Shown here piece after piece: positions 1-64,000 of a stretch of DNA of 64,000 nt (position 1 is the stretch's first letter; each line of letters starts with the position of its first letter). Location of the stretch: assembly GCF_024494655.1 (NCBI RefSeq), contig NZ_JANHDL010000002.1, forward strand, positions 124,001 through 188,000, read 5' to 3'. Source of the DNA: Halorubrum laminariae (lineage in GTDB: Archaea > Halobacteriota > Halobacteria > Halobacteriales > Haloferacaceae). Made by a program: the position numbers and the translations under genes. The notes beneath the pieces were generated by a model. That model did not search any database. It was given only the letters and a program-made list of their open reading frames with translations, and was not told the origin of the DNA.

Positions 1-198
1 ATCCACGTCTCCGGGCACCTCCGCGAGGAGGGGCACTACGAGATGCTTGACGCGCTCCAGCCACAGCACGTGATCCCCGGCCACCAGACGCTGAAGGGTC
101 GCTCGCCGTACGTCGACCTCGCGAAGTCGCAGGGGTACAAGCTCGGACGCGACGTCCACGTCACGCAGAACGGCAACGTCATCCAGCTCGTCGAATGA
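1..198 (+). CDS. Ribonuclease J, C-terminal part (cut by window edge)
   Basis: The first 65 codons are open and end at TGA 196-198. The peptide contains [14 protein letters not shown] and [11 protein letters not shown], which match the C-terminal part of the metallo-beta-lactamase/beta-CASP RNase J family, a 5'-3' exoribonuclease and endoribonuclease of mRNA decay and rRNA processing. The window shows only the tail, so catalytic motifs cannot be checked. The stop overlaps the ATG of the GGPP synthase gene (ATGA), which implies one transcript. An RNase J gene followed by idsA is a familiar haloarchaeal order and supports the call. Confidence 0.8.
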
Positions 199-1241
199 CG
201 AACGAGACGAAGGAGGCGCGGGTGCTCGATGCCATCCGCGAGCGGCGCGAACTAGTCAACGCCGCTATCGACGAGGAGCTTCCGATACAGGAGCCGGAAC
301 GGCTCTACGAGGCGACGCGATACATCCTTGAAGCCGGCGGGAAACGGCTCCGACCCACGGTGGCGACGCTCGCCGCCGAGGCGGTCACCGGCGTCGAGCC
401 ACTGAGCGCCGAGTTCCGCGAGTTCCCGGCGCTCGACGGGCGGCCCGTCGACGTGATGCGGGCGGCGGTCGCCATCGAGGTGATCCAGTCGTTCACGCTG
501 ATCCACGACGACATCATGGACGAGGACGCGCTCCGGCGCGGCGTGCCGGCCGTCCACGAGCAGTACGACACGTCGACGGCGATCCTCGCCGGCGACACCC
601 TCTACTCGAAGGCGTTCGAGTTCATGACAGAGACCGGGGCGGACCCGTCAAACGGGCTGGAGGCGATGCGGATGCTCGCGTCCACCTGCACCGAGATCTG
701 TGAGGGGCAGGCGCTCGATGTCGCCTTCGAGTCGCGAGACGACATCCTCCCCGAGGAGTACCTCGAAATGGTCGAGCTGAAGACCGCAGTCCTGTACGGC
801 GCGTCAGCGGCGACACCGGCCGTACTGCTTGGCGCGGACGACGAGGTGGCAGAGGCGCTGTACCAGTACGGGATCGACTCGGGTCGGGCCTTTCAGATCC
901 AAGACGACGTGCTCGATCTGACCGTCCCCTCCGAGGAACTGGGCAAACAGCGCGGCTCCGACCTCGTCGAGGGGAAAGAGACGCTCATCACGCTCCACGC
1001 CCGTCAGCAGGGCGTCGACGTCGACGACCTCGTCGACGCGGAGACGCCAGCCGAGGTGACGGAAGCGGCCATCGACGACGCGGTCGCCGCGCTCGAAGAC
1101 ACCGGATCGATCGCCTACGCCCGCGAGACCGCCGAGGATCTGACGGAACGCTCGAAAGAGCATCTCGACGTGCTTCCCGAGAGCGGCTCGCGCGAACTCC
1201 TCCGTGACCTCGCCGACTACCTGATCGTCCGCGGCTACTGA
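195..1241 (+). CDS. idsA: Geranylgeranyl diphosphate synthase (trans-prenyltransferase)
   Basis: This soluble polyprenyl synthetase condenses IPP with allylic diphosphates to GGPP, the precursor of archaeal membrane lipids and of carotenoids. The first Asp-rich motif DDIMD is at residues 105-109 and the second, DDVLD, at 237-241. The GGKRLRP substrate-binding motif is at about 48-54. The length of 348 residues is normal. The ATG overlaps the stop of the RNase J gene by four bases, so translation is probably coupled. Chain length (C20, possibly C25) cannot be decided from the sequence alone. Confidence 0.93.
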
Positions 1242-1384
1242 GCCGGTCGGATCCGGACCCGAGTCGGACGACGGCAGCGCGATGCGGACGGGGCGACGAC
1301 GCGAATGCGGATGAGACGCCGACGCGAATACGGACGGGCGGTGAAACGGACACGGCTTTACCCGCGGCAGCCGTCAGCTGGGGT

Positions 1385-2311
1385 GTGTCCGGATACCGAG
1401 ACGTCGCATTGTTCTTCCTGCTCGCGCTGCTTTGGGGCGGCTCGTTCGTCTCCATCGAGGTCGGCCTCGACTACTACCCGCCGATACTGTACGCCGCCTA
1501 TCGGTTCGACGTGGCCGCGCTCGCGCTGCTCTCGTACGTTCTCCTCGCCGAGTCGTCGCCGCTGCCCCGCACCCGGAGTGATCTGGCCGCGATCGGGTTC
1601 AGCGGCGGGCTCTCCGTCGCCGTCAACAACTCGCTTTTGTTCGTCGGGCAACAGTATACCACGAGCGGGATCGCCGCGATCACGTACAGTCTCGTCCCGA
1701 TCGCGACCGCTGCGGTCGCGGCGCTCTGGATCGGCGGGACGAGCCTCGACGCGCGAGGTGCGGTGGGCGTCGTGTTAGCGTTCGTCGGCGTCGGACTCGT
1801 CGCGCAGCCGGACCCAGCAAACCTGACCGGCGGCGTCACGATCGGCGTCGGGCTCATCGCCGTCGGCGTGCTCGCCGTGGCGGTGGGCAGCGTCGGACTC
1901 CGCACCGTCGAGATAAGCTTCTCCAGCATCGCACTCACCGGCTGGGCGATGGGTTTCGGGGCGCTGCTCATCCACGGGTTTAGCCTCGGGTTCGGGGAGT
2001 CACAGCGGCTTCCGGCCACGGAGCTGCCGGCGCTCGTGGCGCTCGGCTTCCTCGGACTGTTGGCGTCGGCGGTGGCGTACACGATCTACTTCACGCTGCT
2101 CGGCCGGTTGGGTGCCTTCGAGATCAACCTCGTCTCGTACGTCGTGCCCGTGGTCGCTACGGTCGCCGGCGCACTACTGCTCGCTGAACCCGTGACGCGA
2201 CTGACGGTCGCCGGGTTCGCCGTCATCGTCGTCGGCTTCGGACTGTTGAAGCATCACACGATCGCGACGGAAGCGCCAAAGTTGCTCGCGCGCGTCGGTG
2301 GCCTCTTTTAA
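1385..2311 (+). CDS. EamA/DMT-family transporter, 10-TM
   Basis: A protein of 308 residues made of two EamA repeats with about ten hydrophobic segments. The N-terminal WGGSFVSIEVGL is typical of the drug/metabolite transporter superfamily, which exports small metabolites or amino acids across the cytoplasmic membrane. The substrate cannot be inferred. The start is GTG 1385, with a TATA-like ctttacc about 30 bases upstream, so the transcript is probably leaderless. The gene converges with the peroxiredoxin gene and their stop codons overlap by four bases. Confidence 0.85.
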   Translation: MSGYRDVALFFLLALLWGGSFVSIEVGLDYYPPILYAAYRFDVAALALLSYVLLAESSPLPRTRSDLAAIGFSGGLSVAVNNSLLFVGQQYTTSGIAAITYSLVPIATAAVAALWIGGTSLDARGAVGVVLAFVGVGLVAQPDPANLTGGVTIGVGLIAVGVLAVAVGSVGLRTVEISFSSIALTGWAMGFGALLIHGFSLGFGESQRLPATELPALVALGFLGLLASAVAYTIYFTLLGRLGAFEINLVSYVVPVVATVAGALLLAEPVTRLTVAGFAVIVVGFGLLKHHTIATEAPKLLARVGGLF

Positions 2312-2775
2312 GCGTCCAGCGACTCGATGTCCTCGACGATCTCGACCGCGTGGTCCTCGGGGTCGACACCCTCGTACGCGAGGACCACGGTTCCGTCGGC
2401 GTCGAGCACGTACGTGTTCCGGAACACGCCGTCGAAGGTGTTCCCGAACATGGTCTTTTCGCCGTAGGAGTCGTAGGCGCTCGCAACCTCGCCGTCGGGG
2501 TCCGAGAGGAGCGTGAACGGGAGGTCGTAGTCGGCTGCGAACGACTCGAGATCCGCGACCGGATCGTCGCTGATGCCGACGACGGCGATCTCTGCGTCCG
2601 CGAAGGCGTCCCACTCGTCGCGGAAGCCGCAGGCCTCGGTCGTACACCCCGGCGTGTCCGCGCGGGGATAGAAGTAGACGACCGTGTAGCGCGCGTCAGC
2701 CGGATCGACGGTGACGGTCTCACCGCGGTGGTCGACGAGCGAAATCGGTGGTGCGGTGTCGCCGGGTTCAAGCAT
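2308..2775 (-). CDS. bcp: Peroxiredoxin, BCP/PrxQ type
   Basis: This 155-residue thiol peroxidase reduces peroxides using a disulfide reductant. The active-site signature PGCTTEACGFRD places the peroxidatic Cys at residue 44 and the resolving Cys at 49, the two-Cys spacing of atypical PrxQ/BCP enzymes. The N-terminus MLEPGDTAPP and the thioredoxin-like fold pattern fit the family over its whole length. The gene is convergent with the upstream transporter and divergent from the histidine kinase gene, about 80 bp apart. Confidence 0.92.
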   Translation of the reverse strand: MLEPGDTAPPISLVDHRGETVTVDPADARYTVVYFYPRADTPGCTTEACGFRDEWDAFADAEIAVVGISDDPVADLESFAADYDLPFTLLSDPDGEVASAYDSYGEKTMFGNTFDGVFRNTYVLDADGTVVLAYEGVDPEDHAVEIVEDIESLDA

Positions 2776-2854
2776 GTGCTATATCTGGTCGGTGATCGTT
2801 TATGACGTTCGGTCCGGTTCCTTTTTAGTCGCCACTGTCGTCGACCCGATACTG

Positions 2855-4957
2855 ATGGAGTGGCAACCGACGCCGTTTACTGCGCCGCTTTTGGTCGCGG
2901 CGATCGCGTCTTTCGGGTTTGCCGGATACGCGCTCAAAAACCGGCTGCGAGGCGGACGGCCACTCGTCCGAAGTTTCGTCGGCGTCACGGTCGGAGCTGG
3001 TCTCTGGGCGCTGGCGTACGCCGCTCAGCTCTCGGCAACGACGCTCGCTGAGACGCTCTTTTGGAACCGCTTCGTGTGGATTGGCGTCGGGATCCTCGCC
3101 GTCGCGTGGCCGGCGTTCGTGCTCGCGTACGTCGACTGGCGGGAGTGGTTTCGCCCGAAGCGGTTCGTCCTCCTCTGTGCCGTCCCGGTCGCTGCCGTCA
3201 CCGCGATTCTCGCCGTCGGTGTCAATCCTTTCTTTTACCGCTCGCCGGCGCTTTCCGCCTCGAACGGCTACCTCGTGTTGACGTTCCTGCCGACGCCGGC
3301 GCTGATCGGGTTCATAGCGTACACCTACGTCGTGAACGTCTTCACGTTCCTCGTGCTCGGCTCGGTCGCACTCACGCGCGACGGAGTGTTTCGGCGGCAG
3401 GCCGCGCTGCTTCTGATCGCCGGAATCGCACCGATGACCGCCGGGATACTCGGCGTGTGGGGAGCCTTCGGCACGACGTTCGTCGATTACACGCCGATCA
3501 CGTTCGCCGGAACGTCCGTTGTGCTCGGGTGGGTCGTATTCAGACACCGACTGTTCGATCTCTCGCCCGTCGCCCGCGACGTGGTATTCGCGAATCTCTC
3601 AGACGGAGTCGTTGTCGTCAGGTCGGACCGGCGGATCGCCGACGTGAACGACCCGGCGCGGGCGCTGTTCCCCTCGGCGGCCGTCGGCAGTCGCGTCGAT
3701 GAGGCGTTCGAAGACGCGCCGGCCGTCATCGACGCGATCGACGGCGAGATCGGGAACGGCGGAGACGCCCAAGCGACGGGGGCGAACCCCGAGATTCGCG
3801 TGACGATCGATCGCGGGAACGACCCGCGTATACTAACTGTGACACCCCACGAGATCGACGACGACGCGGCCGGGTACTCGACCGGCGGCGGTACCGTCCT
3901 GCTGTTCCGCGACGTCACGGCACAGGAAACGCTCCAACGTCGGTACCGGGCGCTCATCGAGAAATCGCCGAACGTCATCGCCGTGTGCGGCACCGACGGA
4001 CTGGTCCGGTACGCGAGTCCGTCAGTCGAGCGGTTGCTGGGACACACACCCGCTGAGGTCGAAGGGCGGCCGGCGATCGACTTGGTTCACCCCGACGACC
4101 GTGAGGAGTCACAGCGCCTGTTGGAGCGCGCCTTCGAGACGCGCGACCCCCAGACTGTCGCCCACCGTCTCATCCACGCGAACGGGAACTGGCGACAGTT
4201 CGAGACGACTGTCGAGCGCCTGTTCGAAGACACGGACGAGGTCGTGATCACGGCGACAGACGTGACCGAGTCTCGGAGATACAAACAGCGGCTACAGGTT
4301 CTCAACCGCGTTCTCAGACACGATCTGAAAAACGACGCGAACGTGATCGGCGGTTACGCCGGGCTCTTGCGCGACCACGTCGACGACGAGGGAGCGGAGT
4401 ACCTCGACACCATCGACCGCAAGGTGCAGACGCTCACGCACCTCAGCGATCAGGCCCGCGAGATCGACGTGGCACTCCACAACGAGGGGGGACGAGCGAC
4501 GATCGACCTCGCAGAGCTGCTCACGCGTCTCTGTACGGCGCTCGAATCGGCGTTTCCACGGGCGACCGTCAGCGTCTCGGTCCCGGAGACGGCGGTCGTC
4601 CGCGCCGACGAGCTGCTCGAGTCCGCCGTGCGAAACGTGTTGGAGAACGCGGTTGTCCACCACGATGGGGGGACGCCGATCGTCGAAGCGAGCGTCGACA
4701 CCGCCGACGGCGGCTATCGGATCGCGGTCGATGACGACGGTCCGGGTATCCCCTCGGTCGAGCGAACGGTCTTCTCTGAGGTCCGCGAGACGCCGCTCGA
4801 ACACGCGAGCGGGCTCGGGCTCTGGCTCGTGCACTGGATCGTCTCGCAGTCCGGCGGCGATCTGACGATAGAGATGCGAGAGCCTCGGGGGACGAGCGTG
4901 ACAATATGGCTGCCCGCGGCCGACGACGCGGAACTGGATCCGACGACAGAGCGGTGA
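2855..4957 (+). CDS. Membrane sensor histidine kinase with 7-TM input and PAS domains
   Basis: About 700 residues. The N-terminal 220 residues hold about seven hydrophobic segments, as in archaeal 7TM-type sensor kinases. Two PAS-like regions follow (from about residues 242 and 367). The H-box is RHDLKND with His near residue 489, the N-box NVLENAVVH is near 594 and the G-box DDDGPGIP near 626. It should autophosphorylate and pass phosphate to a response regulator, but none is adjacent. I chose ATG 2855 because it directly precedes the first membrane helix; the frame is open further upstream, where it overlaps the peroxiredoxin gene. Confidence 0.87.
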   Translation: MEWQPTPFTAPLLVAAIASFGFAGYALKNRLRGGRPLVRSFVGVTVGAGLWALAYAAQLSATTLAETLFWNRFVWIGVGILAVAWPAFVLAYVDWREWFRPKRFVLLCAVPVAAVTAILAVGVNPFFYRSPALSASNGYLVLTFLPTPALIGFIAYTYVVNVFTFLVLGSVALTRDGVFRRQAALLLIAGIAPMTAGILGVWGAFGTTFVDYTPITFAGTSVVLGWVVFRHRLFDLSPVARDVVFANLSDGVVVVRSDRRIADVNDPARALFPSAAVGSRVDEAFEDAPAVIDAIDGEIGNGGDAQATGANPEIRVTIDRGNDPRILTVTPHEIDDDAAGYSTGGGTVLLFRDVTAQETLQRRYRALIEKSPNVIAVCGTDGLVRYASPSVERLLGHTPAEVEGRPAIDLVHPDDREESQRLLERAFETRDPQTVAHRLIHANGNWRQFETTVERLFEDTDEVVITATDVTESRRYKQRLQVLNRVLRHDLKNDANVIGGYAGLLRDHVDDEGAEYLDTIDRKVQTLTHLSDQAREIDVALHNEGGRATIDLAELLTRLCTALESAFPRATVSVSVPETAVVRADELLESAVRNVLENAVVHHDGGTPIVEASVDTADGGYRIAVDDDGPGIPSVERTVFSEVRETPLEHASGLGLWLVHWIVSQSGGDLTIEMREPRGTSVTIWLPAADDAELDPTTER

Positions 4958-5028
4958 TCCGACGCGGCACCGTGGGGCCGTAGCGCCCCTCCGCAACCTC
5001 TTTGCGGGCGGTCGTCGAACCGGTACGT

Positions 5029-5934
5029 ATGAGTCACGGATCCCTAGACGACGGCGCGGTTGAGAGCTACCGGGAGGCCGGTGCAGTGTTGGTCGAGGCG
5101 ATGAACGAGGCCCGCGAGATGGTCGAACCGGGGCGGGCGCACCTTGAGGTCGCCGAGTGGACGGAAGACTTCGTCCGCGAGCAGGGTGCCGGCCTCGCGT
5201 TTCCGGTAAACATCAGCGTCGATCCGGAAGCGTCGCACGCGACGCCGGGCCGCGACGACGACACGACATTCGGCGACGAGATGGTGTGTCTGGACGTCGG
5301 TGTCCACGTCGACGGCTACATCGCCGACGCAGCGGTGACCGTCGACCACAGCGGGACTCCAGAGCTCGTCGAGGCCGCCGAGATGGCACTCGAAGCCGCC
5401 GTCGACGAGGCCGGGCCGGGCGTCGAGGTCGGAGTCGTGGGACAGGCGATCGAGGACGTGATCCGCGGCTACGGCTACACGCCCGTGCTCAACCTCTCCG
5501 GGCACGGTGTCCAGCGCTACGACGCCCACACGGGGCCGACGGTTCCGAACCGCGGCGTCGATCGGTCCGTCGAACTGGAGCCCGGACAGGCCGTCGCCAT
5601 CGAGCCGTTCGCGACCGACGGGCGCGGCAAGGTCGGCGAGGGGACGGACGAGGAGATCTTCGAACAGACGGGCTCCGCGAGCGTTCGCGACCGCCGCGCG
5701 CGGCAGGCCCTCGAAGAGATAGAGGCGTTCGACGACCTTCCGTTCGCCGCACGGTGGCTGGAGAGCGACCGCGCCGGGATGGCGCTGCGGCGGCTCAAGC
5801 AGGCGAACGCGGTCAAAGGGTACCCCGTGCTGAAGGAGTCAGACGACGCGCTCGTCAGTCAGGCTGAGCACACGATCTTAGTCACCGACGACGGCGTCGA
5901 GGTGACGACTGCCGGCATCCACGGCTTCGACTGA
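5029..5934 (+). CDS. map: Methionine aminopeptidase, type II
   Basis: Removes initiator Met from new proteins. The 301 residues carry the pita-bread fold motifs. The metal ligands are the two Asp in the stretch LDVGVHVDGYIADAAV, the His of LSGHGVQRYDAHTG, the Glu of AIEPFAT and the final Glu in QAEHTILV. The insertion between the catalytic His and the C-terminal motif marks the archaeal/eukaryotic type II. A TATA-like ctctttgcg lies about 27 bases before ATG 5029, indicating a leaderless start. The stop overlaps the ATG of the HIT gene by one base, so the two form an operon. Confidence 0.93.
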   Translation: MSHGSLDDGAVESYREAGAVLVEAMNEAREMVEPGRAHLEVAEWTEDFVREQGAGLAFPVNISVDPEASHATPGRDDDTTFGDEMVCLDVGVHVDGYIADAAVTVDHSGTPELVEAAEMALEAAVDEAGPGVEVGVVGQAIEDVIRGYGYTPVLNLSGHGVQRYDAHTGPTVPNRGVDRSVELEPGQAVAIEPFATDGRGKVGEGTDEEIFEQTGSASVRDRRARQALEEIEAFDDLPFAARWLESDRAGMALRRLKQANAVKGYPVLKESDDALVSQAEHTILVTDDGVEVTTAGIHGFD

Positions 5935-6485
5935 TGGACCGGATCTACGCGCCGTGGCGCATCGAGTGGGTCGAACGCGAGTCGGACCCGATCGACGGCT
6001 GTCCGTTCTGCGTGCTTCCCGAGCGCGAGTCCGACCGCGAGGCGCGTATCGTCGCGTACAGCGACCACAACTACGTCCTGTTGAACAACGCGCCGTACAA
6101 CCCCGGCCACGCGATGGTGATCCCGCGCGAGCACGAGGAGGAGCTCACCGATCTCGACGACGCGACGCTCGCGGACCACGCGAGACTGGAGGCGGCGACG
6201 ATCGAGGCGATGCGCCGCGACGTCGGCCCGGACGGCGTCAACACCGGGCGGAATCTCGGCGGGTCGGCCGCAGGCGGATCGGTCGATCACCTCCACACGC
6301 ACGTCGTGCCGCGGTGGGACGGCGACACGAACTTCATGCCCGTCACCGCCGACACGAAGGTGATCGTCGAAGCCATCGATCGGACGTACGGCCACCTCCA
6401 CGCGGGCTTTTCGGAAGTCGACGCCGCGGTCGACCCGGGTGATGCCGACGCCGGTGAGGCCGTCAGGCTATCGTTCGACGGCTGA
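5934..6485 (+). CDS. HIT-family nucleotide hydrolase
   Basis: The 183-residue protein carries the histidine triad DHLHTHVVPRW, the catalytic motif that hydrolyses dinucleoside polyphosphates or AMP-lysine type adducts. It also has an N-terminal zinc-like element with CPFC. The NNAPYNPGHAMVIPREH segment is typical of the Ap4A-hydrolase-like HIT branch (FHIT/HIT superfamily). It is translationally coupled to the Map gene by a TGATG overlap. The physiological substrate is unknown. Confidence 0.9.
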   Translation: MDRIYAPWRIEWVERESDPIDGCPFCVLPERESDREARIVAYSDHNYVLLNNAPYNPGHAMVIPREHEEELTDLDDATLADHARLEAATIEAMRRDVGPDGVNTGRNLGGSAAGGSVDHLHTHVVPRWDGDTNFMPVTADTKVIVEAIDRTYGHLHAGFSEVDAAVDPGDADAGEAVRLSFDG

Positions 6486-6533
6486 CAGCCGAATCGCTGC
6501 TCACAGGCACGCCTCACGCCGTTCCGCGCACTC

Positions 6534-7481
6534 TCACTCCGTTCCGTGCGTGTAGCCGCGGTCCGGAAGCGGGTCGCCGTCGACGGTGATCCCGTCTTCG
6601 GCCGCCACGGCAGAGCCCACGCGGACGAGCGTTCCCGGACAGTCGGACGCGACGCGGTCGACCGCAGACTCGGGGACCGTACAGACGAGTTCGAAGTCCT
6701 CGCCGAAGTGAGCGGCGAGCTCGAACCGCTCCGCGGGGTCGTCGGTCACCGCCTCGACCGCCGGGTGGACCGGGAGTGTGTCGCGGTCGAGCTCGAACCC
6801 GACTTCGCTCGCCTCCCCGAGCTGGTGAAGCGACCGTGCGAGTCCGTCGGAGGAGTCCATCATCGCGGTCGCGTGCGGCGCGAGCGCGAGCCCGTCGGCC
6901 ACCCGCGGGGTGAACCGGAACAGCTCGTTCGCGCGCTCGACCGCACCGTTACTCGCGTCGACAGTGCCGATCGCGTCGGCATCGGCGGCCGCGTCGTCTC
7001 GGCCGCGATCGAACAGCCGGAGGGCCGCGGCGGAGCGTCCCCACTCGCCGGTGACACAGAGCGCGTCGCCCGGCGCAGCGCCGGAGCGCGTGACCGGACC
7101 GGCGTCGGTGAGCGTGCCGATCGCGGTCGAGGCGGTTGTGAACTCCGCGTGCGTGTCGAGGTCGCCGCCGACGTACGCGGCGTCGACGGCGTCACACACG
7201 TCGACCGCGCCGGCGACGAACCGATCGAGGTCCGCCTCGTCGAAGTCGGCGTCGGCGTAGACGGCGACCGCCGCGGTCGCGGCGGCACCCATGGCGGCGA
7301 CGTCCGAGAGCGACGCGCCGACGGCACGCCAGCCGGCCGTGTACCTGCTCGTTCCCGGCGGGAAGTCCGTCCGCTCGTGAAGCATGTCCGTCGTGATGAC
7401 GGTGTCATCGACGACGGCCGCGTCGTCGCCGGCGTGCGGGAGATCGGCCGCGAGCGCTCGAAGCGCGTCTCGCTCGTTCAC
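6534..7481 (-). CDS. thiL: Thiamine-monophosphate kinase
   Basis: Phosphorylates thiamine monophosphate to thiamine diphosphate. The protein shows the PurM/ThiL fold motifs: GDDAAVVDD near the N-terminus, the GGDLD motif in the middle and MDSSDGLARSL in the C-terminal domain. I place the start at GTG 7481 (VNERDALRAL). An upstream in-frame ATG at 7553 lies within the probable TATA box (atttaaac, 7551-7560), so it is unlikely to be transcribed. That gives 315 residues, normal for ThiL. ThiE and ThiM are encoded 24 kb away. Confidence 0.9.
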   Translation of the reverse strand: MNERDALRALAADLPHAGDDAAVVDDTVITTDMLHERTDFPPGTSRYTAGWRAVGASLSDVAAMGAAATAAVAVYADADFDEADLDRFVAGAVDVCDAVDAAYVGGDLDTHAEFTTASTAIGTLTDAGPVTRSGAAPGDALCVTGEWGRSAAALRLFDRGRDDAAADADAIGTVDASNGAVERANELFRFTPRVADGLALAPHATAMMDSSDGLARSLHQLGEASEVGFELDRDTLPVHPAVEAVTDDPAERFELAAHFGEDFELVCTVPESAVDRVASDCPGTLVRVGSAVAAEDGITVDGDPLPDRGYTHGTE

Positions 7482-7594
7482 AGTGTCGGGTGAACGACCG
7501 GGGCGAAGTAGAAGGGATCGGTCCGTATCGTGGTCCACGTTGTCATGAAACATTTAAACCAGTAAAACACATTAACGAATATTATCATTATCAA

Positions 7595-7612
7595 TCATTA
7601 TATTTATTACCC
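7595..7612 (+). promoter_or_regulatory. AT-rich promoter of the small-ORF/aceA transcript
   Basis: The run tcattatatttattacc sits in a conspicuously AT-rich 80-bp patch (7540-7615). The TATA element centre near 7605 is about 31 bases before ATG 7636, the first of four head-to-tail reading frames ending in aceA. The oppositely oriented tttaaat at 7552-7558 could serve thiL, so the patch looks like a divergent promoter. Confidence 0.55.
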
Positions 7613-7635
7613 TCCATCGGCTCAAACCGAGTGCA

Positions 7636-7734
7636 ATGTCAGTACCCGTACGCGGACACGACGCAGACCGGATCACAGACACATCGATTCCCAGACGCCC
7701 ACCGCAACCACCCGAACCTGATGACAACACCTGA
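7636..7734 (+). CDS. Hypothetical 32-residue leader ORF (aceA chain, ORF 1)
   Basis: ATG 7636 follows the TATA box at a suitable distance. The frame runs 32 codons to TGA 7732-7734 and overlaps the start of the next frame at 7721. The peptide is Pro/Asp-rich, with a tail [13 protein letters not shown], and shows no domain I recognise. It is listed because it begins the overlapping chain into aceA. It may be a leader peptide or chance. Confidence 0.3.
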
Positions 7735-8068
7735 CGACACGACAGACGCAACCGAGACGACGACTCGCACGCCGACCGACCAGACATCAACGACACGAGA
7801 CGGGCGGACGACCGGCACCGCGAACGCCGCACAGCGGCCGAACGCGACATCCCCACACATTCCCGGCCGCATCCCGGCGACGGAGGAGGCCGGCGCGCCG
7901 CTCGTCCCGCAGACGCGTTCCGCGACGCGACCGACTATCGATCAGACTTCGACCGGCGGGACGACCCGCCGCCCGAGCCCGCCGCCGGCCGACGACGAGC
8001 GGGACGCTCCGATCGTCCCCGACCTGCGTCCAACCCGCCGGACACGCGCCGACGGAGGAGCTCAATGA
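7721..8068 (+). CDS. Hypothetical disordered protein (aceA chain, ORF 2)
   Basis: A 115-residue frame from ATG 7721, extremely rich in Thr, Pro, Arg and Asp, with no hydrophobic core, so it is predicted disordered. Third codon positions are mostly G or C, as in genuine genes here, but part of the 5' end is less biased. The start overlaps ORF 1 and the stop overlaps ORF 3 by ATGA. I do not recognise it. An antisense frame also exists over the region but has no family features. Confidence 0.4.
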
Positions 8069-8208
8069 GCGCGACTCGTTCTCGACGACGGCCCTCGCGG
8101 CCCGCCGAGAGCCCGATCCCGATGACGGGCACCGGCGACGGCCCGCGACCCGACCCGACCACGTTCACGCGACGCGCGACCGACCGATTCGACGACACCA
8201 ACGAGTGA
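8065..8208 (+). CDS. Hypothetical 47-residue protein (aceA chain, ORF 3)
   Basis: The frame from ATG 8065 to TGA 8206-8208 encodes a 47-residue basic, Pro/Arg/Thr-rich peptide. It begins inside the stop of ORF 2 (ATGA) and ends five bases before the preferred ATG of aceA, or overlaps the alternative GTG 8205. No homology is recognised. Its value is positional: it would deliver terminating ribosomes to the aceA start. Confidence 0.35.
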
Positions 8209-8213
8209 CATTT

Positions 8214-9305
8214 ATGCATCCGAACGAACTCGACGACGACGTTTACGCCAGAGACATCGACAACCCGGCCGGCCGCAAGCTCCGCGAGCGGTTCGCCGAA
8301 CAGGACTACACGTTCGCGCCCGGCATCTACCACGCGCTCGACGCCCGCCTCGCCGAGATGGCGGGCGTCGACGCCGCCTACATGAGCGGCTACTCGACCG
8401 TCCTCGGCCAGTTCGGCTTCCCCGATTTGGAGATGGTCTCCATGACCGAGATGGTCGAGAACGCGAAGCGAATGGTCGAGGCGACGAACCTGCCGGTCGT
8501 CGCCGACTGCGACACCGGCTACGGCGGCGTCCACAACGTCCGCCGCGCGGTCCGCGAGTACGAGAAGGCCGGCGTCGCCGCCGTCCACATCGAAGACCAG
8601 ACCTCGCCGAAGCGCTGCGGGCACATCGCCGGCAAGCAGATCGTCTCCCGCGAGCAGGCGCGCTCGCGCTTCGAGGCCGCCGTCGACGCCAAGCAGAGCG
8701 AAGACACGGTCATCATCGCCCGCACGGACGCCTACGGTTCCGCGAACGGCGACTGGGACGAGCACGTCGAACGCGGCCGGATCTACGCCGATGCCGGCGT
8801 CGACCTCGTCTGGCCCGAGATGCCCGACCCGTCCCGCGAGGACGCGGTCCGCTACGCCGAGGAGATCCACGAGACCCACCCGGACCTGGATCTCGCCTTC
8901 AACTACTCCTCGTCGTTCGCGTGGAGCGAGCAGGACGACCCGCTCACGTTCGAGGAACTCGGCGACCTCGGCTACCAGTACATCTTCATCACGCTGTACG
9001 GGCTCCACTCCGGCGCGCACGCCGTCTACGAGGACATGGAGAACATCGCCGAGAACGCGGAACGGGCGCAGTGGGACCTCGAAGACCGGTACCTCGGCCA
9101 CGAGACCGAGAGCCACCACGAGCTCTCCTTCGTTCCACGGTACCAAGACATCGAAGCCCGCTTCGATCCCGACGCAAAGGCCCGCCAAGAGGAGTCCGCC
9201 GGATTCACCGAAGACGAGAACGATCCGATCACCGCCGACGAAGAGTCGGACACCACGGACGACGAGAGCGACCCGGTCGCGACGCCGGAAAGCGCCGACG
9301 ACTGA
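8214..9305 (+). CDS. aceA: Isocitrate lyase
   Basis: Cleaves isocitrate to succinate and glyoxylate in the glyoxylate bypass, which allows growth on acetate or fatty acids. The 363-residue protein has the ICL/PEP-mutase barrel, with the [12 protein letters not shown] metal-binding loop and the catalytic cysteine motif PKRCGH. It strongly resembles the short haloarchaeal isocitrate lyases. I chose ATG 8214 ([14 protein letters not shown]); GTG 8205 is an alternative that overlaps the preceding frame. The last 40 or so residues are an acidic Asp/Glu/Thr tail. No malate synthase gene lies next to it. Confidence 0.92.
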
Positions 9306-9371
9306 TCGGCGCTCGCTCGAACTGACCGGCACCCGCTCACCCCGGCCGCGGACGCGACCGCAGCTCGTCAC

Positions 9372-9386
9372 GTCACGCTTTTTTCG
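9372..9386 (+). terminator. T-run terminator after aceA
   Basis: Six T residues (9379-9384) in a GC-rich context (cacgcttttttcg), 70 bases past the aceA stop, match the oligo-T signals that end archaeal transcripts. The zinc-ribbon gene downstream is convergent. Confidence 0.5.
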
Positions 9387-9450
9387 AACACGCTTCGTGC
9401 GAACGATCGAATTTTATGCTGAACGATCGCACGTGGACGAGACCTGAGAA

Positions 9451-9615
9451 TCAGGCAGAAAGCGTGTCGATCCCGTTGATCTCGACGAATCCGTAGCCGC
9501 ACTCCGGACAGCGCCACTTCGTCTTCTTGCCGAGGTGAAGCGTCATCGCCGCTGTCCGGTAGAACTGCTGGGACTCACTACACGTCGGACAGTCCACGTC
9601 TTTTTCGAGCGCCAT
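9451..9615 (-). CDS. Small zinc beta-ribbon protein (DUF7838-like)
   Basis: A 54-residue protein starting MALEKDVDCPTC and containing a second pair, CPECGYGF. Two CPxC knuckles about 30 residues apart form a zinc beta-ribbon. The family is common in haloarchaea (I believe DUF7838) with unknown function. Candidates are nucleic-acid or ribosome binding. ATG 9615 is preferred over upstream in-frame codons because it directly precedes the conserved ribbon. Confidence 0.8.
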   Translation of the reverse strand: MALEKDVDCPTCSESQQFYRTAAMTLHLGKKTKWRCPECGYGFVEINGIDTLSA

Positions 9616-9711
9616 GTCCGGAAATCCGTCCGGCGCGGTTTTCAAGCTACTGATTCGCGTTCTCGTCCGCCGTCGACGGGCGGGGAGCACTACCTAAGTC
9701 AAGGAGAGAGT

Positions 9712-9729
9712 CCCGCCGTTCACGGCGGG
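9712..9729. repeat. Left-end hairpin of the tnpB element
   Basis: A 7-bp perfect stem (cccgccg / cggcggg) closes a TTCA loop. Paired with the right-end hairpin that has the same loop, it is the likely TnpA recognition structure. Confidence 0.7.
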
Positions 9730-9767
9730 CGTGAATCCGACAAATGTGGAACAACTGCCGACGCCGC

Positions 9768-9899
9768 TCAGTCGGGGGTATCCAAGTCGTCGGCGGCGTG
9801 GACAAGCATCCCGCGCCACGTCAGCCCGTACTTGTTCTTCACGTCTTTTAACCGCTCGTACTGTTCCTCGTCCGGCACTTCGATGTGGATATTCGTCAC
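9768..9899 (-). CDS. Small divergent protein of the tnpB element, 43 aa
   Basis: From GTG 9899 a 43-codon frame runs to TGA 9768-9770, divergent from tnpB and inside the element. The peptide begins TNIHIEVPDEEQYERLKDVK and continues KYGLTWRGMLVHAADDL. This looks like a beta-strand followed by two helices, the layout of MetJ/Arc (ribbon-helix-helix) proteins. Its composition is clearly protein-like, unlike the overlapping frames. I infer a conserved cargo or regulator of tnpB, possibly a repressor of the divergent promoter at 9900-9955. The family is not recognised by name. Confidence 0.6.
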   Translation of the reverse strand: MTNIHIEVPDEEQYERLKDVKNKYGLTWRGMLVHAADDLDTPD

Positions 9900-9955
9900 A
9901 ACTCAGTCTATGAATAACCATAGATTTATGTCTTATCATTCGGCAAAAGTGATGG

Positions 9956-11287
9956 ATGAAGCGGACCAACACGTTCGACGTGGTTCCTCAGTCCGACGCG
10001 GACGAGGAGTTACTTCGACGCCTGTTGGATGCTTCTGCCGCACTCTGGAACGAAATCAACTACGAGCGCCGCGAGAACTACGCCGACCCAGACGCCGACG
10101 TATGGGACATCAGCGAGTATCGCGGCCGCTACGGCGGCACGCTCGGGGCTTCGACCGTTCAGCAAATCGAACGCAAGAACCGCGAAGCGTGGCGGTCGTT
10201 CTTCGCGCTCCAAAAGAAGGGCGAAGCCAACGGCAAGCCCGGATACTGGGGCAACGAGCAGAAGGGCCGCAAACTCCGCACGTACATCCGCAACACGTCG
10301 TATTCAGTCGAGTGGGGCGAATACTCCCGGCTCGAAATCCTCGTCGGCCAAGACCTAAAAGACGAGTACGGACTTGGACACCGCGAACGCCTCCGGCTCG
10401 AAGTCCGGGGCGACCCCAACTGGACGGAGTACGACAAGCAGGGCCGGTTAGAGTTGTTCTGGGACGAGCAAGCACAGACATTCAGGGCCTTTCAGCCAGT
10501 CACTATCGACAATTCTCGACTGACACAACCACTGGGCGACGAAACGGCCGCTCTGGATATTGGTGCGAACAACCTCGTCGCCTGTACGACCACGGCCGGA
10601 ACACAACTGCTGTACGAAGGGCGCGACCTGTTCGACCGGTTCCGCGAGACGACGCGAGAAATCGCGCGATTGCAGGCGCTCTTAGACGACGGCCGGTACA
10701 GCAGTCACCGGATACGCTCACTGTACCGACGCCGGACGCGCCGACGCGACCATGCCCAAGACGCGCTCGCCCGCGACCTCATCGGACGGTTATACGACGA
10801 AGGCGTTTCCACGGTGTACGTCGGGGCGTTGACCGACGTACTCGACACACACTGGTCGGTCGAGACGAACGCGAAGACGCACAACTTCTGGGCGTTCCGG
10901 GCGTTCATCGACCGCCTCGCGTGTACCGCCGAAGAGTACGGCATCTCGGTAGAAGTTCGGTCGGAAGCGTGGACCTCTCAAGAGTGCCCGAACTGCGGGT
11001 CAACCGATCGGACGACGCGTCACCGCGACACGTTGACGTGTCCGTGTGGATTCGTGGGACACGCGGACCTCACGGCAAGCGAGACGTTCTTGAGACATCA
11101 TCAGAACACAAAGAGTTCTGATTGGCGAACGAGACGCAAAGCGTCTCGTCAACGGCAGACAGACGTAGCACGGCCGATGGCACGGCCCGTGCGACTCAAG
11201 TGGGACGACCACGAATGGTCAGAGTCACCACGCTCTTGTCCCAACGAGGAGCGCACGAACCCGCAAGTTACCTCCGTGGGTCGGTAA
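9956..11287 (+). CDS. tnpB: TnpB-family RNA-guided nuclease homologue, RuvC-II acid missing
   Basis: 443 residues. RuvC-I is present in [12 protein letters not shown] (Asp201). The zinc ribbon uses Cys344/347 and Cys362/364 (ECPNCG, TCPCG). RuvC-III is HADLTAS (Asp371). The RuvC-II strand reads VYVGALTD (287-294), where canonical TnpB has a catalytic Glu in an xxxEDL motif. Related haloarchaeal proteins, as I remember them, read VGDL, so here even that Asp is Ala. Active TnpB is a guide-RNA-dependent DNA nuclease that helps its element persist. This copy may be inactive or a binding-only derivative. Confidence 0.88.
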
Positions 11288-11335
11288 GCGATACCCCCCA
11301 GCGCGAGGAAACCCCGGCGTTCACGTCGGGGAGGA
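11190..11335 (+). ncRNA. Putative omega/sotRNA-like guide region at the tnpB 3' end
   Basis: In tnpB elements the guide RNA comes from the 3' part of tnpB and the right end, and sense-overlapping transcripts there are known from haloarchaea. Here the segment covers the tnpB C-terminal codons, the post-stop stretch and the terminal hairpin at 11312-11331. The location is inferred from family knowledge; limits are approximate and no transcript is seen directly. Confidence 0.3.
11312..11331. repeat. Right-end hairpin of the tnpB element
   Basis: ccccggcg / cgtcgggg pair through 8 bp (one G-T) around a TTCA loop, matching the left-end hairpin loop. It ends six bases before the pelA stop codon. 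Confidence 0.7.
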
Positions 11336-11337
11336 TG

Positions 11338-12405
11338 TCATTGGAGCCGATACCGCAAGATCGCGGCGATACCGCCGAGATTCGCGAGCTGCTCGCCGGG
11401 CGCGAACTCCGACGAGAAGACGACCACGTCGCCGCCCTGCTGTTCGACCGATTCGATGACCTCGTTCACGTCGATCGCCCAGTCGCCGTCGCCCTGTCGC
11501 TCGGTGCGGAGCCGCTCGTCGACGACGAGCAGCGTCTCGACTGCGCCGAAGTCGGCCGCCTCGGCCACGTCCTCGGGACCGTACGTCGCCTTCGCGCCCT
11601 GCGCGATCTCGGCAGTGAGATCGTCGATGAGGGTCGCCTCCTTTGTGATCCGCGTCTCCTTTTGTACCTCGTCGACCGCGCCGCGCTTGAGCACCTCGTG
11701 GACGCCGCGGTCGCCGACAGCGGAGGTGTCGACCGTGGTGATCTGGTCGGCCAGATCGCGGTACTCCGCTTCGATGTAATCGAGCGCGTCGGTCTTCGTG
11801 AACCCCGGCCCGGCGAGGATCACGGCGTCGGCGTCGAGGTGCGCGAGTGCCTCGCCCAACTCGGCGAACAGCTCCTCTCGCGGGCGTGAGTAGTCGCCTT
11901 TTCCCGTCGGCTTGGTGAACGAGGCGTACTCCTCGGTGCCGTACTGCTGGACGGTGTGGACGTACGCGGCCCCCTCCTCGACAGTGGCGATCGCCACGTC
12001 GGGGTTCTCTGCGGCCTCCGTCGCCTCCTCAAGCCGCTCGGTCTGGTCCGGCTTGAAGTGTTTCTCCACCGTGATCTCGTCGTGTTCCTCGACGTTGATC
12101 GTGTGGTGGGCGTTGAGCTGATCCTCGCGCGAGCAGGCGACGATGATGCCAGAGACGCGCAGGCGGTTGGCGAACCGGGCGAACTCGACATCGTCGACTT
12201 CGAGCGTGACGAAGATGTGCTCGCGTTGCCCGCCGGTGTCGCGCATCTGGTCGTCGTTCCGCTGGATCCGGCGGGTGGTGTCGCCCTCGACGCGGTCGCC
12301 GGGCTCCAAGACGTGCGCCAGATGCCAGAGATCGTCGACGTTCTCGGGAACGAGAGTGAGCCGCTCGCGGCCCTCCTCGCCGTAGCCCCGATCGGAGATT
12401 CGCAT
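11338..12405 (-). CDS. pelA: mRNA surveillance protein Pelota
   Basis: Pelota/Dom34 rescues stalled ribosomes together with aEF1A and ABCE1. The 355 residues start [12 protein letters not shown] and contain the N-terminal Sm-like domain (RVEGDTTRR), the central eRF1-like domain ([13 protein letters not shown]) and the C-terminal domain ending [20 protein letters not shown]. The GGQ motif of the release factor aRF1 is absent, which separates Pelota from aRF1. The stop codon TGA is followed directly by the tnpB element's right end, so the insertion may supply the stop. DUF4013 protein gene lies 25 bp upstream and is probably cotranscribed. Confidence 0.93.
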
Positions 12406-12430
12406 GGCTTCCCGTTCGCTCGGCCGCGTA

Positions 12431-13594
12431 TCAACTCTTGTCTTTGCCGTCGGTCATCGTCTCCTCCGAGACCCACGCGAAGCCGGCCGAGCCGTCGGGA
12501 TCGCTCCCGTCATTGACCCGACGGTCGTCGCTGGGCAGTCGACGGTCGACGTCGGTCGTTCTGCGTTCGCCGCCGCGCCCAGCGTTCGCGGCGCGTGTCT
12601 CGCTCGCTGCGTCGGGCGATCGCCGGCGGTCGATCGGGACGGTCCGGCCCGACTGGACGGCGGGAGATGCCTCGGTTCGCGCCGACCGGGACCCCCCGTC
12701 GCCCATCGACCGTACCCCCTGCCTCCGGTGCCCGGCGGCTGCTGGCACGCTGCGCGGAGCGGGTTCACGAGGAGAGACGCTCGCCGGTGTGTCACCGGGT
12801 GCGGCGGTCTCGCGAGCGGGCTTCGCGGGCGCGCCCTCCGACAGCGCCGCGCGCGCGCCACGGCCGTACACGCCGTAGGCGACAGTGCGAACGACGAAGA
12901 CGACCACGCCGCCGACCGCGATCAACACGAGCGGGCCAGCGAGCGCGTATCCGACGACGAGCGTCGCGGCCGCGACGACCCACGCGACCGCGTACCGACC
13001 CGACCCGGCGACGCGGACAACCCGGCTCGGTCGAAGGCCGTCTCGGAGACGACCCGACGCGGCGAACGCGGCGAGTGCAGCCGGTTTGACGTACGCGTAC
13101 GCGAGCAGATACGTGACGGTGACCACGGTCAGCAATCCAACCCCGGCCGCGACGATGGCCGTAGTCCCGTCCGGGCCGAGCGCGCTCTCGATCGGGGCAG
13201 CGATCGGTTCCGGATCGACGGTTCCGGACCGCAGGGCGACGCCTGTTCCGGTGGCCGTCGCGAGCAGCGCCAAGAGCGGAGCGAGGAGGACCGCGCTCAC
13301 CAGCACCGACTTGACGCCGTCACAGTAGAGTTCGTTCCACGCGACGAACGACGCGGCCCCGTCCGCGTTTCCGGTCTCCATCCCGTCAGCGAGAATTCTG
13401 ATGAAGTAGCCACGGACCACGAGCGCCGGCGTGACCACGATCGGGCCGGCCACGGCGACCGGCGGTGCGGCGATCGTCGCGGCGACCCAGAGCGGGAAGG
13501 CGATCCACGTCGAGAGGGTCAACAGTCCGCCGACGACAATAATACCGGTGACATCGGTCGAACGCGCCAGTGCCGTGACCGCCCTCCGGAGCAT
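12431..13594 (-). CDS. DUF4013-like membrane protein with long disordered tail
   Basis: A 387-residue protein. The first 250 residues carry about six hydrophobic segments and resemble DUF4013 (haloarchaeal poly-TM proteins of unknown role). The remaining 135 residues are Arg/Pro/Ala/Asp-rich and predicted disordered. I chose ATG 13594 because a strong TATA box (tttatacc on the minus strand, 13615-13622) lies about 25 bases upstream, giving a leaderless start. An open extension upstream overlaps the promoter. It likely shares a transcript with pelA downstream. Confidence 0.75.
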
Positions 13595-13611
13595 ATCGGA
13601 TCCTGTTTCGC

Positions 13612-13626
13612 GAGAGGTATAAATGG
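13612..13626 (-). promoter_or_regulatory. TATA box for the DUF4013 protein-pelA transcript
   Basis: On the minus strand the sequence reads catttatacctc, about 25 bases before ATG 13594. It is preceded by gcgagaggta on the plus strand, a motif repeated at 13696-13705 beside another AT-rich box. Confidence 0.6.
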
Positions 13627-13682
13627 TGACTGCGACACCGATCAATCGGATGCGCGCCGATCGAAATGTGATAATTCGCCAG

Positions 13683-13697
13683 AGAATTTATATATTC
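13683..13697. promoter_or_regulatory. Orphan TATA-like box in a 306-bp gene-free stretch
   Basis: The run gaatttatatattcg is a strong archaeal TATA candidate in either direction, but no start codon of a convincing gene lies about 25 bases away on either strand. The stretch 13595-13900 otherwise holds the DUF4013 promoter, a hairpin at 13755-13772 and, at 13872-13880, the cgatttatc box of the next gene. A small RNA or an alternative distal promoter is possible. Confidence 0.4.
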
Positions 13698-13754
13698 GCG
13701 AGAGGTACACCCGAACGGCCGCGCGGGACAATCGTGTGCCTCTGACAAATCGAT

Positions 13755-13772
13755 AGCCGCCTCTCGGCGGCT
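13755..13772. repeat. Perfect 7-bp hairpin in intergenic region
   Basis: agccgcc / ggcggct pair perfectly around a tctc loop. It lies about 65 bp downstream of the orphan TATA box, and no reading frame spans it convincingly. It may be part of a small RNA or a processing or termination structure. Confidence 0.4.
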
Positions 13773-13900
13773 TCCCCGTCCGCGGCTTTCTCGAAGAGTA
13801 CGCATCGCCTTCCGCTCACCTCCCCGTCGATCGCACAGCCATTTCGCGTTTCACGACTACGCGCCGGTACCGATTTATCCCGGCCGACCGACGGTCCTGT

Positions 13901-14383
13901 ATGACCGGCGACGAGCGGACGAGCGACGTGGAGTCTGCGCTCCGCAGTTACGGGGTCAACGTCGAGCGCATCGACGGAGCCGATCCGCTGGAGTTGACGT
14001 ACATGACGGCGTTTCCCGGCCGCGAGGTACACCACGGGGAGATCGGGCGGGTGCTCAACGCGCTCATCCATCGCGCGGAGGCCGACGCGTGGGACCCCGT
14101 CGCGGTGGACGCGACCGTGGTCCGGTCGCCCGGCGACGTCCTCGGGACGTGGCGCGCCGAAGCCGCGTGGTTCGACGCGCTCAGCGCCTACGAAATTTCG
14201 GAGACGGAGTTCTCGACGCGCGTGCTGGAGACGCTGACGCACGCACCGGACGACCCGGGAGACGCTGACAGAGACGTGGGAGACACGGATAATGAGATCG
14301 AAGGCGTAGACCGTGAGACGGACAACACGACCGAGAACGCGAGACACGAGCCGGCGGAAACCGAACACGGTGAGCAGCCGTGA
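13901..14383 (+). CDS. Hypothetical acidic haloarchaeal protein
   Basis: A 160-residue protein whose first 110 residues look folded (LELTYMTAFPGREVHHGEIG, then TWRAEAAWFDALSAYEISETEF). The last 45 residues are an acidic disordered tail. A TATA box (cgatttatc) about 27 bases upstream gives a leaderless ATG. It is coupled to the following hydrolase gene by a GTGA overlap. I do not recognise the family. Co-occurrence with the hydrolase is the only functional hint. Confidence 0.7.
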   Translation: MTGDERTSDVESALRSYGVNVERIDGADPLELTYMTAFPGREVHHGEIGRVLNALIHRAEADAWDPVAVDATVVRSPGDVLGTWRAEAAWFDALSAYEISETEFSTRVLETLTHAPDDPGDADRDVGDTDNEIEGVDRETDNTTENARHEPAETEHGEQP

Positions 14384-15312
14384 CGCGCCGACACCCGATC
14401 AACCGCGCGCAGCGACGCCTCCAGCGCCCGTCGCGAGAGCGGTTCGCTACCCGCGAGGTGGCCTTCGACGTCGACGGCGAGACGTGTCGGGGCACGCTGT
14501 ATCTCCCGGGGGGCGACCCGGAGGATCCGCCCGTCGTCGTGATGGCACCGGGGCTGGGAGCGGAGCGGAGCTTCGGCTACCCGGCGGTCGCAGAGCGGTT
14601 CGCAGACGCCGGGTACGCCGCGCTGTGCTTCGATTACCGCGGCTTCGGTGAATCAGACGGTGACTCGCAGGCGGTCTCGCCCGCGGCACAGCGCGCCGAC
14701 TACGCGGCGGCGATCGAGCGGGCTCGCCGGGTCGACGCTGTCGGCCGCGGGCTGATTCTGTGGGGCGCGTCGCTGTCGGCCGCACACGTCCTCACGCTCG
14801 CCGCCGACCGCCGCGACGTCGACGCCGTGATCGGACTCGTCCCGATGCTCGACGGCCGCGCGATCGCTCGCCAGCGGGGCGCGCGGTACCTGGTTCGCTC
14901 GGGTGTCGCGGGCGTCCGCGACCTGATCGGGAGCCGGTTCGGCCGCGGTCGGTCGGTGCCGATCGTCGGCGACGCCGCCGACCTCGCGGCGATCACGGAG
15001 CCGGGAACGAAGCGGAAGTACCTCGATCTGGTCGACCGGGACTCGCGATGGCGAAACGAGACGCCGGCGCGGTCACTGCTACGCATTCCGACGTACCGAC
15101 CGGTTGAACGGCTCGGCGAGATCCGCGCGCCGACGCTCCTCGTGGCCGGCACCGACGATCAGATCGTCGACGCCGAGTCGGTGACGGACGCCGGTGAATC
15201 GCTCGCCCGCGGGACCATCGTCTCGATGCCAGCCGATCACTTCTCCGCGTTCGGCGAGGACTTCGAGCCCGCCGTCGGCCACCAGCTCTCGTTCCTGCGC
15301 GACGTGTTTTAG
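14380..15312 (+). CDS. Alpha/beta hydrolase
   Basis: A 310-residue serine-hydrolase-fold protein. The nucleophile elbow is WGASLSA, preceded by an oxyanion strand VVVMAPGLGAE and followed by a TLLVAGTDDQIVD acid segment and the catalytic ADHF histidine. It resembles the dienelactone hydrolase/acyl esterase-like group (COG1073). The start is GTG 14380, overlapping the previous stop. The substrate is unknown. Confidence 0.82.
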   Translation: MTRRHPINRAQRRLQRPSRERFATREVAFDVDGETCRGTLYLPGGDPEDPPVVVMAPGLGAERSFGYPAVAERFADAGYAALCFDYRGFGESDGDSQAVSPAAQRADYAAAIERARRVDAVGRGLILWGASLSAAHVLTLAADRRDVDAVIGLVPMLDGRAIARQRGARYLVRSGVAGVRDLIGSRFGRGRSVPIVGDAADLAAITEPGTKRKYLDLVDRDSRWRNETPARSLLRIPTYRPVERLGEIRAPTLLVAGTDDQIVDAESVTDAGESLARGTIVSMPADHFSAFGEDFEPAVGHQLSFLRDVF

Positions 15313-15336
15313 TGACAGCGGCACGCACGGCCGCCC

Positions 15337-15648
15337 ATGACCGTTATCGCGCTGTTGAGCGTCGCGCCGGTGATCGAGGGGAGCATGTCCGAGGAGGTCG
15401 CGAAGGCCGTCGCCGCGCTCGACGCGTTCGACGTGAGCTACGAGACGAACCCGATGGGAACGGTGATCGAATCCGACGACGCCGACACCCTGTTCGCGGC
15501 CGCGGCGGCGGCTCACGAGGCCGTCGACGGCGACCGCGTCTCGACCGTGCTCAAGGTCGACGACAAGCGGACCAGCGACGAGCGCGCCGACCGCAAGGTC
15601 GAGGCGGTCGAGGAACACCTCGGCCGCGCGGCCGAACGCGAGCGGTAG
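15337..15648 (+). CDS. MTH1187-family thiamine-binding protein
   Basis: 103 residues with the ferredoxin-like DUF77/YkoF fold (VIALLSVAPVIEGSMSEEVAKAVAAL, YETNPMGTVIESD, VSTVLKVDDKRTSD). Members bind thiamine or related pyrimidines and often sit near thiamine genes. Here thiL, thiE and thiM are elsewhere in the window. Its role as a binding or sensor protein is family-based inference. Confidence 0.85.
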   Translation: MTVIALLSVAPVIEGSMSEEVAKAVAALDAFDVSYETNPMGTVIESDDADTLFAAAAAAHEAVDGDRVSTVLKVDDKRTSDERADRKVEAVEEHLGRAAERER

Positions 15649-15721
15649 GGCGGCGCGAGCGATAGGTGCCCCCTGTCGCGCGCGGGCACCGCCGGGCACT
15701 CCGCGGGCACCGTTTTCGCCC

Positions 15722-17230
15722 TCACCCCTTGATGTTGCAGACGGGGAAGGTCCGCGCCACCTTGTCGCCGATTCCAAGTTCGTCGCTGACGCGGATCACC
15801 TCGTCGATGTCCTTGTAGACGCCGGGGGCCTCCTCAGCGATCGTCGCGCCCGACTGTGCTTTCACGTAGATCTGCTGGTCGGATTCGAGATCGGACTGAA
15901 CATCGCCTCCCCAGAACTCCTGTTTCGCCTGCGTCCGACTCATCAGGCGTCCAGCACCGTGGGCGGTCGACCCGAACGAAACCCCCATCGATTGGTCGCC
16001 GCCGCGGAGCACGTACGAGCCAGCTCCCATGCTTCCCGGGATGATCACGGGCTGACCCACGTCGCGGTACGCCGCGGGTACGTCCGCGTTACCGGCGGGG
16101 AACGCCCGCGTCGCGCCCTTGCGGTGGACGTACAGTTCGCGCTCCGCGCGGTCGACGGCCGCGTCGCCGACCGCCGGCCGCCCGTCGGCGTCGACGCCGA
16201 CCTCGTGGGTCTCCTTTTTGGCGATGTTGTGCGCCACGTCGTACAGCAGTTCCATCCCGAGGTCGTCGATCGGGTCGGCGTCGAACACCTCGCCGAACGT
16301 CTCGCGGGCCTGATGGGTGATGAGCTGGCGGTTCACCCACGCGAAGTTGATGCACGCGCCCATCGCGCCGTAGTACTCGGCGGCCAGCTCGGAGTCGGCG
16401 GGCGCGGCGGCGAGCTCCTTGTCCGGCAGCTCGTCGAGGAGATCGCCGTGTTCCTTCTCGATCCGGCGGAGGTAGTCGTTGCAGGTCTGGTGTCCGAGTC
16501 CGCGGCTCCCGCAGTGGATCAACACGACGATCCCGTCTTCTTCGAGACCGTACGACTCGGCCACGTCGTCGCGGAACACGTCCGTCACCCGCTGGACTTC
16601 GAGGAAGTGGTTTCCGGAGCCGAGCGACCCGAGCTGGTTGCGACCGCGGTCTTTCGCCTTCTGCGTGACGTACTCGGGGCGCGCGTCCGGGCGGCGGCCC
16701 TCGTCCTCGCAGCGCGCGAGGTCGCTCTCGATCCCGTACCCCTCCGCGACTGCCCACTCGACGCCGCGCTCTAAGGCCCCGTCGATGGCGTCGGCGGTGC
16801 CGGTAATCACGCCGCCGCCGCCGAGTCCGGAGGGGATCGCCTCGAACAGCGCGTCGACGAGTTCTCCCTCGCGACCCCGAATGTCGTCGTATGTCAGGTT
16901 CGTCCGGACCATCCGGACGCCGCAGTTGATGTCGTACCCGACCGCTCCGGGCGAGATACAGCCGGTTCGGGCGTCGATCGCGCCGACGCCGCCGACCGGG
17001 AACCCGTATCCCTGATGACCGTCCGGCATGCAAAGCGCCGGTTCGACCATTCCCGGGAGATGCGTCGCGTTTCGCAGCTGTTCGAGGGTTTTGTCCTCGC
17101 CTATCTCCTCTAAGAGCGCCTCGCTCGCGAGGACGCGGGCGGGGACGTTCATGTCGCCCTCACGCGGGATCTCCCAGACGTGCTCGCGCACCTTCTCCAG
17201 CCGGATCCCGTTGATCTCGCGGGTAGTCAT
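15722..17230 (-). CDS. rtcB: tRNA-splicing ligase RtcB
   Basis: Joins tRNA halves after intron removal, ligating 2',3'-cyclic phosphate to 5'-OH with GTP and Mn2+. The 502-residue protein has the metal-binding GYDINCGVRM motif, VLIHCGSRGLGHQ and the guanylation region SFGSTAHGAGR; its C-terminus VCNIKG is typical. No intein interrupts it. The activator archease is encoded about 2 kb downstream on the same strand side, separated by two membrane-protein genes. Confidence 0.96.
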   Translation of the reverse strand: MTTREINGIRLEKVREHVWEIPREGDMNVPARVLASEALLEEIGEDKTLEQLRNATHLPGMVEPALCMPDGHQGYGFPVGGVGAIDARTGCISPGAVGYDINCGVRMVRTNLTYDDIRGREGELVDALFEAIPSGLGGGGVITGTADAIDGALERGVEWAVAEGYGIESDLARCEDEGRRPDARPEYVTQKAKDRGRNQLGSLGSGNHFLEVQRVTDVFRDDVAESYGLEEDGIVVLIHCGSRGLGHQTCNDYLRRIEKEHGDLLDELPDKELAAAPADSELAAEYYGAMGACINFAWVNRQLITHQARETFGEVFDADPIDDLGMELLYDVAHNIAKKETHEVGVDADGRPAVGDAAVDRAERELYVHRKGATRAFPAGNADVPAAYRDVGQPVIIPGSMGAGSYVLRGGDQSMGVSFGSTAHGAGRLMSRTQAKQEFWGGDVQSDLESDQQIYVKAQSGATIAEEAPGVYKDIDEVIRVSDELGIGDKVARTFPVCNIKG

Positions 17231-17308
17231 ACGCCCGCTTCGCCGGGCCGGGGGAATAGCGTTACGTCCCGCGGGCGTTCGCCGTGCCGGAGCCCCGTCG
17301 ACTTCCGG

Positions 17309-18436
17309 TCAGTCGTCGGACGGTTCAGCCGAGCCCGCCGCGGGTTTGCTGTCGCTGTCGGCGGGAGCGCGCCGCGGATTCGTGAGATAGTTGTCGAGCG
17401 CGTACGGCCCGGATCCGGTGATCAACAGCGCGGACGCCAAGCTGAACAGACCGATGTGCGCCAAGACGGGGTCGTCGGGGATTCCGAACAGCGTGAGCGT
17501 GAACACGAAAAGCGCCGCCATCGCCGACGCCCGAGTGAAGAAGCCGACCGCGATCGCGACGCCGATGGCGATTTCGCCGAACCCCGCGCCGAGGACCCAC
17601 AGATCGGGCGGGATCGGCGTCGCCGTCGAGAGGCCGTACTGCTCGACCACCCCGCGGGCCATCTCCGGCGCGAGCAGCTTCTCGAACAGGCCGAGGAACG
17701 CGAATCCGATCCCCATCCCGACGCGGATCACCGTGGGTATGTACCGTTCAAGCGGGTCGAGGCGGTCGGTACCCCACTCCACGACCCGCCGGATCGGGTC
17801 GACCTCGCTGTAGAACGTCCCGGGCGTCGACGCGACGCGCTCGAATACGTGGTCAGCGCTCGGACGGCCGCTCCCGACGAGCACGAGCGCAAGAAAGCCC
17901 GGAATCCATTCGAGCGAGTACACGAGAAGCGGGGCGACGGGCAGCGCGATCAGGTACGCGAGGAGCCCGACACTGGCGGCGACACGCGTGCCGAAGCCGA
18001 AGATGATCAGGAACCCGAGCAGGATCTGTAGCAGCCGGTCGACGCCGCCGCCGATCAGCGGATCGACCACGGGATTGAGGAAGTAGCCCGCAAACCCCGC
18101 TCCGACAAGCGGGAGTCCGAACCCGAGACGCAACAGCCACGGGAGCAGGTCACGGTACTCGGCCATCACAGCCCGGAACGCCGCGACATCTCGGTCGAAG
18201 ACGTGAACGCGGCGGTACGTGACGATGGCGGCCGAGAGCGCGACTCCGCCGCCTGCGAGCGCCGCCGAGTTCACCGGATCGGTCAGCGCGGCCGAGAGGA
18301 ACGCCAGCCCCTCGCCGACCTGTTCGGTCGAGGTTACGTACCGTACGTGTGCCGACGCGACGCCCGACGCGAGGACGAAACCGACGAGCGTCGCGGCGAG
18401 GACCGTTACCGGACGGGCGAAGCGAGTTCGCGTCAT
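17309..18436 (-). CDS. DoxX-family membrane protein
   Basis: 375 residues with an N-terminal signal-like segment (ending SGVASAHV) and eight or so further hydrophobic segments. The C-terminal half is a typical DoxX domain (RVGMGIGFAFLGLFEKLLAP; GFGEIAIGVAIAVGFFTR). DoxX proteins are linked to quinone-dependent redox chemistry in other organisms, but the activity here is unknown. A TATA box (catttatcc, minus strand, 18459-18467) supports ATG 18436. Confidence 0.82.
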   Translation of the reverse strand: MTRTRFARPVTVLAATLVGFVLASGVASAHVRYVTSTEQVGEGLAFLSAALTDPVNSAALAGGGVALSAAIVTYRRVHVFDRDVAAFRAVMAEYRDLLPWLLRLGFGLPLVGAGFAGYFLNPVVDPLIGGGVDRLLQILLGFLIIFGFGTRVAASVGLLAYLIALPVAPLLVYSLEWIPGFLALVLVGSGRPSADHVFERVASTPGTFYSEVDPIRRVVEWGTDRLDPLERYIPTVIRVGMGIGFAFLGLFEKLLAPEMARGVVEQYGLSTATPIPPDLWVLGAGFGEIAIGVAIAVGFFTRASAMAALFVFTLTLFGIPDDPVLAHIGLFSLASALLITGSGPYALDNYLTNPRRAPADSDSKPAAGSAEPSDD

Positions 18437-18566
18437 ACGGTACCATCATGCTCTGAGTGGATAAATGCTTGAGCAGTGACCAAGCGGCAGAGCCGGCACA
18501 GACGGGGGCACGCGGCGGAGCGAACCGGTCGTTGACTCCGGGGAACGGTGCGCTGCACGGCGATCC

Positions 18567-19109
18567 TCACCGATCGGCCGGATCGGCCGGGAGCAGATCG
18601 GTCGGCGCGTCGGAGACGGTGAACGCCGCGAACGTCCCGCCCAAAACGGTCCCGTACAGCAGGTGTGCGACGGCGATGACCGCACCGAATTCGAAACTCG
18701 CCGTGAGCCCCGGTACCGGAAGCGTCGGTACGGGGAGCGACGTGGCTCCTTCGAGCGCGAGCGCGGTCGGGAGCAACAGTCCGCCGGTGATCATGCCGAG
18801 CAGCGCCGAGTGGACGACGCCGAGCGAGAGACACCCTCCAAGATCCGTGCGAAGTTCTGCGAAGAGGGACCGGTCGAAGATCGCGACGAACAGGGTCCCG
18901 AACAGCGTGCTGTTGAACAGATGGACGACCCAGCCGGCGAGGACGGTTTCGACGCCGACGAGCGCGCCGATGGTCGGCATGAGCCCCAGTGCGCCGTGCA
19001 ACACGACACCCATCACCGCGCCAGCGACGAACCCCGAGAGACCGCCCGCGATCCAGTGACGTGTTTCGACCGTCTCCGCCGCATCGTCGGTCGCGCTGTA
19101 TTGTGACAT
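18567..19109 (-). CDS. Predicted 4- to 5-TM membrane protein
   Basis: A 180-residue integral membrane protein with hydrophobic segments around residues 20-45, 48-70, 95-120 and 140-165. The N-terminus MSQYSATDDAAETVETRHWIAGG is acidic. No family function is recognised. The minus strand has gttatacag about 26 bases upstream of ATG 19109, and between it and the start an inverted repeat ACCAA-5-TTGGT (19115-19129) that could be an operator. Confidence 0.7.
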   Translation of the reverse strand: MSQYSATDDAAETVETRHWIAGGLSGFVAGAVMGVVLHGALGLMPTIGALVGVETVLAGWVVHLFNSTLFGTLFVAIFDRSLFAELRTDLGGCLSLGVVHSALLGMITGGLLLPTALALEGATSLPVPTLPVPGLTASFEFGAVIAVAHLLYGTVLGGTFAAFTVSDAPTDLLPADPADR

Positions 19110-19178
19110 GCGTTACCAATGGTCTTGGTTCTGTATAACACTTCGGCTGAACCGACCGCACACGGCGCGAGTATTTCG

Positions 19179-19643
19179 TTAGACGTCGAAGACGACGTAC
19201 GCGTACCACTCGTCGCCGCGCCGTTCGATGGTCATCTCGGAGTAGGTGACCGCTTTGATCTCGCGGGCCGCCACGTCGGATAGCGGGACACCGCGGGCGG
19301 ATGCGTCGACCGTCCACGCGGCGTCTCCGCGGTCTTCGTGGCTCGCGGGTTCCGTCCCGTCGTCGGTCTCGGCCGGTTGAGATGCAGAGACCGAACACCG
19401 ATGGTTGGCCGGTAACACGAGCCGCACGTCGCGCTCATAGATCAGTCGGTCGAGGTAGTCGAAAAGCAACGCCTCCGGCCCTTCAGACCGGACGGTCATC
19501 TTGAATCGGTCGCCCATCTCCGGGACCGATTCGCAACTCGCGGCCGTGAGCCCGTCGGCGACGGACGCGAACACCGCAGAAAGGGTGTCACCGGTCGCCT
19601 CGACGGCGACATCTGCGGTGTGTTCACGCAGTTCGTGTGTCAT
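19179..19643 (-). CDS. Archease, activator of RtcB
   Basis: 154 residues. Archease accelerates RtcB turnover and guanylation in tRNA splicing. Diagnostic features are the N-terminal REHTADVAVEA (metal-binding Asp) and the C-terminal AVTYSEMTIER and YVVFDV segments. An acidic insertion occurs in the middle (residues about 90-110). Its ATG overlaps the stop of the DUF502 gene by four bases, so both come from one mRNA. RtcB itself lies about 2 kb away. Confidence 0.92.
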   Translation of the reverse strand: MTHELREHTADVAVEATGDTLSAVFASVADGLTAASCESVPEMGDRFKMTVRSEGPEALLFDYLDRLIYERDVRLVLPANHRCSVSASQPAETDDGTEPASHEDRGDAAWTVDASARGVPLSDVAAREIKAVTYSEMTIERRGDEWYAYVVFDV

Positions 19644-20503
19644 CGGTTGGCGTCTCCAGCCGCGTCCGTCCGGTCGGTCGCGTCGGTTCGGTCGACTGCG
19701 GCGGTCCCGCCGGATGCACCCTCATCCTCTCCGTCCGCCGCCGTCGTCATCTCCCAGTCCGAGTCGGGTCTATCGCGCAGATGGGTCGCCGTATCGGCCG
19801 TGTGGACCGACTCGGGAGAGACGCCGTCGACGCCTTCAGCCGCACCCTCAAGCGCGACTCCGCTCGTCACCACGGCGCGCAACCCCTGCTCGACGCTCAG
19901 ATCCACCTCGACGATCCGGTCTTCGGGGACGAAGACGACGTGGCCGCCCATGACCGGGTTCGGTGCCATCGGCATGAATAGGGTCCGCATCTCGTCACCT
20001 CCGGCCGGGGCCGTGACGGCCGCGGGGGTGGCGCTCGTGACGAACGCGAGCGTGTACGACCCCTTGGTCGGGAACTCCACGAGGACGACCTCGCGGAAGT
20101 TCCCCTCGTCGGATTCGAGCATGGCGTCGCTCATCTGTCTGAACCCGCGGTACACGGACCCGACACCCGGAACCTGCTCGATCGCGTAGTGCGTGTACTC
20201 GACCGCCCGTTCGCCGTATCGTGTCGATTCGACCGCGATCCCGAGCACGAGAATCGAGGTGACGAAGATCACCGGCGTCGCGATCTCGACGACGAGTTGA
20301 CGGGAGACGGACCCCAAGACCGGCAGCGAGAGCCGAGAGGAAGGCGGCACGACCACCGACGAGAACGCGTCGAGATACTGGTAGATGGCGTCGAAGACGA
20401 ATCCCAACACCGCGAGGGTGATGACCGCCGGCACGATCACGGCGACTCCGGTTATGAAGGCCCGGCGGAGCCGCTTTTGTCCTGGCGGCGTCTTCTTGGA
20501 CAT
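19640..20503 (-). CDS. DUF502 family membrane protein
   Basis: 287 residues starting MSKKTPPGQKRLRRAFITG. Two membrane segments (about 17-42 and 68-90) are followed by the conserved YRGFRQMSDAMLESDEGNFREVV and FVTSATPAAV pattern of DUF502. The C-terminal 80 residues are acidic and disordered. Function is unknown. The cotranscription with archease (ATGA overlap) is notable. The frame is open far upstream, but ATG 20503 directly before the basic and hydrophobic start of the family is the clear choice. Confidence 0.85.
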   Translation of the reverse strand: MSKKTPPGQKRLRRAFITGVAVIVPAVITLAVLGFVFDAIYQYLDAFSSVVVPPSSRLSLPVLGSVSRQLVVEIATPVIFVTSILVLGIAVESTRYGERAVEYTHYAIEQVPGVGSVYRGFRQMSDAMLESDEGNFREVVLVEFPTKGSYTLAFVTSATPAAVTAPAGGDEMRTLFMPMAPNPVMGGHVVFVPEDRIVEVDLSVEQGLRAVVTSGVALEGAAEGVDGVSPESVHTADTATHLRDRPDSDWEMTTAADGEDEGASGGTAAVDRTDATDRTDAAGDANR

Positions 20504-20692
20504 ATAGGTGTCCACGGCCGACCGCGACAAAACGGTTCTGTCGTCGGCCGCGCTGCCCGTCGATCGCTGCGTCCGTCGATCACTTCGGTCGATCGGCAGA
20601 CAGTCACCTCGGACGATCGGCAGACGGTCGCGGGATGCAACCCTCCCCGGTGGCGGTGGAGTTATATCCCACAGGACTGTTAGTTGTGTGCA

Positions 20693-21166
20693 GTGAGCGT
20701 CACCGTAGAGAAACAGACGGATCCCCCCGGCGAGGCCGAGCAAGCGTCGGCCGCGTGGGACCTCAAAGAACGGATCCGCGCCAGCGAGGGCGTCTTGCGA
20801 CAGCGGCGGGGGTTTTTTATTGACGCCTATCGCCGGTCCACGACGCATCTTCTCGTCGAGTCGAACACGCTCGTCGCGTTCGCCTCCGTCCGCCGAGACG
20901 GCTACGTGCTCTTTCTGGCGGTCGATCCCGACTACCGTGGACAGGGTCACGCAGAGCGGCTCATCGCCGACATCGCAACCGAACACCGCTCCGTCACCTG
21001 CCACGCCCGCACGACGAACGACGCGGCGCTCGGATTCTACGAACACCTCGGATTCGAGGTCGTGCGTCGGATAGACAACTACTACGAGGACGGCGGCGAC
21101 GCCTACTATCTTAAGCTCGGCGGCGACTCGCTCCGCGATCGACTCTCCGAGTTCGTGAACCGGTAG
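20693..21166 (+). CDS. GNAT-family N-acetyltransferase
   Basis: 157 residues with the acetyl-CoA-binding motif VDPDYRGQGHAERLI and the C-terminal ALGFYEHLGFEVVRR typical of RimI-like enzymes. GTG 20693 is chosen because a TATA element (gttatatcc, 20661-20669) lies about 28 bases upstream, giving a leaderless mRNA. A TTG three codons earlier is in frame. RimI enzymes acetylate protein N-termini, but the substrate here is unproven. Confidence 0.85.
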   Translation: MSVTVEKQTDPPGEAEQASAAWDLKERIRASEGVLRQRRGFFIDAYRRSTTHLLVESNTLVAFASVRRDGYVLFLAVDPDYRGQGHAERLIADIATEHRSVTCHARTTNDAALGFYEHLGFEVVRRIDNYYEDGGDAYYLKLGGDSLRDRLSEFVNR

Positions 21167-21230
21167 AAGAGACACAGTGGTCGCCCGCCGAACCGATACG
21201 CATTAGCACGCGCCGTGAGGAGGGTCGGGC

Positions 21231-22454
21231 ATGACGGATCCCTCGCCGGCGTCGCTCGCGGACCGCGTCCGCGACGGCGACGTGCGGTTCCACGAGATCG
21301 AGGAGTACGCCGACGCCGACACCGCGGCAGCCGCGCGCCGGCGGATCGTTGCCGAGGCAACCGACACCGATGTCGACGTGCTCGGTGAGTATGCCTTCGA
21401 CGCGGCCGATGCCCACGGCTCGAACATCGAGAACATGATCGGAGCGGTGCAGATGCCGATGGGCGTCGCCGGTCCGGTCGCGATAGACGGCGGCGCGCTC
21501 TCGGGAGAGCGATATCTCCCGCTTGCGACGACAGAGGGCGCGCTCGTCGCCTCAATCAACCGCGGCTGCTCCGTCGTCACCGACGCCGGCGGGGCAACCG
21601 CCCGCGTGACGAAAAGCGGGATGACGCGCGCGCCGGTCTTCCGCGTCGCCGATGTCGCTGAGGCGGAGGCGCTCGTCGAGTGGGTCCGCAACAGCGAGGC
21701 GACCCTCCGTGAGGCGGCCGAATCGACGACGAGCCACGGCGAACTCCTCGACGTGACGCCGTACGTGGTCGGCAACAACGTCTTCCTGCGGTTCCGCTAC
21801 GACACGAAAGACGCGATGGGGATGAACATGGCAACCATCGCGACACGGGAGGCCTGCGATCGCATCGAATCCGAGACCGGCGCGTCGCTCGTCGCACTCT
21901 CGGGGAATCTCTGTTCGGACAAAAAGCCCGCCGCGGTCAACGCGGTCGAGGGACGCGGCCGATCGGTCACGGCCGACGTGAAGGTCCCCCGCGAAATCGT
22001 CGAAGAGCGGCTCCACACCACGCCAGAGGCGATAACCGAGATCAACACGCGCAAGAACCTCGTGGGATCGGCGAAGGCCGGTTCGCTCGGGTTCAACGCC
22101 CACGTCGCCAACGCGGTAGCGGCGATGTTCCTCGCGACGGGCCAGGACGAGGCGCAGGTCGTCGAGGGCGCGAACGCGATCACGACCGCCGAGACGACCG
22201 CCGACGGCGACCTCTACGCGTCGGTGTCGATCGCGAGCCTCGAAGTGGGAACGGTCGGCGGTGGTACGACGCTCCCGACACAGGCGGCCGGGCTCGACAT
22301 TCTCGGCGTCCGTGGCGGCGGTGACCCCGCCGGCAGCAACGGCGACGCGCTCGCGGAGGCGATCGCGGTCTGCGCGCTCGCCGGCGAGCTCTCGCTGCTC
22401 GCGGCGCTCGGCTCGCGGCACCTGTCGTCGGCACACGCCGACCTCGGTCGATAG
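21231..22454 (+). CDS. hmgA: 3-hydroxy-3-methylglutaryl-CoA reductase (class I)
   Basis: Reduces HMG-CoA to mevalonate with NADPH, the committed step of isoprenoid and archaeal lipid synthesis, and is the target of statins. The 407 residues show the class I motifs ENMIGAVQMPMGVAGP, the NADPH-binding DTKDAMGMN, the catalytic Glu in PLATTEGALVAS and the C-terminal His in ALGSRHLSSAH. The length and lack of a membrane anchor are as in other haloarchaea. Confidence 0.96.
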   Translation: MTDPSPASLADRVRDGDVRFHEIEEYADADTAAAARRRIVAEATDTDVDVLGEYAFDAADAHGSNIENMIGAVQMPMGVAGPVAIDGGALSGERYLPLATTEGALVASINRGCSVVTDAGGATARVTKSGMTRAPVFRVADVAEAEALVEWVRNSEATLREAAESTTSHGELLDVTPYVVGNNVFLRFRYDTKDAMGMNMATIATREACDRIESETGASLVALSGNLCSDKKPAAVNAVEGRGRSVTADVKVPREIVEERLHTTPEAITEINTRKNLVGSAKAGSLGFNAHVANAVAAMFLATGQDEAQVVEGANAITTAETTADGDLYASVSIASLEVGTVGGGTTLPTQAAGLDILGVRGGGDPAGSNGDALAEAIAVCALAGELSLLAALGSRHLSSAHADLGR

Positions 22455-22510
22455 CCGGAGCGGGAATCGACCCGAACAACGCTTTTGTAGCCTCGACATC
22501 CAGTTCGCGT

Positions 22511-22708
22511 ATGAACGATGGCACGGTGTCCGTTCCGCCCGAGCAGTACGAGCGGCTCACGGCGCTCGCCGCCGCCCGCGGCGTGACCCCGGAAGCCCAA
22601 CTCGCCCGGCTCATCGACGACGCCTACGAGGGACTCGACGCCGACGACGCGGCGACGGAGGCGCTTCCGCTCGGCGTGTGTGACACGGACGAGACGGACG
22701 ACGAGTAG
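22511..22708 (+). CDS. Small acidic protein, possible RHH-like N-terminus
   Basis: 65 residues. The first 45 (TVSVPPEQYERLTALAAARGVTPEAQLARLI in outline) have the strand-helix-helix pattern of ribbon-helix-helix proteins; the rest is acidic. A TATA-like cgcttttgtag about 27 bases before ATG 22511 supports leaderless expression. Assignment as a DNA-binding protein is weak inference. It follows hmgA by 56 bp but seems to have its own promoter. Confidence 0.6.
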   Translation: MNDGTVSVPPEQYERLTALAAARGVTPEAQLARLIDDAYEGLDADDAATEALPLGVCDTDETDDE

Positions 22709-22739
22709 CGACAGTCGCGTGCGACGGCTCGTCGGACCG

Positions 22740-24962
22740 CTACTGGAAGCCGATCCTCCCGCCGGTGTCGCGGATCGACTCGCCGCCCCCGCCCTTGAAC
22801 TGCTCTTTGACCTCCTCGTAGTACGAGAGGATGTCCTCGTTGATCGTGGGGCGAACGGACTCCATCGCCCGACGGAAGTGCTTCATCTCGACCTCCTCGG
22901 CATCGTCGTCGTCGCGCAGCGCCTCGATAGCGGCCTCGCGGGCGATCCCTTCGAGATCCGAGCCGACGTACCCGTCGGTGATCTCCGCGATCTCGCGGAG
23001 GCTCACGTCGGGGGCAAGCGGCGTGTCCTCCGTGTGGATGTCGAGGATCTGCTCGCGACCCTCTTGATCCGGCTGGCCGATCATCACGAGCCGGTCGAAC
23101 CGGCCGGACCGGAGGAGCGCCGGATCGATCATGTCGGGGCGGTTTGTCGCGCCGATCACCATCACGTCACCCATGTCTTCGAGCCCGTCGAGTTCGGTGA
23201 GTAGCTGGTTCACCACGCGCTCTGAGACGTTGTTACCCATCTCCTGCCCGCGAGAGGGCGCGAGGCTGTCCAGCTCGTCGAAGAAGATGATCGTCGGGCT
23301 CACCTGCCGGGCCTTCCGGAACGTCTGTCGGATCGCCTTTTCAGACTCGCCGACCCACTTCGAGAGCAGCTGTGGCCCCCTGACGGAGATGAAGTTTGCG
23401 TTCGTCTCGTTGGCGACGGCCTTCGCCATCAGCGTCTTCCCGGTTCCGGGCGGGCCGTACAACAGCACGCCCTTCGGCGCGTCGACGCCCATCCGGTCGA
23501 ACTTCTCCGGAGAGGAAAGCGGCCACTCAACCGACTCTTTTACCTGCTGTTTGGCGTCGTCGAGACCGCCGACGTTGTCCCACGAGATCTTCGGCAGCTC
23601 GACGAGCACCTCGCGCATCGCCGAGGGTTCCACCTCGTTCAACGCGCCCGAGAAGTCGTCGCGCTTGACGATCATCCGGTCGATCAGGCTCGGCGGCACC
23701 TCCTCCTCGTCTAAGTCGATCTCGGGGAGGTACCGACGCAGCGCCTTCATCGCGGCCTCCTTGGTGAGGCTCTCGATGTCGGCACCCACGAAGCCGTGGG
23801 TCTCGTCCGCGAGGTGATCTAAGCTCACGTCGTCCGAGAGCGGCATGCCGCGAGTGTGGATCTGGAGGATCTCCTTGCGACCCACCTCGTCGGGGACGCC
23901 GATTTCGATCTCGCGGTCAAACCGTCCCGGCCGGCGGAGTGCGGGATCAACGCTGTCGACGCGGTTCGTTGCGCCGATGACGATCACCTGTCCGCGCGTC
24001 TCCAGCCCGTCCATCATCGTCAGCAGCTGGGCGACGACGCGGCGCTCGACCTCGCCGGTCACGTCCTCGCGCTTCGGCGCGATCGAGTCGAGCTCGTCGA
24101 TGAAGATGATGCTCGGGCTCTCCTCTTTAGCGTCCTCGAAGATCTCGCGGAGCTGCTGTTCGGACTCGCCGTAGTACTTGGAGATGATCTCCGGGCCGGC
24201 GATGGAGAAGAACGATGCCGAGGTTTCGTTGGCGACGGCCTTCGCGAGTAGGGTCTTCCCGGTGCCGGGCGGACCGTGGAGCAGCACGCCCTGTGGCGGC
24301 TCGATCCCGAGTTTCGAGAAGATCTGCGGGTGTTTCATCGGCAGCTCGACCATCTCGCGGACGCGCTGGATCTCGTTTTGGAGCCCGCCGATGTCCTCGT
24401 AGGTGATCCCGCCGCCGGTCTTCTCGAACCCGGAGATCGGCTCTTCGCGCAGTTCGACTTCGGTGTCTTCGGTGATGAGACAGACGCCCTCTGGCTCCGT
24501 CTCGACCGCGATGAGTGGGATCGCCTGTCCGGGCGATCGCATGAACGGGTGGTTCGTCGAGGACATCACGGGGACGATGTCGCGCTCGACGACCGGCCGC
24601 TTGAGGATCTGGCGTTTCACCATGCCGGCGGCGTCGGAGCCGAACTGGACTGACGCCTCCTCCGGCGGGGCCAACACGAGCTTGTCGGCCTTCTCCGCCT
24701 CGGCTTTCCGGATCGTGACTCGCTCGCCAATGCCGACGTCGGCGTTCTGTCGCGTGAAGCCGTCGACGCGGACCGTGTCGGTGTTCCAGTCCTGTCGGTC
24801 CGCGCGCCAGACTTTCGCCGCGGTCGTATCCGCGCCCTCGATCTCGATGATGTCGCCGGGCGAGAGCTTCAGGTGCAACAGCGTGTCGGGGTCGAGCCGA
24901 GCGATACCGCGCCCCGAGTCGTTCGGGTACGCCTTCGCCACTTCGAGTTGTACTTCGTTCAT
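22740..24962 (-). CDS. cdcH: CDC48/VAT-type AAA+ ATPase
   Basis: 740-residue double AAA+ unfoldase, the archaeal VCP/p97 homologue that feeds proteins to the proteasome. An N-domain (1-180, double-psi barrel) is followed by D1 with Walker A GPPGTGKT at 230-237 and Walker B FIDELDS, then D2 with Walker A at 503-510 and FFDELDS. The C-terminus ends GGRIGFQ without the HbYX motif of proteasome-activating ATPases. A GGAAG-type ribosome-binding site (gcgaggaagc) precedes the ATG. Divergent regulatory space with dacZ is 211 bp. Confidence 0.96.
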
Positions 24963-25173
24963 GCTTCCTCGCGGGATATATCAGTAACTGCACCCGGTTC
25001 GGGAATAAGCCTGTTGGCGTCACCGCAGGCGGGGGTGAGGCCGATGTCAGAGACCGCACGCCCTGACCCGATCTGTGTCATCATATAGCACGGTAAGAAA
25101 TCCGACGGTAAAACCCCGTCGTATGCGTGCGTTTTCGCCGACACCGGAATGGATCGCGATGGCGATGGCGGTC

Positions 25174-25731
25174 TCAATCGACGCGCCACGATCCGCCCAG
25201 CTCGTCTCGCTCCATCGACTCGGCGTCGCCGTCGCGGAAGACGCTCACGCGGCCCGTCTCCTCGCTCAGCGTGACGGTCGCAACAACCTCCGGACGGACC
25301 GAGGTCTCGATCGCGCTCATGTGTCTGGACCCCATCCAAGGCTCGTAGCTCACGTCGTCGACGAGGTCAGACTCTCCGCTTCGGGTCCCCAGATCACGGA
25401 ACCGGACCATCTGCGATTCGATCTCGCCGTCGACGGCGACGACGATGCCGCCGTCCTGTTCGAGGCTCACGGTTTCGACGGCGTCGACGAATCCGTCCTC
25501 CTCGAAGACCGACCGACAGCTCTCGCGTGGCCAGCGGTTGTCGCCCATCGCGTCCGCGTACGCGCCGTACTCGCGGTCCGCGACGACGGCGAAGTACAAC
25601 CCGGGTCCCTTGGCGTGCGGCTCGTCCCATCCGTCGAACGACCGGCTGACGTACTCCGTACAGTAGGTCAGCCGATCGATTATCTCCGTGACTCGGTCGT
25701 GTGACCCGTACTCGATCGCGAGTCGACTCAT
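25174..25731 (-). CDS. dacZ: DisA_N-domain diadenylate cyclase (DacZ-like)
   Basis: Makes the second messenger c-di-AMP from ATP. The 185-residue protein carries the DisA_N signature: AVDGEIESQ (101-103 DGE in place of the bacterial DGA), then MGSRHMSAIE (136-138 RHM in place of RHR) and SEETGRVSVF. Archaeal DacZ proteins, which control osmotic homeostasis in Haloferax, show such variations, so activity is likely but not certain. The frame is open upstream for 64 more codons, but those are Arg/Ser-rich, and ATG 25731 precedes the folded domain. Confidence 0.78.
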   Translation of the reverse strand: MSRLAIEYGSHDRVTEIIDRLTYCTEYVSRSFDGWDEPHAKGPGLYFAVVADREYGAYADAMGDNRWPRESCRSVFEEDGFVDAVETVSLEQDGGIVVAVDGEIESQMVRFRDLGTRSGESDLVDDVSYEPWMGSRHMSAIETSVRPEVVATVTLSEETGRVSVFRDGDAESMERDELGGSWRVD

Positions 25732-25879
25732 CTCGCTGCCTCCGCCGCCAGAGGAACGGCGGCCGATCGAACGCTCATGGATCGATCGACGAGCGGACGG
25801 TATATAAGCGGTTTCGAGTGGTGCCGACTGCTCTTGGCGACGCGCAGAGGCGAATTGACGGACCGGTCGTGCACGAGAG

Positions 25880-26725
25880 CTACGCCCACGGAACGAACAG
25901 CCGGGCGTCGAACCGCTCCGCACGGACGAGGCCGACGCCGAACGCGGCGGCGACAGCTGCGGGAACGAGATTTCCGTAAAATATGTTGATCCCGCCCCAG
26001 AGGATCACGAAGCTCACCATGTCGTCGAGCATGAACTCGCAGTCGCGAAGGCGGACGCGGAGGTCGTCGATCGCGAACGCCCGGTCGAGGGTGATGACCG
26101 CGACCGTCGCGGAGAGCACCCAGCCGGCGTAGTTCGAGAGGGGAACACCGAAGAACGCGCCGCCGCCGAAGTCCCAGAAGCCGAGCGCGACCGCGCCCGG
26201 ATCGAGGACCACGTCCATCGCGACGACGGCGGCGATCACGGTCGCCAACCGGAGCCAGCCGTTCTCGGCTCGCGGACCGAGCAACAGCAGGCAGAGCAGG
26301 TACGCGTTGACCACGAGCGGGATGAAGAAGACGGGTAGTGCCAGCGGGACCCCACCGAGCATCGGTCCGAGGCTCACGGTGTACTCGAATCCCCCGTAGG
26401 GCCAGCCGGTCGCGACGCCGACGAGTTCGATCGCGTAGGTGTACGCGACCAAGACGCCGAGCCAGCCGAGCGCGCGACGATCGACCGCCGGCAGTACGCC
26501 GACGACGAGCGGCGACCGCATCACCAGCACGCCGAACAGCACGAACCACGGGTTGAACGCCAGCGGGTCGGGTACCCACCCTTCGGCGCTGCCGACGAGC
26601 GCGACCGCTCCGACGAGCGGGAACACCACCGCGATGGTGAATCGGTTCTCCCGGACGAGCCGGTCGAGAAACGAGGCCGCCTCGCCGCGGGTGTCCGGGA
26701 GCCGAGCGCGGAGCGCGTCGGTCAT
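25880..26725 (-). CDS. cruF: Bisanhydrobacterioruberin hydratase CruF
   Basis: A 281-residue membrane protein of the carotenoid-hydratase CruF family (DUF422), with seven to eight hydrophobic segments. It adds water to the terminal isopentenyl group in the last step of bacterioruberin synthesis. Recognisable segments are YAIELVGVATGWPYGGFEYT and VLDPGAVALGFWDF. The ATG at 26725 overlaps the lyeJ stop by one base, completing a crtD-lyeJ-cruF operon. Confidence 0.88.
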   Translation of the reverse strand: MTDALRARLPDTRGEAASFLDRLVRENRFTIAVVFPLVGAVALVGSAEGWVPDPLAFNPWFVLFGVLVMRSPLVVGVLPAVDRRALGWLGVLVAYTYAIELVGVATGWPYGGFEYTVSLGPMLGGVPLALPVFFIPLVVNAYLLCLLLLGPRAENGWLRLATVIAAVVAMDVVLDPGAVALGFWDFGGGAFFGVPLSNYAGWVLSATVAVITLDRAFAIDDLRVRLRDCEFMLDDMVSFVILWGGINIFYGNLVPAAVAAAFGVGLVRAERFDARLFVPWA

Positions 26726-27612
26726 CAGAGCGCCTCCCATATCGGGTAGACGCGCCAGAGCCCGCCCATCGCGAGCAGCGTTCCGACGGTCGTGTTCAGC
26801 GCCGGGAACCACCAGTACGCGCGGTCGACCGCGATCGACGACGACGCGACCCACGCGACAAAGATCGGGTACGCGCCGAGCAGCGCGCCGAGTCGAAGGT
26901 CGACGGCGGCGAACGCGCCCGCGGCGGCGGTCCAGCAGGCGACACAGTAGGCGTACGTCCGACTCTCTCCCAGCAGGGTCGCAGTCGTGCGGATCCCCGC
27001 GGCCCGGTCCGGATTGATGTCGGGGATCGCGGAGAACGTGTGCATCCCCATCGCCCAGAGCCACGCGCCGACGAGCGCCGCGAGCGGCGGGTCCGCTCCC
27101 GCGACCGTCGCGTACGCGGCCGCGCCGGGGAGGACGTACAGCCCGTTCGAGACGGAGTCTGCGAACGGCGTCGTCTTGAATCGCAGGGGAGGCGCGCTGT
27201 AGGCCGCACCGAGCGCGAAAAAGCCCGCGAGGTACGGCCACGCGACCCGCGGAGTGATCGCGAACGTCACGAGGCCGACGGCCCCCGCGGCGACGACGGC
27301 GAGCGCGACGGCGCGGCTTCCACGCCATCGCGCCTCGCGCTCGTCTTTCTTCGGGTTCAGTTCGTCGATGTCGGCGTCGAACGCGTCGTTGACGCCGTAG
27401 AGGTAGACGTTCGCGGGCACGAGGAAGTAGGCTGCGAGTCCGACCGTGACCGGCGTAAAGAGTCCGCTCACGTCACCGATTCCGTAGGTGACGCCGACTG
27501 CGACGGGGCCGGCGAGATACAGCCAGAAGCGCGGGCGTGACAACACCAGCAGATAGCGAAGGAGTTCGGTCGGCCGCCGAGTCGCTTCGCCATCTCCGGC
27601 AATTGATGACAT
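26725..27612 (-). CDS. lyeJ: Lycopene elongase / UbiA-type prenyltransferase
   Basis: Adds C5 units to lycopene to give the C50 skeleton of bacterioruberin. 295 residues with eight or nine TM helices. The first Asp-rich motif is NDAFDADIDELNPKKDE, and the second region includes HTFSAIPDINPDRAAG. I prefer ATG 27612, eight bases after the crtD stop; a second in-frame ATG at 27684 would overlap crtD. It belongs to the UbiA superfamily and fits the classical haloarchaeal crtD-lyeJ-cruF order. Confidence 0.9.
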   Translation of the reverse strand: MSSIAGDGEATRRPTELLRYLLVLSRPRFWLYLAGPVAVGVTYGIGDVSGLFTPVTVGLAAYFLVPANVYLYGVNDAFDADIDELNPKKDEREARWRGSRAVALAVVAAGAVGLVTFAITPRVAWPYLAGFFALGAAYSAPPLRFKTTPFADSVSNGLYVLPGAAAYATVAGADPPLAALVGAWLWAMGMHTFSAIPDINPDRAAGIRTTATLLGESRTYAYCVACWTAAAGAFAAVDLRLGALLGAYPIFVAWVASSSIAVDRAYWWFPALNTTVGTLLAMGGLWRVYPIWEAL

Positions 27613-27620
27613 CTCGCTGC

Positions 27621-29132
27621 TCACGATCTCTGCGTCGCCGTCTTCGACAGTTCCTCTGCCGTCAACTGGCCGCTGATGAGACACATCGGGACGCCGATTC
27701 CGGGCGTCGTCGTCGAGCCGGTGAAGTAGAGTCCGTCGACCGTCTCGGACCGATGCGGCGGCCGGAGCAGCGAGGTCTGTCGCAGGGTGTGTGCCAGCCC
27801 GAGCGCGCTCCCCCGATAGCTGTTGTACCGGTCGGCGAAGTCGTCGACACAGAACGTCTCCTCGAAGACGATGCGGTCGCGCAGGTCGGTTCCGGTGTTC
27901 GCCGTGATGTCGTCTATCACGAGATCGCGATACGACTCGCGGAGCGCTGGCGTGTCGGCCAGCCCCGGGGCGATCGGCACCAGCGCGAAGAGGTTGCTGT
28001 GCCCCTCTGGCGCGACCGTGTCGTCGGTCTTCGAGGGCACACAGAGGTAGTAGGCCGGGTCGTCAGGCCACTGCGGGTCGTCAAATATCTGGGCGAAGTG
28101 TTCGTCCCAGTCCGTCGGCAACACGAGCGTGTGGTGCGCGAGGTCGGTCACGTCGCCTTCGACGCCGAGGTACAGGAGGAACGCGGAGGGTGCGTACGTC
28201 CGCGACTCCCAGTATGCCTCGCTGTACTGCCGTTTGTGTTTCGGGAGCAACTCCAGTTCGGTGTGCGCGTAGTCGGCGTCGGAGACGACCAGATCCGCGA
28301 GGTAGCGGTCGTCGCCGACGGTGTCGACCGCGAACGCGCCGCGACGGCCCTCGATCGCCGTCACCTCGGCGTCCGTGACGAACTCAACACCCAGATCGGT
28401 CGCGAGGTCGACGATTCCGTCGACGACCGCGCCGATCCCGCCTTCCGGGTAGTAGACGCCCATGTTGTAGTCGACGTGGCTCATCAGGTTGTACAGCGCC
28501 GGGGTGTTGTGCGGCGATCCGCCGAGGAAGACGAGCGTGTACTGCATCAGCTGCTGGAGCTTGGGGTGATCGAAGTAGCTCTCGACGTGTCCCTGCATCT
28601 TGCCCAGAAGCGAGAGCCCCCACGAGTACCGGAGCACGTCTTTGTCGACATAGTCGCGAAGCCGCGGACGGTTCTCGTACACGAAGTGTTCCATCCCGAT
28701 CTCGTAGGTGCGTTCCGCCTCGTCGAGATACGCGTCGAACGCCTCGCCTGCGCCGGGTTCGTACGCTTCGAACAGCTCTCTGTTCGCCTCGCGGTCCGGA
28801 AGCACGTCGACTTGATCCCCGTCTTTCCAGAACACCCGGTAGTGCGGGTCGAGCCGCTCCAGCTCGTAGAACTCCTCGGGCGATCGACCGAAGTGGTCGA
28901 AGAACCGCTCGAACACGTCGGGCATGAGGTACCACGAGGGACCCATGTCGAACCGGAAGCCGTCGACTTCGAGTCGGCTCGCGCGGCCGCCGAGCTGCTC
29001 ATTCTTTTCGAGGAGGGTCACGTCCGCACCGGCGTCGGCGAGGTAACACGCGGTCGAGAGGCCGCCGAACCCGCCGCCGATCACGACGACGGACTCGCCG
29101 GCCACGGAATCGATCTCCGGGGCCACGTCCAT
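27621..29132 (-). CDS. crtD: Carotenoid 3,4-desaturase CrtD (phytoene-desaturase family)
   Basis: 503-residue FAD-dependent desaturase. The dinucleotide-binding motif VVVIGGGFGGLSTACYLA is at about residues 15-32, and the C-terminal FAD motif TGSTTTPGIGVPMCLISG is present. In bacterioruberin synthesis CrtD introduces the 3,4 double bonds of the C45/C50 intermediates. It is the first gene of the operon with lyeJ and cruF, behind a strong TATA box. Confidence 0.9.
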   Translation of the reverse strand: MDVAPEIDSVAGESVVVIGGGFGGLSTACYLADAGADVTLLEKNEQLGGRASRLEVDGFRFDMGPSWYLMPDVFERFFDHFGRSPEEFYELERLDPHYRVFWKDGDQVDVLPDREANRELFEAYEPGAGEAFDAYLDEAERTYEIGMEHFVYENRPRLRDYVDKDVLRYSWGLSLLGKMQGHVESYFDHPKLQQLMQYTLVFLGGSPHNTPALYNLMSHVDYNMGVYYPEGGIGAVVDGIVDLATDLGVEFVTDAEVTAIEGRRGAFAVDTVGDDRYLADLVVSDADYAHTELELLPKHKRQYSEAYWESRTYAPSAFLLYLGVEGDVTDLAHHTLVLPTDWDEHFAQIFDDPQWPDDPAYYLCVPSKTDDTVAPEGHSNLFALVPIAPGLADTPALRESYRDLVIDDITANTGTDLRDRIVFEETFCVDDFADRYNSYRGSALGLAHTLRQTSLLRPPHRSETVDGLYFTGSTTTPGIGVPMCLISGQLTAEELSKTATQRS

Positions 29133-29154
29133 GGGAGATTGTACGCCCGGACGG

Positions 29155-29168
29155 AGTATAAAGACCGG
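29155..29168 (-). promoter_or_regulatory. TATA box of the bacterioruberin operon
   Basis: On the minus strand gtctttatactcc lies about 27-30 bases before the crtD ATG (29132), predicting a leaderless crtD-lyeJ-cruF mRNA. Confidence 0.6.
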
Positions 29169-29282
29169 CCAGACGGGCGCGAGGCGGACCGACAGCTTCG
29201 GGTCGGCAGCCGCTCCGGCCGGGGATGCCGCGAGCCGTGCGAGTGGGTATGCCTAAGTCGCCGACGCGCCTATCGGCTCCCA

Positions 29283-30023
29283 ATGGATCTGACGGTCGCG
29301 ATCACCGGCGCAACGAGCGGGATCGGACGGGCGGTCGCCGAGGCGTTCGTCGACGCGGGCGCGTTCGTCGCCGTCTCCGGCCGTGACGGCGACGCGGTCG
29401 ATCGCACCGTCGCGAGGCTGAACGGCGATGGCGACGACGGCGGGGACAAGAGCGAAAGCGGAGCTGAGAACGATTCGGACGGCACCGCGTGGGGGTCCCG
29501 CATCGACGTCCGCGACGAGTTCGATCTCGAACGGTTCTTCGAGCGGGTCGCGATCGAGGCAGGACCGATCGACGTGCTGTTCGCGAACGCGGCGGTCCTC
29601 CACGGCGCGCCTGGAGAGAAACCGACGGACTCCGTCTCGTACGCCGACTACGACGACACGATGCGGACGAACGCCCGCGGCGTGTTCGCGACAATCAGAG
29701 AGGCGGTCCCGCACCTCGACAGGGACGCCCGGGTCATCGTCCCGTCGGAGTCCGTCGCGCACGACTCGACCGCGGGCATGGGCGCGTACGCGGTCTCGAA
29801 GGCCGCGGCCGAGGCTGTCGCGCGCGGCTTCGCGGCCGACCTCGACGCGACGGTCGGCGTCGTCGATCCGGGGCTCGTCGCCACCGACCTCACCGGCAAA
29901 GAGCGCGCTCGCGACCCGGAAAGCGTCGCACCGCTCTTCGTCTGGGCCGCCACCGAGGCCCCCGCCGCCGACCTCGACGGCGACCGACTCGGCCTGCGCG
30001 AGTGGAAGGCCGCGACCCGCTAG
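29283..30023 (+). CDS. Short-chain dehydrogenase/reductase
   Basis: 246 residues, classical SDR: NAD(P)-binding TGATSGIGRAV at 8-18, NAAV-type motif ANAAVLHG, catalytic Ser in VPSESVAHD and YAVSKAAAE with Tyr and Lys. A Gly/Asp-rich insertion occurs around residues 48-68. The substrate is not predictable. It is divergent from crtD, about 150 bp away. Confidence 0.85.
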   Translation: MDLTVAITGATSGIGRAVAEAFVDAGAFVAVSGRDGDAVDRTVARLNGDGDDGGDKSESGAENDSDGTAWGSRIDVRDEFDLERFFERVAIEAGPIDVLFANAAVLHGAPGEKPTDSVSYADYDDTMRTNARGVFATIREAVPHLDRDARVIVPSESVAHDSTAGMGAYAVSKAAAEAVARGFAADLDATVGVVDPGLVATDLTGKERARDPESVAPLFVWAATEAPAADLDGDRLGLREWKAATR

Positions 30024-30211
30024 TTTTCACCGATACCGCCGCCAGTCGCCCCGTGCCAACTCCAGTCGCCGCGCGGGCGAACGCGGGTGTGCGGTGCGGT
30101 CCCGCGCGGTGTCGCCGACGCTCGACGTGACCGTCGGCCGCACGCACCGCCTGTTCGCCATCGCTGTCCGTCCCACGACGCGTCGTCGTCGAGACCGTCC
30201 TCGACGAGCGA

Positions 30212-31066
30212 TCACTCCTGTGACACCCGCGATACGCGGGATTCGATGTCGGCGTCGGAGGGGTCGACCGCGAGCGACGCGACCGCGTCCATGAACGCCG
30301 TGCGGTAGCTCGCGGGGCCGGCGGGATCCAATTCCGCCGCTCGCTCACCGGCGATCCCGTAGGCTGCACACGCGACGAGCGACGCCGTAAGCGTCGAGTT
30401 GACGGGCGAGTCCGGTCCGTCGGCGACCGCGGCCATCGTCCCGAGCGTGCTCGCGAGCATGCAGCCGGACCCGACGAACGACCCCATTCGCTCGTGACCG
30501 ACCGCCAGCTCGTAGGTCACCTCATCGTCGGCGACGACGTCGACCGGCCCGGACGCGACGACGACCGCGCCCGTCTCCGCGGCGAGCGCCCGCGCCGCCG
30601 AGGCGGCACCGTCGGCCTCGCCGACCGATTCGACGCCTCTGACGGCCGCCTCCTCGCCAGCGAGCCCGCGGATCTCGCCGACGTTGCCCTTGATCACGTC
30701 GAACGCGACCGCGTCGAGCAGACGACCGACCGAGTCGACGCGGTGTGGCGTCGCCCCGTATCCGACCGGATCGAGCACCACTGGGATGCCGGCCTCGTTC
30801 GCGCGGGCCCCGGCGTCGATCATGGCGTCGACGTCGGTCACCGAGGCCGTCCCGGTGTTGATCACGACCGCGTCAGCGCCGGCGGCCATGTCGCCCGCCT
30901 CGGCCGGAGCGTTGGCCATCACGGGAAGGCCGCCCCAGTGGAGCGTGACGTTCGCCGTCTCGCTCATCGTCACGTCGTTCGTGAGGTGGTGGACGAGCGG
31001 CGCGGACTCCCGGACTGCTGACAGCGTCGCACGGACTCGCTCGTCGTCGACCGGCTCAGCGGGCAT
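30212..31066 (-). CDS. thiM: Hydroxyethylthiazole kinase
   Basis: Phosphorylates 4-methyl-5-(2-hydroxyethyl)thiazole, a thiamine salvage step. The 284-residue ribokinase-like enzyme has HHLTNDVTMSETANVTLHWGG, VLDPVGYG and the catalytic VGSGCMLASTLG anion hole. Its ATG lies inside the end of thiE (11-bp overlap), a typical thiE-thiM operon. ThiL at 6.5 kb would complete the conversion to thiamine diphosphate. Confidence 0.94.
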   Translation of the reverse strand: MPAEPVDDERVRATLSAVRESAPLVHHLTNDVTMSETANVTLHWGGLPVMANAPAEAGDMAAGADAVVINTGTASVTDVDAMIDAGARANEAGIPVVLDPVGYGATPHRVDSVGRLLDAVAFDVIKGNVGEIRGLAGEEAAVRGVESVGEADGAASAARALAAETGAVVVASGPVDVVADDEVTYELAVGHERMGSFVGSGCMLASTLGTMAAVADGPDSPVNSTLTASLVACAAYGIAGERAAELDPAGPASYRTAFMDAVASLAVDPSDADIESRVSRVSQE

Positions 31067-31694
31067 CGGCGATCACCTCGTCGAGCGCCGCGGTCGCGGC
31101 CGCCGGGTCGTCAGCGGCGGTGATAGCCGAGATGACCGCCGCGCCCGTCGCACCCGCCTCGATCACGGGTCTCACGTTGTCGGCGGTTATCCCGCCGATG
31201 CCGAACACGGGGATCTCGACCGCATCCGCGATCGTCGCGACCGGCTCCGTCCCGATCCCGTTTTTTTCGGCGGGGACATCCTTCGACGCCGTTCCGTACA
31301 CCGCTCCGACGCCGAGGTAGTCCGCGCCAGCCGCCTCGGCGGCCTCGGCCTCCGCGACCGTCGACGTCGAACACCCGACGATCGCGTCTGAGCCGAGACG
31401 CTCGCGAGCAATCTCGATGGGGAGGTCCGACTGACCGAGGTGGACGCCGTCGGCATCGATCGCCGCGGCGAGGTCGATCCGATCGTTGACCAGCAGCGGC
31501 ACCTCTGCCGCCGCTGTAACCTCGCGGAGGCGACAGCCGAGTTCGTATCTGTCGCGAGCCGACCGGCCTTTCTCGCGAAGCTGTACGGCGTCGACGCCGC
31601 CGTCGATCGCCGCCTCGACGATCTCCTCGGTGTCACGACCGGCCGATCGATCCGACTGCGTCACAAGATACGTCCGCCATCCGGTGAGATTCAT
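31056..31694 (-). CDS. thiE: Thiamine-phosphate synthase
   Basis: 212-residue TIM-barrel that joins HMP-diphosphate and thiazole phosphate to thiamine monophosphate. Motifs VDAVQLREKGRS, LLVNDRIDLAAAIDADGVHLGQSD (in outline), GVGAVYGTASK and FGIGGITADNV match the family. ATG 31694 (MNLTGWRTYLVTQ) is chosen; longer in-frame extension upstream lacks conserved residues. It overlaps thiM and they share one message. No convincing TPP riboswitch is visible upstream. Confidence 0.95.
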   Translation of the reverse strand: MNLTGWRTYLVTQSDRSAGRDTEEIVEAAIDGGVDAVQLREKGRSARDRYELGCRLREVTAAAEVPLLVNDRIDLAAAIDADGVHLGQSDLPIEIARERLGSDAIVGCSTSTVAEAEAAEAAGADYLGVGAVYGTASKDVPAEKNGIGTEPVATIADAVEIPVFGIGGITADNVRPVIEAGATGAAVISAITAADDPAAATAALDEVIADAR

Positions 31695-31818
31695 CGGTGG
31701 TACTTTCGAGTGGTTGGTGAAAAGTGATTCCGTCGACAACGAGGGGCGGTTGGCGGTGAGAAGACGGGACAGCGGCGGGGAAACGGTCGGCGGTGACGTG
31801 TCTTCGATTCGGTTCGCG

Positions 31819-32679
31819 CTACTCGTCGTCGGCGACCGCGTCGACGACCTCGACGCTGCCGGTGAGCTGCCGGTGGACATACGGCATGTCGATGCCGGCG
31901 TCGTCGAACGCCTCCTTCACCGCGGCGACGTACTCCGAGCGCACGCGGACGAAGTCCCCGCGGTCGGGGTCGGCGATCCAGATCCGCGCCTGCAGTCCGA
32001 CCGCCGAGTCACCCAGTTCCGTCAGGCGGACGGAGGGCGCGGGGTCGTCGAGGATCTCCTCGTGTTCCGCCGCCTTTTCGACGATGATGTCCGTCGCCTC
32101 GTCGATGTCGTCGTCGTAGCCGATCCCGAAGACGAATTTCTGTCGGAGCGTCTCGTAGGCGACCGGGTTCGTGACGGCGTTGTTCGCGAGGTCACCGTTC
32201 GGCACCGTGATCCGCTCGTTGTCGAACGTCCGGACCCGCGAGACTCGGAGGTCGATATCCTCGACTCGGCCGGCGTTTCCGTTCCACTCGATCCAGTCGC
32301 CGACCTCGAACGGCTTGTCCTTCAAGATGAACACACCGGCGACGAAGTTGCCGAGGAGGTCCTGTGCGGCGAAGCCGATCGCGAGCGCGATCGCGCCACC
32401 GAAGACGGCGAACGCGGAGAGAAACGCCCCGTACCCCGCCACGGTGAAGCCGATCGCGAGCGCCGCGACCCAGACCACACCGCTGGCGACGCTCGTCGCC
32501 AGGCTCCGGACCGCCTTGTCGAATCCCCGCGATCCGAGGACACGACGTACCCCCGGAACGAACGCGTACTTGCCGAACAGCAATACGGCGAGGAAACCGA
32601 CGATGAACCCGGCCACCGCCGTCGCGATACCCGGAAGGTCGATCGCGTTCGCGACCGCGTCGAGCTGTAGGAGAGTCAT
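31819..32679 (-). CDS. Small-conductance mechanosensitive channel (MscS family)
   Basis: 286 residues: three TM segments in the first 110, the pore helix and IALAIGFAAQDLLGNFVAGVFIL, then the cytosolic beta domain with PFEVGDWIEWNGNAGRVEDI and the FDNERITVPNG motif. It releases osmolytes on hypoosmotic shock. A TATA box (tttatata, 32700-32707) about 25 bases upstream gives a leaderless start at ATG 32679 in place of the TTG one codon before. Confidence 0.93.
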   Translation of the reverse strand: MTLLQLDAVANAIDLPGIATAVAGFIVGFLAVLLFGKYAFVPGVRRVLGSRGFDKAVRSLATSVASGVVWVAALAIGFTVAGYGAFLSAFAVFGGAIALAIGFAAQDLLGNFVAGVFILKDKPFEVGDWIEWNGNAGRVEDIDLRVSRVRTFDNERITVPNGDLANNAVTNPVAYETLRQKFVFGIGYDDDIDEATDIIVEKAAEHEEILDDPAPSVRLTELGDSAVGLQARIWIADPDRGDFVRVRSEYVAAVKEAFDDAGIDMPYVHRQLTGSVEVVDAVADDE

Positions 32680-32695
32680 CAACGACCCTGTTCGT

Positions 32696-32710
32696 GAGGG
32701 TATATAAAGA
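32696..32710 (-). promoter_or_regulatory. TATA box for the MscS gene
   Basis: gttctttatatacc on the minus strand, about 25 bases before ATG 32679, is one of the clearest TATA elements in the window. Confidence 0.65.
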
Positions 32711-32771
32711 ACCTACTGGCACCGCAGTTGTTTACGGTGGGTCACCGCCGGGCCGTTCCGGGTCCCGACGC

Positions 32772-33935
32772 TCAGTCGCTGCGTACTGCGAGCGGGCCGT
32801 CGCCACGCGCGACGCCGCGGAGCCGCCGGCCGTGTACGTCGTCCTGCTGGATCCGTTCGGTGACAGTCGCCGAGACCCAGCCGTCACGGTCCGCCGGCGG
32901 CGGAGCCGGATCGACGCCAGCGGGGCGAACGGCGTCCGGGAGATACCGGGCGTACGTCGGGATCCGTTCCCGGAGCGGCATCCCGCCGGCGTCGGCCACG
33001 TCTCGGAGCCCGTCGAGGTCGGGCCACGCGTACTCGGGGTTGATGTAGTCGTCCGTGACCGGCGAGACGCCGCCCAAGTCGTCGATGCCGCAGTCGACGA
33101 GGGCGGCCGCCGGCGAGAGGTTCGGCGGCACCTGCACGGAAACCTCCGGGGGGAGCGCCGTTCGCGCCATGGCGACGACTCGACGCATCGTCGCAAGATC
33201 CGGCTTCGGAAAGTCCGACCGCTCGTTCGGAACAACGTTCTGCACTATCACCTCTTGGACGTGACCGTACCGCTCGTGGAGTTTGCGAACCGAGAGCAGA
33301 CTCTCCGCGCGGTCGCGCCAACTCTCGCCGATACCGACGAGGATCCCCGTAGTGAAGGGGACGCCCTGCCGGCCCGCCGCCCGGATCGTGTTGAGCCGCT
33401 GGCCGGGCGTCTTCCGGCGGCCGCCCGCGTGCGCGTCGACGTCGGCCGTCGTCTCCAGCATGACGCCCATCGACGCGTTGACCTCGCGCAGGTCGGCGAA
33501 CTGGGACTCAGTGAGGTCGCCGGGATTCGAGTGCGGGAGAAGCCCTTCCTCCAAGGCGATTTCGCAGGCGCGGTAGAGATAGTCGTGGATCGAGTCGAAC
33601 CCCCACTCATCTAGCTGGTCGTGGATCGCGGTGTACCGATCGTCCGGATCGTCGCCGAACGTGAAAAGCGCCTCCGTGCAGCCGGCGTCGGCACCCACGC
33701 GACACCGCTCTCGGACCTCCGCGGGGGAGAGCAGCGACGCCTCGCCGGGCACGTCGTAGTAGGTGCAGTAGGTGCAGGTGTATCGGCACGCAGTGGTCAG
33801 GGGAACGAACACGTTTCGGGCGAAGGTGAGCCGCTCGGGGGGAGTACCGTCAGCGGGCGACACCGACAGCAGCCGCTCGACGCGGTCCGCGTCGATCGAC
33901 AGGTCGATCCCGTACTCGTCGGCCGCCGTGAACAC
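32772..33935 (-). CDS. cofG: 7,8-didemethyl-8-hydroxy-5-deazariboflavin synthase, CofG subunit
   Basis: Radical-SAM enzyme of coenzyme F420 biosynthesis that works with CofH to form the deazaflavin FO. The FeS-binding motif TTACRYTCTYC gives Cys50, Cys54 and Cys57, followed by the family segments FTFGDDPDDRY and HDYLYRACEIALEEGLLPHSNPG. I placed the start at GTG 33935 (VFTAADEYGID), 22 bases after the cofC stop. Frames open upstream overlap cofC. The 387-residue length fits archaeal CofG. Confidence 0.92.
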   Translation of the reverse strand: MFTAADEYGIDLSIDADRVERLLSVSPADGTPPERLTFARNVFVPLTTACRYTCTYCTYYDVPGEASLLSPAEVRERCRVGADAGCTEALFTFGDDPDDRYTAIHDQLDEWGFDSIHDYLYRACEIALEEGLLPHSNPGDLTESQFADLREVNASMGVMLETTADVDAHAGGRRKTPGQRLNTIRAAGRQGVPFTTGILVGIGESWRDRAESLLSVRKLHERYGHVQEVIVQNVVPNERSDFPKPDLATMRRVVAMARTALPPEVSVQVPPNLSPAAALVDCGIDDLGGVSPVTDDYINPEYAWPDLDGLRDVADAGGMPLRERIPTYARYLPDAVRPAGVDPAPPPADRDGWVSATVTERIQQDDVHGRRLRGVARGDGPLAVRSD

Positions 33936-33957
33936 AGGCGTGAGTCGCGCTCGGGGT

Positions 33958-34638
33958 TCAAAAAGGATCGCGGTCCCGGATCGCTGCGTCGTCCCCGTTC
34001 GCGACGCGCGCGACGCCAACCCGGCCGTCGCTGTCGTCGAGGCCGAATCCGGCGTCGCGGAGCCACGCGGCGGCCGCACCGTTCCCGTGGATCAGCACCT
34101 CCGCGAGGTCCGGAGGCTCGTCCACGTCGGTCGCCAGCCGATGGGAGTCGATTACGCTGACGGTCGCGCCGACCTCGTCCGCGATCCGCCGGTGATCGCG
34201 GTAGGACGAGCCGTGATAGTCGACACGAAACTCGGCGTGGTCGACAGCGAGCGCGTTCGTTCCACCACCGCGGCCGGGAGCGATCGAGACGTCTGCGGAC
34301 TGCTCGACCGCGTCGAACAACCCCCGGAGGGCAGACGGCGTCGCGATCGCGAGATCGGCCATGACGACCCCGACGGACCCGTCGTCGACCGCGCGCCGAT
34401 CGGACAGCGCCGCGTTCACGGCGGTCGTCAGCGGACGGTCGTCGACCTCGACCGGACATCCGAGCGCGGCGTCGACGGAGGCGGTCGCGAGCACTCGCGG
34501 ATCGCCGCCAGCCGCGTCGACGGCGGCGAGCACGTCGGAGAGCATGGCCCGGGCGAACGCCGCGCGCTCGCCCGGCTCTAGGACGGCGGAGAGTCGAGAC
34601 TTGGGACACTCTGTCGAGAATGGAACGAGAACCTCCAT
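33958..34638 (-). CDS. cofC: 2-phospho-L-lactate guanylyltransferase CofC
   Basis: 226-residue nucleotidyltransferase that activates the phospho-lactate or phosphoenolpyruvate side-chain precursor for F420. The N-terminal VLVPFSTECPKSRLSAVLEPGER is the typical nucleotide-binding segment; VMADLAIATPSALRGLFDAV and IAPGRGGGTNALAV are conserved internal motifs. It directly precedes cofG and follows a tubulin-like cetZ gene, a known haloarchaeal order. Confidence 0.93.
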   Translation of the reverse strand: MEVLVPFSTECPKSRLSAVLEPGERAAFARAMLSDVLAAVDAAGGDPRVLATASVDAALGCPVEVDDRPLTTAVNAALSDRRAVDDGSVGVVMADLAIATPSALRGLFDAVEQSADVSIAPGRGGGTNALAVDHAEFRVDYHGSSYRDHRRIADEVGATVSVIDSHRLATDVDEPPDLAEVLIHGNGAAAAWLRDAGFGLDDSDGRVGVARVANGDDAAIRDRDPF

Positions 34639-34651
34639 CGGGCGGGACGCC

Positions 34652-35830
34652 CTAGAACAGCGATTCCAGCTCGTCGCTGCCGTCGCTGACGAGTTCGTCG
34701 AGGTTCTCCTCGCTCTCCTCGCGGATCTCATCGAGGTTGTCCTGCGCCTCGATGGCGACCTGCTGGAGCTCCTTGATCCGTGGGACGTTCGTGACGCCGG
34801 CCAGCAGGATGACGGTGGCGACGAACCCGGCACCGCGGTACGGGTAGTCGCCGCCGCGGACCTCCATCGATCCGGTCTGCTCTTCGAGCCACTTGCGGCC
34901 GCGCTCGATTCCCTTCCGGTTGAGGTACTCCGGCGGTCCGGCAAGCACGAGCAGCGCGCGCTCCGCACCCTCGATCTCACAGGGAAGCGTGAGCCGTCCG
35001 AGCGCCGCCTTGCGGACGAGGCTCGTGATCCGGTTCGTGGTGTGCGCGCTGTCGAGTTCGTCCTCGTCGTCGTCGTTGCGGAGTCGAGAGAGCAGCCCGC
35101 CCGAGGTTCGCTCTTCGACCTCCTCTTCCGCGTATCCGACGGTCGAGACGCCGCCGCCGGAAAGCGTGTTGATGATCTCGGAGGAGTCGACGACGCTCTC
35201 TGCGACCTCTTGGCCCTGCTGGATCTCGCCGGCACCGAAGAGGATGCCGAATCGACGGACGATCTCCTCGTTGATCTCGGAGTAGCCGCCCTGAACGGAC
35301 TCGCCGGTCTGTCGCCACGCGTCGTTGTCGAACACCATCAGGTTGTCCACCTCGCGGACGAACGTCTGGAACGAGCGGGCGGCGTTGAGCGTGTAGATAC
35401 CACCCTCGTCGCTGCCCGGCAGGATTCCGAGCCCGTAGACGGGCTCCGTGTAGATCCGCTTGAGGTGTTTCGCGAGCACCGGCGCGCCGCCGGAGCCCGT
35501 CCCGCCGCCGAGACCGGCGACGACGAGGAACGCGTCGACCTCGTGGACCGGGATCGAATCGATCGCGCCCTGCACCTCGTCGATGTCTTCCTCGGCGATC
35601 TCCGCGCCGAGTTCGTTGTCTGCGCCGACCCCGTGGCCCTTCACCCGGGATTGTCCGATGAGTACCCGCTGTTCCTCGGTGATGTGTTCGAGGCCCATCA
35701 GGTCCGCCTTGGCCGTGTTGACCGCCGCGGCCGCGCGGACGATCTCAGACCCCGTCCGCTTGTCGTACTCCAGGAACTTGTCGACGACTTTCCCCCCCGC
35801 CTGTCCGAATCCGATCATTGCAAGTTTCAT
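34652..35830 (-). CDS. cetZ: CetZ-family tubulin-like GTPase
   Basis: 392-residue FtsZ/tubulin superfamily member of the archaeal CetZ group, which controls cell shape and motility in Haloferax. The GTP-binding tubulin signature GGGTGSG is at residues 108-114, with the N-terminal FGQAGGKVVDKF loop and the acidic C-terminus of the group. The cetZ-cofC-cofG gene order suggests the cetZ1 orthologue, which I infer from synteny and not from a tree. A TATA-like element gcttaaatac lies at about 35875-35884. Confidence 0.92.
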   Translation of the reverse strand: MKLAMIGFGQAGGKVVDKFLEYDKRTGSEIVRAAAAVNTAKADLMGLEHITEEQRVLIGQSRVKGHGVGADNELGAEIAEEDIDEVQGAIDSIPVHEVDAFLVVAGLGGGTGSGGAPVLAKHLKRIYTEPVYGLGILPGSDEGGIYTLNAARSFQTFVREVDNLMVFDNDAWRQTGESVQGGYSEINEEIVRRFGILFGAGEIQQGQEVAESVVDSSEIINTLSGGGVSTVGYAEEEVEERTSGGLLSRLRNDDDEDELDSAHTTNRITSLVRKAALGRLTLPCEIEGAERALLVLAGPPEYLNRKGIERGRKWLEEQTGSMEVRGGDYPYRGAGFVATVILLAGVTNVPRIKELQQVAIEAQDNLDEIREESEENLDELVSDGSDELESLF

Positions 35831-35988
35831 CGTGTGCTCTCTCGGCCTTTGGAAACAACAGACTGTGAACTCGTATTTAAGCCTTCGGTTGCCGTTACCA
35901 GCCCTGAGATCGATGCCGGCGACCGCACTCGTCGGGCTGGCCCCGTCTCGGTCGTCCCATCAGTGAACTGTTCCGGACGCTGCATCCT

Positions 35989-36885
35989 TCACTCGACCCC
36001 CAGATATCCGGAGAGAGTCGTCAGTTCGGCGGCGTCGACGCCGAACGCGTCGATATCGTTGTCGGCCGTCGTGTTGTCGAACTGCAACGAACGGTACTGG
36101 TCCGGCCCCATCGGGAAGCCGGGGACGGCACCGAGCACCGAGAGACCGATCTTCGCGAGCGGCATCGGCAGCGGGACGATCGTGACGCCGCGTTTTTCGG
36201 CCTCGTACACCAGATCTGTCACCTGGCGGAGCGTCAGCCGCTCCGGGCCGCCGATCTCGTAGGTCTCGCCGACGTGTTCGTCCGCCTCTAGCGCCGCGAC
36301 GAGCAGTGGGACGAGGTCCTCGACGTGGATCGGCTGGAAACGGGTCTTCCCGCCGCCGGGAAGGGGGTAGAGGGGGACACCGGGCGCGAACATCCCCTTC
36401 AGTCGCTTGGTGAACGAGACGAACTCGCCGCCGTCGCCGAAGACGACGGAGGGCCGGAATATCGTCCAGTCGAGGTCGCTCTCGCGGACGATCGCCTCGG
36501 CCTCGCCCTTCGCGCGGATGTACGCCGTCGTTCCGTTGGGGTCGGCACCGAGCGCGCTCAGCTGGACGAACCGGTCGACTCCACCCTCCTCGGCGGCTCG
36601 TACGAGGTTCTCGGTGCCGCCGCGGTGGATCCGATCGTGCATCACGTTCCCGCCCTTCGGCTCGAACAGCGGCGAGAGCGCGACGAGGTTCACGACCGCG
36701 TCCTGCCCGTCGACCGCGTCGACGATCGAGTCATAGTCGGTCACGTCGCCCACGGCGGCGTCGACGCCCTCGGGCGTGTCGCTCGCCGATCGCGAGAGGG
36801 CCGTCACCTCGTGACCGCCGTCGGCGAGCGCGCGGCAGAGGTACGACCCGATGAACCCGGTTCCGCCGGCTACCAACACTTTCAT
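35989..36885 (-). CDS. NAD(P)-binding, NDUFA9/NmrA-like epimerase-fold protein
   Basis: 298 residues of the atypical SDR group. Rossmann motif GGTGFIGSYLCRAL at about 7-20, LSALGADPNGTTAYIRAKGEAEAIV (in outline) and WTIFRPSVVFGDGG are shared with complex I assembly protein NDUFA9-like members and with sugar-epimerase relatives. The ligand and function are unknown. Confidence 0.85.
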   Translation of the reverse strand: MKVLVAGGTGFIGSYLCRALADGGHEVTALSRSASDTPEGVDAAVGDVTDYDSIVDAVDGQDAVVNLVALSPLFEPKGGNVMHDRIHRGGTENLVRAAEEGGVDRFVQLSALGADPNGTTAYIRAKGEAEAIVRESDLDWTIFRPSVVFGDGGEFVSFTKRLKGMFAPGVPLYPLPGGGKTRFQPIHVEDLVPLLVAALEADEHVGETYEIGGPERLTLRQVTDLVYEAEKRGVTIVPLPMPLAKIGLSVLGAVPGFPMGPDQYRSLQFDNTTADNDIDAFGVDAAELTTLSGYLGVE

Positions 36886-36966
36886 ACGATTCGTGAGGGG
36901 CGGAAGGCCCGTAAACCTACCGCGAATTCGACGTGTTTGCCGGAGCGACGCGAGGTGATCCGGGCG

Positions 36967-37839
36967 TCACTCTGGCGACCGGTCCGGCCCCGGGACGGTC
37001 ACCACCGGCACGGTCGCGGTTCGAACGGTGCGCTCGGCGACGCTGCCGAGCAGGAACCGCTCGACGCCGGTCCGTCCGCGGGTTCCAAGCACGACGAGGT
37101 CGATGTCGTGGTCGGCGATGTACGACCGGATTCCGCCCGGCGCAGACGCGTCGACCTCGACGGCCTCGACCGTTTCGACGCCTTCGCTCGCGGCGGCGTC
37201 GGCCGCCACCGCGACGGTCTCCTCGGCGTCGTCGACCAGCGTGTCGACCCCCAAGTACGCCTCGCTCCCGACGGCACCGACATCGACGATCGACAGCGCG
37301 TGGAGCGGCGCGCCGGCCGCGGCCGCGAGCGGCGCGGCGCGCTCGACCGCGGCGTCGGCGGGGGCGCTCCCGTCGGTCGCGACGAGGACGTTCCGGTACG
37401 GATACCGCATCGACGCGTCGTCAGGGCGAATGCTGAGAACCGGGACGCTCGACCGTCTGAGGACTCGTTCGGTGGTGCTCCCGAGCAGCAGGTGATCGAG
37501 GCCCGTGCGCCCCCGAGTCGACATCGCGATCAGGTCGATATCGCGGTCCGCCGCGTACGCGACGATGGTCTCGTCGACGCCGCCCTGAACCACCTCGGTC
37601 ACGGCCGAGACACCGCGGCCGGCGGCGGCGTCGGCGAGATCCGCGACGAACGACTCGCCTTCGCGTTCGAGCACGTCGACGACATCGCGGCCGATCCGCG
37701 TGACGCTGTCGTGGGTCGTGTCGGCGACGTTGAGCACGTGAACGGTCGCATCGTGGTCGGCGGCGATATCGAGGACGTGTTCGAAGACGGCGGTCGCTCC
37801 CTCGCTCCCGTCCGTCGGGAACAAGATTCGGTCGTTCAT
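36967..37839 (-). CDS. Tandem UspA-domain protein
   Basis: 290 residues made of two universal-stress repeats. The ATP-binding G-2X-G-9X-G-S motifs are AMSTRGRTGLDHLLLGSTTERV in the first and VLGTRGRTGVERFLLGSVAERT in the second (shown in outline). Such proteins act in stress adaptation and bind adenine nucleotides. ATG 37839 starts MNDRILFPTDGS; a longer frame upstream is not supported. A single-domain UspA paralogue is at 42607. Confidence 0.9.
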   Translation of the reverse strand: MNDRILFPTDGSEGATAVFEHVLDIAADHDATVHVLNVADTTHDSVTRIGRDVVDVLEREGESFVADLADAAAGRGVSAVTEVVQGGVDETIVAYAADRDIDLIAMSTRGRTGLDHLLLGSTTERVLRRSSVPVLSIRPDDASMRYPYRNVLVATDGSAPADAAVERAAPLAAAAGAPLHALSIVDVGAVGSEAYLGVDTLVDDAEETVAVAADAAASEGVETVEAVEVDASAPGGIRSYIADHDIDLVVLGTRGRTGVERFLLGSVAERTVRTATVPVVTVPGPDRSPE

Positions 37840-37936
37840 GTGCGCACCGTCGCCGTGTACGGATAAAATACCCACCCTCGATTCACGGGTTCATTCGCGG
37901 AGCGTCCGATGGGCATACTGCGATCTGTCGTCGCCG

Positions 37937-39334
37937 TTATTCGTCGGCGTCGACGTCGACACGGCCTCCCGAGCCGTCGGTGTCGGATGCGTCGTCGGCC
38001 TCGTCGTCGGAGTTTGCGCCCGCAGCGTCCGACCGGGTCACTCGTACGGTCGAGATCCGAGCCCCGTCGACCGCGGTGACCTTGAAGCCGTACCCGCCGA
38101 CTTCGACGGCGTCTCCCGGGTCGGGCGTGCGGCCGAGACGGTCCAACACGAGCCCGCCGAGCGTCTCGTAGCCGTTCCCGTCGAAGTCGGTTCCGAGCGT
38201 CTCGTTGACAACTGACAGGGAGACGGAGCCGTCGGCCTCGTAGGTCCCCTCGGCTTCCTTGCGGATAGTGTGTTCGCCGCGGCCGGCGTCGAACTCGTCG
38301 CGCAGGTCACCGACGAGCGCCTCGACGGCGTCCTCGACGGTGGCTATCCCTTCGAAGGCCCCCCACTCGTCGACGACGGCGGCCATCTGGCGCTGTTCGG
38401 TGCGGAACTGGACGAGGAGGTCGCTGAGCGAAGTCGTCTCCGGCACGACGATCAACTCTCGCGCGAGGTCGCCCGCGGTGACCGTCTCGTCGTCGGTCTC
38501 GACGGCGCGCAACACGTCTTTCACGTCGAGAAAGCCGACCACGCGGTCGGCGTCTTCGTCGGCCACGACCGGGTAGCGCGTGTGTCCGGCGTCGAGCGCT
38601 ATCGACCGGATCGCGTCGAGGTCGGCGTCGGCTGGGACGCTGACCACGTCGGGACGGGGGACCATCACCTCGCGGACGACGGTGTCGTCGAGTTCGAAGA
38701 CCCGCTCTACCATCTGGACTTCCGCGTCGGCGACGTGGCCGGCCTCGCCGGAGCGCGCCAGCACGCGACGGAGTTCACGCTCTTCGAGCGTCTCGTCCGT
38801 CTCGGAGGCCGGCGGGACGCCGAGAGCCCGTGTGAACCGGTTTGCGGCTCCGTTGAACACGACGATCCCGGGCGCGAACAGGTAGTAGGAGAGCTTCATC
38901 GGCGGGGCCAAAAGCAGCGCGACCCGCTCCGCCTGCGCGATGGCGATCGTCTTCGGCGCGAGTTCGCCGAACACGACGTGGAGGAACGTGATGACGCTGA
39001 ACCCGATCGCGAACGCGACGAGATGAACGAGGCTCTCGGGAAGCACCGGCCCGAGGACGGGCTCGATGAGCGCGGCGACAGCGGGCTCGCCGATCCACCC
39101 CAGTCCGAGCGATGCGATCGTGATCCCGAGCTGCGTCGCCGCGAGGTAGTCGTCAAGGCTCCCCATCACGTCTTGTAGCGCGCCGGACCCGGCACGGCCC
39201 TCGGCGGCGAGCTGTTCTACCGATGTCGAGCGGACCCGGACAAACGCGAACTCGCTCGCGACGAAAAAGCCGTTCAACACCACCAACACGAGTGCGGCGA
39301 GTACCCGGGTGACCGAGACGGCGACGGCTACCAT
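37937..39334 (-). CDS. CNNM/CorC-type membrane protein with CBS pair
   Basis: 465 residues: DUF21/CNNM membrane domain (three to four TM segments; [16 protein letters not shown] near the N-terminus), two CBS domains ([34 protein letters not shown], in outline) and a CorC_HlyC C-terminal domain. It is likely a Mg2+ or Co2+ efflux or Na+-coupled transporter. I chose ATG 39334, which overlaps the end of the 49-residue leader frame. The acidic C-terminal tail is disordered. Confidence 0.88.
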
Positions 39335-39477
39335 CCGATCCTCCGAGCCGTGCGGCCGATCCGGGCCGGTGACTCGTCGGTTCGGGCCGGTGACTCGTCG
39401 GTTCGGGCCGGTGACTCGTCGGTTCGGGCCGATGATCCGTGTGGCTCGCGGAACCAGCGTCGAGCGTCTGCGACCAT
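39328..39477 (-). CDS. Repeat-bearing leader ORF before the CNNM gene
   Basis: A 49-codon frame from ATG 39477, with a TATA-like ccttttagtt (minus strand, 39500-39507) about 26 bases upstream. It encodes three tandem ARTDESP heptads and ends at TAG, overlapping the CNNM ATG in the sequence ATGGTAG. The layout predicts a leaderless message whose first cistron is translated before the transporter. The peptide itself is low complexity, so it may be a regulatory leader and not a functional protein. Confidence 0.45.
39362..39424. repeat. Tandem 21-bp repeat, three perfect copies plus a partial
   Basis: The unit cgggccggtgactcgtcggtt repeats at 39362, 39383 and 39404 and continues imperfectly to about 39438. 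It lies between CNNM and tmk and codes for the heptads of the leader ORF. As a pure tandem repeat it could vary in copy number. Confidence 0.9.
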
Positions 39478-39632
39478 GGCGGCGGTTCGGCGCGGGGGAA
39501 CTAAAAGGCGGGTTCGTCGGCGAGTCCGTCGGTCGGGTCGTCGGCCGGCACTTGGCCGACACGTCGGGCGACGTGTCGGGCCGCGTGGGATCGAAGCCGG
39601 GACTTTATTCACCGGCGCGTCCGACCCCGACC

Positions 39633-40229
39633 ATGCTTATCACGCTGGAGGGGGTCGACGGGAGCGGCAAGACGACCGTCTGGGAGGCGCTTCGCGACCG
39701 GTTCCCGGACGCGACGTTCACCCGCGAGCCGACCGATAGCTGGTACGGCGACGCGGTCTACCGGTCGATCGAGGCCGACGACGCGGACCCACTCGCAGAG
39801 CTGTTCCTCTACACGGCGGATCACGCAGATCATCTCTCTCGGACGATCAAGCCGGCGCTCGCGGCCGGGGACCTCGTGATCTCGGACCGGTACTCCGACT
39901 CGCGGTTCGCGTACCAGGCGGCAACCCTCGCCGTGAGCGATGCCGACATCGAGCGCCCGCTCGCATACATCCGCGACATCCACGAGCCGTTCTCGCGACC
40001 GCCGGACGCGACGATCTACCTCGACCTCGACGCCCGGACCGCGGCCGAGCGGGCCGGACGGACGAACAAGTTCGAACAGGACGGTTACCTCGCCGCAGTC
40101 CGTGAGAACTACGAGCGACTGATCGACGCCGAGCCGGACCGGTTCCACCGCGTCGACGCAACCGCGTCGCCGGCGGCGGTCAGCGATCGAGTCGGCGAGA
40201 TCGTCACGGATCTCACGGGAGAGCGATAG
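39633..40229 (+). CDS. tmk: Thymidylate kinase
   Basis: 198-residue dTMP kinase that makes dTDP for DNA synthesis. P-loop [10 protein letters not shown] is at residues 5-14, followed by the family Arg loop and the [12 protein letters not shown] (DRY/H) motif. A TATA-like ctttattca at 39602-39610 lies about 27 bases before ATG 39633, giving a leaderless start. Confidence 0.94.
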
Positions 40230-40260
40230 TTCGTCTACCGCATGGCGTCGCTCCCCGGCG

Positions 40261-40584
40261 TCACCGCGTGTCCGGGAGTTCGTACTCCTCTGGCGACGGG
40301 ACGTACAAGTAGTCGATGGCCACGCCGAGCACGATCGGGAGCACGATGAGCAGACCGAAGACGATCGTCGGGCTCCCCAGATCGAGGCCGATACCGACGT
40401 TGAGTACGCCGGTGAAAAACAGCGTGGAGACGAAAAGCAGTATCGGCGTCAAGACGATCGTGTAGACGACCGATCCCCACGCGGTCGACAGACGGAGCCG
40501 GAAGAATCGTGTCGTCACTCCGGCGAGCAGGACGTGAAATCCGACGAGCGCGACGAGAGTGAGAAACCCGACGAGCGCGAGCAT
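40261..40584 (-). CDS. Small 3-TM membrane protein
   Basis: 107 residues starting MLALVGFLTLVALVGFHVLLAGV. It has three to four hydrophobic segments separated by short loops and a short soluble tail (PSPEEYELPDTR). It is haloarchaea-like, with no recognised function. The alternative longer frame is Arg/Ser-rich and not credible. It is convergent with tmk. Confidence 0.7.
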   Translation of the reverse strand: MLALVGFLTLVALVGFHVLLAGVTTRFFRLRLSTAWGSVVYTIVLTPILLFVSTLFFTGVLNVGIGLDLGSPTIVFGLLIVLPIVLGVAIDYLYVPSPEEYELPDTR

Positions 40585-40687
40585 AGGGCGGGGTACGGGT
40601 TCCGTACATTTGCCCCTATCGCCCCGGTGGCGGGCCGAACGCCGTCGTGCACTCCGAACGGACTCGGTGGATCCGTCTCGGGTCGCA

Positions 40688-40822
40688 TCACGTCCCGGTG
40701 ACCGACCGGACACGCTCTTTGCCACACTTGATACAGGACTCGACCACCTCGTCCGGATCGATGACGACCGCACGACGCTCGTACCGGTGTCGGCAGATCA
40801 CGCGTTCGATCGTGGTGTGCAT
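40688..40822 (-). CDS. 44-residue CxxC zinc-finger-like protein
   Basis: ATG 40822 to TGA 40688-40690 encodes 44 residues: MHTTIERVICRHRYERRAVV, then a stretch with SCIKCGKERVRS. The CRH at residues 10-12 and CIKC at 30-33 could coordinate one zinc. Small zinc micro-proteins are abundant in haloarchaea. A TATA-like gtgtatacag about 35 bases upstream is present. No family function is recognised. Confidence 0.65.
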   Translation of the reverse strand: MHTTIERVICRHRYERRAVVIDPDEVVESCIKCGKERVRSVTGT

Positions 40823-40960
40823 ACTCGTGTCACGACGAGGAGAGTCATGAAACTTCTGTATACACACCTAATTAGAGATAATACGATACAAATAACTAAT
40901 ATATTCTGAATTTATTCTTTGGTATTGATCCTATAGTTCGAGATGAGACTTATTCGGCCG

Positions 40961-40972
40961 GTTTTATATTCT
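40961..40972 (+). promoter_or_regulatory. TATA box in an AT-rich patch before padR
   Basis: gttttatattct lies in a 120-bp AT-rich tract (40855-40980), unusual in this GC-rich genome. Its centre is about 22-26 bases before the leader ATG 40988 and about 75 bases before padR. Confidence 0.55.
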
Positions 40973-40987
40973 ATTTGATTCCGACCG

Positions 40988-41047
40988 ATGTCAGCCGCGT
41001 TCCCGACCGAAACGGTCGTGGGCCGTCGCGCGAAACGCGACTCATGA
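40988..41047 (+). CDS. 19-residue leader ORF overlapping padR
   Basis: ATG 40988 sits where a leaderless transcript from the tttatat box would start. The 19-codon frame ends at TGA 41045-41047, overlapping the padR ATG (ATGA). It encodes [20 protein letters not shown] cannot tell a regulatory leader from chance. Confidence 0.3.
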   Translation: MSAAFPTETVVGRRAKRDS

Positions 41048-41364
41048 CGAAGTGGCTCCACAGCGGTCGCCGCCGCGATCTGTGTGCCCTGCTGTACGAC
41101 GCCGGAGAGTTGCGGGCGCAGTCGCTGAAGAGTCGGCTCGAATCACACTACGACGAGCGGATCGACCCCGGATCGTTTTACGGGACGCTCACGTCGCTCG
41201 TCGAGTCCGGCTTCCTCGACCGGCACACCGAGGGCATCGCAGACGTGTACGCGCTCACCGACGCCGGCGAGCGCGCACTTCTCGATCACTACGAGTGGCT
41301 CACAGCGCGGGTCGACGAGGGACGATCGTCGGACGCCGACACCGGTTCGAACCTCAAGGATTAA
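41044..41364 (+). CDS. PadR-family winged-helix regulator
   Basis: 106 residues of the PadR wHTH fold: [20 protein letters not shown], then [27 protein letters not shown] and [18 protein letters not shown]. Such regulators act as ligand-responsive repressors. It is 25 bp from nikR on the same strand, so the two may be coregulated. The ATG at 41044 begins at the family start; an upstream TTG 40975 extends the frame. Confidence 0.85.
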
Positions 41365-41389
41365 CAATATCTGTGCAGTCAGTTATTAT

Positions 41390-41860
41390 ATGACCGTCGT
41401 TAGCGTCTCGATGCCGGAGGAGTTGCTGGAGCGGATAGACGGGTTCGCGGACGAGCACGGCTATACCGGTCGCAGCGAGGTCGTTCGCGAGGCGTCCCGG
41501 AGTCTCCTCGGCGAGTTCGAGGATGAACGGCTCGACGGCCGAGATCTGATGGGCGTGGTGACCGTGCTGTTCGACTACGAGACGACGAGCGTCGAAGATC
41601 GGATGATGCGGCTCCGACACGAACACGAGGGGATCGTCGCCTCAAACTTCCACAGCCACGTCGGCTCGCGCTACTGTATGGAGCTGTTCGTGCTCGAAGG
41701 GAGCCTCGACGAGATCTCAGCGTTCGTCGGGAAGGTCCGAGCGACGAAAGACACGCTCACCGTCGATTACAGCGTGACGCCCGTCGACGAGTTCGACGCC
41801 GACGGCGTGGACGCGGCGGATCCGAGCGACGACGCCTCAGTCGACGACGACGGTCGGTAG
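41390..41860 (+). CDS. nikR: NikR-family nickel-responsive regulator
   Basis: 156 residues. The N-terminal ribbon-helix-helix ([20 protein letters not shown]) binds DNA and the C-terminal ACT-like domain binds Ni2+. The E. coli metal ligands H76, H87, H89 and C95 correspond here to His77, His88, His90 and Cys96, all present (RHEHEG, FHSH, SRYC). A variable acidic tail follows. No nickel transporter or urease gene is adjacent. Confidence 0.92.
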
Positions 41861-42025
41861 TCCCGAGGACGCACCGACCGAGCCGTCGCCCTCGCATTGC
41901 CGGGTTCAGAGTCTGGGACGGCCGAACGCGGCGGGATCGGAAACGCCTCACTTCGAGGCCTCGATTCTCACACAGAATACGCGGAACAGCAAAGCCTAAT
42001 GAGGTGGGCACTAAATCGGCAGATG

Positions 42026-42415
42026 ATGCCCACAGTAGAATACCTCAACTACGAAGTGCTCGACGACCACGGCTGGTCGATGGACGACGACGACCTCTTC
42101 GAGGAGGCCGCCGCGGCCGACCTCGACGCGGAAGACTACGGCACCCTCGACGTCAATCAGGGCGAGTATATCCTCGAATCGGCCGAAGCGCAGGGCTACG
42201 ACTGGCCCTTCTCGTGTCGCGCCGGTGCGTGTGCGAACTGCGCGTCCATCGTCAAAGAAGGCGACATCGAGATGGACATGCAGCAGATCCTCTCCGACGA
42301 GGAGGTCGAAGAGAAGAACGTCCGGCTGACCTGTATCGGCAGCCCGGCGACCGACGAGGTCAAGATCGTCTACAACGCGAAACACCTCGACTACTTGCAG
42401 AACCGCGTCATCTAA
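42026..42415 (+). CDS. fdx: Halophilic 2Fe-2S ferredoxin
   Basis: 129 residues with the hyperacidic N-terminal extension ([10 protein letters not shown]) of haloarchaeal plant-type ferredoxins. Cluster ligands are Cys64, Cys69, Cys72 and Cys103 ([18 protein letters not shown]). It carries electrons for oxoacid:ferredoxin oxidoreductases. ATG 42026 gives [14 protein letters not shown], the known N-terminus. An upstream open extension has no family support. Confidence 0.97.
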
Positions 42416-42606
42416 GCGCCGCAGACTCGGGCTGAACGGCCCTATCACAGTCGGGCGAGACGCGCTCGAACACCGCTCGATTTTATCCGGAGTTCCGCCT
42501 ACGAATCTGGTCACGACACGTCCTCGGAGTCATATCTCCACGCGTCGTCCGCGGCGACGTGAGAACCGCCGACCGATTTATTCGACGGGATGTCAAACCG
42601 ATACGT

Positions 42607-43056
42607 ATGTACGATCGGATACTGCTCCCGACGGACGGCAGCGAGGGCGTCGACCGCGCGATCGACCACGCGATCGACGCCGCGAATCGGTACGATGCGA
42701 CGCTCCACGTGCTGTACGTCGTCGACAGTGGCGTCGTCAACGCGTACTCAGGCGACGAGTTCGTCGACGGGTCTGAGGGTGCCGAAGAGACGCTCGAAGA
42801 GCGCGGCCGCGAGGCGCTCGAATCGGTGTCCGACCACGCTGCGGACGCCGGCGTCGAGACGGTGACGAAGCTCGTGTACGGGGATCCACACGAGGAGATC
42901 CTCCGGTACATCGACGGGAACGACATCGATCTGACGGTGATGGGATCGAAGACGCGGTCGGGAAACTACCGCCGGATGCTCGGATCGGTCACCGAACGCG
43001 TCTCGCGGCAGTCGACCGCGCCCGTGAGCATCGTGAAGACAACCATTCCGGAGTAG
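42607..43056 (+). CDS. Single-domain UspA universal stress protein
   Basis: 149 residues with the nucleotide-binding VMGSKTRSGNYRRMLGSVTERV (in outline) and the start MYDRILLPTDGSEG. TATA element gatttattc (about 42575-42583) lies about 27 bases upstream of ATG 42607. It is a paralogue of the tandem UspA at 36967. Confidence 0.88.
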   Translation: MYDRILLPTDGSEGVDRAIDHAIDAANRYDATLHVLYVVDSGVVNAYSGDEFVDGSEGAEETLEERGREALESVSDHAADAGVETVTKLVYGDPHEEILRYIDGNDIDLTVMGSKTRSGNYRRMLGSVTERVSRQSTAPVSIVKTTIPE

Positions 43057-43165
43057 CGCTGCCGTCGCTTCGCGGCTCGCGCCCTGCTCTCGGCGGCGCA
43101 GGTCGTTCCCGTTCACTCTACTCCCGAACGGTGCGTCTTTGTGGGTCGACCGGAAACGGTCACCG

Positions 43166-44545
43166 ATGACCGTCCGTCTCAGCTACGAGGACGGGACGAT
43201 TCGGGTCGACGCAGACGCGGACTCGGCCGAGTCGCTTCCCCCGCTTCCCGGCGTCGAGGCCGATCCGCGATCGGAGACGAGCCGTGCACCGGCGTACCGC
43301 TACGCCGCGATCCGGCGCGCGCTGGCGGTGGCCGGCGTGCGCGTCGACGACCGCGTGCTCGACGCGAGCGACCGCGCCGCCGAGGCGGTCGGGCTCGCGG
43401 ACGGCCTCTCGACCGACTACGACCTCCGCGAGTACCAGCGCGAGGCGCTCGACGCGTGGCGCGACGCGGGCGACCGCGGCGTGCTCGAACTCCCGACCGG
43501 CGCGGGAAAGACCGTGATTGCGATCCGCGCGATCGTCGACCTCGGCGTCCCGACGATGGTCGTGGTCCCCACCGTCGACCTCCTCGATCAGTGGCAGCGG
43601 GAACTGGAGGCGGAGTTCGACGTGCCGATCGGTCGATTTGGAGGCGGTGAACAGCGCCGCGAAGCCGTCACGGTGTCGACGTACGACTCCGCGTACCTGA
43701 AGGCGGACGACGTGGGCGACGCCTTCGAGTTCGTCGTCTTCGACGAGGTCCATCACCTCGGCGGCGAGGGGTACCGCGACGTCGCGCGCCTGCTCGCTGC
43801 GCCCGCTCGGCTCGGACTCACCGCGACGTTCGAACGCCCCGACGACGCCCACGAGGCCGTCGCGGAACTGATCGGCGACCGCGTGTACGGACTCGACGCC
43901 GACGACCTCGCCGGCGAGCACCTCGCCCCCTACGACATCCGCCGGATTGAAGTCGATCTGACGCCCGAGGAACGCGAGCGATACGACGAGAAACAGGGTA
44001 CGTTCGTCGAGTACGTGCGCGACGCCGGCATCACGTTCACGAGCGGGAGCGACTACCAAGAACTCGTCAAACGGTCCGGGAACGACCCTGCCGCCCGCGA
44101 GGCGCTGTTGGCGAAGCAGGACGCCCGCGAGATTATGATGAACGCGACCCGGAAGGTAGAGCGGCTCGCGGCGATTCTCGACCGTCACCGCAACGACCGC
44201 GTGATCGTGTTCACCGCTCACACCGACCTCGTCTACCGACTCTCCGAGCGCTTCCTCCTCCCGGCGATCACCGCCGAGACGAGCGCGGCGGAGCGCCGAG
44301 AGACCCTAGAACGGTTCCGTGACGGGACGTACGGTCGCGTCGTCGCCGCCAACGTGCTCGACGAGGGCGTCGACGTGCCCGCCGCGAACGTCGCCGTCGT
44401 CCTCTCCGGGTCGGGCAGCGAGCGGGAGTTTACGCAGCGACTCGGGCGCGTCCTGCGGCCGAAAGACGACGGCGGACGGGCGATCCTCTACGAGGTCGTC
44501 AGCGCCGAGACCGCAGAAGAGCGGGTGGCGAGCCGGCGACGGTGA
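43166..44545 (+). CDS. XPB/Rad25-like SF2 DNA helicase
   Basis: 459 residues. Walker A LPTGAGKT is at residues 109-116, the DEVH box at 193-196, and motif III/VI elements ATFERP and QRLGRVLRP are present. An N-terminal damage-recognition-like domain occupies residues 1-85. Archaeal XPB homologues work in nucleotide excision repair, often with the nuclease Bax1, which is not adjacent here. I chose ATG 43166 over an earlier in-frame GTG 43139 because the family start MTVRLSYED fits. Confidence 0.88.
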   Translation: MTVRLSYEDGTIRVDADADSAESLPPLPGVEADPRSETSRAPAYRYAAIRRALAVAGVRVDDRVLDASDRAAEAVGLADGLSTDYDLREYQREALDAWRDAGDRGVLELPTGAGKTVIAIRAIVDLGVPTMVVVPTVDLLDQWQRELEAEFDVPIGRFGGGEQRREAVTVSTYDSAYLKADDVGDAFEFVVFDEVHHLGGEGYRDVARLLAAPARLGLTATFERPDDAHEAVAELIGDRVYGLDADDLAGEHLAPYDIRRIEVDLTPEERERYDEKQGTFVEYVRDAGITFTSGSDYQELVKRSGNDPAAREALLAKQDAREIMMNATRKVERLAAILDRHRNDRVIVFTAHTDLVYRLSERFLLPAITAETSAAERRETLERFRDGTYGRVVAANVLDEGVDVPAANVAVVLSGSGSEREFTQRLGRVLRPKDDGGRAILYEVVSAETAEERVASRRR

Positions 44546-44571
44546 CGGCAAAAGCGGCAGCGAGTGTGAAT

Positions 44572-44582
44572 CCCCCCTTTTT
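44572..44582 (+). terminator. C-run/T-run terminator after the XPB gene
   Basis: ccccccttttt at 44572-44582, about 30 bases past the stop, matches archaeal T-run termination. A TATA element for the next gene follows at about 44634-44641 (gttttta). Confidence 0.45.
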
Positions 44583-44667
44583 GCGGTCCCAACCGGCCGG
44601 CTACGCGACGAACTCTGATAACGGTATCGGGGGCAGTTTTTAGCCACTCGGGAGAGTTCCACGTCGT

Positions 44668-45312
44668 ATGCGAACAGACACCACGGTCCGAGACGTGATG
44701 CATCGCGAGTTCCTCGGCGCGAGCGAGTCGGATTCGCTCGCGGCGGCGGCCGAACTCATGGTCGCGGAGGAGACCGACTGTCTCGTTGTCGTGCGAGGCG
44801 GCGAGCCGGTCGGCCGGCTCGCGTGCCGCGACGCGCTCGGTGCGTTGCTCGAAGCGGGAGCGGCAGACGGCGATCGCGACGCGGCCGAAACCCGGACGGT
44901 CGGCTCCGTGATGGGGCCGCCGCTTCCGACCGTCGCGCCCGACGACGCGCTCTCGGCCGTCGAGGAGCGGCTCGTCACCGAGGGCGTCGACCGGGTCGTG
45001 GCGGTCGAGGGCGGCGAAGCGATCGGCGTCGTCACCGCCGCCGACGCTATCGCCGCGAGCGCGTCGCGAAACGGTGGTCCACAGGGGAGCACTGTCAGCG
45101 ACCGACCGACGAACGGGTCACGGCAGACGGCCAGAGACGCGCGAGCACGGTCGCCGGACGCGGACGTCGGGACGGACAACGCCGTCGACAGACCGGCCGC
45201 GAACGCCGACGAATCCGCGACACAGGGCGTCTGCGAGGCCTGTGGCGCGCTCGTTCCGAATCTCGTCACCGCCAACGGGCAGGCGGTCTGTCCGGAGTGT
45301 CGCGAGGCGTGA
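44668..45312 (+). CDS. CBS-domain protein with C-terminal zinc ribbon
   Basis: 214 residues: two CBS motifs (VRDVMHREFLGASESDSL and VGSVMGPPLPTVAPDDAL, in outline), a low-complexity linker (about 135-190), and a CxxC pair GVCEACGALVPNL/AVCPECREA. CBS pairs bind adenylates and regulate partners; the partner is unknown. A TATA-like ttttta about 30 bases upstream supports the ATG. Confidence 0.82.
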   Translation: MRTDTTVRDVMHREFLGASESDSLAAAAELMVAEETDCLVVVRGGEPVGRLACRDALGALLEAGAADGDRDAAETRTVGSVMGPPLPTVAPDDALSAVEERLVTEGVDRVVAVEGGEAIGVVTAADAIAASASRNGGPQGSTVSDRPTNGSRQTARDARARSPDADVGTDNAVDRPAANADESATQGVCEACGALVPNLVTANGQAVCPECREA

Positions 45313-45320
45313 ACGGACCC

Positions 45321-45376
45321 GTCGCGACCGAACTGCGGTCCCACGGCCGGATCGGGCCTGTCGCGACCGAACTGCG
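45321..45376. repeat. Two 17-bp direct repeats, 39 bp apart
   Basis: gtcgcgaccgaactgcg occurs at 45321-45337 and 45360-45376, between the CBS gene and a GNAT gene. The centres are palindromic (tcgcga). This may be a duplicated regulatory site or a chance local duplication. Confidence 0.7.
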
Positions 45377-45433
45377 CCCTCCCGCGGTTCGGCAGCGATA
45401 GCCTCAACACGCGCCGCGCCGAACCACGATCGG

Positions 45434-45925
45434 ATGCCCGACAGCGACCGGGTCCGGATCGCTCCCGCGACCGCCGACGACATCGACGCGGTGACCGACC
45501 TCTGGGTCGCGCTCGCCGCGGGACAGCGTCGCTACGGAGCGACCCTGCGCTCGGAGGCGAACCGGAACGCGGTCCGAGAGTGGGTCGCGCGCTCCGCGGT
45601 CACGGGAGAGCTGCTCGTCGCGCGCGACGAGGACGAACTCGTCGGCTTCGTCGGGTTCAAACTCGCGAGCGACGGCTATGAGCGCGACCGGGCGCGAGGG
45701 ACAGTGAGCAACCTGTTCGTCGTCTCCGGACGGCGCGGCGAAGGGATCGGATCCGAGCTGCTGGACGCGGCCGAGCGCGCGTTGCGCGAGGCGGGCGCGG
45801 ATGCGGTCGCGCTGGAGGCGCTCGCGGACAACGACCGCGCCCGGGAGTTCTACGCCGACCGGGGGTACGAGCCGCACCGGATCGAGCTGACGAAGCCGCT
45901 CGCCGAAAGCGACACGCACTCATAG
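45434..45925 (+). CDS. GNAT-family N-acetyltransferase
   Basis: 163 residues. Acetyl-CoA pocket motif VVSGRRGEGIGSELLDAAERAL is at about residues 95-116 and the C-terminal ADNDRAREFYADRGYEP is typical of the fold. The N-terminal residues MPDSDRVRIAPATADDIDAV mark the start. The substrate is unknown. Confidence 0.85.
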   Translation: MPDSDRVRIAPATADDIDAVTDLWVALAAGQRRYGATLRSEANRNAVREWVARSAVTGELLVARDEDELVGFVGFKLASDGYERDRARGTVSNLFVVSGRRGEGIGSELLDAAERALREAGADAVALEALADNDRAREFYADRGYEPHRIELTKPLAESDTHS

Positions 45926-45948
45926 GTGGACCGAATACGCCAGCCTGC

Positions 45949-46021
45949 GCCAGGGGAGCATGGGTGGTTCATGCACTCGACTTGTAATCGAGACTTCCGG
46001 GGTTCAACTCCCTGCCCTGGC
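45949..46021 (+). tRNA. tRNA-Thr (anticodon TGT)
   Basis: 73 nt folding as a cloverleaf. Acceptor stem gccaggg/ccctggc, D-arm gcat/atgc, anticodon stem ctcga/tcgag closing the loop cttgtaa with anticodon TGT (45983-45985), T-stem cgggg/ccctg with TTCAACT loop. No intron is visible and no CCA is encoded. It decodes ACA (and by wobble ACG). Confidence 0.9.
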
Positions 46022-46050
46022 TTGCTGCCTTCTCGACACCGACCGGCGGC

Positions 46051-46752
46051 TCAAAGCGCCTGCAGGTCGGCCAGACACGCGTCGAGGTCCTTCGTCGACG
46101 TGGCGAGCGAGAACTGGTCGACTCGCGCGAGGTCGGATGCGTGCTCCCAGAGGTCGTCGGCTTCGATCCCGTGGAGGACGACCGCGTTGGGCGTGGGGCT
46201 CACGACCCGCATTGCGACGAGCGGCGACTCGCCGCGGGTGACCCCAGTAAACACCAGCGCGCGGTTCGTCGACTGGCCGTACAGGCGGTAGAACTCCTCG
46301 CTCGACAGCCGCGTGATCGCCTCGATGGAGTTGATGACCGTGTGCCCGTTCACGTGGTCTTTCTCGCCGCGCACCACCTCCGTCGCCCCCATCGCGTCGT
46401 AGAACGTGTCGAGCGACACGGCCGTCGAATACTCGCGGAGGTCGTGGACGATGTCGCTTTCGAACCCCGCCGAGAGCACTCGGGCATACTGGCGGAGTCG
46501 CCCGCCGCCGCGCCGCTCGTCGATGTCGAGGAGGCCGTCGACAGTGCGCCGGACGACGCCGATGCCGGGACTCTCGCGGCGGCCGCTCTCGTAGTCGGAG
46601 ATAACCGACGAGGAAACGTCGAGCTGTTCAGCGAGTTCGGTCTGCGAGACATCGAAGTCAGTTCGCCACTTCCGGAGCGTCGCTCCGGGATCGTCGCTGA
46701 GCGTGATTTCGCCGGCTATCCGGCGGGAGAGTTCTTCGCGTGCATCGCTCAT
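46051..46752 (-). CDS. Archaeal XRE-family HTH regulator
   Basis: 233 residues. An N-terminal helix-turn-helix (DPGATLRKWRTDFDVSQTELA, then SSSVISDYESGRRESPG) is followed by a conserved archaeal C-terminal domain (COG1709-like). Target genes are unknown. ATG 46752 is chosen; a longer frame upstream is Ser/Arg-rich. It is convergent with tRNA-Thr and does not overlap it. Confidence 0.8.
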   Translation of the reverse strand: MSDAREELSRRIAGEITLSDDPGATLRKWRTDFDVSQTELAEQLDVSSSVISDYESGRRESPGIGVVRRTVDGLLDIDERRGGGRLRQYARVLSAGFESDIVHDLREYSTAVSLDTFYDAMGATEVVRGEKDHVNGHTVINSIEAITRLSSEEFYRLYGQSTNRALVFTGVTRGESPLVAMRVVSPTPNAVVLHGIEADDLWEHASDLARVDQFSLATSTKDLDACLADLQAL

Positions 46753-46850
46753 TAGTCCATCTGACGACCGAACGGCGCAAAAGGCTACCGAAAGGAGGGG
46801 TCTAGGTCTCCAGTCCGGCAGACAGAGACACCGAGCGGACGACGCCGAAC

Positions 46851-47129
46851 TCACTCAACGTACAGCGAATAGATGATGACGGCGAATCCGACGGCGGTCA
46901 ACAGGCTGTTGACCGCGATTCCAACGGCGAGGTCGGTCCCGATTATCTGGTGGGATACCCCGCCGACGAGCGCGCCGACGGTGACGATGCCGAACCCGAT
47001 ACCGAGCGCGCGTAGCGATCGGTCACCGGTCCGTCCGTACGCACGGAGCGCGTAGTAGGTGATGCTGCCACCGAGCACGAGGATGGCGGTCTTTGCGACG
47101 ATGATGAGCAGGTCGATGTGCGTTGTCAT
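46851..47129 (-). CDS. Small 3-TM membrane protein (DUF7521-like)
   Basis: 92 residues, three hydrophobic segments: IDLLIIVAKTAILVLGGSIT, then LGIGFGIVTVGALVGGVSH and VNSLLTAVGFAVIIYSLYVE. Haloarchaea often pair it with a winged-helix protein, as here. The start overlaps the stop of the HTH gene by ATGA. Function is unknown; I infer a sensor/regulator pair. Confidence 0.75.
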   Translation of the reverse strand: MTTHIDLLIIVAKTAILVLGGSITYYALRAYGRTGDRSLRALGIGFGIVTVGALVGGVSHQIIGTDLAVGIAVNSLLTAVGFAVIIYSLYVE

Positions 47130-47545
47130 GTTTCCTCGCGTAGCTCCGACCACAGGTCGGCCAAGCGTTCGTCCCGAGTGCGCTCCGGGCGCGTGAACGA
47201 CACGTCGAACTCGCGCTCCCCGTCGCCGGTGTCGGTCTCGGCGTCGCTGTCCTCGCCGGCGTCCGAGACGGAGACTGTCACGCTCTCGAACGCGACCGAG
47301 TACCGCGTCGTGTGCTGCCCGTCGCGGCGAATGTCGGTCGACTCTTCGAGCAGCGACGCCTCCGTGAGCCGCTCTAGTTTGCGGTAGGTCGTCGACAGCG
47401 GAATATCGCACTCCTCGGAGAGTTCGCTCGCGGTCTTCGGCTCGGAAAGCGCCGTGACGATCCGCCGCGAGGGGTCGTCGGCCAGCGCGTCGAGCACCTC
47501 GTCGACCGACGGAGAGGCCCGCTCGCGCGGCGGGGTCCGCACCAT
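47126..47545 (-). CDS. Winged-helix transcription regulator (ArsR/MarR-like)
   Basis: 139 residues. The wHTH spans VDEVLDALADDPSRRIVTALSE and SELSEECDIPLSTTYRKLERL, in outline. An acidic linker and a C-terminal helix follow. It is co-transcribed with the small membrane protein, with which it probably functions. ATG 47545 is chosen; the frame is open further upstream. Confidence 0.78.
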   Translation of the reverse strand: MVRTPPRERASPSVDEVLDALADDPSRRIVTALSEPKTASELSEECDIPLSTTYRKLERLTEASLLEESTDIRRDGQHTTRYSVAFESVTVSVSDAGEDSDAETDTGDGEREFDVSFTRPERTRDERLADLWSELREET

Positions 47546-47652
47546 GTGTCCCCTTCGACGCCCGCGAATCTTAAACCCTCGACGTTCGCCGTCGGGCGAC
47601 CGCCGGGACACACACGCCCCGTTTTTGTGAGTGGGTGGCGTATCCCGATTCT

Positions 47653-49287
47653 ATGGACTCGTGGAAGCGTCGCGTCGTCGGGTACGCCGTCTTCGTCTTC
47701 GCTGTCTTGTTCATCACCGCCTTCGCGTATCGGTGGGGAATGCGAGTGTACGAGAACGATCCGCGCACGCTCATCGAGGCGCTCCGATTCTCCGTCGAGA
47801 TGTTCTCGACGACCGGGTTCGGGGGCGATGCTCCGTGGGAGAGCCAACAAATGAACGCGTTCATCGCCGTGATGGACCTCGTCGGGATGGTGCTCCTCAT
47901 CGGCGCGCTACCCGTCGTCGTGACGCCGCTCCTCGAAGCGGCGTTCTCGACGACCGTCCCCCGCGAGATCGGCGACGATCTCGGAAACCACGTCATAGTC
48001 TGTGCGGACACCTCGCGGTCGGACGCGCTGCTCGACGAGTTCGCCTCCGAGTCGATCCCGTACGTCGTCGTCGAGCCCGACCCCGACCGCGCGGTGGCGC
48101 TGTACGAGGAAGACCACAACGTGATCCGCGCCGATCCGGAGTCCACCGAGGGACTCCGACGCGCGAACCTGACGACCGCGCGAGCGCTGGTCACCGACCT
48201 TTCCGATCAGGTCGACGCGAGCGTCGTTCTCGCCGCCAAAGAGATCTCGCCAGACATCCGCGTCATCAGCGTCGTCGAGAACCGTGACCGCGAGCGGTAC
48301 CACCAACTCGCCGGCGCTGACGAGGTGCTTTCCCCCCGTGCGCTACTCGGCGAGAGCCTCGCCTCGAAGGTGACGACCGCGGTGCACACCGACCTCGACG
48401 AGGCGGTCCTGATCGGCGATTCGCTTCGGCTCGCGGAGGTGTCGATCCACCACGGAAGCGAACTCGCCGGGACGACGCTCACCAACAGCGGGATCGGGGC
48501 ACGAACCGGCGTCAACGTGATCGGGGCGTGGTTCAACGGCGAGTTCGAAGCCGCGCCGCCGCCAGACGCGACACTATCTTCGGGAACCGTGCTATTGGTC
48601 TCCGGGCGAGAAGATCAACTCGAACGGCTCGTCGACCTGAGCAACTCACCGACCCGCCGATTTGGCGCTGGCGAGACCGTCATCATCGGCTACGGACAGG
48701 TGGGACGCACCGTCACGTCCACCCTAACTGATGCCTCCATTCCGGTAACGGTCGTCGACGAGGCGGACGCCGAGGGCGTCGACGTGGTCGGCGACGCGAC
48801 CGATCCGGAGACGCTCGCGGCAGCCGGCATCGAAGATGCGCAGACGGTCGTGCTCGCGCTCCCCGACGACACGGTGGCGGAGTTCACGACGCTCGTGGCC
48901 CGCGATCTGGCACCCAACGTTGAGATTCTCGCGCGGGTCGAAGAGAGCGAGAGTGTCCCCAAGATGCACCGCGCGGGTGCCGATTACGTGCTCGCGCTCG
49001 CGACGGTAACCGGTCGGCTGTGCGCCTCGCACGTCCTCGAAGGACGCGACGTGCTCTCGCTCGACAAACACATCGAGGTGATCCAGAGCGCGGCACCGAG
49101 GTTGACCGGACGGACCGTCGCCGAGGCGAACGTCCGCGAGGCGACCGGCTGCACCGTCATCGCGATCGAGCGGGACGCCGAGACGATCACCGACATCGGC
49201 CCGGACACGCGAATCGAGCCCGGTGACGAGGTTGTCGTCGTCGGGACCGACGACGGGATTCGCGAGTTCGAGCGGCGGTTCGCGTGA
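47653..49287 (+). CDS. RCK/TrkA-type potassium channel
   Basis: 544 residues. Two TM helices flank a pore loop with the filter-like FSTTGFGGD (residues about 50-58). Two RCK/TrkA_N Rossmann domains with TrkA_C repeats follow (VIVCADTSRSD; VIIGYGQVGRTV). The variant TTGFG resembles the TVGYG filter but differs. This is likely a K+ channel gated by nucleotides or c-di-AMP, consistent with the nearby dacZ gene only in a general sense. ATG 47653 is preferred. Confidence 0.88.
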   Translation: MDSWKRRVVGYAVFVFAVLFITAFAYRWGMRVYENDPRTLIEALRFSVEMFSTTGFGGDAPWESQQMNAFIAVMDLVGMVLLIGALPVVVTPLLEAAFSTTVPREIGDDLGNHVIVCADTSRSDALLDEFASESIPYVVVEPDPDRAVALYEEDHNVIRADPESTEGLRRANLTTARALVTDLSDQVDASVVLAAKEISPDIRVISVVENRDRERYHQLAGADEVLSPRALLGESLASKVTTAVHTDLDEAVLIGDSLRLAEVSIHHGSELAGTTLTNSGIGARTGVNVIGAWFNGEFEAAPPPDATLSSGTVLLVSGREDQLERLVDLSNSPTRRFGAGETVIIGYGQVGRTVTSTLTDASIPVTVVDEADAEGVDVVGDATDPETLAAAGIEDAQTVVLALPDDTVAEFTTLVARDLAPNVEILARVEESESVPKMHRAGADYVLALATVTGRLCASHVLEGRDVLSLDKHIEVIQSAAPRLTGRTVAEANVREATGCTVIAIERDAETITDIGPDTRIEPGDEVVVVGTDDGIREFERRFA

Positions 49288-49379
49288 TCGCGTGTCCCGC
49301 GACGCTCGGACCCCGTCCCGCCCGGTTCGGTCCGGAGCGAGTCGAACGCTTCAAGTATTCGCTGGCTGTTCACCTCTGT

Positions 49380-49751
49380 ATGAAAGACCAAGGACGCTCC
49401 ACACGCAAGCGAACTGGCGGCCGACTCAAACACGCCGCGAACAAGAAGCGCCACCAGCTCGGCCGCGAGCCCGCCGAGACGACCGTCGGCGAGACCCGAG
49501 TCCAGTACATCGACTCCCGCGGCACTGAGAAGAAGGTCCGCGCGCTCTCGACAAACGTCGCGCAGGTTGCCGACGACGGCACGGTCAACGAAGCCGAAAT
49601 CGAGAACGTCGTCGAGAATCCCTCGAACGTCAACTACGCCCGCCGGAACATCGTCACGAAGGGAGCGATCATCGAGACATCTGCCGGTCGCGCTCGCGTC
49701 ACGTCGCGCCCCGGCCAGACCGGACAGGTCAACGCCGTCCTCATCGAGTAG
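49380..49751 (+). CDS. rps8e: Ribosomal protein S8e
   Basis: 123 residues of the archaeal S8e family: N-terminal MKDQGRSTRKRTGGRLKHAANKKRH pattern (in outline), then the strongly conserved PSNVNYARRNIVTKGAIIETSAGRARVTSRPGQTGQVNAV segment (in outline). A TATA-like ttcaagtattc about 27 bases upstream gives leaderless transcription. Confidence 0.95.
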   Translation: MKDQGRSTRKRTGGRLKHAANKKRHQLGREPAETTVGETRVQYIDSRGTEKKVRALSTNVAQVADDGTVNEAEIENVVENPSNVNYARRNIVTKGAIIETSAGRARVTSRPGQTGQVNAVLIE

Positions 49752-49794
49752 CGATATCCGACGAACGCGCCGCCGTTTCTGAACGTATTTATTC

Positions 49795-50529
49795 GTGAAC
49801 GACGACCACCGACGCGTGTATCTTGGCGTCGACGAAGCCGGCAAGGGACCCGTGCTCGGGCCGATGGTGGCCGCGGCGGTGCTCGCCGATCCCGGGGATC
49901 TGCCTGCGGACGTAGACGACTCGAAACGGCTCTCGCCCGAGCGGCGCGAGACGCTCGACACCGAGATCGCGGCACTCGACGAGGTCGCGATCGGCGTCGC
50001 CTTCGTCGACCCGGCCGAAATCGATCGTCCCGACACGGATATGAACACGCTCACTGTCAGGGGGCAGGCTCGGGCGGTACGGATCGCGCTGTCCGGATCT
50101 GTCGCGGCCGACTGCGACGAGCCGGTGCGAGTCGTCGCCGACGCGGGCGACACGAACGAAGGGCGATTCGAGCGGCGGCTCCGCGAGTTCGTCGACGCGG
50201 ACGGCGGCGACGTGGACCCCGACGACGCGAATCCTATTCCGCCCGTGGACGTGACTGCTGCGCACGGAGCCGACGAAGACGACCCGATGGTCGCCGCCGC
50301 GAGCGTCGTCGCGAAGGTCGCCCGCGACGAACGAATGGCCGCGATCGACGCTGCGTACGACGAATACGGCGACCTCGGAAGCGGCTACCCGAGCGACCCA
50401 GCGACACGGGCGTTCCTGCGCGAGTACGTCGCGGACCACGGCGACGTGCCAGACTGCGCCCGGCGGTCGTGGGCGACGTGCGAGGACGCGTTGGCCGCCG
50501 CCGAACAGTCAGCGCTCGACGAGTTCTGA
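49795..50529 (+). CDS. rnhB: Ribonuclease HII
   Basis: 244 residues that degrade RNA in RNA-DNA hybrids and excise misincorporated ribonucleotides. The catalytic residues Asp13 and Glu14 lie in LGVDEAGKGPVLGPM; later motifs include VADAGDTNE and GADEDDPMVAAASVVAKVARD. The start is GTG 49795. A TATA-like tatttatt lies only about 10 bases upstream, so transcription may begin earlier. Confidence 0.93.
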   Translation: MNDDHRRVYLGVDEAGKGPVLGPMVAAAVLADPGDLPADVDDSKRLSPERRETLDTEIAALDEVAIGVAFVDPAEIDRPDTDMNTLTVRGQARAVRIALSGSVAADCDEPVRVVADAGDTNEGRFERRLREFVDADGGDVDPDDANPIPPVDVTAAHGADEDDPMVAAASVVAKVARDERMAAIDAAYDEYGDLGSGYPSDPATRAFLREYVADHGDVPDCARRSWATCEDALAAAEQSALDEF

Positions 50530-50542
50530 GGCGATCGGGGGT

Positions 50543-51247
50543 TCACACCAGCCCGGACGCCAACCCGCCGACCGCGCCGACGAACGTGTCCCAGACCGAG
50601 AATCCGGTGGCCATCGAGAGCACGGTGTCGGCTCCGAAAAAGGCGAAAAGCAGCGCGGATCCGAGATGCGCGAGCCGCATGTCGAACCTCCCGGCGAAGG
50701 TCGAAAACAGGTACGCGTTCGCGAGGCTCACCGGGATGATGGCGAACATCTCGCCGACCCAGATCGCGGAGGTCGCGCCGTACTGCACCGCGAGCCCGAT
50801 GGTGACGAGTTGGGTCTTGTCGCCGAACTCGCCGGTCGCGGTCAGCAGGAAGATGGGGAAGAAGCCGCCGAACGACCCCGAGTAGCGGTCGAAACGTCCG
50901 GGAAGCGAGAGATCGTCGAACGCCGCGAGCCCCCCGTCGGTCCGCTCGGCGTCACCGAACCCCGAGCTGGGTGCGGGCGCGGACCGGTACAGCAGGAACG
51001 CGAAGGCGAAAAACAGAGTCGCGGTCACCGCGTCGAGCGCGAGCGGCGGCAGCGCGGCCTGGAGCGCCCGTCCGAACGCGATCTCGACGGCGGTCCACCC
51101 GGCGAACGCGGAGCCGGCAGCCGCGACGACGACCTTCGGGTCGTACCGCGTCGCGAGCCCGGCGATCATCAGCTGGACCTTCTCGCCCGGGAGCACCGCC
51201 AGTTGGGCCGCAAAGGCGATCACGACGATCTCCGCGTACCCCGTCAT
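50543..51247 (-). CDS. GDT1/TMEM165-type (UPF0016) cation transporter
   Basis: 234 residues with six TM segments. The second motif is complete, TGEFGDKTQL, and the first is variant, LPGEKVQL, where the family has ExGDK. Family members export Mn2+ or Ca2+. It is translationally coupled to a DtxR-type regulator gene (ATGA overlap), which fits manganese homeostasis. Confidence 0.85.
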   Translation of the reverse strand: MTGYAEIVVIAFAAQLAVLPGEKVQLMIAGLATRYDPKVVVAAAGSAFAGWTAVEIAFGRALQAALPPLALDAVTATLFFAFAFLLYRSAPAPSSGFGDAERTDGGLAAFDDLSLPGRFDRYSGSFGGFFPIFLLTATGEFGDKTQLVTIGLAVQYGATSAIWVGEMFAIIPVSLANAYLFSTFAGRFDMRLAHLGSALLFAFFGADTVLSMATGFSVWDTFVGAVGGLASGLV

Positions 51248-51948
51248 GCGCCTCCCGCCTCCACGCCGTCGTCGACGCCGCCGGTCTCCGTGGGCCGGGC
51301 GACGTGAACGCACTCGGCGACCGCCTCGGGCAGGTCGTGTTCGGTCTCGTCGTCGGTCCGGACCGTCACCATCCCGAACGACGTGACATCGACGACCTCG
51401 ACGGTCGTCTCCGGCGTGATGCCGGCATCGAAGAGGAACTCCAGAACGTCCCGATCGCGGTCGCTCACGCGGGTGACCGCCACCCGCGACCCCGGTTCGA
51501 GCGACGCGAGCACCGCGGTCCCGGTCGTCTCCGGCGTCGACAGATCCTCGGGCGGGATCGGGTCGCCGTGGGGGTCGACCGACGGGTAATCGAGCGCGCG
51601 TTCCACGCGGCGGGTGAACTCCTCGCTGACGTGGTGTTCGAGCGCATCCGCCTCGTCGTGGACCTCGCTCGGCTCGTATCCCAACTGCTCGGAGAGGAAC
51701 GCCTCGATGAGTCGGTGGCGGCGGACGACTTCGAGTGCGGCGACCTCGCCCGCCGGCGTCAGCTCCGAGCCCGCGTACTTCTCGCGGGTGAGGAGCCCAC
51801 GGCCTTCGAGCGTTTCGAGCATGCTCGTCACGGTCGCCGGGGCCTTCCCGAGCGCCTCCGCGATCGCGGAGGTGGCGACCGGCGGCCCCGTCCGGGACTC
51901 GATCCGGTATATCGTCTTGAGATAATCTTCGACGGTGTCGGTGGGCAT
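51244..51948 (-). CDS. DtxR/MntR-type metalloregulator
   Basis: 234 residues. The N-terminal wHTH (YLKTIYRIESRTGPP, AIAEALGKAPATVTSMLETLEGRGLL, in outline) is followed by the metal-binding dimerisation domain (RRHRLIEAFLSEQL, EADALEHHVSEEF) and a C-terminal FeoA/SH3-like domain (ending CVHVARP). Fe2+ or Mn2+ specificity cannot be assigned, but the transporter partner suggests Mn2+. The operator at 51955-51970 implies autoregulation. Confidence 0.9.
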   Translation of the reverse strand: MPTDTVEDYLKTIYRIESRTGPPVATSAIAEALGKAPATVTSMLETLEGRGLLTREKYAGSELTPAGEVAALEVVRRHRLIEAFLSEQLGYEPSEVHDEADALEHHVSEEFTRRVERALDYPSVDPHGDPIPPEDLSTPETTGTAVLASLEPGSRVAVTRVSDRDRDVLEFLFDAGITPETTVEVVDVTSFGMVTVRTDDETEHDLPEAVAECVHVARPTETGGVDDGVEAGGA

Positions 51949-51954
51949 AGACGG

Positions 51955-51970
51955 TTTAGATTAGTCTAAA
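51955..51970 (-). promoter_or_regulatory. DtxR-type operator overlapping the TATA region
   Basis: tttagattagtctaaa is an inverted repeat TTTAGA-4-TCTAAA. It resembles DtxR/IdeR/MntR boxes (TTAGGTTAGCCTAA-like). It overlaps the likely TATA box (tattttagac on the minus strand), 7-22 bases before ATG 51948, so bound regulator would block transcription of the regulator-transporter operon. Confidence 0.65.
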
Positions 51971-52190
51971 ATAATAGTTTGTCGGATCGGCAGCCCATCC
52001 GTATCGGCACCGAAACCAACTCGGCGCGAACCCGACGCAGACGCTCGCGCTTGGATCAGTGCGACGAAGAGCGCGACGTGCGGATCGGTACGGCGGGACG
52101 TGCGGTACGCGAATCGGTCCGAACGAGGTGGTGCGCGGAACGACAGTGCGGACTGCCGCGCGCGAACGAACAGAAGAGTCTCGGCCGGCG

Positions 52191-53792
52191 TCAGCGGATG
52201 GTAAGTAGCCGGCGGAGGATATCGCCGTAGGCGGGGCGGGTGATCAACACGCCGATCAGCACGCCGAGGATGGTGAAGATCGCGAACCCGGAGAGGTCGC
52301 CGAGCGAGAGCACTATGAGCGGCGACATGGCGACGATGGTCGTCGCGGCGGCCGCGCCGATCACCCAGAACGCGCGACGGAACCGGGAGTCGAATACCGT
52401 CCGGGAGTTCACCTCGCCCTCGCTCATCACCTCGTCGGCGATGATGACGAGGTCGTCGACGCCGGTCCCAACCACGGCGATGAACCCGGCTATCACGGCG
52501 AGTTCAAGCGGGTAGCTCACCAGCGCGGCGAAGCCGAGAAGCGCGTACACTTCGGCGAGCGCGGTCACGATCATCGGCAACGCCACCGCGGGCTCGCGGT
52601 AGCGGAGGAACACCATACCCGCGACCGCCAAGACCGCAAGGATCCCAGTCACAAGCGAATAGTTCTTGTAGTTTTCACCCTGTGCGGCCGAGATGGTGCT
52701 CGAAGTCCCCTGTCCGCTGATGTCGAGTTCGGCGGGGAGGGCACCGGCCCGCAAGTTGACCGAGATGGTCTCCGCGGTGGCGAAGTCGCCGGTCGTCAGC
52801 TGAAAGCTCCCGGTGTCCGCCCACGCGCCGCTTGCCATGCTGTCCGCGAGATCCGGATCCATCCCGAAGGAGTTCACCACCTCACCGTCGACGGTGAGGA
52901 GGAGACACGGGTTGTCGTTCCCAATTTCGCCCGTCTCCGAGTTGTACTCACAGCGGTCCTGCTGTGACTGATACGCCGACTGGAATCCCCGGTCGGTAAC
53001 CGCCTGCTGGAAGCCCTGTGCCGGCGACTGGTCGCCGTCGGCGGCGGTGTTTCGGACCGTGACCGGCACGTACGACTGCGTCGTCCCCTCGCGCTGCGTG
53101 GCCGTGCCGATGTTCTCGAAGTCGTCTTGGATCAGGACGGCCTCTTGGACGGCGGTACCGTTATCAGACGGGTACGCGATGTCTATCTGGACCGTTCCCC
53201 GCTCTTGGAGCAGCGAGACGACGTTCTCTCGACCCTCGCCGGGCACCTCGACGAGCATGAAGTACCGCCCGGAGATCGACTGGACCTGCTGAACGCTCCC
53301 GCCCGAGAGACCCGCCTCGTTGATCTTCCCTTGGATGATCTCTTGAGCGAGATCGCGCGTCTCGGGAGTCACGCCCGCTCTAACGTCCTCGTATCCGTAT
53401 CCCGCCGCGTCCATCGCGGCGCGGAACTGCTCTTCGCTCACCGAGGAGTCGGTGACCTCGACCTGTCGGGCGTCGTCCTCGACGTACGTTCCCACGTTGC
53501 GAGCGCCGGTGTCATCAAGTTCGGCGGCAACTGCTTCCTCGACTTCTACGGGTGTGTCGCCTCCGAAGTCGACGCCGGTCGCCGTGTAGCCCACGAGCGG
53601 CGCTCGGACGCGTGTGCCGCCGGCTAGGTCGAGCCCGTACTGGAGGTTCGTGATTCCCTGTTGGGCCTCGCTTGCGTTCTCGCCCGGCGCGGTCTGCGGG
53701 CCGAACTGCGGCGCGAAAAGCGCAACCGTCGCCCCGAGTACGACGACGACCAGAAGCAGGATGCGCCAGTTCTTCTTGATCGGTTCGAGCAT
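52191..53792 (-). CDS. secD: Protein translocase subunit SecD
   Basis: 533 residues. N-terminal TM, a large extracytoplasmic P1 domain (YGLDLAGGTRVRAPLVGYTA, EVPGEGRENV) and C-terminal TM segments 2-6 with GVDDLVIIADEVMSEGEVN (in outline). With SecF it uses the ion gradient to improve SecYE export. The ATG overlaps the secF stop by one base. It ends 220 bp from the next gene. Confidence 0.95.
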   Translation of the reverse strand: MLEPIKKNWRILLLVVVVLGATVALFAPQFGPQTAPGENASEAQQGITNLQYGLDLAGGTRVRAPLVGYTATGVDFGGDTPVEVEEAVAAELDDTGARNVGTYVEDDARQVEVTDSSVSEEQFRAAMDAAGYGYEDVRAGVTPETRDLAQEIIQGKINEAGLSGGSVQQVQSISGRYFMLVEVPGEGRENVVSLLQERGTVQIDIAYPSDNGTAVQEAVLIQDDFENIGTATQREGTTQSYVPVTVRNTAADGDQSPAQGFQQAVTDRGFQSAYQSQQDRCEYNSETGEIGNDNPCLLLTVDGEVVNSFGMDPDLADSMASGAWADTGSFQLTTGDFATAETISVNLRAGALPAELDISGQGTSSTISAAQGENYKNYSLVTGILAVLAVAGMVFLRYREPAVALPMIVTALAEVYALLGFAALVSYPLELAVIAGFIAVVGTGVDDLVIIADEVMSEGEVNSRTVFDSRFRRAFWVIGAAAATTIVAMSPLIVLSLGDLSGFAIFTILGVLIGVLITRPAYGDILRRLLTIR

Positions 53793-54673
53793 TAGCGGCT
53801 CACCCCCTCAAACTTGTACCAGCGGAGCAGCGAGACGTTGAGCAGGTACGTGTTCATGAGGTCGGCACAGAGCCCGACCGCGAGGATGATCCCGATGTTC
53901 CGGAGGAGGTCGACGCCGAAGGCGGCCGCGACGATCGCCATGACGATCATCGCGGCCATCGACGTGAGCGTCATCGTCACGCCGGTCCGCATCGCGCGGC
54001 TCACCGACTCGTAGAAGTCGCCGGTCCGGCGCAACACGGAGTTGTTCAACAGGATGTCCGAGTCGACGCTGTAACCGATGATCATCAAAAGCGCCGCGAT
54101 CGTCCCGAGGGTCATCTGTATCCCGAGCAGGTTCATCACCGCGATCGGGATCACGAGGTCCGAGAACGCGGAGGCGACGACCGCGATCGACGGGACGAAC
54201 GTCCGGAACAGCGCGAACACGAGCACGCTCATCCCGAGGAACGCCAGCCCGACACCGAAGATGGCGGTGCGCGCGGTGTCGCTGGCGAAGCTCGGCGATA
54301 CCTGATCGACCGCCTCGGTCGTCAATCCCGCCTCGTCCGCCTGCGTCGACAGGTCGTTCGCGAGCCCCTCGGGGTCGTCGTCTGCCGCCCGGAAGGTGAC
54401 GACGTACACGTCGTCCGCGGGGATCGACCGGACCGAGTCCGGCTGTCGCTCGAATGCGGTTTCGATTTGCTGTTCCACGTTATCGCCGTCGTCGGCGATG
54501 CGGAGCTCCACGCCGCCCGTGAACTCCAACCCGAGGTCCGCCGGCGCACCGGTGACGAGATACCACCCGCCGATGATCGCGAGGGCGAGAACGAGGACCG
54601 CGAGCGGGACCGCCACGAGCTGCCGGTTAGAGTACTCGGTGTAGTTTATTTCCGGTACCTCGATCGCTACCAT
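53792..54673 (-). CDS. secF: Protein translocase subunit SecF
   Basis: 293 residues. N-terminal TM, short P1 domain with LGLEFTGGVELRI, then the TM bundle with GYSVDSDILLNNSVLRR. It is the first gene of the secF-secD operon, as in other haloarchaea. ATG 54673 follows a TATA-like gcttattcg at 54698-54706 by about 27 bases. Confidence 0.95.
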   Translation of the reverse strand: MVAIEVPEINYTEYSNRQLVAVPLAVLVLALAIIGGWYLVTGAPADLGLEFTGGVELRIADDGDNVEQQIETAFERQPDSVRSIPADDVYVVTFRAADDDPEGLANDLSTQADEAGLTTEAVDQVSPSFASDTARTAIFGVGLAFLGMSVLVFALFRTFVPSIAVVASAFSDLVIPIAVMNLLGIQMTLGTIAALLMIIGYSVDSDILLNNSVLRRTGDFYESVSRAMRTGVTMTLTSMAAMIVMAIVAAAFGVDLLRNIGIILAVGLCADLMNTYLLNVSLLRWYKFEGVSR

Positions 54674-54763
54674 AGTCACCGATTCCCGCGCGGGTTCGAA
54701 TAAGCCTTCTCACTCGGGTGCGCGCGATCCGGGTCGCTCACGCAGGTGACGGGAGGTATGGGC

Positions 54764-55288
54764 TCATGGCAGGTATCGAACGCTCACGACGCCGGGCTCC
54801 GACCGGATCTCGACGCGGTTCACGCCCAGCCGGGCGGCGCGCGCGAGCGTTCCCTCGCGGTCCGCCAGCACGTCGTCGACGGCGTCTCGCGTGTCCTCCT
54901 CGGGCGGCGTCAGCACGTGGACTTCACCGACGCCGGCTCGGGGCTCGCGGGCCAGTTCGCCGGTCGACGTCTCCGCCGCCAGCTCGCGCTCGTGGACCGT
55001 CGGCGGCTCTTCGCTTTCCCTCATCGAGAGGCTCCGCCGCTCGGCCACCTCGATCACCTGATAGGTCACCTCCATCGGCGGGTCCGGCGCGACGGTCGCT
55101 TCGATCGCGTCGCCCTCGTCGAGCCCGGGATTCGAACTCAGCGTGTGGACTTGTCCATCGTGGACGTCTTTCAGCACCGCCGAGTCGGCCTCGACGTGCG
55201 TGACGAGGAACGTGCTCTCCTTGCCGGCGGCCTCGTCGGCGTCGTCGCTGCGATCCGACTCTCCTTCGCGTGCCGTCTCATCGGTCAT
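54764..55288 (-). CDS. Haloarchaeal protein of unknown function (DUF5812-like)
   Basis: 174 acidic residues: a disordered acidic N-terminus (about 1-22), then STFLVTHVEADSAVLKDVHDGQVHTLSSNPGL and EGDAIEATVAPDPPMEVTYQVIEVAERRS (in outline), an OB- or beta-rich appearance. It resembles the haloarchaeal DUF5812 family as I remember it. Function is unknown. A separate small acidic-to-hydrophobic pattern continues to the C-terminus. Confidence 0.75.
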   Translation of the reverse strand: MTDETAREGESDRSDDADEAAGKESTFLVTHVEADSAVLKDVHDGQVHTLSSNPGLDEGDAIEATVAPDPPMEVTYQVIEVAERRSLSMRESEEPPTVHERELAAETSTGELAREPRAGVGEVHVLTPPEEDTRDAVDDVLADREGTLARAARLGVNRVEIRSEPGVVSVRYLP

Positions 55289-55348
55289 CGCCCGTCCGTA
55301 CGCCGCCGAGGCCCTTCGGGGTTTCGAGCCGCAGAAGCGGATCGATCG

Positions 55349-55897
55349 CTACTCCGAGTCTATATCAGTCCCGCCGGCCGCGTCTGGCCGCGACTCGCCG
55401 CGGAGCCGGAAGTGGAGCGCAAACACGAGGGCAGCGGCCGCGAGCGGCGGGATGACCGCGGCCGGCCGAGGCAGCGCGTATAGCGCGCCCAACACGGCCG
55501 ACTCTGTCGGCTCGCGCAGATCGGCCGGTGCGGAGATGATCATCCCGACGTACAGCGAGGCTAAAAAACAGAACCCGCCGTAGGCAAGGTTGCGGTCGTA
55601 GTCGTCACGGACCGCGACGCCTCGCCGGTGTCGACGCGCGACGAAGAGCAGCGGAGCGAGAAGCGGCGCGACCGCGGCGAATCCGGCGACCACGAACAGC
55701 GACCGCGTGAACAGGAACGTCCCGCTCTCGACGCCGACGGTCTCGCCCATCCACACGACGAGCCCGAGCGTGACGACGAGCGCGATGAACCCGGCCGACA
55801 GCGCTCCGACGACCCCGTATAGACGCATGGTCCACGAGTCGGTGTGACGGATCGCGTAGGGGATCGCGCCGAACACGCCGCGGTAGCTGTCTGCCAT
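55349..55897 (-). CDS. Predicted 5-TM membrane protein
   Basis: 182 residues with four to five TM segments and a short soluble tail. The N-terminus MADSYRGVFGAIPYAIRHTDSW precedes the first TM. ATG 55897 has a TATA-like ggtttaattc (minus strand, about 55920-55929) upstream. No family function is recognised. Confidence 0.7.
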   Translation of the reverse strand: MADSYRGVFGAIPYAIRHTDSWTMRLYGVVGALSAGFIALVVTLGLVVWMGETVGVESGTFLFTRSLFVVAGFAAVAPLLAPLLFVARRHRRGVAVRDDYDRNLAYGGFCFLASLYVGMIISAPADLREPTESAVLGALYALPRPAAVIPPLAAAALVFALHFRLRGESRPDAAGGTDIDSE

Positions 55898-56036
55898 CGC
55901 CCGCGCTACGGGCGACGACGAATTAAACCCCTCGTCGTCGCGCGCGGTCAATCGCCGCGGCACAGACGCGTCGCGTCCACAACGTGTCCACGTCGACGCC
56001 GACAATTTATACTCGACCGCGCAGAATCGATCCGAC

Positions 56037-56696
56037 GTGGGACTGTACGACAGGTATCTCGCGGTCCGTCACCGCCTCCACGACGGCGATCCACCCTCGC
56101 ACGTCGCGATCGTCATCACCGAGCGCGACCTGCTCGCCGACGGCGCGTTCGACACCCTCGCCGACGCGCTCCGGTGGGCCTTCGAGTACGGCGCGACGCG
56201 CGTCACCGTCTCGGTGTCCGTGCTCGACGAGTCCGTCGTGCCCGCGCTCACGCGTGAGCTTCGGCGACTCGACACCCCCGAGCCGCTCGTCGTTCGGGGG
56301 CCGACCGAGGCCGACCGCGACGGCTCGGGGGCAACGCACGCCGACGACGCCGACGACCGAGACACCGACGACGACCCCCCGATCCGGGCGACCGTGGGGC
56401 TCGGCGGAAAGGCCGAATTCGCCGGCGCGGTTCGCGAACTCGCCGAAGACGTCGCCGACGGCACCGTCGACCCGGACTCGATCGACGCCGACGACATCTC
56501 CGACCGGCTCGTGTTCCCCGAAGAGCCCGACCTCCTCATCAAGACCGGCGCGGAGCGGCTCTCCGACTTCGCGATCTGGCAGTCGGTGTACGCGGAGCTA
56601 TACTTCACCGACGTGAACTGGCGGGACTTCAGGCGGCGCGACTACCTCCGGGCGGTCTTGGACTACCAAGACCGACAGCGGCGGTTCGGCCGGTGA
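56037..56696 (+). CDS. Cis-prenyltransferase (UppS)-like protein without the catalytic Asp
   Basis: 219 residues. The C-terminal part is clearly undecaprenyl-diphosphate-synthase-like (PDLLIKTGAERLSDFAIWQSVYAELYFTDVNWRDF, in outline). The N-terminal catalytic motif, canonically HVAIxMDGNxR, reads HVAIVITERDLL (22-33), so the essential Asp and Asn are gone. A TATA box (tttatact, 56006-56013) gives a leaderless GTG 56037. It may be a non-catalytic partner like eukaryotic NgBR/Nus1. Confidence 0.85.
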   Translation: MGLYDRYLAVRHRLHDGDPPSHVAIVITERDLLADGAFDTLADALRWAFEYGATRVTVSVSVLDESVVPALTRELRRLDTPEPLVVRGPTEADRDGSGATHADDADDRDTDDDPPIRATVGLGGKAEFAGAVRELAEDVADGTVDPDSIDADDISDRLVFPEEPDLLIKTGAERLSDFAIWQSVYAELYFTDVNWRDFRRRDYLRAVLDYQDRQRRFGR

Positions 56697-56767
56697 GATC
56701 GTAGCGGTCCGGTCGCACACACTCTACTACGCCGGTCCGACCGCCGCGTTTCATCGGGAGATCGGCG

Positions 56768-57934
56768 TTACCACACGAACTGGAACAGCAGCGTGAACGT
56801 CACGAGCGCGCCGATCGTCGAGAGGAGCGGCACGACGTTCTGCATCAGCACGACACGCGCGCTGGTGCTCGGATTGAACAGATCCGACGCAGAGGGGATG
56901 TCTGACGGGTCGCCCTCGCCGATGTCCGTTGTCTCGTCGGCCGCGAGCGCGCCCACGGAGACGGTCGGTTCCTTCTCGCCGCTGATCCCCTGCCGGACCG
57001 TGACGGTCCGGGTCGCGCGCCCCCAGCCGAGGCCGACGATGGACATCGTCGCGATGATGACGAACGACGCCGGGATCCCCACCGCAGAGAGGGTGATGAC
57101 GATCCCCGAGGAGACGCAGGCGACGACGATCGCGGCGGTCAAGGGCAGGTCGGTGATGTCGTTCCCGAGCGTGTCGAGCGTCCGCCGAGCGATCGTGAAC
57201 GCGCCGACCGCGACCGCCGCGCTCCCGAGGAGAATCATCGGCCCCATCTCCACGCCGTCGAGCGCGACGAGCGGCGCGATGGCGTTGGCGATGTTCGACG
57301 TGCCCGACGAGAAGGCCATCAGGCAGCCGATAGCGATGACGACCGCGCCGCCGACGAGTTCGCGGCGGGTCGTGTTCGGTCCCGGTACGGGACGCGGAAT
57401 CAGCCCGGATCGGTCGAACTCGAACAGCGCGCCCTCCGTGCTCTCGATCGCGACCCACTCGTCGATCGTCGGGTAGAAGTAGCGTCCGACGACGCCGGAG
57501 ACCCAGAACCCAATTATCGGGGCGACGATCCACCAGATCGCGATCTCGCCCATCACCGCGAGATCGAGCGTCCCGGTCGCCAGCCCGAGCCCGGCGATCG
57601 CGCCCACCGCCGTCATCGACGTCGACGCCGGAACGCCGGCGAAGTTTCCGACGAACAGCGCGCCGCCGATGAAAAACAGGACGACGATGCTCGTTTCGAG
57701 CGTGAAGACGTTCGCGCCTGTCACGAGGTCCTCGCCAAGCGTCGTCACGACGCGCTGTCCGAGCGTCCCCGCGCCGACGAAAAAGAACACCGACATCAGC
57801 GCGGCCGCACCCGCCTTCGAGATCACGTTCGCGCCGACCGCCGGCCCGAACGCCGGTCCGGTCGTCGCCCCGCCGATGTTGTACCCGACGAACGCCGCGA
57901 CCACCAACCCGATAAGAAGCAGAACCTCGACCAT
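56768..57934 (-). CDS. pitA: PiT-family inorganic phosphate transporter
   Basis: 388 residues, about 10 TM segments. The duplicated GANVISKAGA and SSGTSNIANAIAPLVA signatures are those of PiT phosphate:cation symporters. A cytoplasmic loop of about 60 residues precedes the last TM segments. ATG 57934 is preferred over GTG 57955, given the TATA-like cgcttaaccc at about 57960-57969. Confidence 0.88.
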   Translation of the reverse strand: MVEVLLLIGLVVAAFVGYNIGGATTGPAFGPAVGANVISKAGAAALMSVFFFVGAGTLGQRVVTTLGEDLVTGANVFTLETSIVVLFFIGGALFVGNFAGVPASTSMTAVGAIAGLGLATGTLDLAVMGEIAIWWIVAPIIGFWVSGVVGRYFYPTIDEWVAIESTEGALFEFDRSGLIPRPVPGPNTTRRELVGGAVVIAIGCLMAFSSGTSNIANAIAPLVALDGVEMGPMILLGSAAVAVGAFTIARRTLDTLGNDITDLPLTAAIVVACVSSGIVITLSAVGIPASFVIIATMSIVGLGWGRATRTVTVRQGISGEKEPTVSVGALAADETTDIGEGDPSDIPSASDLFNPSTSARVVLMQNVVPLLSTIGALVTFTLLFQFVW

Positions 57935-58063
57935 ATACACGAACACACGATCCACGGTGGGTTAAGCGAACAGGTTCGCGCGTTCCGTTCGACGAGTACG
58001 ACGCGAGCCCAGACGCGTCACGTTCGAGGTGTGGCACGACCCCGGACGCGACGTGCGGGCCAG

Positions 58064-59164
58064 TCAGGCGATCTTCATCATCCGCGTTTCAAATTTGCCG
58101 ACGCGAACGCGGACCCACCCGGCCAGTTCGGCGTCGAGATCGGGATCGTCGGTGTCGACGCGGAGCGCGCGCACGTCGTCGAGCTTCGACCGGGAGGCGA
58201 CGATCTGAACCTCACAGCGTTCGATGACGGCGGGCGACAGCTGCGGATTTCCCCGGCCGAAGACGAATCCCTGCCCGCCGATTGGCGAGACGACGATGAC
58301 GTTCTCGTCGCCGAGCGCGGCAAGGATCTCGGACTCCGCCGCGTCACGCGAGACGACCTCGCCGTCGCGCCACACGTCGACGCCGATCGGCGACGGCTCA
58401 AACCCGAGCTCGGCCTTGATCGCGCCGACAGTCGACCCCGGGCCGAGGACAAAGGTGACCCCCTCGCCGTCGCGGGCGCGGATGTCGTCTGCGACGCCCT
58501 CGGCCAGCGATTCGACGGTCCCGCTCGCAGTCTGTTTCGACGACTGGAGGTCGTCTGCGACGGGGACGGATGCAACCGCTCGGAGTTCCGGGTGGACCTC
58601 GCCAGCGCGGTAGGCGTCCTCGTCGATATCCATCACCTCGCGGCGCTCCGTCCGTGAGAACGTCGCCGCGATCTCCGCGGCGTCCTCCGGCGAGACCGCG
58701 AACACCGACGAGTACACCTTCACCCCGGCCGGGACGCCGAGCATCGGGACCTCGGTGCCGTCGAGCGCGGTCGCCACGTCTGTCGCTGTGCCGTCACCGC
58801 CGACGAAGATGACGAGATCGACTGTGTTGGAACCTCCAGCGCTCGCGAACGCGCGCACGACTTGGGCGGTGTGGTCGGCGGTCGTCTCGGTCGGTTCCGG
58901 CGCGTCGCCGTCGAACGGATCGACGATCCGGACGGGCTCGAAGCCGGCCTCGCGGACCAGCGTTTCGCCCATCGGATCGGCGGCGGTCGAGACGCGTGCC
59001 TCGGGTGCAATCGCTGCGAGACGGTCGAGCGTCCGGCGCGCGCGGTCCGGCGCTCGCGGCGTCGCGCCGCGCTCGACCGCCTCCTCGACCTTCCCGTCGG
59101 TGCCCTTGAGCCCGACGCGACCGCCCATGCCGGCGATCGGGTTCATCACGAATCCGACGTGCAT
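58064..59164 (-). CDS. ATP-NAD kinase-like protein (COG3199)
   Basis: 366 residues. The nucleotide-binding VIFVGGDGTATDVATAL motif (GGDGT) matches NAD kinase and the diacylglycerol/ATP-NAD kinase fold, and MNPIAGMGGRVGLKGTDG is the typical N-terminus of COG3199. Many archaeal members are annotated as ATP-NAD/AcoX kinases with unknown substrate. Confidence 0.8.
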   Translation of the reverse strand: MHVGFVMNPIAGMGGRVGLKGTDGKVEEAVERGATPRAPDRARRTLDRLAAIAPEARVSTAADPMGETLVREAGFEPVRIVDPFDGDAPEPTETTADHTAQVVRAFASAGGSNTVDLVIFVGGDGTATDVATALDGTEVPMLGVPAGVKVYSSVFAVSPEDAAEIAATFSRTERREVMDIDEDAYRAGEVHPELRAVASVPVADDLQSSKQTASGTVESLAEGVADDIRARDGEGVTFVLGPGSTVGAIKAELGFEPSPIGVDVWRDGEVVSRDAAESEILAALGDENVIVVSPIGGQGFVFGRGNPQLSPAVIERCEVQIVASRSKLDDVRALRVDTDDPDLDAELAGWVRVRVGKFETRMMKIA

Positions 59165-59299
59165 ACCTGATTCTTCGACGGCGAGAACTTAAGCGGGGCG
59201 CGTCGGCCACGGCGATCGGAGTCTCCCACTACCGACGCCGGTGGGGGTGGCGGATAGCGAAGATCAATACTTAAGACGCCCCCAGAACAACCCCGACTC

Positions 59300-59413
59300 A
59301 TGCTACTCGAAGCCGCCGTGACCGAACCGCTGCCGATCGACGCGACTGCGACCGCCGTGCTCGTCGCGAGTCTCGTCGTCACCGCCGCGTGGCTCGTGTA
59401 CCTCTTCCGATAA
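59300..59413 (+). CDS. 37-residue single-TM microprotein
   Basis: ATG 59300 to TAA 59411-59413: MLLEAAVTEPLPIDATATAV, then LVASLVVTAAWLVYLFR. One TM helix of about 20 residues at the C-terminus. A TATA-like aatacttaag (59268-59277) about 27 bases upstream predicts a leaderless start. Function is unknown. Confidence 0.6.
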   Translation: MLLEAAVTEPLPIDATATAVLVASLVVTAAWLVYLFR

Positions 59414-59459
59414 CCTCGTCGACGGCGTCACAGTCGGGCGATTCCCGACGATCGCCCCA

Positions 59460-60152
59460 TCACGCCGAATCGACGAGCGTCGACCGCGTTCTGATCCACT
59501 CGGCTGCCCGCTCGGCCTCCTCGGCGCTCGCCGCCGTTATCTTCACGCGGACGCTCTCGCCGGGATACGACCCCACGCTCACGTCGAACTCCTCTTGCAG
59601 CGCCGTGAACCGCTCCAACAGCGCGCTCTCCGGCTCGTCGACGTCGACGACGACCGTGTGTGTGGGCGTCCCCTCAAACTCGTCGGCGACGGACTCGAAC
59701 ATCGCCTTCATCTCTCGGGGGACACCCGGGAGGACGTACACTGCCTCGACGACGGCACCGGGCGCGACGCCCGCCTCGTTTTCGAGCGGTCGGCAGTCAG
59801 CGGGAAGGTGCGTCGTCTCGGCGGTGAGGTCGCCAGCGCTGTATCCTTGCTCTTCGAGCCACGCAGCCGCCTCCTCGTTCTCGACCACGTCGCGACCGAA
59901 GGCGGCCGCGACAGCCTCCATGGTCACGTCGTCGTGCGTCGGCCCGAGGCCGCCGGTAACGATCACTGCGTCGTACTCGGCGTGATACTCGTTGACGACT
60001 CTCGCTATCTCGCCGATCTCGTCCGGGACGACGGTCACTCGGCGAACGCGCACGCCCCGAGCGTCGAGTCGGTCGCAGAGCCACGTCGCGTTCGTGTTTT
60101 CGGTGTCGCCGACGAGGAGTTCGTCCCCGACGGTGACGATTGCAGCGTCCAT
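59460..60152 (-). CDS. CinA-like/MoaB-fold protein (competence/damage-inducible N-domain)
   Basis: 230 residues. The MoCF-biosynthesis-type fold motifs VTVGDELLVGDTENTNATWL and VIVTGGLGPTHDDVT and YVLPGVPREMKAMF are those of CinA N-terminal domains, which in bacteria include ADP-ribose pyrophosphatase activity. Archaeal stand-alone forms are of uncertain function. ATG 60152 is chosen; the frame is open upstream without family features. Confidence 0.85.
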   Translation of the reverse strand: MDAAIVTVGDELLVGDTENTNATWLCDRLDARGVRVRRVTVVPDEIGEIARVVNEYHAEYDAVIVTGGLGPTHDDVTMEAVAAAFGRDVVENEEAAAWLEEQGYSAGDLTAETTHLPADCRPLENEAGVAPGAVVEAVYVLPGVPREMKAMFESVADEFEGTPTHTVVVDVDEPESALLERFTALQEEFDVSVGSYPGESVRVKITAASAEEAERAAEWIRTRSTLVDSA

Positions 60153-60257
60153 ACCCGACCAAGACGGGCGGAATAGAAAAGCACACGGCCGGGAGCGACG
60201 CGCCGACGTGTACGGAGACAATAGGCGCGCGAGCGCGACGCGACCGCTCTTTCCCAC

Positions 60258-61022
60258 CTACTTCTCGTCGTCGTACTCGCCGAGGCCCATCTCTCGGCGG
60301 CGCTCGCGGAGGGCTTCGAGCTGCCGGCGGAAGTAGACCGTTCCGACGATCGCGGCGAGGATCGCGACGGCGAGGATCACGCCGAAGACGAGCAGATCCG
60401 TCTCGCGGTACGACTGGACGACGACGGATCCGCTCGTCACGTCGTCCCAGACGACGCGGTCGCGGTCGCCCACCGTTTCGACCTCGTAGTCGCGCGGCGA
60501 GACGTGGCCCACGACCGGGAACTCTGTGCTGAAGCCCGGCGGCAGCGTCACCGCGTACGACCCCTCGACGTAGGTGAGCGTGGTGAACCGCCGCGGCGAT
60601 CCAGTCGCCGAAAACGCCACCTGTCCGCCACCCAGCCCGTCGTCGAACCGGATCCACGTCTCGTCCGGCGTCCGCTCAACCTCGCCGCCCGCGGCGCGGA
60701 ACTCTGTGCCGTTCAACACCTCGCCGTCGGTTGTTCGGTAGCGGAACGCCTCGAACTCCAGCGGCTGGTCGCCCGCGTAGGGCGTCTGCCGATACAGCCG
60801 AAGTTCCTCCACGCCGGAGACGTTGTAGACAGCCGTGTACTGTGTCCCCGTCGAGAGGTTGAACGCGGCGTCGCGATCGGTCGCGAACTCGTATTCGCTC
60901 GGCGGTTCGGTGTCGAGGGTCGCGTTCGCGACGTCGCCGCCGTCGTTGACGTAAGTGAGACAGCCGGCGCTGACAGCGAGAAGCGCGACGACGGCAACCG
61001 CGAGGGCGAAGCGTCGGTTCAC
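60258..61022 (-). CDS. Membrane-anchored lipoprotein-like protein (DUF5803-like)
   Basis: 254 residues. The N-terminal signal peptide ends in a lipobox-like LLAVSAGC at about residue 14-21, followed by an exported beta-rich domain and one C-terminal TM (LLVFGVILAVAILAAIVGTVYF). A basic/acidic tail is cytoplasmic. This matches the haloarchaeal DUF5803 family that follows tfe-DUF2110 in other species. Confidence 0.78.
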   Translation of the reverse strand: MNRRFALAVAVVALLAVSAGCLTYVNDGGDVANATLDTEPPSEYEFATDRDAAFNLSTGTQYTAVYNVSGVEELRLYRQTPYAGDQPLEFEAFRYRTTDGEVLNGTEFRAAGGEVERTPDETWIRFDDGLGGGQVAFSATGSPRRFTTLTYVEGSYAVTLPPGFSTEFPVVGHVSPRDYEVETVGDRDRVVWDDVTSGSVVVQSYRETDLLVFGVILAVAILAAIVGTVYFRRQLEALRERRREMGLGEYDDEK

Positions 61023-61036
61023 GAGGTCAGGTCACC

Positions 61037-61732
61037 TCAGACGACACACCGCATCTCCGCCGGGAGGTACGAGCCGATGGCGGCGAGCAGTCCCGGCGGG
61101 TCCGTGTTCTCGGTGCAGACGATGCTCTGCTCTAAGAGGCCGAGCCGTTCGACCGTGACGATGTCCTGAGCGTGGCCCGCACGGTTCACCGTCGCGCGGA
61201 CCTCGCCGCGGGTCGCCGAGTTGACGTTCACGCGGCCGTTCTCGCGCTGCCAGTCGTACAGGCGGTCGCGCTCGGCGTCGGCGAGTCGGTTCGGTTCCGC
61301 GTCCGGATCTCCGATGTCGCCGCCGTAGACGAACCGCATCGGGAGGTGCTGGACTAGCCCGAACCGCTCGACGACCTGCTCCGGCGACCCGACGCCGAGA
61401 CCGAGTTCAGCGGCGGGAACGACGACCTCTTCGCCGGCGTCGAGCACGAACCCGTTTTCGTCCCACGATTCGAGGGTCCCCACGTACGTCTCGCCCGCGG
61501 TCAGTCCCTCGTCGTGGGCGACGATCTCTCCCCACGTCTCCGCGAGGACGTTGCGGGCGACCTCGGCGTCGTCGCCGGTGAGATCCACCTGCACGAACCC
61601 GTCGTCGCGGACGCCGATCTGCCAGTCGACGTGGAGATCTCCGACATCGTTGGCGACGAGCGACCCCATGCCGTCGAGCGCGCGGTCACGGGCGTCGCCC
61701 GCGACGTAGCACTTGGTTGCGAGGACGACCAT
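61037..61732 (-). CDS. DUF2110 family protein
   Basis: 231 residues beginning MVVLATKCYVAGDARDRALDG. Conserved segments include VGTLESWDENGFVLDAGEEVVVPAAELGLG (in outline), a beta-rich S1-like element, and VTVERLGLLEQSIVCTENTDPPGLLAAIGSYLP. The family is archaeal and often next to tfe; function is unknown. The ATG overlaps the tfe stop by one base. Confidence 0.85.
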   Translation of the reverse strand: MVVLATKCYVAGDARDRALDGMGSLVANDVGDLHVDWQIGVRDDGFVQVDLTGDDAEVARNVLAETWGEIVAHDEGLTAGETYVGTLESWDENGFVLDAGEEVVVPAAELGLGVGSPEQVVERFGLVQHLPMRFVYGGDIGDPDAEPNRLADAERDRLYDWQRENGRVNVNSATRGEVRATVNRAGHAQDIVTVERLGLLEQSIVCTENTDPPGLLAAIGSYLPAEMRCVV

Positions 61733-62256
61733 CAGCCGGTCACGTCCACGTTGAGTTCCTCGCGGAGTTCTTCGAGGCGTCGGTCCATTGCCTCGCGGAG
61801 CCGATCGTTATCCATCGCCTCGACGGGGGAGCCGCACTCGGGACACTCGAAGCCGAAGTCCATCGCCTCGCCGAACTCGAAGCGGATCGAACACACCTCA
61901 CAGAGGTAGAACTCGTGGGTGCGCTCGTACTCCTCGCGCTCCTCCAAGGCGTCGAGCAGCCGGTACATCTCTTCTTGGAGGTTCTCCGGGATATTGTCGT
62001 AGTGGAACGTCCAGAGGTACGTGAGCCAGCCGGAGTCCTCGTCGCGCACGCGGCGGTAGGTCGCGAGGTCGTTCTCGTACAGGATGAACAGCGCGCGGCG
62101 GACATCGTTGAGTTCGAGTCCCAACTCCTCGGCCAACTCCTCGTCGGTGACCTCGCCGTCGGGCGGCGCGGCCGCGACCGGCATCCCCGTCGGCCCCACC
62201 AGCTCGTGGAGGTACTTCTGGATGACGGGGTCGTTCAGTAGATCCTCAAAAGCCAT
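61732..62256 (-). CDS. tfe: Transcription initiation factor TFE (alpha subunit)
   Basis: 174 residues. N-terminal winged helix (ELAEELGLELNDVRRALFILYENDL, in outline) and C-terminal zinc ribbon with CEVCSIRFEFGEA and FECPECGSPVEA. TFE stimulates promoter opening by RNA polymerase. ATG 62256 lies about 27 bases from a TATA-like ggttttaatc (62281-62290). It heads a tfe-DUF2110-DUF5803 operon. Confidence 0.95.
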   Translation of the reverse strand: MAFEDLLNDPVIQKYLHELVGPTGMPVAAAPPDGEVTDEELAEELGLELNDVRRALFILYENDLATYRRVRDEDSGWLTYLWTFHYDNIPENLQEEMYRLLDALEEREEYERTHEFYLCEVCSIRFEFGEAMDFGFECPECGSPVEAMDNDRLREAMDRRLEELREELNVDVTG

Positions 62257-62425
62257 TGCGATAAACTGGTGGCGGAACGGGATTAAAACCTCCGAAAGCC
62301 CCACGATCCGTCAGCGAGACCGTCGTCGCCGGCTCCGAATAGACATCTCCGAATCCACTGCGCTGTTCCGATTCCATCGCCCGCTCCGGCAAAGCTTTAG
62401 GTCGGGTGTGTCACCACTCGTGCAT

Positions 62426-63403
62426 ATGGCTTCGCGACGCGACGGAACGCGGGACCGACGTGGACGCCGAGCGGTCGGAACGCTCGCGTACCTCTCGCTA
62501 CCCGTACTCCTCGTCGCGCTCCCGCTCGTCCCGCTCGCCGCCCTGATCGGACCCGGAGGGTTGGGGGTCGCCGGTCCGGGTGCTGTCGGCGGCCTCGTAG
62601 CGGCAATCGTCGTCGGCCTCGGCGGCTCCGCGCTCCTCGGACCGGTCCTCGTCGACCGCCGGATTGCGGGGCTGCCCGAGGCTGAACTCGACGACCGCCC
62701 CGCAGACTTCGTCGCCGACCGGGTGTCGGCGATCGCCGACGAGGTCGGCGTCGACGCTCCCGCGGTCACCGTCGTCCGCGCCGACGCCGCCAACGTCGCC
62801 GTCGCGGACGGCTACCGAGGTTCCCGGCTCGTCGTCTCCACGCGGCTGCTCTCGCTGCCGGAGGCCGACCGCGACGCCGCCCTCAGACACGCACTCGTCC
62901 GGCTCCGAACCCGGGACCCGCTGCTCGTGACCGCGGTCCTCCCCGCCGTGGCCGTCGTCGAGACGATCGCGCTGCTCGCGACGCTCCTCGTGGGCCGCCG
63001 CGACGAACGGACGACCGGCGACCGTCGAGTCAATCGGATCCACGGATACGAGCCTGACCGCGATCGGGTTCCGTCGTGGGCGTACACGGTCGCCGGGATC
63101 CTCTGCTGGGTGCTGCTTTTCCCCGCGTGGGTCCCCGCGACCGTCGGCGACAGGCTCACCGTCGCCGGTGGACGCCGGCACGCCGACGCCGCGGTGGCGC
63201 GCGCCGGCACCGACGAGCGGACCGGACTCGGCAATGCGGTCTCCTTCGCCAGCGACGCTGCGGGCGCGGCCGACTGGCCGCCCCTCCTCGACCGGCTCTC
63301 GTTCGTCTCGATGGCCGACAGCGAGACCGGTCGCGTCCGGGGGACGAGCCGACAGGAGGCCCGGATCAGGCTCGCACAACTCCGCTCGAAGCGGGCGCTC
63401 TGA
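62426..63403 (+). CDS. Inactive M48-like (HtpX-type) membrane protein
   Basis: 325 residues with TM segments near residues 19-45, 50-72, 165-190 and 210-235. The M48 catalytic motif HExxH is replaced by HALVR (155-159) in LRHALVRLRTRDPLL, so zinc and catalytic residues are missing while the surrounding family pattern is retained. It may be a pseudo-enzyme. TATA-like gctttaggt (62393-62401) supports ATG 62426. Confidence 0.72.
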   Translation: MASRRDGTRDRRGRRAVGTLAYLSLPVLLVALPLVPLAALIGPGGLGVAGPGAVGGLVAAIVVGLGGSALLGPVLVDRRIAGLPEAELDDRPADFVADRVSAIADEVGVDAPAVTVVRADAANVAVADGYRGSRLVVSTRLLSLPEADRDAALRHALVRLRTRDPLLVTAVLPAVAVVETIALLATLLVGRRDERTTGDRRVNRIHGYEPDRDRVPSWAYTVAGILCWVLLFPAWVPATVGDRLTVAGGRRHADAAVARAGTDERTGLGNAVSFASDAAGAADWPPLLDRLSFVSMADSETGRVRGTSRQEARIRLAQLRSKRAL

Positions 63404-63483
63404 CCGGCGGTACCGAATCGGGTACTCTGACCGGCGGTGCCGTCGCGAGCACTCCGATCGACGGCGTCGAAGCGGCGATCGGA

Positions 63484-64000
63484 TCAGGGACGTGTGGGGA
63501 CGTCGAGTCGGAGGAGCGTCCCCGTCTCGTCGGTGTGCACGGTGAACCCGCCTCCCGCCTTGTTCACGACCCAGTACATCAGCCAGATCCCGAGTCGGTC
63601 GGCGTGGGTCAGTGAGGTCTCCCCCTGTTCGAGGACCCGCGTCTCGTGGTCGGGGATCCCCGGCCCGTCGTCTTCGATCTCGACGCGTATCCAACCGCTT
63701 CGCAGCCGCTCGACACGTACCTCCACCCACGGGGACGACGAGTCGTTGTGTTTGACGGCGTTCTCCGCGCCCTCTTCGATCGCGGTGAACAGTCCGACGA
63801 CGGTCACGGTGATCGGATCGTCGTCGGGTAGCGACAACTCGACAGACGCGTCGGGATAGCGGCTGTGGATCCGGTTTCGGAGTTCGATCAGCCGCTCACG
63901 CAGATCCACGGGGGCTTTGTCCGTGTCCGCGAGCGTCTCGTCGATCTTCTGGACTGCGCGGGCGATCCCCATCAGGTCGGCCGACGTTTCGGAGATGATG
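63484..64000 (-). CDS. Sensor histidine kinase ATPase domain, partial (cut by window edge)
   Basis: The minus-strand frame is open from the window end to the stop at 63484-63486. It shows the ATP lid elements of HATPase_c: GAENAVKHNDSS (N-box), VEIEDDGPGIPDHE (G1), and GIWLMYWVVNKAGGGF (F/G2), as in haloarchaeal histidine kinases. The input domain and most of the H-box lie outside the window. Confidence 0.8.
   Translation of the reverse strand, partial: IISETSADLMGIARAVQKIDETLADTDKAPVDLRERLIELRNRIHSRYPDASVELSLPDDDPITVTVVGLFTAIEEGAENAVKHNDSSSPWVEVRVERLRSGWIRVEIEDDGPGIPDHETRVLEQGETSLTHADRLGIWLMYWVVNKAGGGFTVHTDETGTLLRLDVPTRP

What the first reader, a model, noticed from the sequence alone, without database searches (positions are those of the whole stretch)
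9956..11287. TnpB with the RuvC-II acidic residue missing
Asp201 (RuvC-I), the zinc ribbon and Asp371 (RuvC-III) are present, but the RuvC-II strand reads VYVGALTD. Canonical TnpB has Glu here. Relatives, from memory, carry VGDL, so this copy has lost even the substitute. It could be nuclease-dead yet still guide-RNA binding, like the TldR repressors derived from TnpB elsewhere, or could use a shifted acid (Glu303 in HWSVETN).
Basis: partly seen in the sequence, partly recalled or inferred. Interest (0 to 1): 0.5.

Follow-up and report, generated by a model that had tools for sequence, protein, structure and literature searches.

The report
Ordinary TnpB with relocated catalytic glutamate
This RNA-guided DNA-cutting enzyme of a salt-loving archaeon looks as if it had lost one of its three catalytic residues, but the missing acid sits at a second, already described position just before the zinc finger, so it is most likely an ordinary working nuclease of a mobile element.

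Summary
The sequence is as reported: a 443-aa TnpB (9956-11287) without Glu in the RuvC-II strand (VYVGALTD). The reading is not. The canonical Glu column is Gly290, Gly in 80 of 80 relatives examined. Ala291, said to be this copy's loss, is a variable column (A 32, G 28, D 17, others 3). Glu303 is E in 59 of 80. Glu337, six residues before the first zinc-ribbon cysteine, is 80 of 80, as are Asp201 and Asp371. In 155 archaeal and 100 viral-contig TnpB cores that passed a motif filter, each has Glu at exactly one of the two positions. This is the Ecan/Ealt dichotomy of Yoon et al. 2023, shared with Fanzor nucleases. The better AlphaFold model (pLDDT 79) puts Glu337 right after a RuvC strand, before the zinc ribbon. 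dN/dS is 0.148-0.205; the gene lies in a mobile element with a covarying terminal hairpin, whose presumed guide fits the empty site beside prf1. So it is very probably an active Ealt TnpB, not a TldR-like repressor. Cleavage itself is inferred. A conserved 43-aa divergent protein inside the element is the less expected find.

The parts
9690..11341 (+). mobile element (IS200/IS605 superfamily, IS1341-like: tnpB without tnpA), here including the 5' target/TAM CTAC at 9690-9693
   Evidence: blastn similarity to 80 family loci starts at 9684-9690 in 28 and ends at 11340-11348 in 49; in most of the others it stops inside the element; five loci run past either limit, by at most about 28 nt; ends aligned; empty site in relatives
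9690..9693 (+). CTAC target tetranucleotide / presumed TAM
   Evidence: CTAC in 40 of 45 left ends, window included; 12 of 23 readable empty sites in relatives have CTAC there
9712..9729 (+). left-end hairpin CCCGCCGT-TC-ACGGCGGG
   Evidence: inverted repeat I5; similar inverted repeat visible in left ends of relatives
9768..9899 (-). 43-aa divergent ORF of unknown function (GTG start), strand-helix-helix-like by eye
   Evidence: protein-level similarity in 37 of 80 family loci; no Pfam or NCBIfam hit
9956..11287 (+). tnpB, 443 aa; presumed catalytic residues D201, E337 (alternative position), D371; zinc ribbon C344/C347/C362/C364
10556..10558 (+). codon of Asp201 (RuvC-I)
   Evidence: 80 of 80
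10823..10828 (+). codons of Gly290 (canonical Glu column) and Ala291 (variable column)
10964..10966 (+). codon of Glu337, relocated RuvC-II glutamate (E-x6-C)
   Evidence: 80 of 80; exclusive with the canonical Glu in 255 cores
11066..11068 (+). codon of Asp371 (RuvC-III)
   Evidence: 80 of 80
11095..11152 (+). in-frame insert of two short palindromes, absent from many relatives
   Evidence: gap in blastn alignments to Halorubrum-type copies
11312..11331 (+). right-end hairpin of the presumed omega RNA
   Evidence: 8-bp stem; in 50 sequences 95.0% of cells paired, 6 of 8 pairs with a change on both sides
11342..11361 (+). presumed guide (3' flank of the element, end of prf1); length assumed
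   Evidence: follows the right end directly; same sequence follows CTAC at the empty site in relatives; a 16-nt probe has one exact match in the own genome, itself

Best explanation
The protein is a catalytically competent TnpB with the 'alternative' (Ealt) RuvC active site. D201 (first RuvC strand), E337 (right after the strand that precedes the zinc ribbon) and D371 (following helix) form the D-E-D metal site; Gly290 stands where other TnpBs have Glu. Like other TnpBs it would bind an RNA made from the 3' end of its own gene plus the adjoining flank, recognise CTAC followed by the guide match, and cut the copy of that site that lacks the element, which favours the element's retention. Shown here: residues, conservation, exclusivity of the two Glu positions, element ends, covarying hairpin, empty site, low dN/dS. 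Inferred: metal binding by E337, RNA binding, cleavage, TAM.
For: G290 in 80/80; D201, E337, D371 each 80/80; E303 59/80; position 291 variable. Archaeal sample: 155 unique cores, 103 non-E290/E337, 52 E290/non-E337, none with both or neither. Viral contigs: 81 E/non-E and 1 G/E among loci found by patterns that do not touch these columns; 15 non-E/E and 3 E/P among loci found by an Ealt pattern. A tree of 128 rows needs 3 changes of the label. E-x6-C fits the definition of Ealt in Yoon et al. 2023, PMC10711439 (one section read). In SpuFz1, E541, D383, N385 and D606 coordinate two Mg2+ (PMC10432273, passage); that E541 is the Ealt follows from Yoon's statement on Fanzors, I did not align SpuFz1. 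The solved mimivirus Fanzor2 chain 9b0l_P has Gly in the RuvC-II strand and Glu-x6-Cys before its zinc ribbon (alignment to L279), and E337 aligns with the same Glu of L279. Model: strand 331-336, then E337, zinc ribbon, D371 in helix 370-386; pLDDT 79.3; VIA-align Z 21.5 to ISDra2 TnpB 8h1j and 19.1 to Fanzor2 9b0l. dN/dS 0.148-0.205 in nine comparisons with the window gene.
Against: No activity data for this clade were seen. The first AlphaFold job was poor (pLDDT 62.6). The core filters demanded a zinc-finger motif and Asp motifs, so strongly decayed TnpBs could not appear, and the A2 set was ranked by likeness to a canonical TnpB. Low dN/dS would also fit a conserved RNA-guided binder. Rfam matches over the presumed omega RNA are below threshold.
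Confidence: 0.92

Rival explanations
1. Nuclease-dead TnpB acting as an RNA-guided repressor (TldR-like).
For: The canonical RuvC-II Glu is absent. A screen that reads only the canonical columns would call it dead; one published TldR analysis (of csrA-associated TldRs) judged intactness by the columns matching ISDra2 TnpB (PMC13418256, passage).
Against: E337 is invariant in 80 of 80 and exclusive with the canonical Glu; flanks of the element differ between relatives; 0 of 23 readable relatives carry the insertion at prf1; the 16-nt guide probe has no exact match elsewhere in the genome, and its five further 2-mismatch matches are fewer than the eight of the reversed control.
Confidence: 0.04
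2. Glu303 in HWSVETN is the shifted catalytic acid.
For: It lies shortly after the RuvC-II strand and is E in 59 of 80 relatives.
Against: R in 13, K in 5, Q in 2 and V in 1 of 80; it lies in a stretch of pLDDT under 50 (298-303), so the model says nothing on it.
Confidence: 0.02
3. Fresh pseudogene or sequencing error at 10820-10845.
For: None for this copy; the own genome also holds two decayed or partial relatives (L002 with an internal TAG, L003 partial).
Against: Same G-A pair at 290-291 in other genomes, e.g. L018, L019, L021; intact ORF; dN/dS 0.148-0.205.
Confidence: 0.01

Closest known systems
Ealt TnpBs with a D-hydrophobic-G RuvC-I motif (Yoon et al. 2023, PMC10711439)
   Same: Glu six residues before the zinc finger, no Glu in the RuvC-II strand, DIG motif in RuvC-I
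   Different: nothing of substance seen; whether that paper's tree includes this haloarchaeal clade was not checked
Fanzor (SpuFz1, mimivirus Fanzor2 9b0l)
   Same: relocated Glu and overall fold (Z 19.1 to 9b0l)
   Different: DIG instead of the DPG fingerprint; archaeal; other Fanzor features not tested
ISDra2 TnpB (8h1j, 8exa)
   Same: fold (Z 21.5 and 21.2), RuvC plus zinc ribbon
   Different: ISDra2 has the canonical Glu position (recalled, not aligned here)
TldR repressors
   Same: no Glu at the canonical column
   Different: here a Glu is kept at the alternative column and the element is mobile, with no fixed partner gene seen
sotRNA / omega RNA of haloarchaeal IS1341-type elements (Rfam sot0042)
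   Same: position at the 3' end of tnpB with a right-end hairpin (PMC12558985, section 19 read; PMC8303175, passages)
   Different: the Rfam match here is below threshold (16.5 of 88 bits)

Membership tests
TnpB (IS200/IS605 accessory nuclease) | OrfB_IS605 and Cas12f1-like TNB domains, TnpB model over cut-off | tested here: met
   PF01385 86 bits, PF07282 51 bits; NF040570 136.1 bits, cut-off 100
TnpB (IS200/IS605 accessory nuclease) | D-E-D RuvC triad, Glu at either known position | tested here: met
   D201, E337, D371 each 80 of 80; by sequence, not by measured geometry
TnpB (IS200/IS605 accessory nuclease) | lies in a mobile element with defined ends and a structured RNA at the right end | tested here: met
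TnpB (IS200/IS605 accessory nuclease) | RNA-guided DNA cleavage | not testable with these tools
   needs biochemistry
Ealt TnpB, D-hydrophobic-G type | Glu six residues before the first zinc-finger Cys, no canonical Glu, RuvC-I motif D-hydrophobic-G | tested here: met
   E337-x6-C344, G290, D201-I-G; definition
Fanzor / pro-Fanzor | DPG RuvC-I motif together with Ealt | tested here: not met
   DIG at 201-203
TldR | inactivated RuvC triad | tested here: not met
   triad complete by sequence with E337
TldR | association with a non-transposon gene | tested here: not met
   flanks differ between relatives; the genes around the relatives were not annotated
TldR | guide directed at a host gene elsewhere | tested here: inconclusive
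   16-nt probe: only exact match is itself; shorter or shifted guides not tested

The most novel reading that the evidence does not exclude
tnpA-less haloarchaeal tnpB elements carry a divergently transcribed 43-45 aa protein that serves as a dedicated partner of TnpB, for example a repressor of tnpB and its RNA. It is conserved as protein next to tnpBs of this clade and of others, and matched no Pfam or NCBIfam model.
Probability: 0.3. Interest if true: 0.45.

Novelty: new member of a known kind. Interest (0 to 1): 0.15.

Why it matters
Mainly as a caution: searches for nuclease-dead TnpBs that look only at the canonical RuvC-II column would count this whole haloarchaeal clade as dead. Both Glu columns must be read. 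The divergent small protein is the part that might repay an experiment.

Tried and rejected
First AlphaFold job on 64 near relatives gave pLDDT 62.6, with segments 187-207 and 291-310 of the RuvC core under 50, and was not used; a wider alignment of 96 rows gave 79.3. Foldseek against the PDB was not run; the VIA-align second look ran. Rfam gave only sub-threshold matches (HgcC 20.1 of 50 bits, sot0042 16.5 of 88 bits). Viral-contig scans with the paralogues L005 and L004 found no relative. No tnpA lies beside the window's tnpB; five Y1 matches lie elsewhere in the genome. Of the 80 family loci, four (L062, L065, L079, L095) showed a tnpA-like hit just upstream of tnpB at E 1e-8. The paper searches on a rearranged RuvC-II site found none and one review; the definition came from papers listed.

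Results that qualify the reading: the element's limits are exact in a part of the copies only. Left similarity starts at 9684-9690 in 28 of 80 loci and right similarity ends at 11340-11348 in 49 of 80; in most of the rest it stops inside the element, and five loci run past either limit by at most about 28 nt. Section 7 of PMC11423790 describes Glu between the fifth strand and the TNB domain as the pattern of Fz, TnpB and Cas12a alike and does not separate the two positions; I follow Yoon et al.

Dropped before counts: the filters required a zinc-finger motif, Asp motifs and a minimum length. In one search, 16 of the 67 pattern-found loci gave the 18 cores counted for that set; loci without a passing core were not counted. 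The A2 set is the best 80 of 551 by likeness to a canonical TnpB. One search used 128 rows, thinned at random from those sets. For the first structure alignment 63 of the 80 family loci were used: 11 not listed (cut or broken matches or left out) and 6 with stops. For the hairpin count 50 sequences were used, chosen by me from the 73 plus the window; those with expanded hairpin loops (L019, L030, L039) were among the ones left out.

Full report
What is there. The ORF 9956-11287 (+) encodes a 443-aa TnpB with D201 in Ruv[10 protein letters not shown] at 287-294, a zinc ribbon from C344 and D371 in RuvC-III.

Which column is which. tblastn alignment to other TnpBs of the same genome places Gly290 under the canonical Glu (IAFENLTG, IVFEELTD, IVFEQLKG) and Ala291 under the following, variable residue. 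In the 80 relatives kept by the genome scan (the best of 194 found), position 290 is Gly in 80 of 80. Position 291 is A 32, G 28, D 17, N 1, E 1, S 1. Position 303 is E 59, R 13, K 5, Q 2, V 1. D201, E337 and D371 are each 80 of 80. So nothing was lost in this copy alone, and Glu303 is not the replacement.

Where the glutamate went. Among the loci of the same genome aligned over both columns, the seven with a canonical Glu have Pro or Ala at the column of E337, and L001 (the window), L002, L005 and L006, with Gly at 290, have Glu there. In 155 unique cores from 183 archaeal loci, 102 are G/E, 1 is S/E and 52 are E/non-E; none has both or neither. In 100 unique cores from viral contigs, the set found by patterns that do not touch these columns gave 81 E/non-E and 1 G/E (the latter L214, of this family), and the set found with an Ealt DNA pattern gave 15 non-E/E and 3 E/P. 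The second set was chosen for Glu at the alternative column, so only its other column is a test; the first was ranked by likeness to a canonical TnpB. The sequences are related, not independent; a tree of 128 of them needs three changes of state, with some deep branches weak.

Known arrangement. Yoon et al. 2023 (PMC10711439, section 23 read) define Ecan about 50 residues and Ealt six residues before the zinc finger, and describe an Ealt clade with a D-hydrophobic-G motif. E337-x6-C344 with D201-I-G fits it. In Fanzor SpuFz1 the residues E541, D383, N385 and D606 hold two Mg2+ (PMC10432273, passage); that E541 is the Ealt follows from Yoon's statement on Fanzors. Another structural paper puts the Glu on the loop between the fifth strand and the TNB domain, as a pattern common to Fz, TnpB and Cas12a, without separating the two positions (PMC11423790, section 7 read). 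The solved mimivirus Fanzor2 (9b0l_P) shows Gly in the strand and Glu-x6-Cys before the zinc ribbon in its alignment with L279, and P0001's E337 aligns with the same Glu of L279.

Structure. The second AlphaFold model (96 rows, pLDDT 79.3, pTM 0.70) has strands 196-202 (with D201), 284-291 and 331-336, E337 directly after the last of these, and D371 in helix 370-386. VIA-align gives Z 24.7 to AsCas12f 8dzj (rmsd 3.4, 361 aligned), 21.5 to ISDra2 TnpB 8h1j (3.9, 335) and 19.1 to Fanzor2 9b0l (3.8, 352). Distances in the active site could not be measured.

The element. Similarity to the 80 family loci starts at 9684-9690 in 28 and ends at 11340-11348 in 49; in most of the others it stops inside, and five run past either limit by at most about 28 nt. 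The flanks shown have no common sequence by eye. The left end holds CTAC in 40 of 45 copies, window included. Of 52 genomes of the genus, 25 prf1 loci were fetched; one is the window and one is cut short. In the other 23 the prf1 3' end is not followed by the element, and 12 read CTAC before the sequence that follows the element's right end here; the rest read TCAC, TTAC or TCAA. The right end carries a hairpin with 95.0% of cells paired and 6 of 8 pairs with changes on both sides in 50 sequences, against 43-64% paired when slid by 1 to 3 columns. The 16-nt start of the presumed guide has one exact match in the genome, its own place, and five more with two mismatches against eight for the reversed control. 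Haloarchaeal elements of this kind are known to make RNAs there (PMC12558985, section 19 read; PMC8303175, passages), though the Rfam matches here are below threshold. dN/dS of the window gene against nine relatives is 0.148-0.205.

Conclusion. An ordinary, probably active TnpB with a known alternative active site. Cleavage, RNA binding and the TAM are inferred.

Side find. A 43-aa ORF on the opposite strand (9899-9768) has protein-level matches in 37 of 80 family loci, most of them starting some 50-65 nt upstream of tnpB; L097's is partial. A 45-aa relative of it had matches in 40 of 97 genomes of the class. Of the 30 loci fetched, 19 have it divergent to a same-clade tnpB, 1 beside a degraded one, 6 near another tnpB and 4 showed none in the DNA held, three of these four being short. 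It has no Pfam or NCBIfam hit. One paper search on TnpB with ribbon-helix-helix listed 15 of 177 papers, and I saw nothing on it in the listing or in the passages of one of them; that is not proof that it is unpublished.

Noticed in passing
window 9899-9768 (-): 43-aa divergent ORF inside the element, with protein-level matches next to tnpB in 37 of 80 family loci and its 45-aa relative also near other tnpBs; strand-helix-helix-like by eye, no Pfam or NCBIfam match.
   Followed up: partly
window 11095-11152; L019, L030, L039 right ends: A 58-nt in-frame insert of two short palindromes in the tnpB C-terminus; similar double palindromes sit in the loop of the right-end hairpin of three relatives. 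The second palindrome (21 nt, up to 2 mismatches) occurs once in the own genome, here.
   Followed up: partly
window 11338-11340: The insertion at the prf1 (release factor) stop appears to have replaced a TAG stop by a TGA supplied by the element's right end, keeping the last residue Gln (sequence reading; the ancestral TAG is inferred from relatives).
   Followed up: partly
L062, L065, L079, L095: These family members carry a Y1 tnpA-like hit just upstream of tnpB, so the tnpA-less copies may be moved in trans.
   Followed up: no
own genome G000: 28 TnpB-family matches in a 3.6-Mb genome, with both Glu arrangements present.
   Followed up: no
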